DNA of 39,575 nucleotides from Candidatus Methanoperedens sp. (lineage in GTDB: Archaea; Halobacteriota; Methanosarcinia; Methanosarcinales; Methanoperedenaceae). Below the pieces are notes generated by a model. It searched no databases and was not told the origin of the DNA. It saw only the letters and a list, made by a program, of their open reading frames with translations. The stretch covers positions 1 to 39,575 of the forward strand of contig JAPMTS010000041.1 of assembly GCA_026552955.1 (NCBI GenBank), read 5' to 3'. Numbering within the stretch: position 1 is the stretch's first letter; each line of letters starts with the position of its first letter. Both the position numbers and the translations under genes were made by a program. Of the stretch, positions 1 to 39,575 are shown one piece after another.

Positions 1-12
1 TGTGTCAGCCAC
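1..12 (-). CDS. mcrB: 5' end of a leftward gene, possibly methyl-CoM reductase subunit beta
   Basis: Only four codons lie in the window. On the minus strand a perfect AGGAGGT ribosome binding site (positions 21-27) is followed 8 bases later by a GTG start and the residues V/M-A-D-T. This is a textbook start whose gene runs off the left edge. The McrB name is inference. McrB proteins of Methanosarcinales begin M-(A/S)-D-T or very close to it, and in Methanosarcina acetivorans mmp10 lies next to mcrBDCGA. Here mmp10 and DUF2098 are the nearest genes, and the leader is long, as expected for a highly expressed operon. Four codons cannot prove identity; any other gene starting this way fits equally. 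Confidence 0.45.
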
Positions 13-326
13 GTTTATTTACCTCCTAATTTTTGTTTATTTCCAAGAAATTGCTCACTTGGAAGCGATACAACAAACGAGCGACTGCAACATGGTAGAG
101 TATAGAACCCAAAATAAGACGATTATGTTCTATTCATCCCGACCATATTGTGTTTTATTGTATCGAACAACCATTACAATCCCTTGCAACCCTACCAATT
201 CCCCTAAAGTACTTAAAGTTTACGAATCGATCATGATAAAACATTATAAAATAAATAGCGACGACGCTTCATGCTTTTAATATTTTTTTGAAACATTTTG
301 TCTTATATGACAATTTGTTTATTTCG
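13..326 (-). promoter_or_regulatory. Long leader and promoter region of the left-edge gene
   Basis: This is about 314 bases without a convincing gene. On the minus strand it holds a strong ribosome binding site at 21-27 and an AT-rich TATA-like element at about 243-260 (minus strand reads TTTATTTTATAATG). A start of transcription about 25 bases downstream of that box would give a leader of roughly 200 bases. The plus-strand reading frame through this stretch shows no family resemblance and no ribosome binding site, so it was not called. Confidence 0.4.
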
Positions 327-635
327 TTATCCGCCGCTCTCCACACTGACATCGCTCATTTCAGCCTTTGAGGCTTCTTTATTTTTTTCCAGAGCTTCGT
401 TTATTTCCTCGCGGGAGAATATTTTCTCTCCGAGTTCTTTCTCTGTCACTTTTTCGACTATTTTTAGAATTTCAGTTTTATAGTAAAGGTCTGTCTTATC
501 GATAAGCGCCCATGTACCTTCATCATCTGACATGAGTTCGGTAACATTGCCCCTGGTACCTGTGTTAGCATATTCTACAAAATTCCCAATATGTAAAGGG
601 TTTCCTGCTATATCGGTTGCCTTTATCTCATTCAT
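327..635 (-). CDS. DUF2098 family protein, Mmp10 neighbour
   Basis: A 102-residue protein of the archaeal DUF2098 family, of unknown biochemical function. The first 65 residues form a compact beta-rich domain (MNEIKATDIAGNPLHIGNFV onwards). The last 40 are a charged helical tail rich in Glu and Lys that ends in SVESGG. The start is well supported: GAGGAGGTAG lies directly before the ATG at 633-635. It is transcribed divergently from mmp10 with about 88 bases between the starts, and the family commonly sits next to methanogenesis marker genes. This suggests, but does not show, a role in MCR maturation or its control. The family assignment comes from remembered sequence pattern and genomic context. 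Confidence 0.75.
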   Translation of the reverse strand: MNEIKATDIAGNPLHIGNFVEYANTGTRGNVTELMSDDEGTWALIDKTDLYYKTEILKIVEKVTEKELGEKIFSREEINEALEKNKEASKAEMSDVSVESGG

Positions 636-692
636 CTACCTCCTCTATTCAAGTTATTGATATTAATAATTGTGGTGATTTCAGGCAATAAG

Positions 693-700
693 TTTAAATG
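693..700 (+). promoter_or_regulatory. TATA-like element of mmp10
   Basis: TTTAAATG sits about 27 bases before the mmp10 ATG at 724. At archaeal TATA-to-start spacing the transcript would begin at or next to the ATG, so the mRNA may be leaderless even though a GGTGG stands at 717-721. Confidence 0.4.
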
Positions 701-723
701 ACCTTCTGACATTTCGTGGTGGC

Positions 724-1953
724 ATGGAAATTCTTGCTGACATCGGAGGGCGTCCCGGACTTGACTGCCGTGGTTTTTGCAGATATTGTTATTTCAAGGG
801 AGTAAGAGAAATCCCGGCGTTAGGGTGTAAATATTGCATGCCCTTCCAGAAAGGATGCAATTACTGCACCAAAAGTGTAAAGGAAGGATATTCGAGCTTT
901 AAACCTATGTCCATGGTAGCCCAGGAAGTCAACCAATCGGTTTTCTTTAATAAGAATGTATCTAAATTCAATGTGAGTGGAGGGGGGGATGTGAGTTGTT
1001 ATCCGGAGCTTAAACCTCTTGTCAAATTCCTCTCACAATATAACAAACCAATACACCTTGGATACACTAGTGGCAAAGGCCTGAATAAAGAAGATGCCTT
1101 ATTTTTCATTGACCATGGTGTAAATGAAGTAACATTTACGGTCTTCGCGACAGACCCTGAACTCAGGCGAAAATACATGAATGATAAGACGCCGGAAGAT
1201 TCACTCGCTGCACTTCGTACCCTGGCTGAAAAGTGCGATGTTTATGCTGCAACAGTACTTATTCCTGGAGTAAATGACGGGGATGTTCTCCTGAAAACCT
1301 GTACAGACCTTGAAGAAATGGGTGTAAAAGGTCTCATACTTATGCGGTTTGCCAATGAAAATGAACAGGGATTGATCCTGAATAATTCTCCTGTTATTGA
1401 AGATATCACCCCTCACACGCTTTTGGAGTTCAAATCGATAGTGGACTATATTAACGATAAATTCGATTTTCGTGTAACCGGCACCCCGCTTTATGACCCT
1501 GAAACAGGGTCGCCATTTGCTATAAGGAACGAACCGGATGCATTATCAAAATTACCTGTAATCACAAAAGAAGCCACCATTCTTACAAGTGAAGTCGCAG
1601 CACCTTTAATCCAGGAAATTTTCGATAAACTTGGCGGGCTCGTAAATGTCATTCCTGTGAAAAAAGATATTGGCTGCCTTATTACCATAGAAGATATTAA
1701 AGCATTGGACCTATCACAAATAAAGGAAACAGTATTATTCCCGGGCAGGGCATTTGTTCATGACCCCCAGATCAAGAAAATACTCACGAACGATGGGAAA
1801 GACAGATTGGTACGACGAGGGCCGGATATGCTCACGGTTGACGGCGAGATGAGTATTTCAATGACAAAAGACGAAGTTATAACAAAAGAACTAGAAGCTT
1901 TTACCGAGCTTATTCAGATGATCAATGTTCTTGGGACAAAACCAAAATCCTAA
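724..1953 (+). CDS. mmp10: Methanogenesis marker protein 10, MCR arginine C5-methyltransferase (radical SAM)
   Basis: A 409-residue radical SAM enzyme of full family length. Mmp10 installs the 5-C-(S)-methylarginine found in the active-site region of McrA and uses a cobalamin cofactor. The radical SAM signature is visible at the N-terminus as C15-x3-C19-x2-C22. It is followed by a second cysteine group at 35, 38, 45 and 48 that fits the additional iron-sulfur site of the family. The body contains the expected (beta/alpha) segments, for example [17 protein letters not shown]. The gene is divergent from DUF2098 and its stop overlaps the convergent downstream gene. Its presence implies that the organism has MCR, so it is a methanogen or an anaerobic alkane oxidiser. 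Confidence 0.93.
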
Positions 1954-2399
1954 CCTGATTTTTCTTTGGGTATCCCACAAACATCACATTTTTCTTTTTC
2001 GGAAATGTCCAGGTTTTCAGTATCCATAGCTCTTGTTCCCTCAGCAAGGACTGATGCATTGGACAATGTGCCTGCAATTAATATCGCATCAAAGATCTCT
2101 TCTTTGGTCACGCCAAGCCTCTGTGCGACCCTGATATGCATTTTCAGGCAATGATCGCACCGCAAAGCCGCTGAAACACCTATTGAAATAAGTTCTATTG
2201 TTTTTGCATCCAGCCGTTTAAATTCCCGGATTATGGCATTATCATAAAGAACTTTGGTGACCAGGAGCTCTGGCGATCGCCTCATAAAATTGAGAATATA
2301 GGGTACTTCACCATATGCCTTTTCAACCTCTTTCAATAATTCTTCAGCGGCTTTGTCCGGTTCCTTTTTAAGGATCTTCTCGATTTTTTCAAGTTCCAT
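1950..2399 (-). CDS. Carboxymuconolactone decarboxylase / AhpD-like protein
   Basis: A 149-residue all-alpha protein of the CMD/AhpD family. The family signature is present: a CxxC redox pair in [15 protein letters not shown] followed by the helix with [15 protein letters not shown]. AhpD-like members use this CxxC with a nearby His in thiol-disulfide or peroxide chemistry, so a redox role in an anaerobe facing oxidative stress is plausible. A second CxxC (CDVCGIPK) lies at the extreme C-terminus, outside the core domain, and may bind metal. The gene is convergent with mmp10: the TAG of this gene and the TAA of mmp10 share bases at 1950-1953. The substrate is unknown. Confidence 0.8.
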
Positions 2400-2516
2400 G
2401 GGGGTTCTATTAAAACGATTAAAATCCTAAACTAAATAAACATTTGTATTTTGGCAGAATAACTCATTCCATATATTAAAGTCTATATACTAAATTCCAT
2501 ATATTGAACTATGATC

Positions 2517-3281
2517 TCAATCTATTCTATCCCCAAAAGCAAAGTTAGGTTTTATGAACCTGATCCGGATATTAAGTTCTTCCCCTTTTTTTGCATCTTT
2601 TACGAACACTACGAAATCATTGATCCTGGCGATCCCATCCCCGTTTTCGCCTATGTCCTCTATCTTTACGGGATATTCTCCATTGATTTGTACGGCGTCA
2701 GTCAATAATTCCTTCCCAATAATATATATCTCAGCGCTCTGCTTCCGGGATGCAACAGGTGAGAAAGCCTGTACCTTTCCAAAATATCCGCGGACCTTAT
2801 TGAGAAAGCCCGGGAACATATCTCCCTGGAAGACTTTTACCGCAAAACTTCCCCCGTTTTTAAGGATCTTTCTTGCGCACTCAAGAGCCGAGGTTGAAAG
2901 GTCAATAGAACGGGCATGGTCATAACTCCAGCTTCCTGAAAGATTGGGTGCAGCATCGCAAATGACAACATCAACCCTGTCAGACTTGATCTTTTCCCTG
3001 ATCTTTTCAATGGTTTTATCAAGACGTATGTCACCTTTAATTAGATCCACGCCTTCGATCTCCTCGATAGCCAAAATATCTACACCCACGACTATTCCCC
3101 CGGAAAGTTCTTTTGCCACCTGGAGCCATCCCCCTGGCGCTGCACCAAGATCAACTACAGTATCTCCTTTTTTAATGATCTGAAATTTTTCATTTATCTG
3201 TTTGAGTTTATATGAGGCCCGGGAACGATAACCCTCATCTTTTGCCTTCTTATAGAAAAAATCCCTTCTGTCTCGCGGCAT
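2517..3281 (-). CDS. rlmE: 23S rRNA uridine-2'-O-methyltransferase (FtsJ/RlmE) with TRAM domain
   Basis: A 254-residue protein. Residues 1-190 are the RrmJ/FtsJ fold with the SAM-binding motif VVDLGAAPGGWLQVA. The K-D-K-E catalytic set is readable: the Lys in SRASYKLKQ, the Asp in VVICDAAPNLSG, the Lys in SFAVKVFQG and the Glu in SAEIYIIG. Residues about 193-254 form a TRAM-type RNA-binding beta-barrel (VKIEDIGENGDGIARINDFV), a fusion typical of archaeal members. It should methylate ribose 2'-OH in the 23S rRNA A-loop. It lies one base from the upstream methyltransferase gene and is probably in the same operon. Confidence 0.92.
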   Translation of the reverse strand: MPRDRRDFFYKKAKDEGYRSRASYKLKQINEKFQIIKKGDTVVDLGAAPGGWLQVAKELSGGIVVGVDILAIEEIEGVDLIKGDIRLDKTIEKIREKIKSDRVDVVICDAAPNLSGSWSYDHARSIDLSTSALECARKILKNGGSFAVKVFQGDMFPGFLNKVRGYFGKVQAFSPVASRKQSAEIYIIGKELLTDAVQINGEYPVKIEDIGENGDGIARINDFVVFVKDAKKGEELNIRIRFIKPNFAFGDRID

Positions 3282-3282
3282 T

Positions 3283-4242
3283 TTATTTATTTCCTATATA
3301 TATCCACTGGTCATAAATGCCTTTATTATCAGTATTGTCAATTAATTCCCCCTGTATCCCCTTTAATTCAAGTGCGTTTTTCAGGATTTCGATCTCTTCT
3401 TTCTTGTTCACGGTTAACAGGATCATTCCTTCATGTCTGAGAAGCTTCACAGCTTCTATCATCATTTTTTCCCATAAGCTTTTATTAAATGGATATATCG
3501 TCCCAAGCATAAAGCCCACGATTGTATCAAAACTATCCTCACTGAAGAAATCGGAAAGTTTTGTGGCATCAATTACTATTGTCCTTTTAGGATCAAGCGC
3601 GTTATGTTCAAGTCCCTGGCATATCTGGCATTTATCATAGTCGACAGAAAGTGGATTATATCCATTTCTGACCAGCGGCAACGTGGACATACCGTTACCG
3701 CAGCATATTTCCAGTATCTCTCCCTTTAGTTCATATTTTTCAAGAATTCCATGTAACCTGGAATTTCTGCTTTCAATATAAGTCATATTAAAGGGTTCTT
3801 TGGTTATATTGCAATTTTCACATAAATGCCTATTTACAAGTTCAACAGAGAAATATTCAATTACTGCTTCAATAAATTTCCTGGATGTAGTATTATATAA
3901 TTGTTCCAAATTTAGATCGTTGGCAATTCCGGAAAATATCCTGCTGCTATTGTTCGGAATTGGTACTGATGAAATTATATTTGTAAAAATCGCCCAGAAT
4001 GACTCTGATTCTTCGGATTCGGGATTAAAAAGAACTAAACCTATGATGTTGCCAGTTTCGTCTTTTATCCCCGATAACTTTGCATCCGGATCTTTCCGGA
4101 TATTTTCAAGGTACGCAAGGGTAAGTATATTGTTCTTTAAAGACGCGTAGCTTTCTTCAACAAAACAGATAGTCTCATTATCCGCAAGACCCAGTATTTT
4201 GTGTATCAGCATCAATCTTTCATGTGCCTTCATCTGGTTCAT
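3283..4242 (-). CDS. Class I SAM-dependent methyltransferase, substrate unknown
   Basis: A 319-residue protein in two parts. Residues about 1-165 have no recognised motif. Residues about 165-319 are a class I methyltransferase with motif I ILEICCGNGMSTLPL, an acidic residue after beta-2 (LSVDYDKC), and DTIVGFMLGTIYP after beta-4. A small cysteine cluster (CENCNITKEPF) precedes the catalytic domain and could be a metal site. The start overlaps the end of the DUF2150 gene by 23 bases, consistent with translational coupling; an internal ATG at 4231-4233 is also possible. The order DUF2150-methyltransferase-rlmE suggests an RNA or translation link, but nothing in the protein fixes the substrate. 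Confidence 0.75.
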   Translation of the reverse strand: MNQMKAHERLMLIHKILGLADNETICFVEESYASLKNNILTLAYLENIRKDPDAKLSGIKDETGNIIGLVLFNPESEESESFWAIFTNIISSVPIPNNSSRIFSGIANDLNLEQLYNTTSRKFIEAVIEYFSVELVNRHLCENCNITKEPFNMTYIESRNSRLHGILEKYELKGEILEICCGNGMSTLPLVRNGYNPLSVDYDKCQICQGLEHNALDPKRTIVIDATKLSDFFSEDSFDTIVGFMLGTIYPFNKSLWEKMMIEAVKLLRHEGMILLTVNKKEEIEILKNALELKGIQGELIDNTDNKGIYDQWIYIGNK

Positions 4243-4819
4243 CGTCTCGATAACTTGTATCTCCGATCATGGCAGCCCGGATCGAATCTATTCCGTCAAG
4301 CCATTCAGCCACAAGTCCGTCTGGGATCGCCTCAAGGTCCTTATCTTTTATTTTCCCTCCGGCAAGGATGTTAGCGCCGATCTCTGCAATATTCCCCAAT
4401 ACGGCCCCCATATTCTCTTCTTTCTCGGCTTCTATTGCTTTTTTGATCAAAGGCTTAAGCGATTTTGTTTTTTCAAAAGCTTTCTCTATGTAACATTCAC
4501 ATGAAGCAAAAACACCCATTAGCGATAATTGAGTAGATTCGATCATCATATCAATATCCTCAGTAATGGGTTCAATTTGTCTCAGGACTATTTCCTTGAT
4601 TTCCGAAATCTGTCCAAGTGCTTCTTCTTTTAAGAATAAATTCTTATCATATTTAGCAATTATTTTCAGGCATGCAAGGACCACATCATCTTCCATATTA
4701 ACAAAAATTGCTCCTTTTTGCTGGTCATCGATCTTAAAACCGCTTTCTTTTACCTGAATTATCCAGTTCTGCCATCTCTCTTCGGTATAAAAGGGAATTA
4801 TTTTTGTTTGTACTTGCAT
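4220..4819 (-). CDS. DUF2150 family protein
   Basis: A 199-residue soluble protein of the DUF2150 family, conserved in methanogens and relatives and of unknown function. The N-terminus (YTEERWQNWIIQVKESGF) leads into a long mostly helical body and an acidic tail (DDEPDEGT). There are no membrane segments and no obvious catalytic motif. It is the first gene of the leftward set DUF2150-methyltransferase-rlmE and overlaps the next gene. Assignment rests on remembered family sequence and length. Confidence 0.7.
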   Translation of the reverse strand: MQVQTKIIPFYTEERWQNWIIQVKESGFKIDDQQKGAIFVNMEDDVVLACLKIIAKYDKNLFLKEEALGQISEIKEIVLRQIEPITEDIDMMIESTQLSLMGVFASCECYIEKAFEKTKSLKPLIKKAIEAEKEENMGAVLGNIAEIGANILAGGKIKDKDLEAIPDGLVAEWLDGIDSIRAAMIGDTSYRDDEPDEGT

Positions 4820-4848
4820 GATATCTCTCTATTGGTTTGAATAATATT

Positions 4849-5262
4849 TTAATTTATGGTCGTTATTTGTTTCTTATCTGTTAATCCGGTCAATCTCTTT
4901 ACTTTGCCGATCAATTCATTTTTTCCGAATGGTTTTGTAATATAATCATCAGCTTTTAAGACATGCAACCCGAGCAATTTATCGATATTCTGCGCTTTTG
5001 CGGTCAAAATGGCTATAGGAATACTTGGATCTTTTTCTTTTATTTTCCTGAACACTTCCCACCCATCCATATCCGGCATCATGATGTCAAGAAGTACAAG
5101 GTCAGGATCTGACACGGCAATTTGATCAAGAGCTTCTATCCCGTTATTTGCCAGGATGGCTTCAAATCCCCCACTCTCAAGTACCAGCTTGACAAGTTCG
5201 AGCGTATCGGGTTCATCATCTACTACCAAAACTTTTTTTGTTAATTTATCTGAACACATCAT
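4849..5262 (-). CDS. Receiver-only response regulator (CheY-like)
   Basis: A single receiver domain with no output domain, about 137 residues from the ATG chosen here. The acidic pair is in VLVVDDEPD, the phosphoacceptor Asp in LVLLDIMMPDMDGW, the conserved Thr in AILTAKA and the Lys in DYITKPFGK, so it should be phosphorylatable. An upstream in-frame GTG at 5268 is possible, but the GGTGG sequence serves the ATG at 5262 or 5259 better. The gene follows the histidine kinase by a few bases and is almost certainly its partner. With no DNA-binding domain it should act by protein contacts, possibly on the KaiC/roadblock proteins of the same cluster. Confidence 0.9.
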   Translation of the reverse strand: MMCSDKLTKKVLVVDDEPDTLELVKLVLESGGFEAILANNGIEALDQIAVSDPDLVLLDIMMPDMDGWEVFRKIKEKDPSIPIAILTAKAQNIDKLLGLHVLKADDYITKPFGKNELIGKVKRLTGLTDKKQITTIN

Positions 5263-5271
5263 TTCCACCAG

Positions 5272-7914
5272 TTACAATAAAATATGAAATGTACTCCCCC
5301 TATTTTTACTTTCCGCCCATATTCTACCACCATGCGCTTCGATAATTTTCTTTGATATCCATAAACCCAATCCTGTACCCTGGAATTTTCGTTTGTTTGA
5401 TGAATCCACCTGGTAGAACCTGTCAAATATCCTTTCAATCCTGTCTTCAGGAATACCAATCCCTGTATCACTGATCATAATATGGACTTTTCCGTCTTCT
5501 ATATCTCCTTTAATAATTATCTCACCTGTAATGGTAAATTTAATGGCATTTTCCACAATATTTGAAAATACCTGCATCAAACGTTCATTATCCCCTTCAA
5601 CTACGAGATTATCCTGAATATCAATGGATATAGGTATATTCTTGCTGGATATGATATTCTTCATATCATCAACCACAGTATTTATCAGTTCATTTATAAT
5701 CACAGTTTCTTTTGTGAGCTGGAGATTACTGGATTCGATTATCTGGGTATCAAGAAGCGCCCTTATCAACCTGTATAACCGTTTTGAATTCCTTAATATG
5801 ATCTCGGTTTTATGACGTTGCTGTTCTGTCAGGTTCTCATCAAGCATCAATTCAGTGTATCCGATAACCGATGTAAGCGGGGTCCTCAGTTCATGTGATA
5901 TATTGGAAAGGAAATTATCTTTCATCTTGTAGAGTTCCTGAAGTTTTGAATATGTCAATTTAAGTTCTACATAAGAGTCCCTGAGTTCTTCTTCAAGTTT
6001 TTTCTGATTGGATACATCCTTAATAATGGTTATTATTTTTTCGACGCTCCCATTCTTATTCTTGATAGGGATTTTACTTGTACTTGTATAGATTATTTCA
6101 TCATAATATTGTATTTTTTCCTCACTTTGAAATATTTCTCCTGTCTTAATAACATGCTCATAATCCAGATCGATACGTTTCGCGGTAAGGAAGGGATAAA
6201 CATCAAGAAGATTCTTATTCAAAATATCATCTCTTTTGACCATACCTTTCCCAAGTTTTATCAATTCATCATTTACGGAAAGGATTCTGAGATCCCTGTC
6301 TACGACATGTAATGCAAGGTTCACATTGTTCAGGATTTCATCGTTAAATTCTTTGAGGTTTTTTATATTATTATAAAAATTGATGTTCTCTATAGCTACA
6401 CCGATCTGGTTTCCTATGGCTGAGAAAAGTTCTTTATCCCTTCTAGAAAAAACATGTCTTTCCTTGCTGTTGATTGATATTATTCCTAAAACATGGTCCT
6501 TTGATTTAAGAGGAATAATTGCATAAGATATATAATTATCCATTGAGGATTCATTATCCCCTTCTACGGTCAGGACTTCAGTTGTTTTTTTAGGTTCAAA
6601 ATTATCATAACACCCTTCCCGACCCTGATGATTTATCATAGTAAATTGACCGGTTTTTTCATCGAACAGATAAGCTCTCCCACATTCCATATTTGTTAAT
6701 TTCAGTATATTTTTGAGGGATGCGGAAAATATGATATCAATATCGAATGCTTCGCTGATATTTTTTGATATTTCATTGAGCACGGTAAGTTCACGGTTTC
6801 GGGCAATAATTTCATTTTCAAGAATTTTATGGTGTGTTACATCTCTTAGTACCATTATGATGTTTGAATTGCCCTTTTTATCAAGGAAAAGCGATGAGTT
6901 TATATCGAGGATCTTAGTTTTGCCCCTCAATTGGGTCTCATGAAAAAATCGTATCGGCTTTCTTGATTGCATTATTATATTGACCTGGCATTTTTCTTTT
7001 TGTTGTTGTGGGGATAAAGACGGGAAGATCAATTCATGGCATGTTTTTCCTATCACTTCTTTTTCGTTCTTTCCTGTCATCTTCAAAAAAGATCTATTAA
7101 ATTTGATAATTTCATGGTTTGTGTTGATAACAATAATACCGTCTTCAATGTTATTGAACAATGTTTCAAGATAATTCTCGGCATCCTCTCTTTTTTCTTT
7201 TGATGCCAGGAGTTCTTTGATCTTCTGATCCAGGTTAGAAGACATATCATTAAATGTCCTCGCAAGTTCACCCATTTCGTCATTTGAACTTACGTCTATC
7301 TTCTGGTCAAGAATTCCGTTGTTTATTCTTTTTGCCCCTTCATTAAGTCTAAGGATGGGCTCAGTCAATCGTTTTCCTATGAAATAAATGAATATCGTAC
7401 CAAGTATCATAGCTGATATTGCCAAAAATAGGATTTTATGCGACGCCACAAGTATTTTTGCCCTCACGTTGTTCTCGGACAAACCGATATGAACATAACC
7501 AACATTCTTTATCAACGGGGCATCAAACTCATGTATTATTCCCGTTTCTGTCTCCAATATTTCTTCTTTCCTGGAATTTTCAGGTTTTGTACGATTTAAC
7601 AGTCCTTTTGGGAATCCACTCTCAAACGTATGTGTAAGCACGATTCCCTGAGAATCTGTAATAAAAATATATTCGATATCAGGGTAACTTTTCTTTGCAT
7701 TATCCATTGATTTCCTCACTTCAACGATGTCATTTATGAGAAAATTATTTGTTATTTCCGAGGCAAGATTATTTGCCAATAAGAATCCTTCATTCCTGAA
7801 CTCTCCCTCGATTATTCCAACTTGTATGTCCTGAATTACAAAATATGTACCTGACAGGATCAAAAATATAATTGCCAGCATAGAGACAATAATCCTACCA
7901 CGCAAGCTGCTCAT
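5272..7914 (-). CDS. Membrane histidine kinase: sensor-HAMP-PAS-GAF-PAS-HisKA-HATPase
   Basis: An 880-residue kinase. It has a membrane segment at about 7-26, an extracytoplasmic sensor to about 155, a second membrane segment at about 157-177, and HAMP at about 178-232. These are followed by a PAS domain (about 243-365, LFNNIEDGIIVINTNHEI), a GAF domain (about 374-515) and another PAS domain (about 520-640). The HisKA phosphoacceptor His is at about residue 674 in NISHELRTPLTSVIGY. The ATPase boxes follow: N box FSNIVENAIKFT, G1 ISDTGIGIPEDR, F box IFDRFYQV and G2 GTGLGLWISKK. All catalytic elements are intact. The start overlaps the stop of the upstream PhnD-like gene (ATGA), so the two are translationally coupled and the lipoprotein is a likely ligand-binding partner. 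Confidence 0.93.
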   Translation of the reverse strand: MSSLRGRIIVSMLAIIFLILSGTYFVIQDIQVGIIEGEFRNEGFLLANNLASEITNNFLINDIVEVRKSMDNAKKSYPDIEYIFITDSQGIVLTHTFESGFPKGLLNRTKPENSRKEEILETETGIIHEFDAPLIKNVGYVHIGLSENNVRAKILVASHKILFLAISAMILGTIFIYFIGKRLTEPILRLNEGAKRINNGILDQKIDVSSNDEMGELARTFNDMSSNLDQKIKELLASKEKREDAENYLETLFNNIEDGIIVINTNHEIIKFNRSFLKMTGKNEKEVIGKTCHELIFPSLSPQQQKEKCQVNIIMQSRKPIRFFHETQLRGKTKILDINSSLFLDKKGNSNIIMVLRDVTHHKILENEIIARNRELTVLNEISKNISEAFDIDIIFSASLKNILKLTNMECGRAYLFDEKTGQFTMINHQGREGCYDNFEPKKTTEVLTVEGDNESSMDNYISYAIIPLKSKDHVLGIISINSKERHVFSRRDKELFSAIGNQIGVAIENINFYNNIKNLKEFNDEILNNVNLALHVVDRDLRILSVNDELIKLGKGMVKRDDILNKNLLDVYPFLTAKRIDLDYEHVIKTGEIFQSEEKIQYYDEIIYTSTSKIPIKNKNGSVEKIITIIKDVSNQKKLEEELRDSYVELKLTYSKLQELYKMKDNFLSNISHELRTPLTSVIGYTELMLDENLTEQQRHKTEIILRNSKRLYRLIRALLDTQIIESSNLQLTKETVIINELINTVVDDMKNIISSKNIPISIDIQDNLVVEGDNERLMQVFSNIVENAIKFTITGEIIIKGDIEDGKVHIMISDTGIGIPEDRIERIFDRFYQVDSSNKRKFQGTGLGLWISKKIIEAHGGRIWAESKNRGSTFHILL

Positions 7915-8819
7915 TGAACTCTTTTCCTCATTTCCCTGATAGAATCATAAGCATTGTTACCAAGATTAACGAATTTTTCAATCTTTACCCTTGCAAGTAC
8001 TTCCCTTCCCTCCTCATCTTTATCCATATTCAGGAAAATATTTCTGAGTTTTTCTTCCAGGAAAGGATTGATATCTTTAGAAACAACAATCGGTGGGATA
8101 CCAAAAGGTGGTGAGATTTCAATAATTCTCGTTTTTGCTATTATTTCAGGATTTGTTTCCTTCATATAATCATATACAAGGCTGTCAACTGCCGCGCCAT
8201 CTGCAATTTTTTCAGCTACCGCAATAATAGAATTATCATGACTGTATGTGAAAAATGAATTATTCTTTCCCTGTTCATCGACATCAAAGAAAGATCCAGG
8301 CGTCTCGTTCATAAGGTAAAGCCTGTATGTCGGATAAAGTTTTCCCGAATTTGACAGAGGGTCTGAAAAAGCAAATTTTTTGTCACGAAGATCTGATAAA
8401 TTGGTATAGTTGCTATTATTCCGGACAATGATATATGAACGGTACGTTGTATTCCCATTTATTACCGGCGCAACAAGGATCTTCATCCCGAATTTTGAGT
8501 TTCCATCAATGTATGCGCCCCCGCAAACAAAAGCAAAGTCAATTTCATTTTTTTTGATAAGATCATTTATTTCCTGATAACTTCTTCTCTGTATTATCTT
8601 AACATTACCGCCCAGCGATCGCGAAATATATCGGATCATATCTTCATAATATTCATAGGATTCTTTTGGGGAAACAACAGACGCAATTGCCACTTTGACC
8701 GAAGAATCGTTCATTATGGTTTTAGGCTCCTGAACGATATTAAGGTCTATTTTTTCCGTTTTATCAACACATCCCGCTATTAATAAAACCATACAAAATA
8801 ATAGGAATGCATATTTCAT
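7911..8819 (-). CDS. PhnD-type phosphate/phosphonate-binding lipoprotein, no transporter nearby
   Basis: A 302-residue secreted lipoprotein with a type II signal peptide: hydrophobic residues 4-15 and a lipobox L-I-A-G-C17. The rest is a periplasmic-binding-protein-like type 2 fold of the PhnD/SsuA family, with VKVAIASVVSPKESYEYYED at the start of the domain and IDFAFVCGGAYIDG in the first lobe. No ABC permease or ATPase gene adjoins it. Instead it overlaps a histidine kinase. Lone PhnD-like proteins next to sensor kinases are usually read as ligand-sensing subunits, so I infer a sensing role. The ligand cannot be read from sequence and may be an oxyanion. Confidence 0.85.
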   Translation of the reverse strand: MKYAFLLFCMVLLIAGCVDKTEKIDLNIVQEPKTIMNDSSVKVAIASVVSPKESYEYYEDMIRYISRSLGGNVKIIQRRSYQEINDLIKKNEIDFAFVCGGAYIDGNSKFGMKILVAPVINGNTTYRSYIIVRNNSNYTNLSDLRDKKFAFSDPLSNSGKLYPTYRLYLMNETPGSFFDVDEQGKNNSFFTYSHDNSIIAVAEKIADGAAVDSLVYDYMKETNPEIIAKTRIIEISPPFGIPPIVVSKDINPFLEEKLRNIFLNMDKDEEGREVLARVKIEKFVNLGNNAYDSIREMRKRVQ

Positions 8820-8824
8820 ACTAA

Positions 8825-9127
8825 TTATCCTCTAAAAGATTCTATTATTAACCAGCCCCAGTATCTGATTGAGGCAATAAGGCCAAGAGTCATTCCTATT
8901 GAAAAAAAAACATACCCCAATAATTTTGTGCCCTGCAATATCCCAAAAGAGAGAAACATAATTATAGAACCAAACAACGTAAAAAAAATTCCCAGATAAT
9001 AAAGGTAATAATACTTCCTGAGCCCCATGACCTGTCCTAATCGTTTGCTGATCACGCTTAAGAAAAACAGTATTAAAGAAAAAAGGAGAAAAGATACGGA
9101 ATCCAACAACCCTGCATACATGTTCAT
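8825..9127 (-). CDS. Small membrane protein of the signalling cluster (second copy)
   Basis: A 100-residue protein with three or four hydrophobic helices and short loops. No family recognised. The segment GLRKYYYLYYLGIFFTLFGS aligns well with GIRMYYYLYFIPAIVFFIVL of the preceding gene, so the two are paralogues in tandem. Its start overlaps the upstream paralogue's stop (ATGA) and it ends a few bases before the PhnD-like lipoprotein gene. It may couple the lipoprotein or kinase sensor to the membrane, but that is only context. Confidence 0.7.
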   Translation of the reverse strand: MNMYAGLLDSVSFLLFSLILFFLSVISKRLGQVMGLRKYYYLYYLGIFFTLFGSIIMFLSFGILQGTKLLGYVFFSIGMTLGLIASIRYWGWLIIESFRG

Positions 9128-9405
9128 TTTACACCTACCATTTTCATGTATAAAAAATAACCTGCCATAACTGAAATCGCTGAGCCAAAGAATTCTAGTA
9201 ATTCCTGTTTGATGCCAAGAAAGGGAAAGATTTGCAGGAGTACAATAAAAAATACAATTGCTGGTATAAAATATAAATAATAATACATTCGTATCCCAAA
9301 TTTCCTTTGATAAAATCTAGCTATCGCAGCCATAAAAATCATGATTATACTCGCTACTGCCCATGAATAGAGATTAAAAAATTTTAAGAATAAATCTGAA
9401 TCCAT
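9124..9405 (-). CDS. Small membrane protein of the signalling cluster (first copy)
   Basis: A 93-residue protein beginning MDSDLFLKFFNLYSWAVAS with three hydrophobic helices. The start at 9403-9405 is chosen because it falls just after the KaiC-like gene ends (9413). Longer in-frame versions reach into that gene and add a non-hydrophobic, unlikely N-terminus. It is paralogous to the next gene (see the shared G-(I/L)-R-x-YYYLY motif). Function unknown. Confidence 0.7.
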   Translation of the reverse strand: MDSDLFLKFFNLYSWAVASIIMIFMAAIARFYQRKFGIRMYYYLYFIPAIVFFIVLLQIFPFLGIKQELLEFFGSAISVMAGYFLYMKMVGVK

Positions 9406-9412
9406 AATACAT

Positions 9413-10855
9413 TTATTTTTTAAATGCTTCCACAAAAGCCTGTGTTGCAAGCTTAATAGGATTTCCGGATAATAAGCCTGAGTATTCACTGAAAGGCAGC
9501 TTGATTTCAGCCCCATTTTTGTGAATAACGATTTCCCTTATCTCCTTATCATGATCGCTTCCTCTCATCTTAAGTACTGATATGGCTTTTCGCATCTCGC
9601 TTTTTATCTCGACATACCTCAAAAGGATGACCGTGTCTAGAAATGGCGATATACCCGTTCCGGTTATCTGCGTTGCCCCAGTCAGGTTTGAGGTCTCATT
9701 GGTATAAACTGCAGTTACTTGCTTATTCTTTAAAATTCTACTGATAGTCCCCATATATTCAGGTAATTGTGCATATTGGGGCAACATCCTCTGGAGTCTG
9801 CCTGTTCCATCCAGCAGTAAACGTTTTGCTTTCATTTCATCAATTGTCTCTTCGATCTGGAGAGCCAGTTCATAAGCATCATATTCCAGAGGAGATAGTA
9901 TTCTCAGGATTTTTTTGTTTTCAAATTCTTCCAGGTTCCAGTTGAACATATTCGAATTTGCACGGATCTGTTCCACGTCCTCTTCAAAGGATACTATAAT
10001 GCCGGGTTCATTTTTTAACAGGCCATCCCTGATGAATTGCGTCCCAAGTATTGTTTTTCCTGTTCCGCTTGATCCGGAGATCAATATTGAAGAGCCTTTT
10101 AAGAAGCCTCCTCCTATCATTTTATCCAGTCCTTTTATTCCGGTTGATATCCGTTCATGGGAAATGGTGGTCATCTCAGTTGCCCGGATCCTGGAATAGA
10201 CATTCAATCCATCTTTGGTTATCTTACAGGAATGCTTGCCCCCCTTGAATTCCTGCCCCCTCATTTTTAAAACGTTCAGGTAACGGATATTATTTTCATA
10301 AAATGGTTCATTGCTGATATAGATCATGCCGTCGACCATATATCCCACTGTACTGTTGATAAGTGCATCCTGGGTAAATTCTCCGGTCAATAGGACCAGG
10401 GAATTCCAACCTTTCATACTTGTGAAAAAATCATAGTAAAATTGACGCTGCGATTCGACATCCTCACCCAGAGCAAATACATTTACTGGATCAATGGCTA
10501 TCCTGTCCGGTTTGATTGTCTCAATATTTCTTTCAATTTCTTTTATGATCGCATCGGAACCCTTGTGGATGGTATCAATACCTATTGGTACATACTTAAC
10601 ATTCCCTTTTCCTAGAAGCGAAATATTATAGAAAGAGAATTTTGACATGAAATTATTTATCATGGCAATAGGCTCGGAAAGTGCGGTTATGTACATGCAG
10701 ATTTCCTCATTTCTTGCGGAGTTAAAAAGCGATTGCATCACCATTGTTGTTTTTCCCGTGCCTGCAGTCCCGGCGATCAATACAATAGAAGGTCTTAGGA
10801 AACCTCCTTCAAGCACCTTGTCAAGACCATTTACTCCTGATTTAACCTGCTTCAT
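9413..10855 (-). CDS. Two-domain KaiC-like RecA-superfamily ATPase
   Basis: A 480-residue protein with two KaiC-type P-loop domains, shorter than cyanobacterial KaiC. Walker A motifs are GTAGTGKTT at 29-37 and GSSGTGKTI at 261-269. Each domain starts with the family pattern G-(V/I)-x-GLDK-(V/M)-(L/I)-x-GGFL. The second domain keeps the catalytic double glutamate (E291-E292 in VSFEEDVEQI). In the first the equivalent position reads ALSEP, so the first Glu is Ser, which suggests a weak or inactive N-terminal ATPase. Archaeal KaiC-like proteins often pair with roadblock/LC7 proteins and two-component systems; here a roadblock gene is upstream and a histidine kinase and receiver are downstream. 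A signalling ATPase is more likely than a clock. Confidence 0.9.
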   Translation of the reverse strand: MKQVKSGVNGLDKVLEGGFLRPSIVLIAGTAGTGKTTMVMQSLFNSARNEEICMYITALSEPIAMINNFMSKFSFYNISLLGKGNVKYVPIGIDTIHKGSDAIIKEIERNIETIKPDRIAIDPVNVFALGEDVESQRQFYYDFFTSMKGWNSLVLLTGEFTQDALINSTVGYMVDGMIYISNEPFYENNIRYLNVLKMRGQEFKGGKHSCKITKDGLNVYSRIRATEMTTISHERISTGIKGLDKMIGGGFLKGSSILISGSSGTGKTILGTQFIRDGLLKNEPGIIVSFEEDVEQIRANSNMFNWNLEEFENKKILRILSPLEYDAYELALQIEETIDEMKAKRLLLDGTGRLQRMLPQYAQLPEYMGTISRILKNKQVTAVYTNETSNLTGATQITGTGISPFLDTVILLRYVEIKSEMRKAISVLKMRGSDHDKEIREIVIHKNGAEIKLPFSEYSGLLSGNPIKLATQAFVEAFKK

Positions 10856-10924
10856 ACTATCTCTTTTTATAATTTAAGACTATAACAACCTTTCTATATA
10901 ATTCCTATTACCAGAAAGAAAACA

Positions 10925-11290
10925 TCACTCCAGAATATTTTTTATCTTTCCTGACGTTTTTGTCATCTCAATTAAGACCAGACCAAGACCTGCGTCTGGT
11001 TTTGTCATAACAAGGAGCAGTGCCTTCGGCCCCGCCCCTGTAGCTATTATTCTCCCCGCCTTTGATTCAACAATTATTCTTTCAGGAATCCCTTTTCCAA
11101 GTTCTGTAGTTGCTGTTTCTGCCGCCCCAAGCATAGTAGCTGACATGGCAACAAAGGTCTCAGCGGGCTGTTTTTTGCTTATTGTGGAACAGATCAGCAA
11201 ACCATCCCTGCTTGCAATCGCTGATGCTTCTACACCTCCGATATTATTGAGATCATTTAATATTTTCTCAAGGATTTCTATTGTTGTCAT
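10925..11290 (-). CDS. Roadblock/LC7 domain protein
   Basis: A 121-residue roadblock/LC7 (MglB-like) protein. It shows the pattern of this fold: an N-terminal helix (EILEKILNDLNNIGGVEAS), strands SAIASRDGLLICSTI, the long helix VAMSATMLGAAETATTELG, and strands RIIVESKAGRIIATGAG. Such proteins dimerise and regulate small GTPases or, in archaea, KaiC-like partners. The ATG at 11290 directly abuts the leuS stop. A TTG three codons further upstream would overlap it and is less likely. It appears to be the first signalling gene after leuS, so the cluster may be partly transcribed through from the tRNA synthetase. Confidence 0.85.
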   Translation of the reverse strand: MTTIEILEKILNDLNNIGGVEASAIASRDGLLICSTISKKQPAETFVAMSATMLGAAETATTELGKGIPERIIVESKAGRIIATGAGPKALLLVMTKPDAGLGLVLIEMTKTSGKIKNILE

Positions 11291-11291
11291 A

Positions 11292-14153
11292 TTATTCAAT
11301 AAATATTGCTGGTCTCATCGGGACCGCCTGCCTGCTTTTCCCCTGCGGATCGTGTATTGGTGCATCAGCACTGCAAATTTCGATATTACATCCTATCTCG
11401 CCTCTTAAGAAATCCACTGCTTCCTGGAGAGCTTTGGTTTCGTCAAAATCTACTTCAGTCAGTGAATTCATAAATTCTAATTCCATCCCCTGGACATCGG
11501 TAATTATTTTTTGGGCGAATTTCGGGATTTCCTTGGTAAATTGCCGCATACCAGGATCTTTCATGACTGTATTCATAAGGTTTTTCATATCAAGGACATT
11601 TTCTTTTTTCATTGTTACTGCAATATTCAGGACTTTTTTCTTCCAGGAAGATGCCGTATATAGAATTACCCTTTTTGGCTTAATTCTAATGAGCCGGATT
11701 ATTTCTTCTATATCCCTGAGGGTATTGCCGGTGATTTCTTCTGCAAGTTCTGCACTCCTGTCAATAAGTGAACTATCTGCTTGCGGGAACTTATCCAGAG
11801 AAATAAAATTCTTGCCTGATCGTTCCTGTATTTCTTCGCATGTGTGCGGTGTAAAAGGTGCCATTAATCTGATCCAGATATCTATGACCTCTTTTTTGAC
11901 TGCGATTCCTCCCCGCCTTTCATACCATTTCATATCGTTCATCAAATGATAAAAAGCATTCTGGACCGCTCTTCTTATCTCCATTTTATTGAGGGCATCA
12001 GCGGCTTCTGTTATCCTGTATTGCAATTTACTCAGCATCCATTTATCAATGAACTTCAATTCCTGATTTCTGTCATTCTCACTATTCAGACAATCAAAAG
12101 CCAGGTTATAGAATCTTTCAAACTGTTTTCTCGTTGATTCAATATCTGCTGCGCGCCAGTCAGCATCCTGGACATGCTCTGCTGTGCTGAGAATATAAAG
12201 ACGCGTTATATCAGCGCCATATTCCTTTACAGCGGATTTTAATGTGAGAATCGGTCCTTTGGATTTACTCATCTTTTGCCCTTCAAGCGAGACAAAACCA
12301 TTAATAGCAATAGCATTCGGCCAGTGGATTTCCGGAAATATGGCTACATGATGGAACAGGAAGAACAACAGGTGATTGGGGATCAAATCTTTCCCTGAAG
12401 TGCGAAGGTCAACGGGATACCAGTACAGGAAATCCTTCCTGATAGTATTGATTGTGTTTATATCAATCCCGGTACTTGAGGAAGTATTATTGGCTGTTCC
12501 TTTGCCGAGAAGGCAATAATTGAAAAACTCCTCTTTTAATTGTTCGGGTTCAAATCTTTCCAGATATTTTGCAATAATATAATAGCTCATGTAAATTGTC
12601 GAATCACCCAGGGATTCTATAACCCACTCAGTATCCCATGGAACCCTTGTCCCAAGCCCTTTTCGCCTGGCACATGCTTTATCTTTCAGCCAGTCTATCT
12701 TATTCTCAAACTCCACCTTTAATTCTGGCGGTATTATCCTCATATTTCCAAGGCATTTTAAAACCTGTTCTTTCCAGGATTTGTCAGAATAATTAAGGAA
12801 CCACTGGTCTTTTACCAATTTAATGACGCATGTCGCCCCACACCTGCATATCACTGGCTGTTCGCTGAACTCATAGAAAATATCCGCTATCCCCTGTTCA
12901 ATAAAGTCATGTGTAAGCACATCCTTTATTTTTGAGACTGCCATTCCTGCATATTTACCGGTATTTTCATTCAGGACACCATTATGGAATTCCCGCCTGT
13001 AAACAAGTTTTGTTGCTTCTTCGGCCCTGGGGTCGTTCTGGTCTTTTACTTTCAATTCGGAAACCGCATCTACAGCAGGATATTTTCCATATTCGGGTAC
13101 TTTTATCAGTGAAATGAGCGGGATTGAGGATACGTCTTCTGTAATTGAATATTTTTCCAGGTCCTCTCCCTTTAAATCACGAAGTGCAAGATAATCGTAT
13201 GGGGCATGAGCTGGAACACTCATTACGATGCCGCTGCCGTTTTCAGGGCTGACAAAAGATGCCGGGAGTATCCAGACAAGAGAACCCGTGACGGGATTTT
13301 TCACTTTTTTGCCTATCAGTTCATTTACATCGATTTCCCCTATCAGCTCCACGTTCTTATCTGTGAATGTAAGTTTATCATAGGCTTCTTTACTTACTAT
13401 CCAGGTTTCGTTGTTTATTTTGACCCTCAGGTGCAATATTCCTGGATTGACCCACAGGTTCGTTACGCCGAATACGGTTTCCGGACGAAGGGTGGCGCAT
13501 GGAAGAATGTCGCTGTCGAGGTTGAATTTAATGAGTGTATAATCTATAATCGTAGCATTTTCGCCTTTCAGGATATCATGGTCTTCAACCGGATTTTCAT
13601 CGTGTGGACACCATCTGACAGGATGAGCTCCTTTTACTACCTTGTTCTTCCTTCGAAGCAAATTGAACTGCCATGTTATCATTTTCTTATAATGCGGGTC
13701 AGTGGTTGTGAATTTTCGTCTCCAGTCAATCGAAAAGCCAATGATTTTCATAGCCGTTTCATCTTCTTTGCTGAAGTATTCAACGATTTGCTCGGGCGTT
13801 CTGATAGAATCAAGGACATTAAGCGGGATCTGATGGAGCTGGTTATATACCCGGATAGTCTCAGGATCTTTCTTTTCTATCTGTTCAGCAAGACCAACTA
13901 TTGGTGTTCCCGTTGCATGAAATCCCATGGGGAACAGGACATTATATCCAAGCATCCTTTTATATCGCGCAATAACATCGCCAATAGTGAAAGTCCTTGT
14001 ATGTCCTGCATGAAGGTTGCCATTTAAATATGGGTACGGGATCGTGATGAAAAACTTTTCCCGATCATCAGGTTCTGGCTCGAATATCTTTGCATCGCTC
14101 CATTTGCGCTGCCATTTTTCATCTATTTCATGAGGATTATACCATTCTTTCAT
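11292..14153 (-). CDS. leuS: Leucyl-tRNA synthetase
   Basis: A 953-residue class I synthetase of archaeal/eukaryotic-type LeuRS length. The HIGH motif appears as NLHAGH at about residues 47-51, within PYPYLNGNLHAGHTRTF. The KMSKS motif appears in SLEGQKMSKSKG around residue 630. The CP1 editing domain lies between about 200 and 420, with the HRPETVFG-like segment CATLRPETVFGVTN. An anticodon-binding helical region and a C-terminal extension follow. Charging tRNA-Leu is certain in outline. The gene stands downstream of DUF2298 and leads into the roadblock/KaiC signalling genes with no gap at its 3' end. Confidence 0.97.
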   Translation of the reverse strand: MKEWYNPHEIDEKWQRKWSDAKIFEPEPDDREKFFITIPYPYLNGNLHAGHTRTFTIGDVIARYKRMLGYNVLFPMGFHATGTPIVGLAEQIEKKDPETIRVYNQLHQIPLNVLDSIRTPEQIVEYFSKEDETAMKIIGFSIDWRRKFTTTDPHYKKMITWQFNLLRRKNKVVKGAHPVRWCPHDENPVEDHDILKGENATIIDYTLIKFNLDSDILPCATLRPETVFGVTNLWVNPGILHLRVKINNETWIVSKEAYDKLTFTDKNVELIGEIDVNELIGKKVKNPVTGSLVWILPASFVSPENGSGIVMSVPAHAPYDYLALRDLKGEDLEKYSITEDVSSIPLISLIKVPEYGKYPAVDAVSELKVKDQNDPRAEEATKLVYRREFHNGVLNENTGKYAGMAVSKIKDVLTHDFIEQGIADIFYEFSEQPVICRCGATCVIKLVKDQWFLNYSDKSWKEQVLKCLGNMRIIPPELKVEFENKIDWLKDKACARRKGLGTRVPWDTEWVIESLGDSTIYMSYYIIAKYLERFEPEQLKEEFFNYCLLGKGTANNTSSSTGIDINTINTIRKDFLYWYPVDLRTSGKDLIPNHLLFFLFHHVAIFPEIHWPNAIAINGFVSLEGQKMSKSKGPILTLKSAVKEYGADITRLYILSTAEHVQDADWRAADIESTRKQFERFYNLAFDCLNSENDRNQELKFIDKWMLSKLQYRITEAADALNKMEIRRAVQNAFYHLMNDMKWYERRGGIAVKKEVIDIWIRLMAPFTPHTCEEIQERSGKNFISLDKFPQADSSLIDRSAELAEEITGNTLRDIEEIIRLIRIKPKRVILYTASSWKKKVLNIAVTMKKENVLDMKNLMNTVMKDPGMRQFTKEIPKFAQKIITDVQGMELEFMNSLTEVDFDETKALQEAVDFLRGEIGCNIEICSADAPIHDPQGKSRQAVPMRPAIFIE

Positions 14154-14186
14154 TATTAGCTTCTCACTTCTTATTACTAAAAAGCT

Positions 14187-16373
14187 TTAACGGTTTGGGC
14201 TGAATTTATAAATTACAGCATCCCCATATTCAAACACCTTTTCAAACACCTCAGGATGTTCCTCAAAAAGCTCCGGATTGCCAAATCTTTTTGCCTCTGC
14301 CTCCCCAAAATACACATAAGAAACATTATACTTCCTCAAAAGCCTCCCTGCTTCGGTAACATCACCTGATGTGTATATTTTACCAGCATCAGACCAGCGC
14401 ATGTCTATCTCGCTCCTTTTCGGGAATCTCCAGTTAAGCTCATGCCCTGCCCATCCTATAACTGTCGGAAGCCCGGTAAAGGTGGTAATGGCGGTATTCC
14501 ACTGGTATAATTCTCCCGGGGCCTGAAGGATAACGGGATTTCCGGAGAGATTCATGAACCATAATATAGCCTCGTAATCCTGCGGGTGCTCTTTTGTTAC
14601 ATATGCTCCGCCATCAAGTTCTGGAACACCCAAAAAGCCTCCGGATTTTCCGATCGTGGCCAGGACGGGATAAATAGAAACCAGCAGGATGAGAAGTATC
14701 GCTGCAACTCCCCATGCTTTTCGTGGGGTAAAATGATCCCTTCTCAGGAAAACAATATAACCGGCGCAAATACCCCACAAGATCCAGTTCTGGAGATACA
14801 TTTTAAAAACCGTGTTCAAACGAATGAAAATCGAGTTCCCGCTTCCCAGTGCATCCTGTATATAAAAAAATTCACAAAAAAGTGAGGTGAATACACCTCC
14901 CATGATCAATATCAAAATAAAAACATTGTTCTTATCCTTTTCTTTTAAAAGGGAAATTACCGATAGGATAAGAAGAGGTATCAGCAATATTAAAAGTTCG
15001 AATTCATTGGTTTTCGGATTTGTCACACCATCAACAATGAAAAGCTTAACCTCAAATATCGTTATTAATGCTGCTATTATCAATAAGATAAATGATAATT
15101 TGTATAAATTTTTATACTGTGGAGTCAGGGAGGTGAGAAGACCAGCCGACCTGCCAGGTGGAGTATTCCTTATGTTAGATAGGACAAAAGCATATATCAG
15201 GAACAGGAATAATCCATAAATGGCCAGATAAAATATCAAAGATGTTCTTCCGGAGGGAACAAATAGAATCGTTTTATCTATCTTATATGAAAGATGGTAT
15301 GGAAGATATAATAAATAACTTGCGGCGGCCATTGCAGCTATTGATGCAAGAGACGTCAGATAATTCATTTTTCTTATTTGATAAGCGATCACCAGAATCG
15401 CTATGACCAGATATACCGGATAATCCCATGTGTTCAGGGGATACAAAAAACCTATCGAAAGTCCCATGACCAGGATTGATTCCCGGCCAAATGTACCGGA
15501 TTTCATTATACTCAGAAGAAGAAGGATCACAAGAAGCTGGAAAGTAATTGAAATCATATGCGCATGTAAATCACCCTGAAGAAAGCTGAAAAAAGGGAAT
15601 TCATTAATGGTATCGGGAATGACCCGCGAACTTGTCCAGTAATTAAAAGAGAACATAGTATTGATGGCATTTTCTTTTCTGAAAATATCCATCAACTGGA
15701 AAAAACCTACGAGATTCCCGGCGATGGTTACAAAGAACGCAGTGATTATCCCATATTTTATTTTTCCTGTCAGGTTAAATCCCACACCTATCGCTGTTGT
15801 GAAGGATAAAGCAAAAAATGAAGCTGTGGCAAGATTGAAAGCTATCGATGGTAGAATTCCGGTACTATTTATCAAATTCGCTACTATTAAATATCCGAAA
15901 TAATAATAATAAATCACCGTACCTGACATCCATGGATCAAGAGGAGGAAATTCAGTGGTTCGAAGTATGCTGTTAATGAAGGTCATGTCCATGAATTTCT
16001 CACCTCCTGTCCAATAAATGTCAGGGCTATAAGCTCGCACCACTGAAAAAATCAAAAATGCAAATAGAAATATTATTTCAAATTTGATTATGTATTTTTT
16101 ATCAAAGAAGGTTAACTCTTTTCTTTTATATATGAAGAGTGAAAGAGCAGTTATAACAACAAAGGAAAGCAGTACGGAAATATAAGAATAACCAAGAACA
16201 AGAGAAATAATCCAGCTAATATAGGTAACAAGCAGCACTCCAAGGGGTTTTGAAACGGAATAGCCATGATCCCATAAATTCCTGCATAAATACGACGAGA
16301 TCGGAAGTGTTAAAAAACCTGTGATCTCTAAGACAAGCCACCAGACTGCAATATCAAACAGGTTCAATCCCAT
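14187..16373 (-). CDS. DUF2298 multi-pass membrane protein
   Basis: A 728-residue integral membrane protein with about 15 or more hydrophobic segments. It belongs to the DUF2298 (Chlor_Arch_YYY) family, recognised by the segment IYWTGGEKFMDMTFINSILR, the following PPLDPWMSG, and the run of tyrosines in VIYYYYFGY that names the family. The C-terminal 140 residues are a soluble domain (DAGKIYTSGDVTEAGRLL). The layout resembles GT-C glycosyltransferases, with an early acidic loop and many membrane helices, so a lipid-linked sugar transferase role is plausible but unproven. It overlaps the end of the GT2 gene by 10 bases, indicating co-expression in surface glycan synthesis. Confidence 0.88.
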   Translation of the reverse strand: MGLNLFDIAVWWLVLEITGFLTLPISSYLCRNLWDHGYSVSKPLGVLLVTYISWIISLVLGYSYISVLLSFVVITALSLFIYKRKELTFFDKKYIIKFEIIFLFAFLIFSVVRAYSPDIYWTGGEKFMDMTFINSILRTTEFPPLDPWMSGTVIYYYYFGYLIVANLINSTGILPSIAFNLATASFFALSFTTAIGVGFNLTGKIKYGIITAFFVTIAGNLVGFFQLMDIFRKENAINTMFSFNYWTSSRVIPDTINEFPFFSFLQGDLHAHMISITFQLLVILLLLSIMKSGTFGRESILVMGLSIGFLYPLNTWDYPVYLVIAILVIAYQIRKMNYLTSLASIAAMAAASYLLYLPYHLSYKIDKTILFVPSGRTSLIFYLAIYGLFLFLIYAFVLSNIRNTPPGRSAGLLTSLTPQYKNLYKLSFILLIIAALITIFEVKLFIVDGVTNPKTNEFELLILLIPLLILSVISLLKEKDKNNVFILILIMGGVFTSLFCEFFYIQDALGSGNSIFIRLNTVFKMYLQNWILWGICAGYIVFLRRDHFTPRKAWGVAAILLILLVSIYPVLATIGKSGGFLGVPELDGGAYVTKEHPQDYEAILWFMNLSGNPVILQAPGELYQWNTAITTFTGLPTVIGWAGHELNWRFPKRSEIDMRWSDAGKIYTSGDVTEAGRLLRKYNVSYVYFGEAEAKRFGNPELFEEHPEVFEKVFEYGDAVIYKFSPNR

Positions 16374-17071
16374 AAGAATTCATACCATAACCTGAATATC
16401 TGTGATCCCATTCCGAAAACATCCTTCACGAGGTTGACCTTGGTGGTGCCTCCCTGCGTCCAGACAACTGGAAATTCTTTTACCCTGTATCCTGCTCGCT
16501 GTGCCCTCACATACAATTCAGTATCCCAGAACCAGTGTGTGTCTTTTATCTTTTCAATGAGTGAAAATAGTGCTTCACGCCTGAAGGATTTAAAACCACA
16601 CTGGTGATCATAGAGTTTCGAACCCAGCATGAGCCGCGTCAGGTAATTGAAACCCTTGCTTGCAAATCCTCTCTTGAATGGCCGCTTGACATTGCTCTGG
16701 GGAAGCATTCGCGAGCCTGTAGCAAAATCATACCCATCACGGATGGACTGGATTAGCTCTTTTAGATGCGACATGTCTGTCGCAAGGTCAACATCTATGT
16801 ATCCCAGGATTTCTCCCCTGGATGCACGAAATGCGCGGTTCAGGGCGCGTCCCCTTCCCTGGCGTTGGTCAGAATGCAGATGATGCACGAAATCATATTT
16901 TTTTGCAAGTGATTCGCATATCTTATCAGTGCCGTCAATGCTGCCATCCTCGGCAATTATTATTTCAAAAGATGATGTGATTTCGCCCAGGGCGGACGCT
17001 GTCCTTTCAACGGTTCCTTCCATTCGGTTCGCTTCATTACAGGCAGGCAGGACGATCGAAACATCTAATAT
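16364..17071 (-). CDS. GT2 glycosyltransferase, dolichyl-phosphate sugar synthase-like, non-standard start
   Basis: A GT-A fold family 2 glycosyltransferase of about 235 residues, likely to transfer a sugar from a nucleotide sugar to a polyprenyl (dolichyl) phosphate. The DxD motif is in GYIDVDLATDM, preceded by IIIAEDGSIDGTDKI. The first ATG (17021-17023) would cut off the essential first strand: upstream in the same frame lies DVSIVLPACNEANR, the family's usual N-terminus. Between this and the in-frame stop at 17087-17089 there is no ATG, GTG or TTG. An ATA at 17069-17071 stands 7 bases after a GGGGG and is my chosen start, tentatively. It overlaps DUF2298 downstream. Confidence 0.85.
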   Translation of the reverse strand: MLDVSIVLPACNEANRMEGTVERTASALGEITSSFEIIIAEDGSIDGTDKICESLAKKYDFVHHLHSDQRQGRGRALNRAFRASRGEILGYIDVDLATDMSHLKELIQSIRDGYDFATGSRMLPQSNVKRPFKRGFASKGFNYLTRLMLGSKLYDHQCGFKSFRREALFSLIEKIKDTHWFWDTELYVRAQRAGYRVKEFPVVWTQGGTTKVNLVKDVFGMGSQIFRLWYEFLWD

Positions 17072-17148
17072 ACGAATACCCCCTGTTTAAAATAGAAAAT
17101 ATCACTGAAAAAAGAAGATTTAATATTCCGATTCAATATGAACAGACC

Positions 17149-17307
17149 TTATTTCATCCCGTACACATTTTTTTTCCGTCTCTCGATCGTATCATTTAAC
17201 CGGTCCCGGTCTGTGGATGGTGGTTTTACCTCCATGAGTTTTTTCTCTTCTCTTGCTGGAGGCTTACGCTTTCGGGATTCCCATACGTTATCATATACAT
17301 CCGACAT
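17149..17307 (-). CDS. Small charged protein, 52 residues, unknown function
   Basis: A small gene not matching any family I know. It begins MSDVYDNVWESRKRKPPARE and ends NDTIERRKKNVYGMK, with very many Lys, Arg and Glu and no hydrophobic stretch. A clear ribosome binding site (AAAGGTGA) lies about 6 bases before the ATG at 17305-17307. The amino-acid composition is sensible for a soluble, probably disordered or nucleic-acid-associated protein, whereas the opposite-strand frame over the same bases has no ribosome binding site. It sits 84 bases after the FAH gene and about 70 before the GT2 start. Confidence 0.6.
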   Translation of the reverse strand: MSDVYDNVWESRKRKPPAREEKKLMEVKPPSTDRDRLNDTIERRKKNVYGMK

Positions 17308-17390
17308 TCTTATTCACCTTTTTCTTGTTATTTGATACTTTTATTGATTTCATTCTTAATAAGATGAGAGGATACAAATAATTCTGTTTT

Positions 17391-18128
17391 CTAACTTCTG
17401 ACAACACTGTTTTTCAACACACCGATATCCTCTATTTCAATTTCGACCTCATCCCCGACAGATAATTCGCCCACTCCAGGCGGTGTGCCGGTCGCTATGA
17501 TATCTCCAGCCTCGAGGGTCATGATATCTGAAATGAACTCGATTAATTCAGGCAAACCAAAAATGAAATTGGAGGTTCTTGAATCCTGCCGAAGTTTGCC
17601 ATTTACCCTTGTTTTGATCGAGAGATCACTTATGTCCAGTCCGGGTTCGGTTATAAAAGGGCCTACGGGTGCAAAAGTGTCAAAACTTTTTGACCGTGTC
17701 CACTGTACATCTTCCTTCTGGAGATCCCGTGCCGTTACATCATTGAAACATGCATATCCCATTATCACACTACTTACATTTTCACAGGGAACTTTTTTGC
17801 AGCGTTTGCCAATTACAACAGCAAGTTCAGCTTCATAATCAATACGCTCTACCGTATCAGGATAAACAATTTTCCCAAGATGCCCTATTACCGCAGAGGG
17901 TGGTTTAAGAAATATCAATGGTTTTTTCGGGATCATCATATCCAATTCCCTTGCATGGTCAACGTAATTTAAACCAACGCATATGATTTTGCTCGGATTC
18001 GTTGGCGCCAGCATTTCGAGTTCTGAAAGAACAAATGTATCACAATAAAGCCCCCTTTCAACAATGATCCTATCTCCCCTGATAACACCCTGGAACACTT
18101 CATTGTCATATCTAAATCTTCCGATCAT
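17391..18128 (-). CDS. Fumarylacetoacetate hydrolase family protein
   Basis: A 245-residue protein of the FAH / 2-hydroxyhepta-2,4-diene-1,7-dioate isomerase family. Family landmarks are KIICVGLNYVDHARELDM, the metal-binding acidic run VERIDYEAELAVVIGKR (the E-x-E motif), CFNDVTARDLQ, and the C-terminal DIIATGTPPGVGELSVGDEV. Enzymes of the family hydrolyse or decarboxylate beta-diketo acids such as acylpyruvates and oxaloacetate using Mg or Mn. The exact substrate here cannot be told. An N-terminal 50-residue domain of the common DUF2437-like kind is present. Single-gene unit, leftward. Confidence 0.9.
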   Translation of the reverse strand: MIGRFRYDNEVFQGVIRGDRIIVERGLYCDTFVLSELEMLAPTNPSKIICVGLNYVDHARELDMMIPKKPLIFLKPPSAVIGHLGKIVYPDTVERIDYEAELAVVIGKRCKKVPCENVSSVIMGYACFNDVTARDLQKEDVQWTRSKSFDTFAPVGPFITEPGLDISDLSIKTRVNGKLRQDSRTSNFIFGLPELIEFISDIMTLEAGDIIATGTPPGVGELSVGDEVEIEIEDIGVLKNSVVRS

Positions 18129-18225
18129 TCACCATTACCCTCTACCGTTTCAAATTTAGGTGTGAATACCTTACTTTACTTATTAAGTTTTTGATAGGAT
18201 AACTATTATATCAGATTTTTACCAT

Positions 18226-18240
18226 CGAAAGCTTTATACA
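18226..18240 (+). promoter_or_regulatory. BRE/TATA promoter of the small-protein operon
   Basis: CGAAA (18226-18230) followed by CTTTATACA (18232-18240) matches a BRE-TATA pair. It lies about 60 bases before the ATG at 18300, giving a leader of about 35 bases that contains GGAGGG. Confidence 0.6.
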
Positions 18241-18299
18241 TTATTAGTATCATTATTATCATCATATTATGGTTATGATCCTACGGAGGGAATAAGGAA

Positions 18300-18437
18300 A
18301 TGAAATATGTTCACGTTCAATCAGTACTTCCACAGGAGGATGTAATTGCATTGAAAGCAAAAACAGGAGAATCCTCGGTAAAGGAAGCTATTTCTAAAGC
18401 GGTATATTATTATTTAAAATATGGAAAGGAAGAATAA
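18300..18437 (+). CDS. Small protein, 45 residues, possibly DUF5371-like
   Basis: A short gene coding MKYVHVQSVLPQEDVIALKA and ending KAVYYYLKYGKEE. The pattern of a beta strand, then 'LPxEDVIALKAKTGESSVKEAISKAV', looks like a ribbon-helix-helix or related small fold as in antitoxins or transcription factors, and it also recalls the archaeal DUF5371 group. Neither assignment is certain. Start support: the promoter at 18226 and GGAGGGAATAAGG just upstream. It is followed after two bases by another small gene, so the two form an operon. Confidence 0.65.
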   Translation: MKYVHVQSVLPQEDVIALKAKTGESSVKEAISKAVYYYLKYGKEE

Positions 18438-18439
18438 CT

Positions 18440-18694
18440 ATGAAAGACGTTCCCAAATATATCACATCCGTCCAGATCCAGGCAAATGAAGCTGTAAACC
18501 TCAATATTTCACTGGGATTCGAGAAAAACGGGGCAATGATATTGAGTTACCAGGATACTGCAGAACTTGATCAGGATTCCAAGTATATCAATGATGCCGC
18601 ATATCCTAATAGTGCAATTATGGCCCATGGAAAGTATGCAATGTGGATTTCCATGTTTACAAGGCACGTACAACCCTGCAATGATAACGAATGA
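18440..18694 (+). CDS. Small protein, 84 residues, unknown function
   Basis: No family recognised. It is a soluble protein beginning MKDVPKYITSVQIQANEAVN, with two beta-rich stretches and no membrane segment. The start is two bases after the preceding 45-residue gene, with GGAAGGAAG as ribosome binding site inside that gene's end. The tight spacing argues that the pair is co-translated and acts together. A toxin-antitoxin pair is conceivable given the size and order, but no toxin motif is visible. Confidence 0.6.
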   Translation: MKDVPKYITSVQIQANEAVNLNISLGFEKNGAMILSYQDTAELDQDSKYINDAAYPNSAIMAHGKYAMWISMFTRHVQPCNDNE

Positions 18695-18903
18695 TAGCGA
18701 GATATAAGAGGGAGACAGGTCGATTCCTGTAAATCCGGTCTGAATGAATGCAATTTTCTTAGCAAATCCAGATAGTAACTTTGTCAGGCTTTTCATATTT
18801 CATAGATAAATCATATATTTATCGTATCAAGTGCGAAATAACTTAAAGCTATGGCTCTCCAGCTACTTTTTCCCAAAGTGTTTTAAGGAATAATTGACCA
18901 TTA

Positions 18904-19296
18904 ATGGTCATGGTCACTATTGCCATACTTATAGGTTCGGAATCAGACAGGCAGATCGCACAAAGAACAGCAAAAGTGCTGGATGACGCAGGGATGGATT
19001 ATGATATTCAGGTTCTTTCAGCTCACAGGAACCCGATAGAGCTTGAGGATTACATTCAAAAAAGTGATGCCAGGGTATTTATTGCGATAGCGGGATTATC
19101 GGCAGCTCTTCCCGGCGTGGTAGCCTCACGGACAAAAAAACCTGTGATAGGTGTGCCGGTAAGTTCGAAACTGGGGGGGATGGATGCGCTTTTATCGATC
19201 GTCCAGATGCCAAAAGGAGTGCCTGTCGCATGCGTAGGAATAGATAATGGCGAGAATGCGGCTTATCTGGCATTGAGGATACTGGGAAAGGACTGA
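18904..19296 (+). CDS. purE: 5-(carboxyamino)imidazole ribonucleotide mutase / AIR carboxylase
   Basis: A 130-residue PurE of normal length for the single-domain form, acting in purine biosynthesis. Motifs seen: [12 protein letters not shown] (phosphate-binding loop), LSAHRNP with the catalytic His, PVIGVPV, and [18 protein letters not shown]. The usual AAHLPG loop reads SAALPG, so the His there is Ala, as I recall from other methanogen PurEs. No purK is in the window, so class I or II chemistry cannot be settled. The start at 18904 is one of two in-frame ATGs; AAGGAA lies about 13 bases before. The gene is convergent with the stress protein, the stops being four bases apart. Confidence 0.92.
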
Positions 19297-19300
19297 AGAT

Positions 19301-19735
19301 TCACCTTGCCACCAGCACCGTGCACTTCGCTTTCCTTACCACGGCTTGCGCCACGCTTCCCAGCTCCGGATTTATCTCGGTCTCACCCTCGCTGCCCATT
19401 ACAATAGTATGCACTTTATGAATACGGGCAGCTTCAAGTATTGCGTGTGAAATAATCTCTGCACGAGCACCCATCCCTGTAATCCGCTGCATGCTGACCC
19501 CGACAAGGATCTTATGGACGTCTATACCCATATCCCCGCCCATTTCCACAACACGTTCCAGAACTTCCTCACCATGTGATACGAGTTCCTCGCGTTCTGA
19601 ATCTTTCTTTGCTACAGCTACATATATGGCAGCCATCCTGATATTGTAGGATTTTGTGATCTTCATGGCTGCGATCTCTGCTTTTCTTCCGCAATCGCTG
19701 CCGTCAGTGGCAAGGAGTATCTCGTAATGCGTCAT
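19301..19735 (-). CDS. Universal stress protein (UspA), last gene of the Hyf-like operon
   Basis: A 144-residue UspA-domain protein with the ATP-binding signature G-x2-G-x9-G-(S/T) in MGSEGETEINPELGSVAQAV and an N-terminal strand EILLATDGSDCGRKAE. It is therefore of the nucleotide-binding type. Its ATG overlaps the stop of the HyfI-like gene by four bases (ATGA), so it is translationally coupled to an energy-converting complex. That linkage suggests it senses or adjusts the complex according to ATP level, which is inference. No membrane segment. Confidence 0.9.
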   Translation of the reverse strand: MTHYEILLATDGSDCGRKAEIAAMKITKSYNIRMAAIYVAVAKKDSEREELVSHGEEVLERVVEMGGDMGIDVHKILVGVSMQRITGMGARAEIISHAILEAARIHKVHTIVMGSEGETEINPELGSVAQAVVRKAKCTVLVAR

Positions 19736-20220
19736 GATCTTACCTCAGTCTTTCTGATCTTTTGCTCCAGTTTCCCAATCGCCACCATGAGTCCGAATAT
19801 CACAGCCTGCGGCCGGGGAGGGCATCCCGGTATATAGACATCCACGGGAATTACCTTATCAACACCCCCCATGCTTGCATAAGTATCTGCGAATATTCCC
19901 CCGTTACATGCGCATGAACCCATTGCAGCTACAAGTTTCGGGGCTGGTGTGGCATTATATGTCTTGAGAAGCGCAAGTTCCATGTTCCGCGTCACGGGAC
20001 CCGTGACAAGAAGCATGTCAGCATGGCGGGGCGAGGCCACAATATGAAGACCGAAGCGTTCTATATCATAAATTGGATTTGAAAGCGAATTCACCTCAAC
20101 CTCACATGCATTGCATGAGCCTGCATCCACCTCGCGGATATGCAGTGATCGCCCGAATATTTTCCTGATCTTATCATTCAGGCGCTGTCCCATTATTTCA
20201 ATTTCATCTTCAACGGTCAT
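19732..20220 (-). CDS. hyfI: HyfI/HycG-like small subunit (NuoB family) with [4Fe-4S] site
   Basis: A 162-residue subunit equivalent to NuoB and to the group 4 hydrogenase small subunit. The cluster ligands are kept: the SCNAC pair region, GSCACNGGIF, and the PGCPP motif near the C-terminus. The segment SPRHADMLLVTGPVTRNME is nearly identical in style to HycG/HyfI. It should carry the proximal (N2-type) cluster that hands electrons to the large-subunit site. It overlaps both neighbours by ATGA junctions, so the operon is tightly coupled. It lacks the extra domains of uptake-hydrogenase small subunits. Confidence 0.92.
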   Translation of the reverse strand: MTVEDEIEIMGQRLNDKIRKIFGRSLHIREVDAGSCNACEVEVNSLSNPIYDIERFGLHIVASPRHADMLLVTGPVTRNMELALLKTYNATPAPKLVAAMGSCACNGGIFADTYASMGGVDKVIPVDVYIPGCPPRPQAVIFGLMVAIGKLEQKIRKTEVRS

Positions 20221-20555
20221 AACTTTCTCCGGATAATGGTGACAAGGTCTTCTTTTGTCAGGGATGCGAGTTCATATTCCTGTGTAAGTTTGACCGCATC
20301 GGATTGGCAAACTTCCTCACACCTTGCGCAGAATATACATCCACAATACGACAATGCAAGCGTCTTTTCATTGTTTTTTTCTGTGATCGTTATAACACCC
20401 GGAGGACAAACCCTAACGCATTCCCCGCAAAACGTGCATTTATCCGATAAAAGCTGCGGCATTCCGCGAAATCCCTCTGGTGCCGCCTCGGGTACATCAG
20501 GATATTTCGTTGTCTGACAGCCGGTCTTAATAGTTTTAATAAGTATTTCAAGCAT
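20217..20555 (-). CDS. hyfH: HyfH-like 2x[4Fe-4S] ferredoxin subunit (NuoI family)
   Basis: A 112-residue ferredoxin-type subunit. Cluster motif one is CTFCGECVRVCP. Motif two is CGCIFCARCEEVC, with an extra Cys. Together they bind two [4Fe-4S] clusters that wire electrons into the small subunit. The start MLEILIKTIKTG at 20553-20555 is chosen because GGTGGT lies just before it and it matches HyfH/HycF beginnings; longer frames run back into hyfG. No formate dehydrogenase or other electron-input gene is nearby, so the donor is unknown, ferredoxin being likely. Confidence 0.9.
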   Translation of the reverse strand: MLEILIKTIKTGCQTTKYPDVPEAAPEGFRGMPQLLSDKCTFCGECVRVCPPGVITITEKNNEKTLALSYCGCIFCARCEEVCQSDAVKLTQEYELASLTKEDLVTIIRRKL

Positions 20556-20563
20556 TTTACCAC

Positions 20564-22138
20564 CTACATATCGTTGCCTGAATAAGATAAGCTCAAGCTC
20601 TTGTTTATGATCGGGAAATCGGGAACGATGTTGTCCAGCACTGCATACTCTATGGAAAGCCAGTTGCAAAAGGAAGGATCACGAACTTTGCATCTTTCGA
20701 TCTTGTTCCCACAGGTCCGGATCCAGTAAATGGTTTCTCCTCTTGGGGCTTCGCAATATCCCAGTGCGTTGCCATCGGGGATATCATCAGCCTTTATACG
20801 TATTTCACCTTCGGGAAGCGACCAGAGCGCCTGTTCAATGAGCGCGATGGATTCACAAACCTCATCTCCCCTTATGATAGTTCTTGCATGCACATCACCG
20901 GCTTTGCTGACAGGCACTTTGAAATTGAATTCCCTGTAAGCCGCATAAGGGTGATCGCGCCTTGTATCCCTGTCGATCCCTGATGCGCGGCCAACAGGCC
21001 CGACCACATGCAATCCCTTTGCAATATCATTGTAGATGCGTCCTGTGGTTTCGATCCTGTCCATAAGGGAGGGGGTCGAAAACAGGAGTCCCATCAATTT
21101 CCTGAAATCCCGCTGAATAACTGATAAGCTAACCAGAATTTCGTCTTTCTTGCTCCCAATATCACGCCGCACGCCTCCGATCGTATTCATTCCCCGGAGA
21201 AGCCTGCTGCCTGTTATACGCTCATTTAATTGCAATACATCTTCCTTGAGCTTATTGGCATGAGCCGCACCGAATGAAAAAGCCACATCTGTCGCTATCC
21301 CTGCGATATCTCCAATATGATTGTATATTCGCTCAAGTTCAAGAAGAATAGTCCTGATATGCTTTGCGCGGGGCGGTATGTCCATACCTGCAATTTTTTC
21401 CATTGCCTGGCAGAATGCAACCGCATGAGCCACAGAATTATCACCGGAAATCCTTTCAGCAAGAAAAACGGCTTTGTCAAGTGAGATGTTCTCAAACAAT
21501 TTCTCCACGCCTTTATGAGTGTAGAAATGCCTTATTTCAAGATTGATTATTGGCTCACCTGCAACGCTGAATCTGAAATGTCCGGGTTCGATGACCCCGG
21601 CATGCACAGGTCCCACGGGTATCTCATACACCCCTTCGCCCTCCACGCGCCTGTAAGCGTATTCACCTTTGATGCGGGGCGGTTTTGTTTTGATATCAAA
21701 ATCCTTTCTGAGGGGATGAACTCCCGCAGGCCAGTCCTCAAAATTCATAAGCCTTCTCGGATCAGGATGGCCCACCGGTATTAAACCGAACATGTCCTGT
21801 ATCTCCCGTTCATACCAGTTAGCAGCGGCCACCTTATTCGTAATGGATGGATATCTTGGATTTTTCCCGTCGATATCAATTCTCAGGATGATAAATGCAT
21901 CTTCCCTGTCAACTGAAAAAACATAATGAATTTTAAAAGAACCCTCTTCTTTGCGTTCATCTGTTGCAAAAATGCAAACCAGCGGTATATCAAGATGATG
22001 ATAAAGATGATCACACATCTTCATGATTATTTCTTTTTTTACAGTGAGATATGTTTCATTTTGTGAAGTGGATACTTCCAAAATATGATTATTATATTCT
22101 TTTGTTATGGATTCTACAATAGCATTCATCACAATCAT
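20564..22138 (-). CDS. hyfG: HyfG/HycE-like fused NuoC-NuoD large subunit lacking the NiFe ligands
   Basis: A 524-residue fusion. Residues 1-160 are a NuoC-like domain (NWYEREIQDMFGLIPVGHPD, then LRKDF). Residues about 175-524 are a NuoD / hydrogenase-large-subunit domain (FYTHKGVEKLFENISLD). In true hydrogenases the N-terminal motif is R-x-C-G-x-C; here residues 229-234 read R-I-S-G-D-N. The C-terminal D-P-C-x-x-C reads D487-P-S-F-C-N492. All four nickel-ligand positions are lost, with one Cys at 491 out of register. The protein therefore cannot hold an NiFe centre. It matches the Ehr class of Hyf-like complexes whose reaction is unknown. There is no C-terminal protease-cleavage extension after the motif. 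Confidence 0.92.
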   Translation of the reverse strand: MIVMNAIVESITKEYNNHILEVSTSQNETYLTVKKEIIMKMCDHLYHHLDIPLVCIFATDERKEEGSFKIHYVFSVDREDAFIILRIDIDGKNPRYPSITNKVAAANWYEREIQDMFGLIPVGHPDPRRLMNFEDWPAGVHPLRKDFDIKTKPPRIKGEYAYRRVEGEGVYEIPVGPVHAGVIEPGHFRFSVAGEPIINLEIRHFYTHKGVEKLFENISLDKAVFLAERISGDNSVAHAVAFCQAMEKIAGMDIPPRAKHIRTILLELERIYNHIGDIAGIATDVAFSFGAAHANKLKEDVLQLNERITGSRLLRGMNTIGGVRRDIGSKKDEILVSLSVIQRDFRKLMGLLFSTPSLMDRIETTGRIYNDIAKGLHVVGPVGRASGIDRDTRRDHPYAAYREFNFKVPVSKAGDVHARTIIRGDEVCESIALIEQALWSLPEGEIRIKADDIPDGNALGYCEAPRGETIYWIRTCGNKIERCKVRDPSFCNWLSIEYAVLDNIVPDFPIINKSLSLSYSGNDM

Positions 22139-23589
22139 CTCACAACAGCTACTACTTTCATGATCATTTCATAAAAAAATGGCGGGATATAGACACCAAG
22201 CACAATTACGAATACCACGAGGATCGCCATTGCCCCGAGCGTCCACCTGCTCATTTCCCCGGGCATTATTCCGGGTTTTGGTGTTCCGAATGTCATGGTA
22301 ACAAGGTTATTGAAAAAACCAGCGAAGATCATTATCATAAATAGAAGGAACAAGACCGACGAAATAATATGCCCCTGCAGGAATCCTGCCGAAAGTATTG
22401 TAAATTCGCTCAAGAAGATACTAAAAGGCGGCGACCCTGTTATGGCAAGCCCCCCAATTAACAGCATTCCACCTGTTGCCGGCATGGATTTAACAATTCC
22501 GCTCACCTTGCTTATCTCTTTTGTTTCATATTTTAGAAGCACATTTCCCGCGCCGAAGAACATGAGTGATTTTGTCATTGCATGGTTGAACATGTGAAGT
22601 ATAGCGCCAAATATCCCGAAAACCCCTCCGAATCCTATACCGAGTGCAATTATTCCCATGTGCTCAACACTGCTATATGCAAGCATACGTTTGTAATCTT
22701 CCTGGAGGATTATGAACGGCACTGCCACGCCAAGTGAAAGAAGCCCGAATATAATGAGGAGGTTGCTCGTAAAATCCACCCCAGTTGACTTTGTTGCAAT
22801 TGTATAGAACCGGATGATGCCATACATGGCGCAGTTCAGGAGAACCCCGGAAAGAAGAGCGCTCACCGGTGTTGGTGCTTCACTATGTGCATCCGGAAGC
22901 CATGTATGCATGGGCGCAAGACCTGCTTTTGTTCCGTAACCTATGAGTATGAAAATGAATGCAAGCTTCATTATGGTAGGATCAAACTGGCCTGCAACTG
23001 CAATCAATGAAGTCCAATTAAGTGCATCCCCGGTTTCCCCAAGAATCTTTACGGCGGCATAATAGGTAAGTATCGTGCCAAAAAGGGCAAAGGTTATACC
23101 AACCGTACATATGATCATATATTTCCAGGCGGCTTCAATAGAGGATTTTTTGGTATAAAGGATCATGAGGAGTGCTGAAACAAGCGTTGTCATTTCGATG
23201 GCGATCCACAGGCCAAGGTTATTGGTGACGCCAACAAGAAGCATCGTGAACATGAAGATATGGAAAAGGACATAATATATTTTCAATTTTTTCAAATCCA
23301 TTATCCCATGTTTGAATTCATGCCCCATGTAGCCGATTGAATAAACCGAAGCTACAAAGCCCACGATTGACACAATAAGAACAATGAAGGCGCTAAACGC
23401 ATCAGCAAAAAGGGCATTTGTCCATGATATTATGACACCTTGACGGTACACGTTTTCCACCAATATCAAACCGATAACAAGGGTAGCGATAGAACCTGTA
23501 AGACTTACCGCTTCGACCTCTTTCTTTGATCGTGTAAAAAAGCATAAAATGCCCGTCAATATCGGAGCAATGAGAAGATATTCGATCAT
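22135..23589 (-). CDS. hyfF: HyfF-like proton/cation antiporter subunit (NuoN/MrpD family)
   Basis: A 484-residue membrane protein with about 14 helices in the Proton_antipo_M family. Key charged residues of the pump path are visible: the Glu in LWIAIEMTTLVSALLM, the Lys in GYGTKAGLAPMHTWLPDAHS, and the Lys-Arg in EDYKRMLAYSSVEHMG. Gene order after the HyfE-like gene and before the large subunit matches hyfF of formate hydrogenlyase-4. It is one of only two antiporter-like subunits here; a hyfD counterpart is missing. Its stop overlaps the hyfG start. Confidence 0.92.
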   Translation of the reverse strand: MIEYLLIAPILTGILCFFTRSKKEVEAVSLTGSIATLVIGLILVENVYRQGVIISWTNALFADAFSAFIVLIVSIVGFVASVYSIGYMGHEFKHGIMDLKKLKIYYVLFHIFMFTMLLVGVTNNLGLWIAIEMTTLVSALLMILYTKKSSIEAAWKYMIICTVGITFALFGTILTYYAAVKILGETGDALNWTSLIAVAGQFDPTIMKLAFIFILIGYGTKAGLAPMHTWLPDAHSEAPTPVSALLSGVLLNCAMYGIIRFYTIATKSTGVDFTSNLLIIFGLLSLGVAVPFIILQEDYKRMLAYSSVEHMGIIALGIGFGGVFGIFGAILHMFNHAMTKSLMFFGAGNVLLKYETKEISKVSGIVKSMPATGGMLLIGGLAITGSPPFSIFLSEFTILSAGFLQGHIISSVLFLLFMIMIFAGFFNNLVTMTFGTPKPGIMPGEMSRWTLGAMAILVVFVIVLGVYIPPFFYEMIMKVVAVVR

Positions 23590-23593
23590 AGTA

Positions 23594-24253
23594 TCAACCT
23601 ATCAGGGTTTTTAGCATGTCAGTATCTATGCTCTCAAATGTCTTGTTTATCCTGAAAATCAGGATCCCCATGATGAGAACGCCGATCAGGACATCGAAGA
23701 ATATTCCGAGTTCAACAAGGAGAGGCATTCCATTTGTCAACGATATTGCACCGAGAAAAAGACCATTTTCCATTACCAGTATGCCAAGCATCTGCATAAG
23801 GGCTTTTTTCCGGCTTATCATAATAAAAAGCCCGATAGACACAAGCGACACGGATGCTGAAAGAGCTAAACTTGAAAGTTCTGAAATGATACTGATGGAT
23901 CGAATAAGATAATATGAAATCACGACAAGGATCCCACCAATGATTATTGAAGGCGATATAGTGACATAAAGTTCCACTTCCCTTTTGACCTTGATCTCAC
24001 GGATGATGTAAATAAAAATATATGGTATGACCGCTGATTTTATGATAAGGGTCAGGAGGGCAACAATATAAATATCATATTTTCCCGTTGAATATGCCAC
24101 AATGCCGGCGACAAATGCAAGAAGGAACGATTGTATACCAAAGGCCCTTACACATGAATAAAGCCTTGTTGAACCAAGGATCATAAAAGTCGAAACAAGA
24201 ATGAACGCTATTAATAATTGCATTATCTTTGATCCGAAAATAACTTCTGACAT
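23594..24253 (-). CDS. hyfE: HyfE-like membrane subunit
   Basis: A 219-residue protein with about six or seven helices, of the HyfE family, which looks like a fusion of NuoK- and NuoJ-like parts (NuoK-type helix around YVTISPSIIIGGILVVISYY and MQMLGILVMENGLFL with the conserved Glu). Length equals that of HyfE. It provides part of the ion-translocating membrane chain between the antiporters. It is separated from its neighbours by only a few bases. Confidence 0.88.
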   Translation of the reverse strand: MSEVIFGSKIMQLLIAFILVSTFMILGSTRLYSCVRAFGIQSFLLAFVAGIVAYSTGKYDIYIVALLTLIIKSAVIPYIFIYIIREIKVKREVELYVTISPSIIIGGILVVISYYLIRSISIISELSSLALSASVSLVSIGLFIMISRKKALMQMLGILVMENGLFLGAISLTNGMPLLVELGIFFDVLIGVLIMGILIFRINKTFESIDTDMLKTLIG

Positions 24254-24256
24254 TTT

Positions 24257-25201
24257 TTATCCTCCTTTTACTATAATAAATGAAACGAGGGCCAGGAATG
24301 AAAGCATGAGAGATATTGACAGCAATTCAGGTAACCTGAATAATCTCCATTTTGCGGTTGAGGTTTCAACGACTGCCATCGATATTCCGATAACCAGGAT
24401 CTTTATCACAAAAACCAGAAAAGACAGGACCAATGCTGATGCACCTGCTCCCTGTGAAGCTATGCCCCAGGGGAAAAATATGTTCGCAAGCAATGAAAAA
24501 ATAAGCAATTGCTTTATCATTGCCCCCAGTTCCATGATCGCCAGTTGTCTTCCGGAATATTCCAGGATCATTGCTTCGTGGATCATGGTGAGTTCAAGAT
24601 GTGTAGCCGGATTATCTACAGGGATGCGGCCTGTTTCAGCAATAGCGATAATAAAAAGAGCAACAAATGCCAGTATCTGGTATGGTGACATGGCATCGAT
24701 ACCCATGCCTGATACGGTCTGTGAAATGAATCCCAGGTTCGTGGAGCCCACATTGAGTGCGACTGCAAATATGGAAAGCATTAAAGCCGGTTCCACTAAA
24801 GCCGCAATGAACATCTCACGGCTCCCGCCCATCCCGCCAAAAGAACTTCCCGCATCCAGCGAAGCAAGGGCTGTAAAAAACCTGGCAAGTGCAAATAGGT
24901 AAATAACCGCGATCAGGTCTCCTGCAAAACCAAGCGGGAGTTGTGTTATGTATATCGGGATCAAAAGACCTGCCGCAAGTACGGCTGCAAAGGAAATGAT
25001 AGGTGCGGCATGAAATATCCAGGACACATTATTTGAAATAACAGAATCTTTTTTAACCAGTTTAAGGAGATCATAATACGGCTGCAGGATGCCCGGACCT
25101 TTTCTTATCTGGAAAAAAGATTTTACCTTTTTAATAATTCCGCTAAGCAACGGTGCAAGGATAATGATAAGAAATGTCTGGAAAATCAATTGTATGATCA
25201 T
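24257..25201 (-). CDS. hyfC: HyfC/HycD-like membrane subunit (NuoH family)
   Basis: A 314-residue protein with eight or so helices, equivalent to NuoH/HyfC, which couples the peripheral arm to the membrane arm. The conserved loop IRKGPGILQPYYDLLKLVKK and the acidic PVDNPATHLELTMIHEAM with its E-L-T-M-I-H-E pattern are both clear. Its start overlaps the upstream HyfB-like stop (TAATG). All residues expected for the quinone-like or coupling cavity at the NuoH/NuoD interface appear to be kept, so the loss of nickel affects chemistry and not coupling. Confidence 0.93.
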   Translation of the reverse strand: MIIQLIFQTFLIIILAPLLSGIIKKVKSFFQIRKGPGILQPYYDLLKLVKKDSVISNNVSWIFHAAPIISFAAVLAAGLLIPIYITQLPLGFAGDLIAVIYLFALARFFTALASLDAGSSFGGMGGSREMFIAALVEPALMLSIFAVALNVGSTNLGFISQTVSGMGIDAMSPYQILAFVALFIIAIAETGRIPVDNPATHLELTMIHEAMILEYSGRQLAIMELGAMIKQLLIFSLLANIFFPWGIASQGAGASALVLSFLVFVIKILVIGISMAVVETSTAKWRLFRLPELLSISLMLSFLALVSFIIVKGG

Positions 25202-27225
25202 TAGCTTCCTCCTGCTATAATAAACATGAATAGAATTACCAATATCCCGAAGATATAACCCAGATATGCATGAATACTTCCTGTCTGGATAACTTTGGCC
25301 TTTCTTGACATGGCCATGACAAAATCAACCACTGGCGTGTAAAAATTCTTTTCAAATACCTGTTCTATTTCGGATTTAAACTTAAATGATTCCTTAAGAT
25401 ACTGGGAGGAATATGTTACTTCCATTTCCCGTGCGGGACGATATAAGCCTTTAAACCACATCTGTACCGGTTTTGAGAAAGCGATTGCAGAATATTCGTT
25501 CCTTGCTGTTGAAAAGGGCTGGCCGCATCCCCATGTTTCATAGACAGGCATATTCCTCTTACTGGTAAATAAGATAATTATGGGTATAAACATAAGAATT
25601 AATACTATTGCAAGAAGCCCGGGTGTTGAAATTGATATCCATGCGGAAGAGGGGATAGAGATCGTCCCGAAAGTGCCAAATGAAAACGATTGGCCGCTTG
25701 TCCCGATAAAGGATGCTGCGATCCTATCAAGCATGGGAAGTATGAATGCTGGTAAAATCCCAAGCATTATTGATAATAATGCAAAAAATCCCATTCCGGC
25801 AAGCATTGGAATATTCACTTCTCTGGCATGTTGTGCATTTTCACTTCTGGGAAGAGCAAGGAACACCATCCCGAAAAACTTGAGGAAACAATAAGCAGCA
25901 AGTGCCCCGGTCAGGGCAAGAACAGCTGCACTGATGGATAACATGATAATGGCAAAATTGCTATCTAAATTAAAAGTCAAAAGCAAAGACTGGAATGTCA
26001 GCCACTCGCTCACAAAACCACTAAATGGCGGCATGGCTGAAATTGATAATACGCCAATTAGTATAAGAATAGCGCTAAATGGCATTCTCTTGATCAAACC
26101 CCCCAGTTTTTCGATATTTTTTGTGTGGGTTGAATATAATAGGGAACCTGCACCCATGAAAAGCAAACCCTTAAAAACAGAATGATTCAACAGGTGATAT
26201 AGTGCAGCCATCATTGCTATTGCACTGAGAATGGGTTTTTCGTTTGATAAAAAGATCATGGAAGCGCCAAGACCGATAAGGATGATGCCAATGTTTTCTA
26301 TGCTGCTGAATGCAAGCATTCTTTTCATATCCGGTTCCACAACTGCGTATAATATACCAAGGATTGCCGATATTGTGCCTACTGCCAGAACACTATAGCC
26401 CCACCATGCCTGGCTTGCTCCAAGGAAATCAAAAGATATCCTGATAAGCATAAAGATCGCGGTTTTTATCATTACACCTGACATCAACGCAGAAACATTA
26501 CCAGGTGCAGCCGGGTGGGCGTAAGGAAGCCATATATGAAAAGGGACGATACCAGCTTTTATTCCAAAACCGATGAATGCAAACAGAAATGCACTGTCTT
26601 TAAGAAACGGCGTCATAGTCGAGCCTGCAGCGCGGAATGTTTCAAAACTGAAACTTCCTGATGTGCCCGCAAAGATCAAAAAGGACAGGATAATGAAACC
26701 TGTTCCGATGTGGGTCATGACGATATAAAAAAAACCGGCTTTTCTTGTTTCTATTTTTTCATGTTCGTAAACGACAAGGAAAAAAGATATCACGGACATT
26801 AATTCCCATACTATCAGGAACATTATGGCATTATTTGCGCAAATGACAAGGATCATCGAAAGAATGAACATGTTATACAGGAAACAAAGATAGCCAATAT
26901 TTTTCTTCCCAAAATATTCTCTAACATATCCTGTTGAAAATATAGATACGGCAAATACTGATATTGATATTACAAGAATAAAAAAAGCCGATAGTTTATC
27001 AATAAAAAATCCAAACTCCGGGATTTGGCCTTCGTTGAGAATAAAATGAAATGTATCGCCCAAAATCACTGATAGGGAAAAGGCAAATCCTGCAAGCGCC
27101 CCTATTGATGCACTCAAAAACGAAATATATGAGCATAGGGCGTCTTTTTTATTAAATACCAGTGCTGATACTGCCCCAAGCAAATAAAAAGCAACAAATC
27201 CAATAAATAAATAATTATCTACCAT
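25201..27225 (-). CDS. hyfB: HyfB-like proton/cation antiporter subunit (NuoL family)
   Basis: A 674-residue subunit of the NuoL/HyfB type with about 16 membrane helices. Pump-path residues: the Glu in LIVWELMSVISFFLVVYEHE, the Lys in GFGIKAGIVPFHIWLPYAHP, and MKRMLAFSSIENIGI. A C-terminal extension (MPVYETWGCGQPFSTARNEY and the last helix) is typical of HyfB/HycC. It is the first gene of the operon. I chose the ATG at 27223-27225 over the GTG two codons upstream because TCTGGTG lies just before it. Confidence 0.92.
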   Translation of the reverse strand: MVDNYLFIGFVAFYLLGAVSALVFNKKDALCSYISFLSASIGALAGFAFSLSVILGDTFHFILNEGQIPEFGFFIDKLSAFFILVISISVFAVSIFSTGYVREYFGKKNIGYLCFLYNMFILSMILVICANNAIMFLIVWELMSVISFFLVVYEHEKIETRKAGFFYIVMTHIGTGFIILSFLIFAGTSGSFSFETFRAAGSTMTPFLKDSAFLFAFIGFGIKAGIVPFHIWLPYAHPAAPGNVSALMSGVMIKTAIFMLIRISFDFLGASQAWWGYSVLAVGTISAILGILYAVVEPDMKRMLAFSSIENIGIILIGLGASMIFLSNEKPILSAIAMMAALYHLLNHSVFKGLLFMGAGSLLYSTHTKNIEKLGGLIKRMPFSAILILIGVLSISAMPPFSGFVSEWLTFQSLLLTFNLDSNFAIIMLSISAAVLALTGALAAYCFLKFFGMVFLALPRSENAQHAREVNIPMLAGMGFFALLSIMLGILPAFILPMLDRIAASFIGTSGQSFSFGTFGTISIPSSAWISISTPGLLAIVLILMFIPIIILFTSKRNMPVYETWGCGQPFSTARNEYSAIAFSKPVQMWFKGLYRPAREMEVTYSSQYLKESFKFKSEIEQVFEKNFYTPVVDFVMAMSRKAKVIQTGSIHAYLGYIFGILVILFMFIIAGGS

Positions 27226-27229
27226 AATC

Positions 27230-27291
27230 ACCAGAAATTATTATTGCCAATTTAATGACCACCGGAAATTATTATTATCATTTTGATGAAC
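27230..27291. repeat. Imperfect 31-base tandem repeat in the hyfB leader
   Basis: Two copies, 27230-27260 (starts ACCAGAAATTATTATT) and 27261-27291 (starts ACCGGAAATTATTATT), differ at a few bases. Read leftward, each carries a GGTG-type ribosome-binding sequence, so the copy nearer hyfB supplies the real site and the other a decoy or spare. Confidence 0.7.
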
Positions 27292-27318
27292 AACAGAATC
27301 ACGTATCACCTCTGTTTT

Positions 27319-27328
27319 GGTATTTAAG
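27319..27328 (-). promoter_or_regulatory. TATA-like element for the hyfB operon
   Basis: The minus strand reads CTTAAATACC about 95 bases before the hyfB start. This is the best TATA-like sequence in the gap and would place the duplicated region in the leader. Confidence 0.35.
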
Positions 27329-27448
27329 ATTTACGAGTGATTTCCAGAAAATTAAATTAAATATATCGATTATTAATGTTGGATTATGCCACTATACGCA
27401 TATTTCAGGTCACTGAAAAAATCCTGTCTTCAGAAAAAGCTATATGGT

Positions 27449-27500
27449 GGACATGCGAATAACAATATATTGCAGGACATGCGAATAACAATAAATTTCA
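27449..27500. repeat. 26-base direct tandem repeat upstream of the TrmO-like gene
   Basis: Copies at 27449-27474 and 27475-27500 both begin GGACATGCGAATAACAATA and differ only at one or two bases near the end (TATTGCA against AATTTCA). The second copy ends just before the ribosome binding site AGAGGT of the next gene. The position fits an operator or a recent slippage duplication; no protein is known to bind here. Confidence 0.85.
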
Positions 27501-27512
27501 AGAGGTCATAAT

Positions 27513-27794
27513 TTGAATCTTAAGATCGAACCCATTGGTATAATAAAAAAAACCGCCTCCGGATTATCTGATATATTAATATATTCTGATTTTGAACATA
27601 TTCTTGGAAATGTCGTGGAAAAATTCGAAAAAGGCACAAAAGTGTTGATCATACATAAGAAAATAGAATCCTCGGACCAGCACCAGGTCCAGATCACATC
27701 AACTGAGTTAATTAATCGCAAAGGTAACCTTTTGACCGTAAGAGGTATTGAAGCAGATAACGATTCAGTGATAGATGTGAGACTTGGCAATTAG
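27513..27794 (+). CDS. Shortened TrmO/TsaA-like protein
   Basis: A 93-residue protein with a TTG start preceded at 6 bases by AGAGGT. The first strand (LKIEPIGIIKK), ILIYSDFEHILGNVVEKF, and the end (ITSTELINRKGNLLTVRGIE, then a DSVIDVRL finish) match the start and end of the TrmO (tRNA t6A37 methyltransferase, TsaA/YaeB) beta-barrel. The middle of the normal domain, including the SPHRPNPIG SAM-binding motif, is absent. It is therefore probably a structural relative without methyltransferase activity. It lies 14 bases before fen and is surely co-transcribed with it. Family assignment is by my own alignment and moderately sure. Confidence 0.6.
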   Translation: MNLKIEPIGIIKKTASGLSDILIYSDFEHILGNVVEKFEKGTKVLIIHKKIESSDQHQVQITSTELINRKGNLLTVRGIEADNDSVIDVRLGN

Positions 27795-27808
27795 CTTTTA
27801 GGAAAATC

Positions 27809-28825
27809 ATGGGGGTTGACCTCGGAGACCTTTTTGAACGAAAAGAAATAGAGTTTTCCCACCTGAAAGGAAAAGTAATAGCTATAGATGCATTCAATAC
27901 ACTTTACCAGTTCCTCAGCATAATCCGCCAGCGCGATGGTACACCACTTATTGATTCCCATGGAGAGATAACGTCACATCTGTCCGGTTTCCTTTACAGG
28001 ACAACAAATCTTATTGAAGAGGGAATCAAGCCCGTTTATGTTTTTGACGGCACACCGCCTGTATTTAAGAATAATACTATTGAAGAACGGCATAAAATAA
28101 GGGCAAAGGCACAGGAGAAATGGGATGAAGCAAGGACAAGGGGAGACGATTTAGAAGCATTTAAACACGCACAGGCATCATCCCGGATCAAGGGAACTAT
28201 GATAGAAGATACAAAACGTTTGCTGGAATATATGGGGATCGCACAGGTCCAGGCGCCCTCCGAAGGGGAGGCACAGGCTTCATCAATGGTAAAAGGTGGC
28301 AAAGCCTATGCAGCAGGCTCACAGGATTATGATTCCCTGTTGTTCGGAGCGCCGATCGTGGTAAGGAATCTTGCAGTAACAGGTAAAAAAAAACTAGCAG
28401 GAAAAAGCATTTTCATAGATGTAAAACCTGAACTCATCGAACTTGGAAAAGGGCTTGAAGCACTGGGGATATCCAGAGAACAACTGGTTGATATAGCGCT
28501 TCTTGTGGGAACGGATTATAATAAAGGCATAAAAGGGATCGGCCCCAAGAAAGCTCTGAAATTAATAAAAAAACACGGACGAATTGAAGATGCACTCGGT
28601 GAATTGAACATGGAGATCAAAAATCTCCAGGAAATAAAAAATTTATTTCTGTATCCTGATGTTACGCCGGAATATGAGCTAACGTGGAAAAAACCGGATT
28701 CAAAGGCGATCATGAAATTCCTCTGTGATGATCATGATTTCTCAGAAGTCCGGGTTTCAAAAGCAGTGGAACGATTGATCCAGGCCTCGGATGAAGGGCA
28801 AAAGACCCTTGATAAGTGGTTTTGA
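27809..28825 (+). CDS. fen: Flap endonuclease 1
   Basis: A 338-residue archaeal FEN-1 that removes 5' flaps in Okazaki fragment maturation and repair. The N-terminus is MGVDLGDLFERKEIEFSHLK (slightly divergent from MGV-L). Active-site acids appear in VIAIDAFNTLYQF, PVYVFDGTPP, APSEGEAQASSMVKGG and AAGSQDYDSLLFGAP, and the helix-hairpin-helix region in LVGTDYNKGIKGIGPKKALK. The last residues QKTLDKWF form a PCNA-binding PIP box. Full length and intact. Confidence 0.97.
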   Translation: MGVDLGDLFERKEIEFSHLKGKVIAIDAFNTLYQFLSIIRQRDGTPLIDSHGEITSHLSGFLYRTTNLIEEGIKPVYVFDGTPPVFKNNTIEERHKIRAKAQEKWDEARTRGDDLEAFKHAQASSRIKGTMIEDTKRLLEYMGIAQVQAPSEGEAQASSMVKGGKAYAAGSQDYDSLLFGAPIVVRNLAVTGKKKLAGKSIFIDVKPELIELGKGLEALGISREQLVDIALLVGTDYNKGIKGIGPKKALKLIKKHGRIEDALGELNMEIKNLQEIKNLFLYPDVTPEYELTWKKPDSKAIMKFLCDDHDFSEVRVSKAVERLIQASDEGQKTLDKWF

Positions 28826-28848
28826 AATTTCGTTTCCTGATTGCAAAA

Positions 28849-29355
28849 TCAACTCATGAACTTTGGAGAGAAATATTTCTTGATCACAGTATCGCATTTA
28901 TCGCATGTTATCATGAACCAATTTCCCACTTCCTGTTTATTATAGTGGTCGAATATGGATGCACCGCATCCTTTGCAGGCAGAATAATCCTTGAAATAAT
29001 AATTGTAGAATTCCGGGCTTCCACCCAGCCAGTTGATCGTGGTAAGCAGCCTTTCAAGATACCTGAGTCTTCCTCCTTGTACACCCTTTTTCAATTCCTC
29101 TTTCACATGTTCTTCCATGTGCCTGATATGCTGTTTGCTGTGTTTTCGTATTCGCTGATAATCGCTTGCGAATTGTTGTACACTTTCAACATAATTCATA
29201 TACCATTTCTTTGATTTCGAGACTTCAAATTTAATGGTTCTCTGGAAATACTCACTCATGAGATCTTCCATAAGGTCGGCACATTCGGTGCAAATATTAT
29301 ATTCCTTGAAATACCTGGTATCCTGTTCTCCTTTGCAAATCCTGCATGCTTCCAT
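28849..29355 (-). CDS. Zinc-binding protein with N- and C-terminal CxxC pairs, unknown function
   Basis: A 168-residue protein with cysteine pairs at both ends: CRICKGEQ and CTECADLM at the N-terminus, CKGCGASIF and CDKCDTVIKK at the C-terminus. These form two probable four-cysteine zinc sites. The 90 residues between are helical, basic and rich in His (RIRKHSKQHIRHMEEHVKEE), with no other motif. It could be a nucleic-acid or protein adapter. It starts two bases after the upstream DUF22-like gene ends and is convergent with fen. Confidence 0.7.
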   Translation of the reverse strand: MEACRICKGEQDTRYFKEYNICTECADLMEDLMSEYFQRTIKFEVSKSKKWYMNYVESVQQFASDYQRIRKHSKQHIRHMEEHVKEELKKGVQGGRLRYLERLLTTINWLGGSPEFYNYYFKDYSACKGCGASIFDHYNKQEVGNWFMITCDKCDTVIKKYFSPKFMS

Positions 29356-29357
29356 AA

Positions 29358-29660
29358 TTATCTCACCTCTACCGGTCTTGTAGCTTCCCGAGTGAACATT
29401 ATGGGATAGAGATTAAGCACTGACAGAAGATCTCCTTTTTTTATTTCCCCCGATTCCTGACCGATGACAAAAGCCGAATTTACAATGCGATCTGTTTCGA
29501 TAGGTGATGGCCCATCTATGGTTTTTACCTTGATAACGGATGCAAGTGGATGATGACTGAATGCCCGTGTTGCTATGGTAAATTCATAAGGTGACGCTAT
29601 GACTTTTTTCCGATTCACTGCGCCGTTGCTATCGGTGACTACATTTACGATTTTGTTCAT
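29358..29660 (-). CDS. DUF22-like archaeal protein
   Basis: About 100 residues from the ATG at 29658-29660, which is preceded by GGGGGT; an ATG four codons upstream is in frame but has no better site. The segment SPYEFTIATRAFSHHPLASV and the end KKGDLLSVLNLYPIMFTREA fit my memory of DUF22, a small beta-rich archaeal family of unknown function. Moderately uncertain. It shares an operon with the zinc protein. Confidence 0.55.
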   Translation of the reverse strand: MNKIVNVVTDSNGAVNRKKVIASPYEFTIATRAFSHHPLASVIKVKTIDGPSPIETDRIVNSAFVIGQESGEIKKGDLLSVLNLYPIMFTREATRPVEVR

Positions 29661-29714
29661 AAAAACCCCCATAAAATAGATAAAAGTAATAGTACTTAAA
29701 TTTTATTATAACAA

Positions 29715-29739
29715 TTTTCATGGCCACTGCCCATGAAAA
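29715..29739. repeat. Perfect 9-base inverted repeat, hairpin
   Basis: TTTTCATGG (29715-29723) and CCATGAAAA (29731-29739) are separated by a 7-base loop. It lies between the DUF22-like start and the TnpB remnant, directly after the element's right end. It may be a regulator site for the DUF22-like gene or part of the insertion scar. Confidence 0.6.
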
Positions 29740-29765
29740 GTTAGATTTATATTCAGATGAGTGAA

Positions 29766-29927
29766 CTACCCCTTGCTCTCACAAGGGGCTTCCCGCTTCA
29801 TTGCTTCCCTATCGGGATTGCTCTGACGGGCCTGAATTCCGGCAATACCTGCCGTACTACTTCTATTCTTGATTATCATCGCAGATACGTGGTTACAATA
29901 GGTTTTCTCATGATCCTTTCTCTTTAA
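29766..29927 (-). pseudogene. 3' remnant of an IS200/IS605-family tnpB
   Basis: On the minus strand one frame codes a typical TnpB C-terminal tail, after the zinc finger and RuvC parts: RSSTAGIAGIQARQSNP, then the finish EAMKREAPCESKG and a TAG at 29766-29768. About 50 residues survive. The rest of tnpB, including the catalytic residues, and any tnpA are absent. The frame runs up to the stop of the broken VOC gene, which marks the insertion or deletion edge. TnpB elements make a guide RNA (omega/reRNA) from this very end, so the remnant could still hold the RNA scaffold. Confidence 0.7.
29769..29788 (-). mobile_element. Right-end hairpin of the IS605-type remnant
   Basis: CCCCTTG and CAAGGGG pair around a 6-base loop directly before the tnpB stop, followed leftward by TAGTTCAC. 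This arrangement is the usual IS200/IS605 right end. It would sit in the 3' scaffold of an omega RNA, with the guide beginning at about 29760 and running leftward. Confidence 0.6.
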
Positions 29928-29929
29928 TT

Positions 29930-30230
29930 TTATTCCTCCGACTTCGATTGCATGGGCACTGGCTCAAGCATGCTTACACGGTTGCCCTCCGTATCTGTAA
30001 ATGAAACATATTGCCCAATACCGGGAATCTCCATCGGTTCACCGAGAACTTTTCCACCAGCATCGGCGACAGTCTTCATCGCTTCCTTGATATCTAGCTG
30101 CAGTAACGTAATCGCCCATGTCTTTACCGAGCTTCTGCATCTGCCAGCCGAAAACCTTCGTGTAAAACTTTACGAGGCGTTCGCGGTTCTCATACGGCAT
30201 TTCAAAATGTACGACAGGATTCATTTTCAT
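29930..30230 (-). pseudogene. VOC (glyoxalase-like) gene with internal deletion and frame change
   Basis: The N-terminal part is intact (MKMNPVVHFEMPYENRERLV, ending near DYVTAARYQ). The C-terminal part is in a different frame (DIKEAMKTVADAGGKVLGEP through GQYVSFTDTEGNRVSMLEPV, ending with TAA at 29930-29932). Compared with normal proteins of this VOC subgroup, about 40 residues are missing between the halves. The junction lies near GCAGCTAGATATCAAGG on the minus strand, where both frames meet. The gene is therefore broken. It is immediately next to the TnpB remnant, which may be the cause. Confidence 0.82.
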
Positions 30231-30387
30231 CAGATTCCCCCATTAAGAAGATGTTATATGCTCAATGATATAAGGATTCGCTTTTTTCATTTTTTTTTTC
30301 AAGTTTACGATGATGAAACCTCTGGGTTGAGGGCATAAGGTTATTATATGATTTGGTCAACTATTAGTTAGTATTAGGGAGCGGATA

Positions 30388-30885
30388 ATGGAAGCAGCAA
30401 CAATAATACAAGCCAGAAAAGAACTGCAAGCACCGAAGATAGTGCGCAAGGTCTTCCTCATCTGCGGTATCCTTTCTCCGCTGCTTTATGTCGGTGCTGA
30501 TATACTCGCAGGTATTCTCTATGCTGGCTACAGCTTCACCTCTCAAGCTATCAGCGAGCTATTTGCTATCGGCGCTCCGACGAGCGGTCTGATCGTTTTG
30601 CTTTTCACGGTGAGTAGCGTTCTTTTGGTTGCATTCGTGTTGAGCGTCTGGATGTCAGCTGGTTGGAATCGCGCTCTTCGCGCTATGGCATTGATGATGG
30701 TTGGAAATGCAGTTAACGGCCTTGTTTTATGGAATATAGTATTTTCGTATGCTTCCAAAGTTGGCGCAGACCTGTCCACGCTATGGCTTGCGGAGCGGAT
30801 TTCCACCTATGTCTATGACCTATGGCAGGTTGTGCTGCCCATTGTCCTCTTGCGTGAGGAAAAAAGGCCAGGTGCGATCAGATGA
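30388..30885 (+). CDS. DUF998 membrane protein
   Basis: A 165-residue protein with four or five membrane helices. The N-terminal region contains CGILSPLLYVGADILAGILY, then SQAISELFAIGAPTSG with the family's S-E-L-x-x-x-G-A-P pattern. This matches DUF998, a family common in bacteria and scattered in archaea, function unknown. Its stop overlaps the start of the amidase gene (ATGA), so the pair is one unit. GC content and codon use look higher than in neighbours, suggesting transfer. Confidence 0.78.
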   Translation: MEAATIIQARKELQAPKIVRKVFLICGILSPLLYVGADILAGILYAGYSFTSQAISELFAIGAPTSGLIVLLFTVSSVLLVAFVLSVWMSAGWNRALRAMALMMVGNAVNGLVLWNIVFSYASKVGADLSTLWLAERISTYVYDLWQVVLPIVLLREEKRPGAIR

Positions 30886-32327
30886 ACCTGGCAGAGTATT
30901 CCAGTTGTGATGGTGTTGCTCTAGCTGATTTAGTTAGAAGACGAGAGGTGTCGCCGAAAGAACTGGCGCATCTTTTTGGTGAAGCAGTAGAGAAGGTCAA
31001 TCCCAGGATCAATGCTGTCATAGAGGTCTATTCCGACCGCATCGAAAAGCTGGATGATCGTGCAATCCCCACTGGTCCATTCGCCGGGGTGCCGTTCTTG
31101 ATGAAGGACATCGGAGCTGGAGAAAACGGACGGCGTCAAGAATGGGGATCCAGGCTCATGAAGGGACACGTAGCCGACAATGACTCATTCTTGACCGCGC
31201 TTTTCAAGAAAGCAGGTTTGACATTGCTAGGACGTACAACAACGCCGGAATTCGCCCTGGGAATCTCGACAGAGTCGGAGCTCATGGGTGCGACGCACAA
31301 TCCCTGGAATAAGGAGACCATGGCTGGCGGTTCTAGCGGTGGATCTGCGGCAAGTGTCGCAGCTGGTATCCTGCCGATTGCGCATGGGAGTGATAACGGG
31401 GGCTCGATCCGCATTCCAGCGAGTGCTTGCGGCCTGGTCGGACTAAAGCCCTCCCGTGGGCGTGTGACTCTTGGTCCAGATTTCGGAGAGCTGTGGCCTG
31501 GAATGTTACAGGAGTTCGTTATGAGTCGAACGGTCCGGGATACCGCCTTGATGCTGGACATGGTATCGGAGCCTGCGCCTGGTGATCCGTTTATCATAAC
31601 TCAACCAGTTCGACCTTATGCGCAAGAAGTGAATGCCCCCGCAGAAAACCTGCGAATTGCCTGGACAACGGATTCCTGGCAACCTGGCGGCTTCGTGGAT
31701 CCAGAAGTAGTCCGCTGTGTGGAGCACGTAGTCTCCGAATGTGAAAGGGCAGGCCATGAGCTCGTTGAGGCCAGTCCTGTTTTTGATTATGAAGAGTACC
31801 TGCACACCGTATGCGCGGCCTGGGCCTTCGGAGTGTATGCAGGGATGGACATGTTCGCAGCTTTGACGGGGCGAACGATTGGCGAAGAGACTTTGGAACC
31901 AGTGATGTTGTCATTTTACAAATACTCCAAAGGTCTTACGGGGGCTGACATGTTCATGACAGAATTTGCCTTGAACAAGTTCCGACGAACCTTTGGGAGA
32001 TTCTTTGAACAATACGATATGCTGCTCACACCTACATTAGTCAAATTACCAGAGCCACTTGGCAGGTACACGAAAATGCGGACAGACATTGACTACGTCG
32101 GGTATATGCGTCTCTGCGATGAAATCCGGGTGCACACCCCGGCTGCCAATGTGACCGGACAACCAGCCATAACATTGCCACTTGGACAAAGCCAATCAGG
32201 TTTGCCGATAGGGGTACAGTTCATGGCCAGGTTTGGAGAGGAAGGCGCACTGATTCGTCTGGCAAGTTCGCTTGAACAAGAAATGCCCTGGAGTGATCGG
32301 ACTCCCCCTATCCATACAAGGAGGTAG
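30882..32327 (+). CDS. Amidase of the amidase-signature family
   Basis: A 481-residue amidase-signature (GatA-like) hydrolase. The Ser-cisSer-Lys triad is readable: Lys in PFLMKDIGAGE, cis-Ser in GGSSGGSAASVAAG, and the nucleophile Ser in HGSDNGGSIRIPASACG. The C-terminal half carries NVTGQPAITLPLG and the IGVQFMARFGEE segment usual in general amidases. No gatB or gatC is near, so tRNA amidation is unlikely; hydrolysis of a small amide or amino-acid amide is expected. Base use is more GC-rich than the archaeal genes on each side, in keeping with lateral gain from bacteria. Confidence 0.93.
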   Translation: MNLAEYSSCDGVALADLVRRREVSPKELAHLFGEAVEKVNPRINAVIEVYSDRIEKLDDRAIPTGPFAGVPFLMKDIGAGENGRRQEWGSRLMKGHVADNDSFLTALFKKAGLTLLGRTTTPEFALGISTESELMGATHNPWNKETMAGGSSGGSAASVAAGILPIAHGSDNGGSIRIPASACGLVGLKPSRGRVTLGPDFGELWPGMLQEFVMSRTVRDTALMLDMVSEPAPGDPFIITQPVRPYAQEVNAPAENLRIAWTTDSWQPGGFVDPEVVRCVEHVVSECERAGHELVEASPVFDYEEYLHTVCAAWAFGVYAGMDMFAALTGRTIGEETLEPVMLSFYKYSKGLTGADMFMTEFALNKFRRTFGRFFEQYDMLLTPTLVKLPEPLGRYTKMRTDIDYVGYMRLCDEIRVHTPAANVTGQPAITLPLGQSQSGLPIGVQFMARFGEEGALIRLASSLEQEMPWSDRTPPIHTRR

Positions 32328-32364
32328 CCCTCGTCTTGCAGTTTTCGATGAATGCTTAATCAAG

Positions 32365-32374
32365 AAAAAAAAAA
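32365..32374 (-). terminator. T-run terminator of the large surface protein gene
   Basis: The minus strand has ten T in a row about 90 bases past the stop at 32464. Archaeal transcription stops at such T-runs. Confidence 0.45.
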
Positions 32375-32463
32375 CGCCATCATAATACCAGATAATCTCA
32401 TGGGTACTGTGCTGTATTTTCATTCACCTGCATTCCACAAATTGGGTCTGTTTGTTTAGAGTT

Positions 32464-35400
32464 CTACTTTAACTCAACAAAAAAATAAACGTTCCCTTCG
32501 CTCCTGATTATCGAAGGTATCGCAATTTCATAATCATGAGATGAATTTCCAAGCCCGGTTTTACCTACATTTATGCCTGCAATAAATGCCAGTTCCTCGC
32601 CATCGTCCCCATAATCGCCATCTCCATTATCTTTTGTGGTATCCCATAATATTCCTGTTACGAAAGTGGAGGTTTCTACTGATTTGTAATTAGTAGTATT
32701 TGTACTATTTACGATAGCTACATATTCTATTTTCCTGCCATAGACAGTGAAATTCGTATAATTCCTGGGTGAAGTACCATTCGAGCTGAAAAGCTCAGTT
32801 ATATTGTTGTTAAGGAAGCCTGTTGCATTGTTTATTCCTGGTATTATGTTAAGAAGCTCATCAGCCCTTAAGAAATTGTTCTGGGAAATAGTTCCATTCT
32901 TTTTCCTCCCCAATGCCTGCAGATTATTATACTCAAAATATGAGATATTGGTAATAAAAATGTTTCCCTGTTGGGTTGCCCAGCTCCAGTCCGTCAGTGA
33001 ATTGCCAACCTTGTCGCTAAGGCTCAAGTTCCCGGAAAGGTTTCCATAATATTTTTGCCATGCTGAGACATTGATAGTTTTTGAAGCCCTGTTATTTTCA
33101 TCATCAGTCTCCACAAGGGTATTTTCAGGATCTACTTCTATTGAAATATTATGAGTACCTATGATAGAATTCCAATAAATACTGGCATTCTGGCTTCCAC
33201 CCGCACTGATATTTGAGATGGTAACATTTGCAATATTATTCCCAGGACCCGGATAACCATCATAGAAACTTATATTGACATCGCTGGCATCCCCTAATCC
33301 ACTATTATAAACAGTAGCATTAAGGGTTACATTTACGTTTTCTTTGACCTCTCCATTCTCAACTTCAGATGGTTCAAATGAAAATGATATATTTTCGGCT
33401 GTCATAACAAGGTCTGGTTTATAGACAACATTGATTGTCCAGTTTTTATTATCTGTGCCAATGCCATTTCTTATTGTTGCATTGACATAATGTAATCCGA
33501 TTCCTGAAAAATTCTGCGAAAAATTATCGAAATCCTGTACCTGGTCAATAGTGTCATAAGTCCAATTGTAATTAACTGTACGGTCAGCAGTGACATTGAA
33601 TAAAATACTTTCATTAATAAAAACCTTTAGATTAAGGCTCTGGTCATTGGTTATGTTATTGCTCCAAGAAATGATCGTTGGGGGAAGAAGAATCCAGACA
33701 GTCATATTGACATTCTGGTTTACATTGCCAACGTTATCATAGGCTGTTATTGTAAGGTCAACAAAATCTATTGTTTCGCCCTTATCTGCAATGATTGTGT
33801 TATTGACCCAGAAACCCCCTTGAAGTGTCAGCATTGCTTCATTTATTGTGGAATTTACCGATGAAACATTTACCGTTGCATTTTTCACACCAGAAGCGAT
33901 ATCCGTAATAGTCGCATTCAGGGTAATAGACCTGTTATTAAAAAAGTAGACATTATTCGTGTTGGAAATTACAAGGGGGGGGTCATATTCATATAATGTT
34001 ATATTAATATTGGTCAAATTTGAGCCACTCACGACAACTGTTGTAGAATTGCTCTGGTATCCGGCTGCAGTTCCCGTTATCATATAGGTGCCGTTTGGTA
34101 TTTCCGTCAAATGATATCCACCAGAGCTATTTGAAAGTTCTCTATAATTCTGGATGCTCACCTCTCCCTGTAGTCCTGTGGTTATGGCATTTAAGAGAAA
34201 ACCTGTAATATTGTATGATGGGTCCTCTGCGGTCTGAATGGTCAATGGGTCGGACCTGGGACCATAATTTAATACATTATCTATTGCCCTGACCGTGAAA
34301 TTATAATAGTAGCTGCTGTTTAAATCCCTGATAATGGACTGGGTGAATGTTGAATTTGCTACAAATTTGTAATCTGTATAATTCCTGAACGTAATGGTTT
34401 TCCAGGTGCCTGGATTATCTTCATCAGCACCCATCGGGAAATATGAATCCTTTCTTAAAAAAGATCCCCCTGGATTGCACTCATTTTCTAATAAAAAATT
34501 TATACTTGTATTATTCACAGGAGAGCCTATTTCTGAAAGAGGGATACGTATCTCATACCAATAAGAAGAAATGCCCGGATTATTAACATAGCTTACTGCA
34601 TTTGTAGTGTTTAACACCCATCCGCTTCCGTTCCCCTTATAAAAGGTGAGAGTATTATTCTCTGTTATCTGGTATAACCTGTCGTCGGTATTGGGAAGTG
34701 TGCCACCATCCATATTAACATCAAATCCTATTCTTATCTTATCATCACTTGATAGGGTGTCGTTATCTGGTGTATGTATAGCCATATACAGATATGATTC
34801 ATTGTATTTTGCATAGAAATTAGCCAGCGATGAGGCAGGTTTTGATAGGTGGCATATGGTGCAGTTCACCGGTGCATTGCTTTTGAAGGTATACCTGTAC
34901 GCATCCTTATAGCCATTCCTGATATCACTGGCATTTATTATCGGCCTTGGGATCGAAAGGAAATTGAAAGAATCATTGAATCGTTCAATGGTATAAAGTT
35001 TGATGCCCGAGCCGCCGATATCCGTGCTGGCATTCCATGAAACATAAACGCTTTCATAACTTGGGGATGTGATATTGGTAAAGTTATCAACTTTGATAGG
35101 AGGAGTTGAATCGATAAGAACTGACATACTGGTATTGTTATTAAGATTATTATTGACATCATACGCAGTTATGGTCATGTTTGCATATCCGACCGTTTCC
35201 TTGTTCCCTATTATGGTATTATTTATCCAGTAGTTTCCCTGTTTGGTGAGTATGGCCTGTGCCAGAGTTGAGTTCACCGATGAAATATTTACTGTTGCAT
35301 TCTTTACGCCTAAAGAGTCGTAAATGCTTGCATTAAGGTCTAAAAAGCTGTTATTTTGCACCATTATATTGGTATTGGATACAACAGTGGGAGGAGTTGT

Positions 35401-36708
35401 ATCAATTAAATCAACAAGTGTATTTCCAAACAATCCATCATTACCACCGGTGTTCTGAAAATAGACCCCGTAAATTCGTTCATTTGAAATCCTGTTAAGA
35501 TACATCCAGCGCATATCTGTGAGATTGTTGTTTGTATTGAATTTTGTTTCCGCAGACCATGAAGACATAGAATTTGTTGATTTCTTATAATAAGCATTCA
35601 TTTGAGAAGACCCACGCGTTCCGCGCAAATATGCAACATACACATCTCCTGTGTTCTCATCACGGGCTATATCCAGAGATATGATAGTATTGGTTGCATT
35701 TATTACATCGGTTTTTATCACCCAGGCACTTCCATTGTAAACTGCGCTTCGAATAGCGGCTATGGCTGTTGTAGCGTATATATCAGCTCCATATGCCAGA
35801 TAAATATCATTGGTGAATTCATCTACTGTGGAAGCTATAGTTTCCCGATATGTGGTACTGTCCGGGGCATTTGCATCAATTGTGGTCCAGCTTCCATCCC
35901 ATGTGCCGCCAGTTGCATTATATACCTTTGATTGGATATCATCAAGCGATATATCATTACGAATTAGCAAAATATCACCTCCCCCCAGAGGCATTAACCG
36001 AATTGGATCATTAGTCTGTTCAAGCGGAGAGCTCCCGGCATTGCTCCAGCCCCCTGTTGAACTGCAATTTGTGCTGCATTTCATTACTTTGGAAACATTT
36101 ACCATGTTGGCATCATCCATCCCAATATACAAGACATCAGTTGTACCCTTGGTAATGGCAATATTGTCAACATTTGATAATGTATTAAAAGTCTGGTCAA
36201 CTGCCACTTCTCCAAGTTGTGAATCATCAGATGTATTCAGTCTTTCATAATATACATTATCGGTTCCTGTTTCTATGAAAACCATGTGAATAAATGTTCC
36301 ACTTTCATCACCTGGTGTCCATCGATCATACCAGATAGATATTCCTACGCAGTCAGTCTGGGCAGTGATCAATATATATCCGCTCCAGCTGTTCCCTCCG
36401 TTAGTAGTTTTTCTGTAACCGCAGGTACCCGTCGTTTCCCTATAAAACATGTAGCCTACGGTATCATTGGCAAAAACCAGAGCAGGTTGATTCTTGTGGT
36501 CATTGGATGTTGTGCTTGTGGTGGCATCAATCGTTACATCCACGGCTTGAGCCACTTTTATTCCAAATGGAATTTCAAGGGCTGGTAAAATTCCGAATAA
36601 TAATAATGAGAATATAAAAATAAATAATAAACGAAGTGCTTTTTGCCTATATGGGATAACTTTTGATATGTCCCTCAGCCTGGAAATATTCCTAATTTTC
36701 ACATTCAT
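32464..36708 (-). CDS. Giant multidomain surface protein with a CxxCH domain nested in FN3
   Basis: A 1414-residue secreted protein with many N-glycosylation sequons. Order: signal peptide (membrane stretch 26-45, likely cut after AQA at about 54); a BNR/sialidase-like propeller at about 56-430; Ig-like domain A (438-534); an FN3 domain (540-826) interrupted at about 586-775 by a CBM9/DOMON-like domain; a carboxypeptidase-regulatory-like domain (about 831-906); Ig-like domain B (910-1006), a clear repeat of A; another Ig/PKD-like domain; a CARDB domain (about 1097-1215); and an unnamed C-terminal domain (1216-1414). The nested domain opens with C616-T-I-C-H620, a c-type haem attachment motif. 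There is no C-terminal anchor. The ATG lies close after the promoter at 36741, so translation may be leaderless. Confidence 0.88.
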   Translation of the reverse strand: MNVKIRNISRLRDISKVIPYRQKALRLLFIFIFSLLLFGILPALEIPFGIKVAQAVDVTIDATTSTTSNDHKNQPALVFANDTVGYMFYRETTGTCGYRKTTNGGNSWSGYILITAQTDCVGISIWYDRWTPGDESGTFIHMVFIETGTDNVYYERLNTSDDSQLGEVAVDQTFNTLSNVDNIAITKGTTDVLYIGMDDANMVNVSKVMKCSTNCSSTGGWSNAGSSPLEQTNDPIRLMPLGGGDILLIRNDISLDDIQSKVYNATGGTWDGSWTTIDANAPDSTTYRETIASTVDEFTNDIYLAYGADIYATTAIAAIRSAVYNGSAWVIKTDVINATNTIISLDIARDENTGDVYVAYLRGTRGSSQMNAYYKKSTNSMSSWSAETKFNTNNNLTDMRWMYLNRISNERIYGVYFQNTGGNDGLFGNTLVDLIDTTPPTVVSNTNIMVQNNSFLDLNASIYDSLGVKNATVNISSVNSTLAQAILTKQGNYWINNTIIGNKETVGYANMTITAYDVNNNLNNNTSMSVLIDSTPPIKVDNFTNITSPSYESVYVSWNASTDIGGSGIKLYTIERFNDSFNFLSIPRPIINASDIRNGYKDAYRYTFKSNAPVNCTICHLSKPASSLANFYAKYNESYLYMAIHTPDNDTLSSDDKIRIGFDVNMDGGTLPNTDDRLYQITENNTLTFYKGNGSGWVLNTTNAVSYVNNPGISSYWYEIRIPLSEIGSPVNNTSINFLLENECNPGGSFLRKDSYFPMGADEDNPGTWKTITFRNYTDYKFVANSTFTQSIIRDLNSSYYYNFTVRAIDNVLNYGPRSDPLTIQTAEDPSYNITGFLLNAITTGLQGEVSIQNYRELSNSSGGYHLTEIPNGTYMITGTAAGYQSNSTTVVVSGSNLTNINITLYEYDPPLVISNTNNVYFFNNRSITLNATITDIASGVKNATVNVSSVNSTINEAMLTLQGGFWVNNTIIADKGETIDFVDLTITAYDNVGNVNQNVNMTVWILLPPTIISWSNNITNDQSLNLKVFINESILFNVTADRTVNYNWTYDTIDQVQDFDNFSQNFSGIGLHYVNATIRNGIGTDNKNWTINVVYKPDLVMTAENISFSFEPSEVENGEVKENVNVTLNATVYNSGLGDASDVNISFYDGYPGPGNNIANVTISNISAGGSQNASIYWNSIIGTHNISIEVDPENTLVETDDENNRASKTINVSAWQKYYGNLSGNLSLSDKVGNSLTDWSWATQQGNIFITNISYFEYNNLQALGRKKNGTISQNNFLRADELLNIIPGINNATGFLNNNITELFSSNGTSPRNYTNFTVYGRKIEYVAIVNSTNTTNYKSVETSTFVTGILWDTTKDNGDGDYGDDGEELAFIAGINVGKTGLGNSSHDYEIAIPSIIRSEGNVYFFVELK

Positions 36709-36740
36709 TATCCGAGCCCATTACATCATAATGCTCATTA

Positions 36741-36758
36741 TAATATATATGTTTTTCG
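36741..36758 (-). promoter_or_regulatory. BRE/TATA promoter of the giant surface protein gene
   Basis: The minus strand reads CGAAAAAC then ATATATATTA, a good BRE-TATA pair. It lies about 33-43 bases before the ATG, so the predicted transcript start is within about 10 bases of the start codon. Confidence 0.6.
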
Positions 36759-36882
36759 AATTTTCTCCAGCAGGTTTAAATAATTCCAAATAATATTATA
36801 ATGATACGCATAATGATGAAAAAACCTTCGTGGAATATTCACCAATATAGGGTTTAGTCGTATGCACATTAAGGAGGAAACA

Positions 36883-37578
36883 ATGATACGAATTAAATAT
36901 GATAAACAACTATCAGCGGGAATCATTTTAATGTCTTTGCTACTGGTAGTAGGAACTGCAGGTGCTGCAGATTTCCAAAATGCAACAACTACGAATGGAT
37001 CAAAAGAAACATCCCCTTCGCAGACGGGATATCCAAGTAATCAGTCAGAAGGTGGATACATTACTAATATAGAAATCTACACGGCTAATTCACAGACGCA
37101 AAAATGGCAAGGTTATTATGGTAATGTGTCAGGAAGTATCTATTTGAATGACAGTTCCAGCAATTCGATGTACGCATGGACAGTAGATCTTAATAATACA
37201 TTTGTTTATGCAACCATAAATAGTACATTACCAAACACAGCTGGTCTTTATAATATTACTAATTCATCTCTGGACACCCTATATAATTTTACTGCATCCT
37301 CAGATAGTATCAGTAATACATACTTTAATTATACAGGAAGCCAAAATTTTGCCGGAAGAACTGTAGTAAACCCGTTGAGCGCAACAACTTCAGCAGGTTA
37401 CAGTGATTATGTGGTCTCAGATGTTGAGAGCGGTGCTGTAAAGAATGATATACTTTGGGCTGGCCTTATCAATGTAAGTAAGACTGGTTTCAAAGGCCAA
37501 GATGCTGACTATGAATTACTGGTTCCCGTAGATTCTTATCTGGCAGATATATATTATTTCTATATAGAACTTCTGTAA
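36883..37578 (+). CDS. Secreted surface protein with the shared C-terminal domain
   Basis: A 231-residue secreted protein. The start at 36883 is set by AAGGAGG five bases upstream; a longer frame from 36862 is less likely. A signal peptide spans about 11-29, ending VVGTAGAAD. A Ser/Thr/Asn-rich linker follows, then residues 75-231 form a domain matching the end of the giant protein: WQGYYGNVSGSIYLND here against WQKYYGNLSGNLSLSD there, and the finishes SKTGFKGQDADYELLVP / GKTGLGNSSHDYEIAIP, with an aromatic-acidic end (YFYIELL / YFFVELK). It may be a free copy of an assembly or attachment domain. No known family. Confidence 0.8.
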   Translation: MIRIKYDKQLSAGIILMSLLLVVGTAGAADFQNATTTNGSKETSPSQTGYPSNQSEGGYITNIEIYTANSQTQKWQGYYGNVSGSIYLNDSSSNSMYAWTVDLNNTFVYATINSTLPNTAGLYNITNSSLDTLYNFTASSDSISNTYFNYTGSQNFAGRTVVNPLSATTSAGYSDYVVSDVESGAVKNDILWAGLINVSKTGFKGQDADYELLVPVDSYLADIYYFYIELL

Positions 37579-37583
37579 CTAGG

Positions 37584-37616
37584 GTTGGATCATCGGTCCA
37601 ACTTCTATTTTTTTTT
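37584..37616 (+). terminator. Hairpin and T-run terminator
   Basis: GTTGGA (37584-37589) pairs with TCCAAC (37597-37602), followed by a run of nine T (37608-37616), directly after the surface protein stop. Confidence 0.75.
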
Positions 37617-37625
37617 AGCGAAAGT

Positions 37626-37633
37626 TTAATATA
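37626..37633 (+). promoter_or_regulatory. TATA element of the membrane-anchored surface protein gene
   Basis: TTAATATA, with flanking TATAAG, about 25 bases before the ATG codons at 37649-37660. The transcript is probably leaderless, starting at one of the later ATGs (37655 or 37658), since no good ribosome binding site is seen. Confidence 0.5.
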
Positions 37634-37648
37634 TAAGATTTCATCATT

Positions 37649-39424
37649 ATGTTAATGATGAGATTAACCTACCTGACATTCATAATTGTTTTATTTACTG
37701 GAATATTAATAATAAGCGTCTCCGGGGCTCAGGGACAGATCGTAATTAATTCAGGCGACTGGCAGGATGTTTATCTTGGTTCATATTATGCCGGTTTGAG
37801 TAATAATGATTCCAAATTTGTTATAAGCAGTGAACAGTCCTCTATTCTCCTTCCGATGCTGGATAGAAAACAAACAAATATGCTCCTTATAGAGTCTGAT
37901 AAAACACCAATTGTCTTCAATTATCAGACGAGCCTTGAAAGCGCGGGTTTTAATGTGGAAAAAATAGTTTTGTCAGGGACCTCATTAAATATTGAACTGG
38001 CTAAAAGAGCTAATACAAAAAAATTCTTAATACTTGACGGTACCTATGGATATAATGCTATTTCTGTTGCCCCTTATGCTGCCAGGGAAAAATTTTTTGT
38101 TATTTTTGCAAATAGGAATAATATTGATGAATTATACTCTTACTTGAATACCAATGGCGTGGAAATGATCATCATTTACGGCTATCTGGATAATGAGGTT
38201 AAAACAAGACTTGCAGAGTTCAATCCTGTTACCATTAATAAGGGATCAAGGTTCGATAATAATATTGAGTTATTGAAAAGATACAAAAATATAACGAGAG
38301 TAATTCTTACAAATGGGGAATTTATAGAAAATAGTTTACTATCAGGAAAAGAGCCTATCCTTTTCCTGGGAAAAGATAGGATTCCGGACCAGGTAGTCGA
38401 ATATCTCAGGGAAAGCGGAATAAAAAACGGACTTGTTATAGGTACTGAACTTTCAGGGGCTGGACATCTGCTAAAAGAAAAGACAAATATGACCATTTTC
38501 TTAAAGTTCGGACAGGGCTTTGGTGATGGTGGTTCCTCTGCGATCAAATCACTGGATATGTTCCCTCTCCCAAAGTATGAGCTTGAAATTGATATTAATT
38601 CGGTTAACTATAATCGCGCTACAAAGGAACTTGAAGTAACTTATGAAAATAAGGGAAATACTGGTGCATATTTGAGTTCATCAATTGAAATATTGTCTTC
38701 AGGTGTAAGAATAACCACCATTGGAGATAAAGAATCTGTCTATGTGAACCGTGGCAGTTCGCTGACTGTGGGTTATGAAACAGAATTGAACGGCCAGAAC
38801 CTGACAGCAAAATTCACAACAATGTTTGGTGAACTCCCTGGATCATTTGAACGAATGCTTTATAAGGAAATGAACATAGAAATGATCGAATTGTTTGATA
38901 ATTCATTGCTGAATATTTCAAAGGTTTCCTATGATAAGGGCGCACATAAGATAAAGGTAGAGATTACGAACATTGGCGCAGTCAGGACAAATGCTAAGAC
39001 CCAGATAAAATTCGTTATATATGGCGAAGAAAGAATTATGACCCAGGAAAAGGCAATACTTCTTGAACCTGGCAAATCAAAAGATGCAGTTTTTATTACA
39101 ACCCTGAGTGACACTAATATAGAAGAGAATCCCTCTATTAATGTTCGTGTAAATTATGGTGAACGAGAATCTGCCCTGATAAAAGTTATTGAAGGAAATT
39201 ACCCTCTTGAGATAGTAAGTGATTATACTATATTGATAATTGTAGTAGTCCTGATAATTGTAGTAATAATTATCTGGATTCAAAAGAAGAAAAAACAGAC
39301 AAAAGATATAGAAAAATCGAAGGAAGAAAATAAAGTTGTACAGGATGCAAAAGAAATTGCGGGTCAACCTGAAGAATCAGATAGTACAGAAGTACCCGTT
39401 GTCCAGGATACAAAAAATACCTGA
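37649..39424 (+). CDS. Membrane-anchored extracellular protein with CWBR2-like and Ig-like domains
   Basis: A 591-residue protein. Residues 1-27 are a signal or anchor (LTYLTFIIVLFTGILIISVSG). Residues about 30-290 form an alpha/beta region with the pattern of the cell-wall-binding repeat 2 family (KKFLILDGTYGYNAISVAPY, then VEMIIIYGYLDNEV). Residues about 300-520 hold two Ig/CARDB-like domains. Residues about 527-548 are a membrane helix (YTILIIVVVLIIVVIIIWIQ), followed by a Lys/Glu-rich cytoplasmic tail. Orientation: domains outside, tail inside. Together with the two neighbouring surface proteins it may link the envelope to the membrane. Identity with a specific S-layer anchor is not shown. 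Confidence 0.75.
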   Translation: MLMMRLTYLTFIIVLFTGILIISVSGAQGQIVINSGDWQDVYLGSYYAGLSNNDSKFVISSEQSSILLPMLDRKQTNMLLIESDKTPIVFNYQTSLESAGFNVEKIVLSGTSLNIELAKRANTKKFLILDGTYGYNAISVAPYAAREKFFVIFANRNNIDELYSYLNTNGVEMIIIYGYLDNEVKTRLAEFNPVTINKGSRFDNNIELLKRYKNITRVILTNGEFIENSLLSGKEPILFLGKDRIPDQVVEYLRESGIKNGLVIGTELSGAGHLLKEKTNMTIFLKFGQGFGDGGSSAIKSLDMFPLPKYELEIDINSVNYNRATKELEVTYENKGNTGAYLSSSIEILSSGVRITTIGDKESVYVNRGSSLTVGYETELNGQNLTAKFTTMFGELPGSFERMLYKEMNIEMIELFDNSLLNISKVSYDKGAHKIKVEITNIGAVRTNAKTQIKFVIYGEERIMTQEKAILLEPGKSKDAVFITTLSDTNIEENPSINVRVNYGERESALIKVIEGNYPLEIVSDYTILIIVVVLIIVVIIIWIQKKKKQTKDIEKSKEENKVVQDAKEIAGQPEESDSTEVPVVQDTKNT

Positions 39425-39449
39425 TAACATCAGGTATTTGCTTTTTTTT
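39416..39449 (+). terminator. Hairpin and T-run terminator
   Basis: AATACCTGA (39416-39424) pairs with TCAGGTATT (39430-39438) across a 5-base loop, followed by eight T (39442-39449). It overlaps the final codons and stop of the surface protein gene. Confidence 0.85.
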
Positions 39450-39480
39450 AACTTCGTTGGGTTCAAAGAGTGAGCTAAGT

Positions 39481-39500
39481 CCCCTTCCACAAGGGAGGGG
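39481..39500. repeat. GC-rich hairpin resembling an IS605-type end
   Basis: CCCCTTCC and GGGAGGGG pair (one G-T) around a 4-base loop, and the minus strand continues as ACTTAGCTCAC. This resembles the hairpin plus TAGTTCAC at 29766-29788. No TnpB-like frame is convincing here, so it may be only a genome-dispersed palindrome. Confidence 0.35.
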
Positions 39501-39575
39501 ATACAGCGAACCCTTCGCAATAATAATACTTTCGCCCTGCATGGGATAAGCAGATATAGTTTCTTGGAAATATAA

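Follow-up and report, generated by a model that had tools for sequence, protein, structure and literature searches.

An Ehr-type operon with a retained ferredoxin subunit in Candidatus Methanoperedens

In Ca. Methanoperedens BLZ, a membrane complex related to group 4 hydrogenases was called an Ech hydrogenase (PMC4683180), a name also used in PMC9012536, and its expression was reported to be low (RPKM 52–80; PMC4683180). For strain BLZ1, a 2017 paper already reported that both CxxC motifs are gone (PMC5371075), so the missing nickel site is not in itself new. Methanoperedens is without Rnf, and the literature leaves a gap as to what becomes of its ferredoxin (PMC7327174; PMC4683180); our literature search found no biochemical evidence for any energy-converting hydrogenase-related (Ehr) complex. 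One metabolic model treated the operon as an “Ech hydrogenase,” and others omitted it. Here, we describe this operon in a window of 39,575 nucleotides, i.e., contig JAPMTS010000041.1 of the Ca. Methanoperedens assembly GCA_026552955.1. What is apparently new is that the ferredoxin (H) subunit and the proximal cluster are retained in the Methanoperedens and Methanocella-like Ehr, in contrast to their loss in the methanogen types.

Operon structure and the vacated Ni-Fe site

The operon occupies positions 19301–27231 of the minus strand. Profile matches confirmed that hyfB/C/E/F/G/H/I-like genes are all present, as stated in the original prediction, which missed the terminal universal stress protein (Usp) gene. 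The features are as follows.

25201..27231, minus strand: HyfB-like antiporter subunit, 676 aa (NCBIfam hydrogenase 4 subunit B, E 5e-212); start GTG at 27231 or ATG at 27225
24257..25201, minus strand: HyfC/NuoH-like membrane anchor, 314 aa (PF00146, E 2.7e-46)
23594..24253, minus strand: HyfE-like membrane subunit, 219 aa (NCBIfam hydrogenase 4 membrane subunit, E 8e-26)
22135..23589, minus strand: HyfF-like antiporter subunit, 484 aa (NCBIfam hydrogenase 4 subunit F, E 6.5e-165)
20564..22138, minus strand: large subunit, NuoC+NuoD/HycE-like fusion without Ni-Fe ligands, 524 aa (alignment, profile matches and AF2 model)
21437..21454, minus strand: L1 site, R229-I-S231-G-D-N234, replacing R-x-C-G-x-C (alignment with HycE/HyfG)
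20663..20680, minus strand: D-P-S-F-C-N (487–492), not a ligand site (alignment with HycE and FqoD)
20567..20599, minus strand: true L2 site, S-L-S-L-S518-Y-S-G521-N-D-M, replacing S-L-D-P-C-Y-S-C-T-D-R of HycE (alignment)
20217..20555, minus strand: HyfH/NuoI-like 2x[4Fe-4S] ferredoxin subunit, 112 aa, ATG start at 20555 (Fer4 matches)
19732..20220, minus strand: HyfI/NuoB-like small subunit (PF01058, E 3e-33)
19301..19735, minus strand: Usp, last gene of the operon (PF00582)

The residues of the membrane arm and of the Fe-S clusters were kept, as had been claimed. In the Mrp-like antiporter subunits, the conserved Lys/Glu residues are E143, K225, K256, K354, and E409 of the HyfB-like subunit, kept across the family, and E132, K221, K300, and K340 of the HyfF-like subunit. 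The HyfE-like subunit keeps K72, E162, and E181, and the NuoH-like anchor keeps its acidic and basic residues (R33, E137, E189, D196, E203, E209, E214, K267, and E279). The HyfH-like cysteines (C40, 43, 46, 50 and C73, 76, 79, 83) are conserved with HycF/HyfH. The proximal [4Fe-4S] ligands of the HyfI-like subunit (C36, C39, C103, and C133) are kept in all Methanoperedens relatives, and include a hydrogenase-like CxxC with two residues between the cysteines, i.e., MBH-like spacing. The operon does encode only two antiporter subunits, as predicted, but this does not hold for the genomes, because Methanoperedens also encodes a second HyfB type outside the Ehr operon. The dN/dS values were ~0.03–0.18 across all eight genes, indicating purifying selection (0.03–0.10 for the Usp gene), and the position of the Usp gene is shared by every Methanoperedenaceae locus with sufficient flanking sequence and by three further loci (L039, L078, and L079). 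Pseudogene decay was ruled out by the dN/dS values and the conserved synteny.

R-I-S-G-D-N of the large subunit matches, position for position, R-V-C-G-I-C in HycE/HyfG from E. coli, as proposed, with the first cysteine replaced by Ser (S231, 31 of the 31 aligned family sequences) and the second by Asn (N234, 30 of 31). The second motif had been misplaced: D-P-S-F-C-N, taken as the counterpart of DPCxxC, falls opposite R-A-A-T-Y-A-N-W in HycE and S-P-S-F-C-N in this organism’s own FqoD. The third and fourth cysteines correspond to S518 (bases 20585–20587) and G521 (bases 20576–20578), both identical in 31/31 sequences. All four Ni-Fe positions are non-Cys, and the claim that every nickel ligand was lost stands. 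The protein ends three residues past G521, at the cut point of the hydrogenase maturation protease, and has no C-terminal assembly peptide when aligned with HycE, whose cleavage follows Arg537, the last residue of CTDR (PMC7654741).

Four cysteines elsewhere at Ni-ligand geometry were looked for across the family alignment, and no such site was found. The only invariant large-subunit cysteines within Methanoperedens are C42, C243, C483, and C491, and only C243 and C491 are nearly invariant across Ehr; an alternative four-Cys nickel site was therefore rejected. Sequencing error at the motifs was rejected because S231, S518, and G521 are identical in all 31 sequences and dN/dS is low. The AF2 model of the large subunit (pLDDT 82) best matched the E. 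coli FHL large subunit in the PDB (7z0s_E, TM 0.92/0.90). It was used for fold only and gave no active-site geometry, because residues 156–209 and 518–524 had pLDDT <50.

Family placement and distribution of Ehr forms

In the tree, in which bacterial Ehr was sampled from plasmids only, the Methanoperedens large subunit fell inside the Ehr clade (100/100 support, branch 1.28), beside HycE/HyfG. This clade is separate from HycE/HyfG and from complex I, so the large subunit does not lie within the functional hydrogenases. With a group 4-like gene set and a large subunit lacking both CxxC Ni-Fe motifs, the operon is, judged from sequence, an Ehr complex and not a hydrogenase. The proposed setting in an MCR-bearing archaeon also held, as MCR gamma is present in the same assembly. 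A search of viral contigs yielded no relatives.

Of the 31 Methanoperedens genomes surveyed, Ehr occurs in 29, and 21 of these have no HypD. No [NiFe] hydrogenase was detected in the present genome (95% complete), where the Complex1_49kDa and NiFeSe_Hases models match only Ehr and FqoD. HypD was found neither here nor in BLZ2. This genome has no RnfD, and RnfD/RnfE (PF03116) gave no match above the cut-off in the 31 Methanoperedens genomes. Menaquinone biosynthesis genes (PF02621) are present in the genome described here. Two genomes of a neighboring family (G034 and G046) carry Rnf and Ehr together; because of these, and because a single ancestral event could account for the pattern, strict Rnf/Ehr complementarity was dropped as proof of role.

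The Methanoperedens and Methanocella-like Ehr retain the ferredoxin subunit and the proximal cluster. The Methanosarcina-type and Methanomicrobiales-type Ehr have lost every metal-ligating Cys examined, including those of the proximal cluster, together with the ferredoxin subunit, but keep the ion-pumping residues. The HyfH gene is missing from the five bacterial plasmid operons examined. We tentatively suggest a stepwise loss of cofactors, in which the Methanoperedens form would be the missing ferredoxin:menaquinone pump. A Ni-less but ferredoxin-wired stage may be represented by the Methanoperedens and Methanocella-like Ehr, a stage without the ferredoxin subunit by the plasmid Ehr, and a last stage, without Ni-Fe or proximal Fe-S ligands and with pump residues kept, by the two methanogen types, in which a complex I relative might act as a redox-free ion transporter.

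Electron flow, acceptor, and competing explanations

The four near-invariant non-Cys residues at the Ni-Fe positions, the missing assembly peptide, the intact pump residues and H/I cysteines, and the low dN/dS are consistent with a reductase, not a hydrogenase, that is fed by ferredoxin and translocates ions, with menaquinone as the leading acceptor, a reading with roughly even chances of being right. The absence of HypD, [NiFe] hydrogenase, and RnfD, the menaquinone biosynthesis genes, and the published ferredoxin gap also speak for it. Reduced ferredoxin would pass electrons to the two [4Fe-4S] clusters of the HyfH-like subunit and then to the proximal [4Fe-4S], which the HyfI-like subunit would hold at the upper end of the emptied Ni-Fe chamber. 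Inside the chamber, the electrons would go not to protons but to another acceptor, in this organism most likely menaquinone, and the potential drop would drive ion export via the HyfC/E/F/B arm. Ferredoxin input and ion pumping, both anticipated by the original prediction, follow naturally from what has been conserved: ion translocation is highly probable, ferredoxin a likely donor, and ferredoxin oxidation driving ion export the probable direction. Menaquinone is a possible acceptor of somewhat lower standing. It is the leading candidate, although the complex I quinone residues are absent: Nqo4 His38 and Tyr87 have roles in the quinone site (PMC7684303), whereas Ehr has no His at the first position and G232 at the second in the alignment. 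The FqoD of the same cell has both (T-H-G and L-D-Y). Also against the menaquinone-led reading are a Methanocella-like genome (G067) without menaquinone genes, the low expression of the BLZ “Ech,” and the coexistence of Rnf and Ehr.

The missing head-group residues and the G067 homologue, which keeps H and I and appears redox-competent, also point to an alternative with the same ferredoxin wiring and pump, in which a soluble small molecule such as polysulfide or disulfide is reduced in the old cavity, much as the MBS chamber reduces sulfane sulfur (PMC7684303). We regard this as rather unlikely, since MBS is marked by a three-Cys proximal cluster and a shortened loop (PMC7684303), whereas four hydrogenase-like Cys are present here. 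Moreover, the equivalent of MbhL E21, lost in MBS, is kept in Ehr as E184 (an equivalence from motif alignment only). Reverse operation, in which ion influx drives menaquinol- or thiol-dependent ferredoxin reduction for biosynthesis, is improbable. Complex I-like pumps are reversible and anabolism requires low-potential electrons, but the formyl-methanofuran step of methane oxidation yields reduced ferredoxin, and no operon feature indicates reverse flow; the low reported expression (PMC4683180) counts in its favor. A non-redox ion transporter or Usp-linked regulator, whose Fe-S chain only senses redox state, is suggested by the fixed Usp gene and by the methanogen types, which lost the proximal Cys and the ferredoxin subunit and kept the pump residues; such sensing or transport without redox catalysis may apply to these cofactor-free sisters. 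In Methanoperedens it is improbable: H and I keep 12/12 of their Fe-S cysteines, which would make little sense if no electrons were transferred. An active [NiFe] hydrogenase of the Ech type, suggested by the HycE-like fold and overall sequence and by the published name (PMC4683180; PMC9012536), is refuted by the missing Ni-Fe ligands, the lack of an alternative Cys cluster, the separate clade, and the absence of HypD from this genome and BLZ2, and is extremely improbable.

For ferredoxin re-oxidation in Ca. Methanoperedens without Rnf or hydrogenase, the Ehr operon is a near-universal candidate under selection. Should Ehr use ferredoxin to pump ions, the energy yields modeled for methane oxidation with nitrate or metals would have to be revised. 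The sister Ehr devoid of cofactors could separate the complex I-like ion-pumping arm from redox chemistry, with the genetically tractable Methanosarcina as a test host.

Comparison with known systems

Like Fpo/Fqo and complex I, the Methanoperedens complex has a NuoC/D-like fold and a conserved pump arm and has lost the Ni-Fe ligands; however, it lacks His38/Tyr87, the adjacent Cys-Cys, and an F420 or NADH module, and falls in a separate clade. With E. coli hydrogenase-4/FHL (Hyf/Hyc), it shares the subunit set and a large subunit 34–36% identical (fold TM ~0.9), but it is without Ni-Fe ligands, the assembly peptide, HyfA/HycB, HyfD, HyfJ, and the protease. The Pyrococcus MBS/MBX sulfane reductase is likewise a ferredoxin-linked MBH relative with a degraded Ni-Fe site; Methanoperedens differs in keeping the four-Cys proximal cluster (C36-x-x-C39, C103, C133) and E184, and in having lost all four Ni-Fe Cys rather than two. 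Known Ehr (e.g., of Nitrospira and Riflemargulisbacteria), for which bacterial plasmid copies were compared here, shares the hyfB-C-E-F-G-I core and a HycE-like large subunit without CxxC, in one 100/100 clade. The plasmid and Methanoperedens sequences mostly read S-G-D-x at L1 and [SN]-Y-[SA]-G at L2, and the Methanoperedens operon adds the dedicated HyfH ferredoxin subunit and the Usp gene. Finally, the BLZ “Ech” (PMC4683180; correction in PMC5371075) is evidently the same operon in another species of the genus, with no essential difference, because the orthologue in BLZ2 shows 88% identity and BLZ2 lacks both HypD and any further group 4 candidate.

Operon layout and family placement

The host is an ANME-2d archaeon of the genus Ca. 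Methanoperedens; its assembly (2.48 Mb, 95% complete) is MCR-bearing, and the window is one entire contig (39,575 bases). The closest named matches to the operon were Ca. Methanoperedens FeB_1 (large subunit 94% identical), LFW-24, METP1, BLZ2 and others. The operon contains the following genes.

25201-27231, minus strand: hyfB
24257-25201, minus strand: hyfC
23594-24253, minus strand: hyfE
22135-23589, minus strand: hyfF
20564-22138, minus strand: hyfG, large subunit with fused NuoC-like and NuoD/HycE-like domains
20217-20555, minus strand: hyfH
19732-20220, minus strand: hyfI
19301-19735, minus strand: universal stress protein (Usp) gene

The B-C-E-F-G-H-I-Usp order was retained in all Methanoperedens loci with enough flank, and also in two neighbouring-family genomes and the ANME-2 locus L039 as far as covered. 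Pairwise dN/dS was 0.03-0.18 for each of the eight genes. A maximum-likelihood tree, proposed as a check in the original prediction, grouped all energy-converting hydrogenase-related complexes (Ehr) into a single clade (support 100/100, branch 1.28), next to but separate from HycE/HyfG of E. coli and distant from Fpo/Fqo/Nuo; judged by sequence, the operon is a member of the Ehr family, a known kind. The AlphaFold model of the large subunit (pLDDT 82, pTM 0.86) had its best match in the corresponding subunit of E. coli formate hydrogenlyase (7z0s_E, TM 0.92/0.90); residues 156-209 and 518-524 are poorly modelled, and the model is uninformative on cavity geometry.

The Usp gene, fixed at the 3' end of the Methanoperedens operon, also adjoins Ehr in G067, presumably a Methanocella genome (L068:11641-12123), and on a Paraburkholderia plasmid (L091:12679-13173), and this recurrence suggests a functional link. 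Elsewhere on the minus strand of the window, a phosphonate-type periplasmic binding protein gene adjoins a PAS/GAF sensor histidine kinase (5272-8819), possibly an extracellular ligand sensing pair, and a KaiC-like tandem ATPase of 480 aa lies at 9413-10855.

Loss of the Ni-Fe ligands

The large-subunit alignment, which took in 73 relatives, bore out the loss of all four Ni ligands, with different residues at the second site from those first proposed. R229-I-S-G-D-N234 aligned, as predicted, with R-V-C-G-I-C of HycE/HyfG, with Ser and Asn replacing the Cys pair. The second motif had been misplaced: the last eleven residues, S-L-S-L-S518-Y-S-G521-N-D-M, aligned with S-L-D-P-C-Y-S-C-T-D-R, Ser and Gly replacing Cys. 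D-P-S-F-C-N (487-492), originally read as a D-P-C-x-x-C remnant, was rejected because its aligned counterparts, R-A-A-T-Y-A-N-W in HycE and S-P-S-F-C-N in FqoD, the same cell's complex I-like large subunit, are not the ligand site. S231, G232, D233, S518, Y519 and G521 were identical in 31/31 family sequences and N234 in 30/31. Together with the dN/dS values and the kept gene order, this conservation rejects chance, sequencing error and decay, and upholds the overall reading of a real operon without Ni ligands. C42, C243, C483 and C491 were the only invariant cysteines in the Methanoperedens large subunit; across Ehr, only C243 and C491 were near-invariant, rather than four conserved cysteines elsewhere, and there is therefore no Ehr-wide replacement Ni site.

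The operon is real and under selection, and its key feature has already been published for a sister strain. In 2015, Arshad et al. (PMC4683180) described an "Ech hydrogenase lacking EchD" in BLZ, weakly expressed (RPKM 52-80), as a candidate for oxidising ferredoxin, and a 2017 review described the BLZ protein as lacking both CxxC motifs and unable to serve hydrogen metabolism (PMC5371075); the core finding is therefore not new. A 2022 comparison still scored Ech as present in ANME-2d (PMC9012536). A study of the family from 2020 (PMC7327174) and a metabolic model from 2022 (PMC9024614) both handled ferredoxin oxidation without an Ech/Ehr protein, and a 2026 paper sent ferredoxin electrons via F420 and Fqo (PMC13079737).

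Genome context and proposed mechanism

In the host genome (G000), only the Ehr large subunit and FqoD matched 49-kDa/[NiFe] large-subunit models. HypD was absent from G000, which extends genome-wide the earlier remark that no hydrogenase maturation genes were in view; RnfD was also absent, with none above the cut-off in any of 31 Methanoperedens genomes. Of these genomes, 29 encoded the Ehr large subunit, 9 encoded HypD, and 21 had Ehr without HypD, and the complex is independent of hydrogenase maturation. Within the same genus, G024 (99% complete) lacked the Ehr large subunit and had HypD; this genome may show what replaces Ehr.

As predicted, residue conservation confirmed that the redox and pump residues are kept: two complete [4Fe-4S] motifs in the HyfH-like ferredoxin subunit, four proximal-cluster Cys with hydrogenase spacing (C-x-x-C) in the HyfI-like small subunit, and the antiporter Glu/Lys and NuoH-like charged residues of the membrane subunits. 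With the complete HyfH motifs and four HyfI cysteines, electrons from ferredoxin can therefore reach the top of what was the active-site chamber. A single gene in G067 encodes a fusion of H and I with the Cys of both intact (L068:10847-11587), which supports direct electron transfer between the two subunits. Most likely, electrons would pass from ferredoxin through HyfH to the proximal cluster at the top of the vacated chamber, and ferredoxin oxidation would be coupled to ion export through the membrane arm.

The acceptor is the weak point of this mechanism. Menaquinone is the leading, though tentative, candidate for reduction in the vacated chamber; it is available, and G000 encodes menaquinone genes (PF02621, present also in BLZ2, G014 and G022). 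In complex I, such a chamber can accommodate a quinone. Equivalents of the quinone head-group residues His38 and Tyr87 (PMC7684303) were missing from the aligned Ehr large subunit; FqoD has both. G067 carries a redox-competent Ehr homologue and no menaquinone genes.

The original count of only two antiporter subunits holds within the operon, but every Methanoperedens genome tested encodes a second-type HyfB, and the operon's pair may be an incomplete set. This gene adjoins the Ehr operon in some genomes, sometimes directly upstream, and is an orphan elsewhere in others; it is the operon's only HyfB in G014 and a contig-edge fragment in G000 (C22:13-369), and further copies lie at L160:5945-7996, L161:6253-8286 and L085:2008-4086. 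The BLZ2 copy retains 15/15 checked residues. In BLZ2, a 2-oxoacid:ferredoxin oxidoreductase-like cluster lies ~2.5 kb downstream.

Divergence within Ehr and comparison with known complexes

Strong matches were found in 39 of the 393 genomes of the phylum sample, most of them Ehr; G428, among the genomes compared, is presumably Methanosarcina acetivorans. Group names such as Methanosarcina-type and Methanomicrobiales-type are inferred labels. In these two types, all four proximal-cluster Cys are lost (L044-L067, L069-L077): G-S-D-N-x-x, G-D-[DE]-A-C and G-[ND]-P-P replace G-S-C-N-x-C, G-S-C-A-C and G-C-P-P in the small subunit. The operons examined contained no HyfH gene, the large subunit also lacks Arg229 and His238, and the antiporter and NuoH-like residues are retained. 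These complexes appear to be complex I relatives devoid of redox cofactors, and would act in ion transport or regulation. HyfH is missing from the operons on bacterial plasmids (Rhizobium, Methylovirgula, Rhodococcus, Paraburkholderia, Azospirillum), which keep the small-subunit Cys; the tree order, with bacteria thinly sampled, suits stepwise cofactor loss. In one methanogen-type large subunit, L066 (G098:C4:4370-5866), the first ligand residue is still Cys (S-I-C-G-D-E), and this is possibly an intermediate form. The apparently cofactor-free sister clade is the more surprising part of the result. We found no description of this split in open-licence PMC papers, which is no proof of novelty. 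Ehr has been reported in Nitrospira, Riflemargulisbacteria and others, and was still described in 2025 as having an unknown function (PMC12342949, PMC10284858, PMC6349859).

The HycI protease cuts HycE after Arg537 (the R of CTDR), releasing a 32-residue assembly peptide (PMC7654741); the tails beyond the cut point measured 32 residues in both HycE and HyfG. In contrast, the Ehr large-subunit gene stops exactly at the position of this cut, at the CTDR equivalent, so that no HycI-like processing is needed. Whereas MBS, a sulfane reductase relative, lacks an equivalent Glu, Ehr keeps E184, the apparent equivalent of the proton-reducing Glu of the related hydrogenase MBH.
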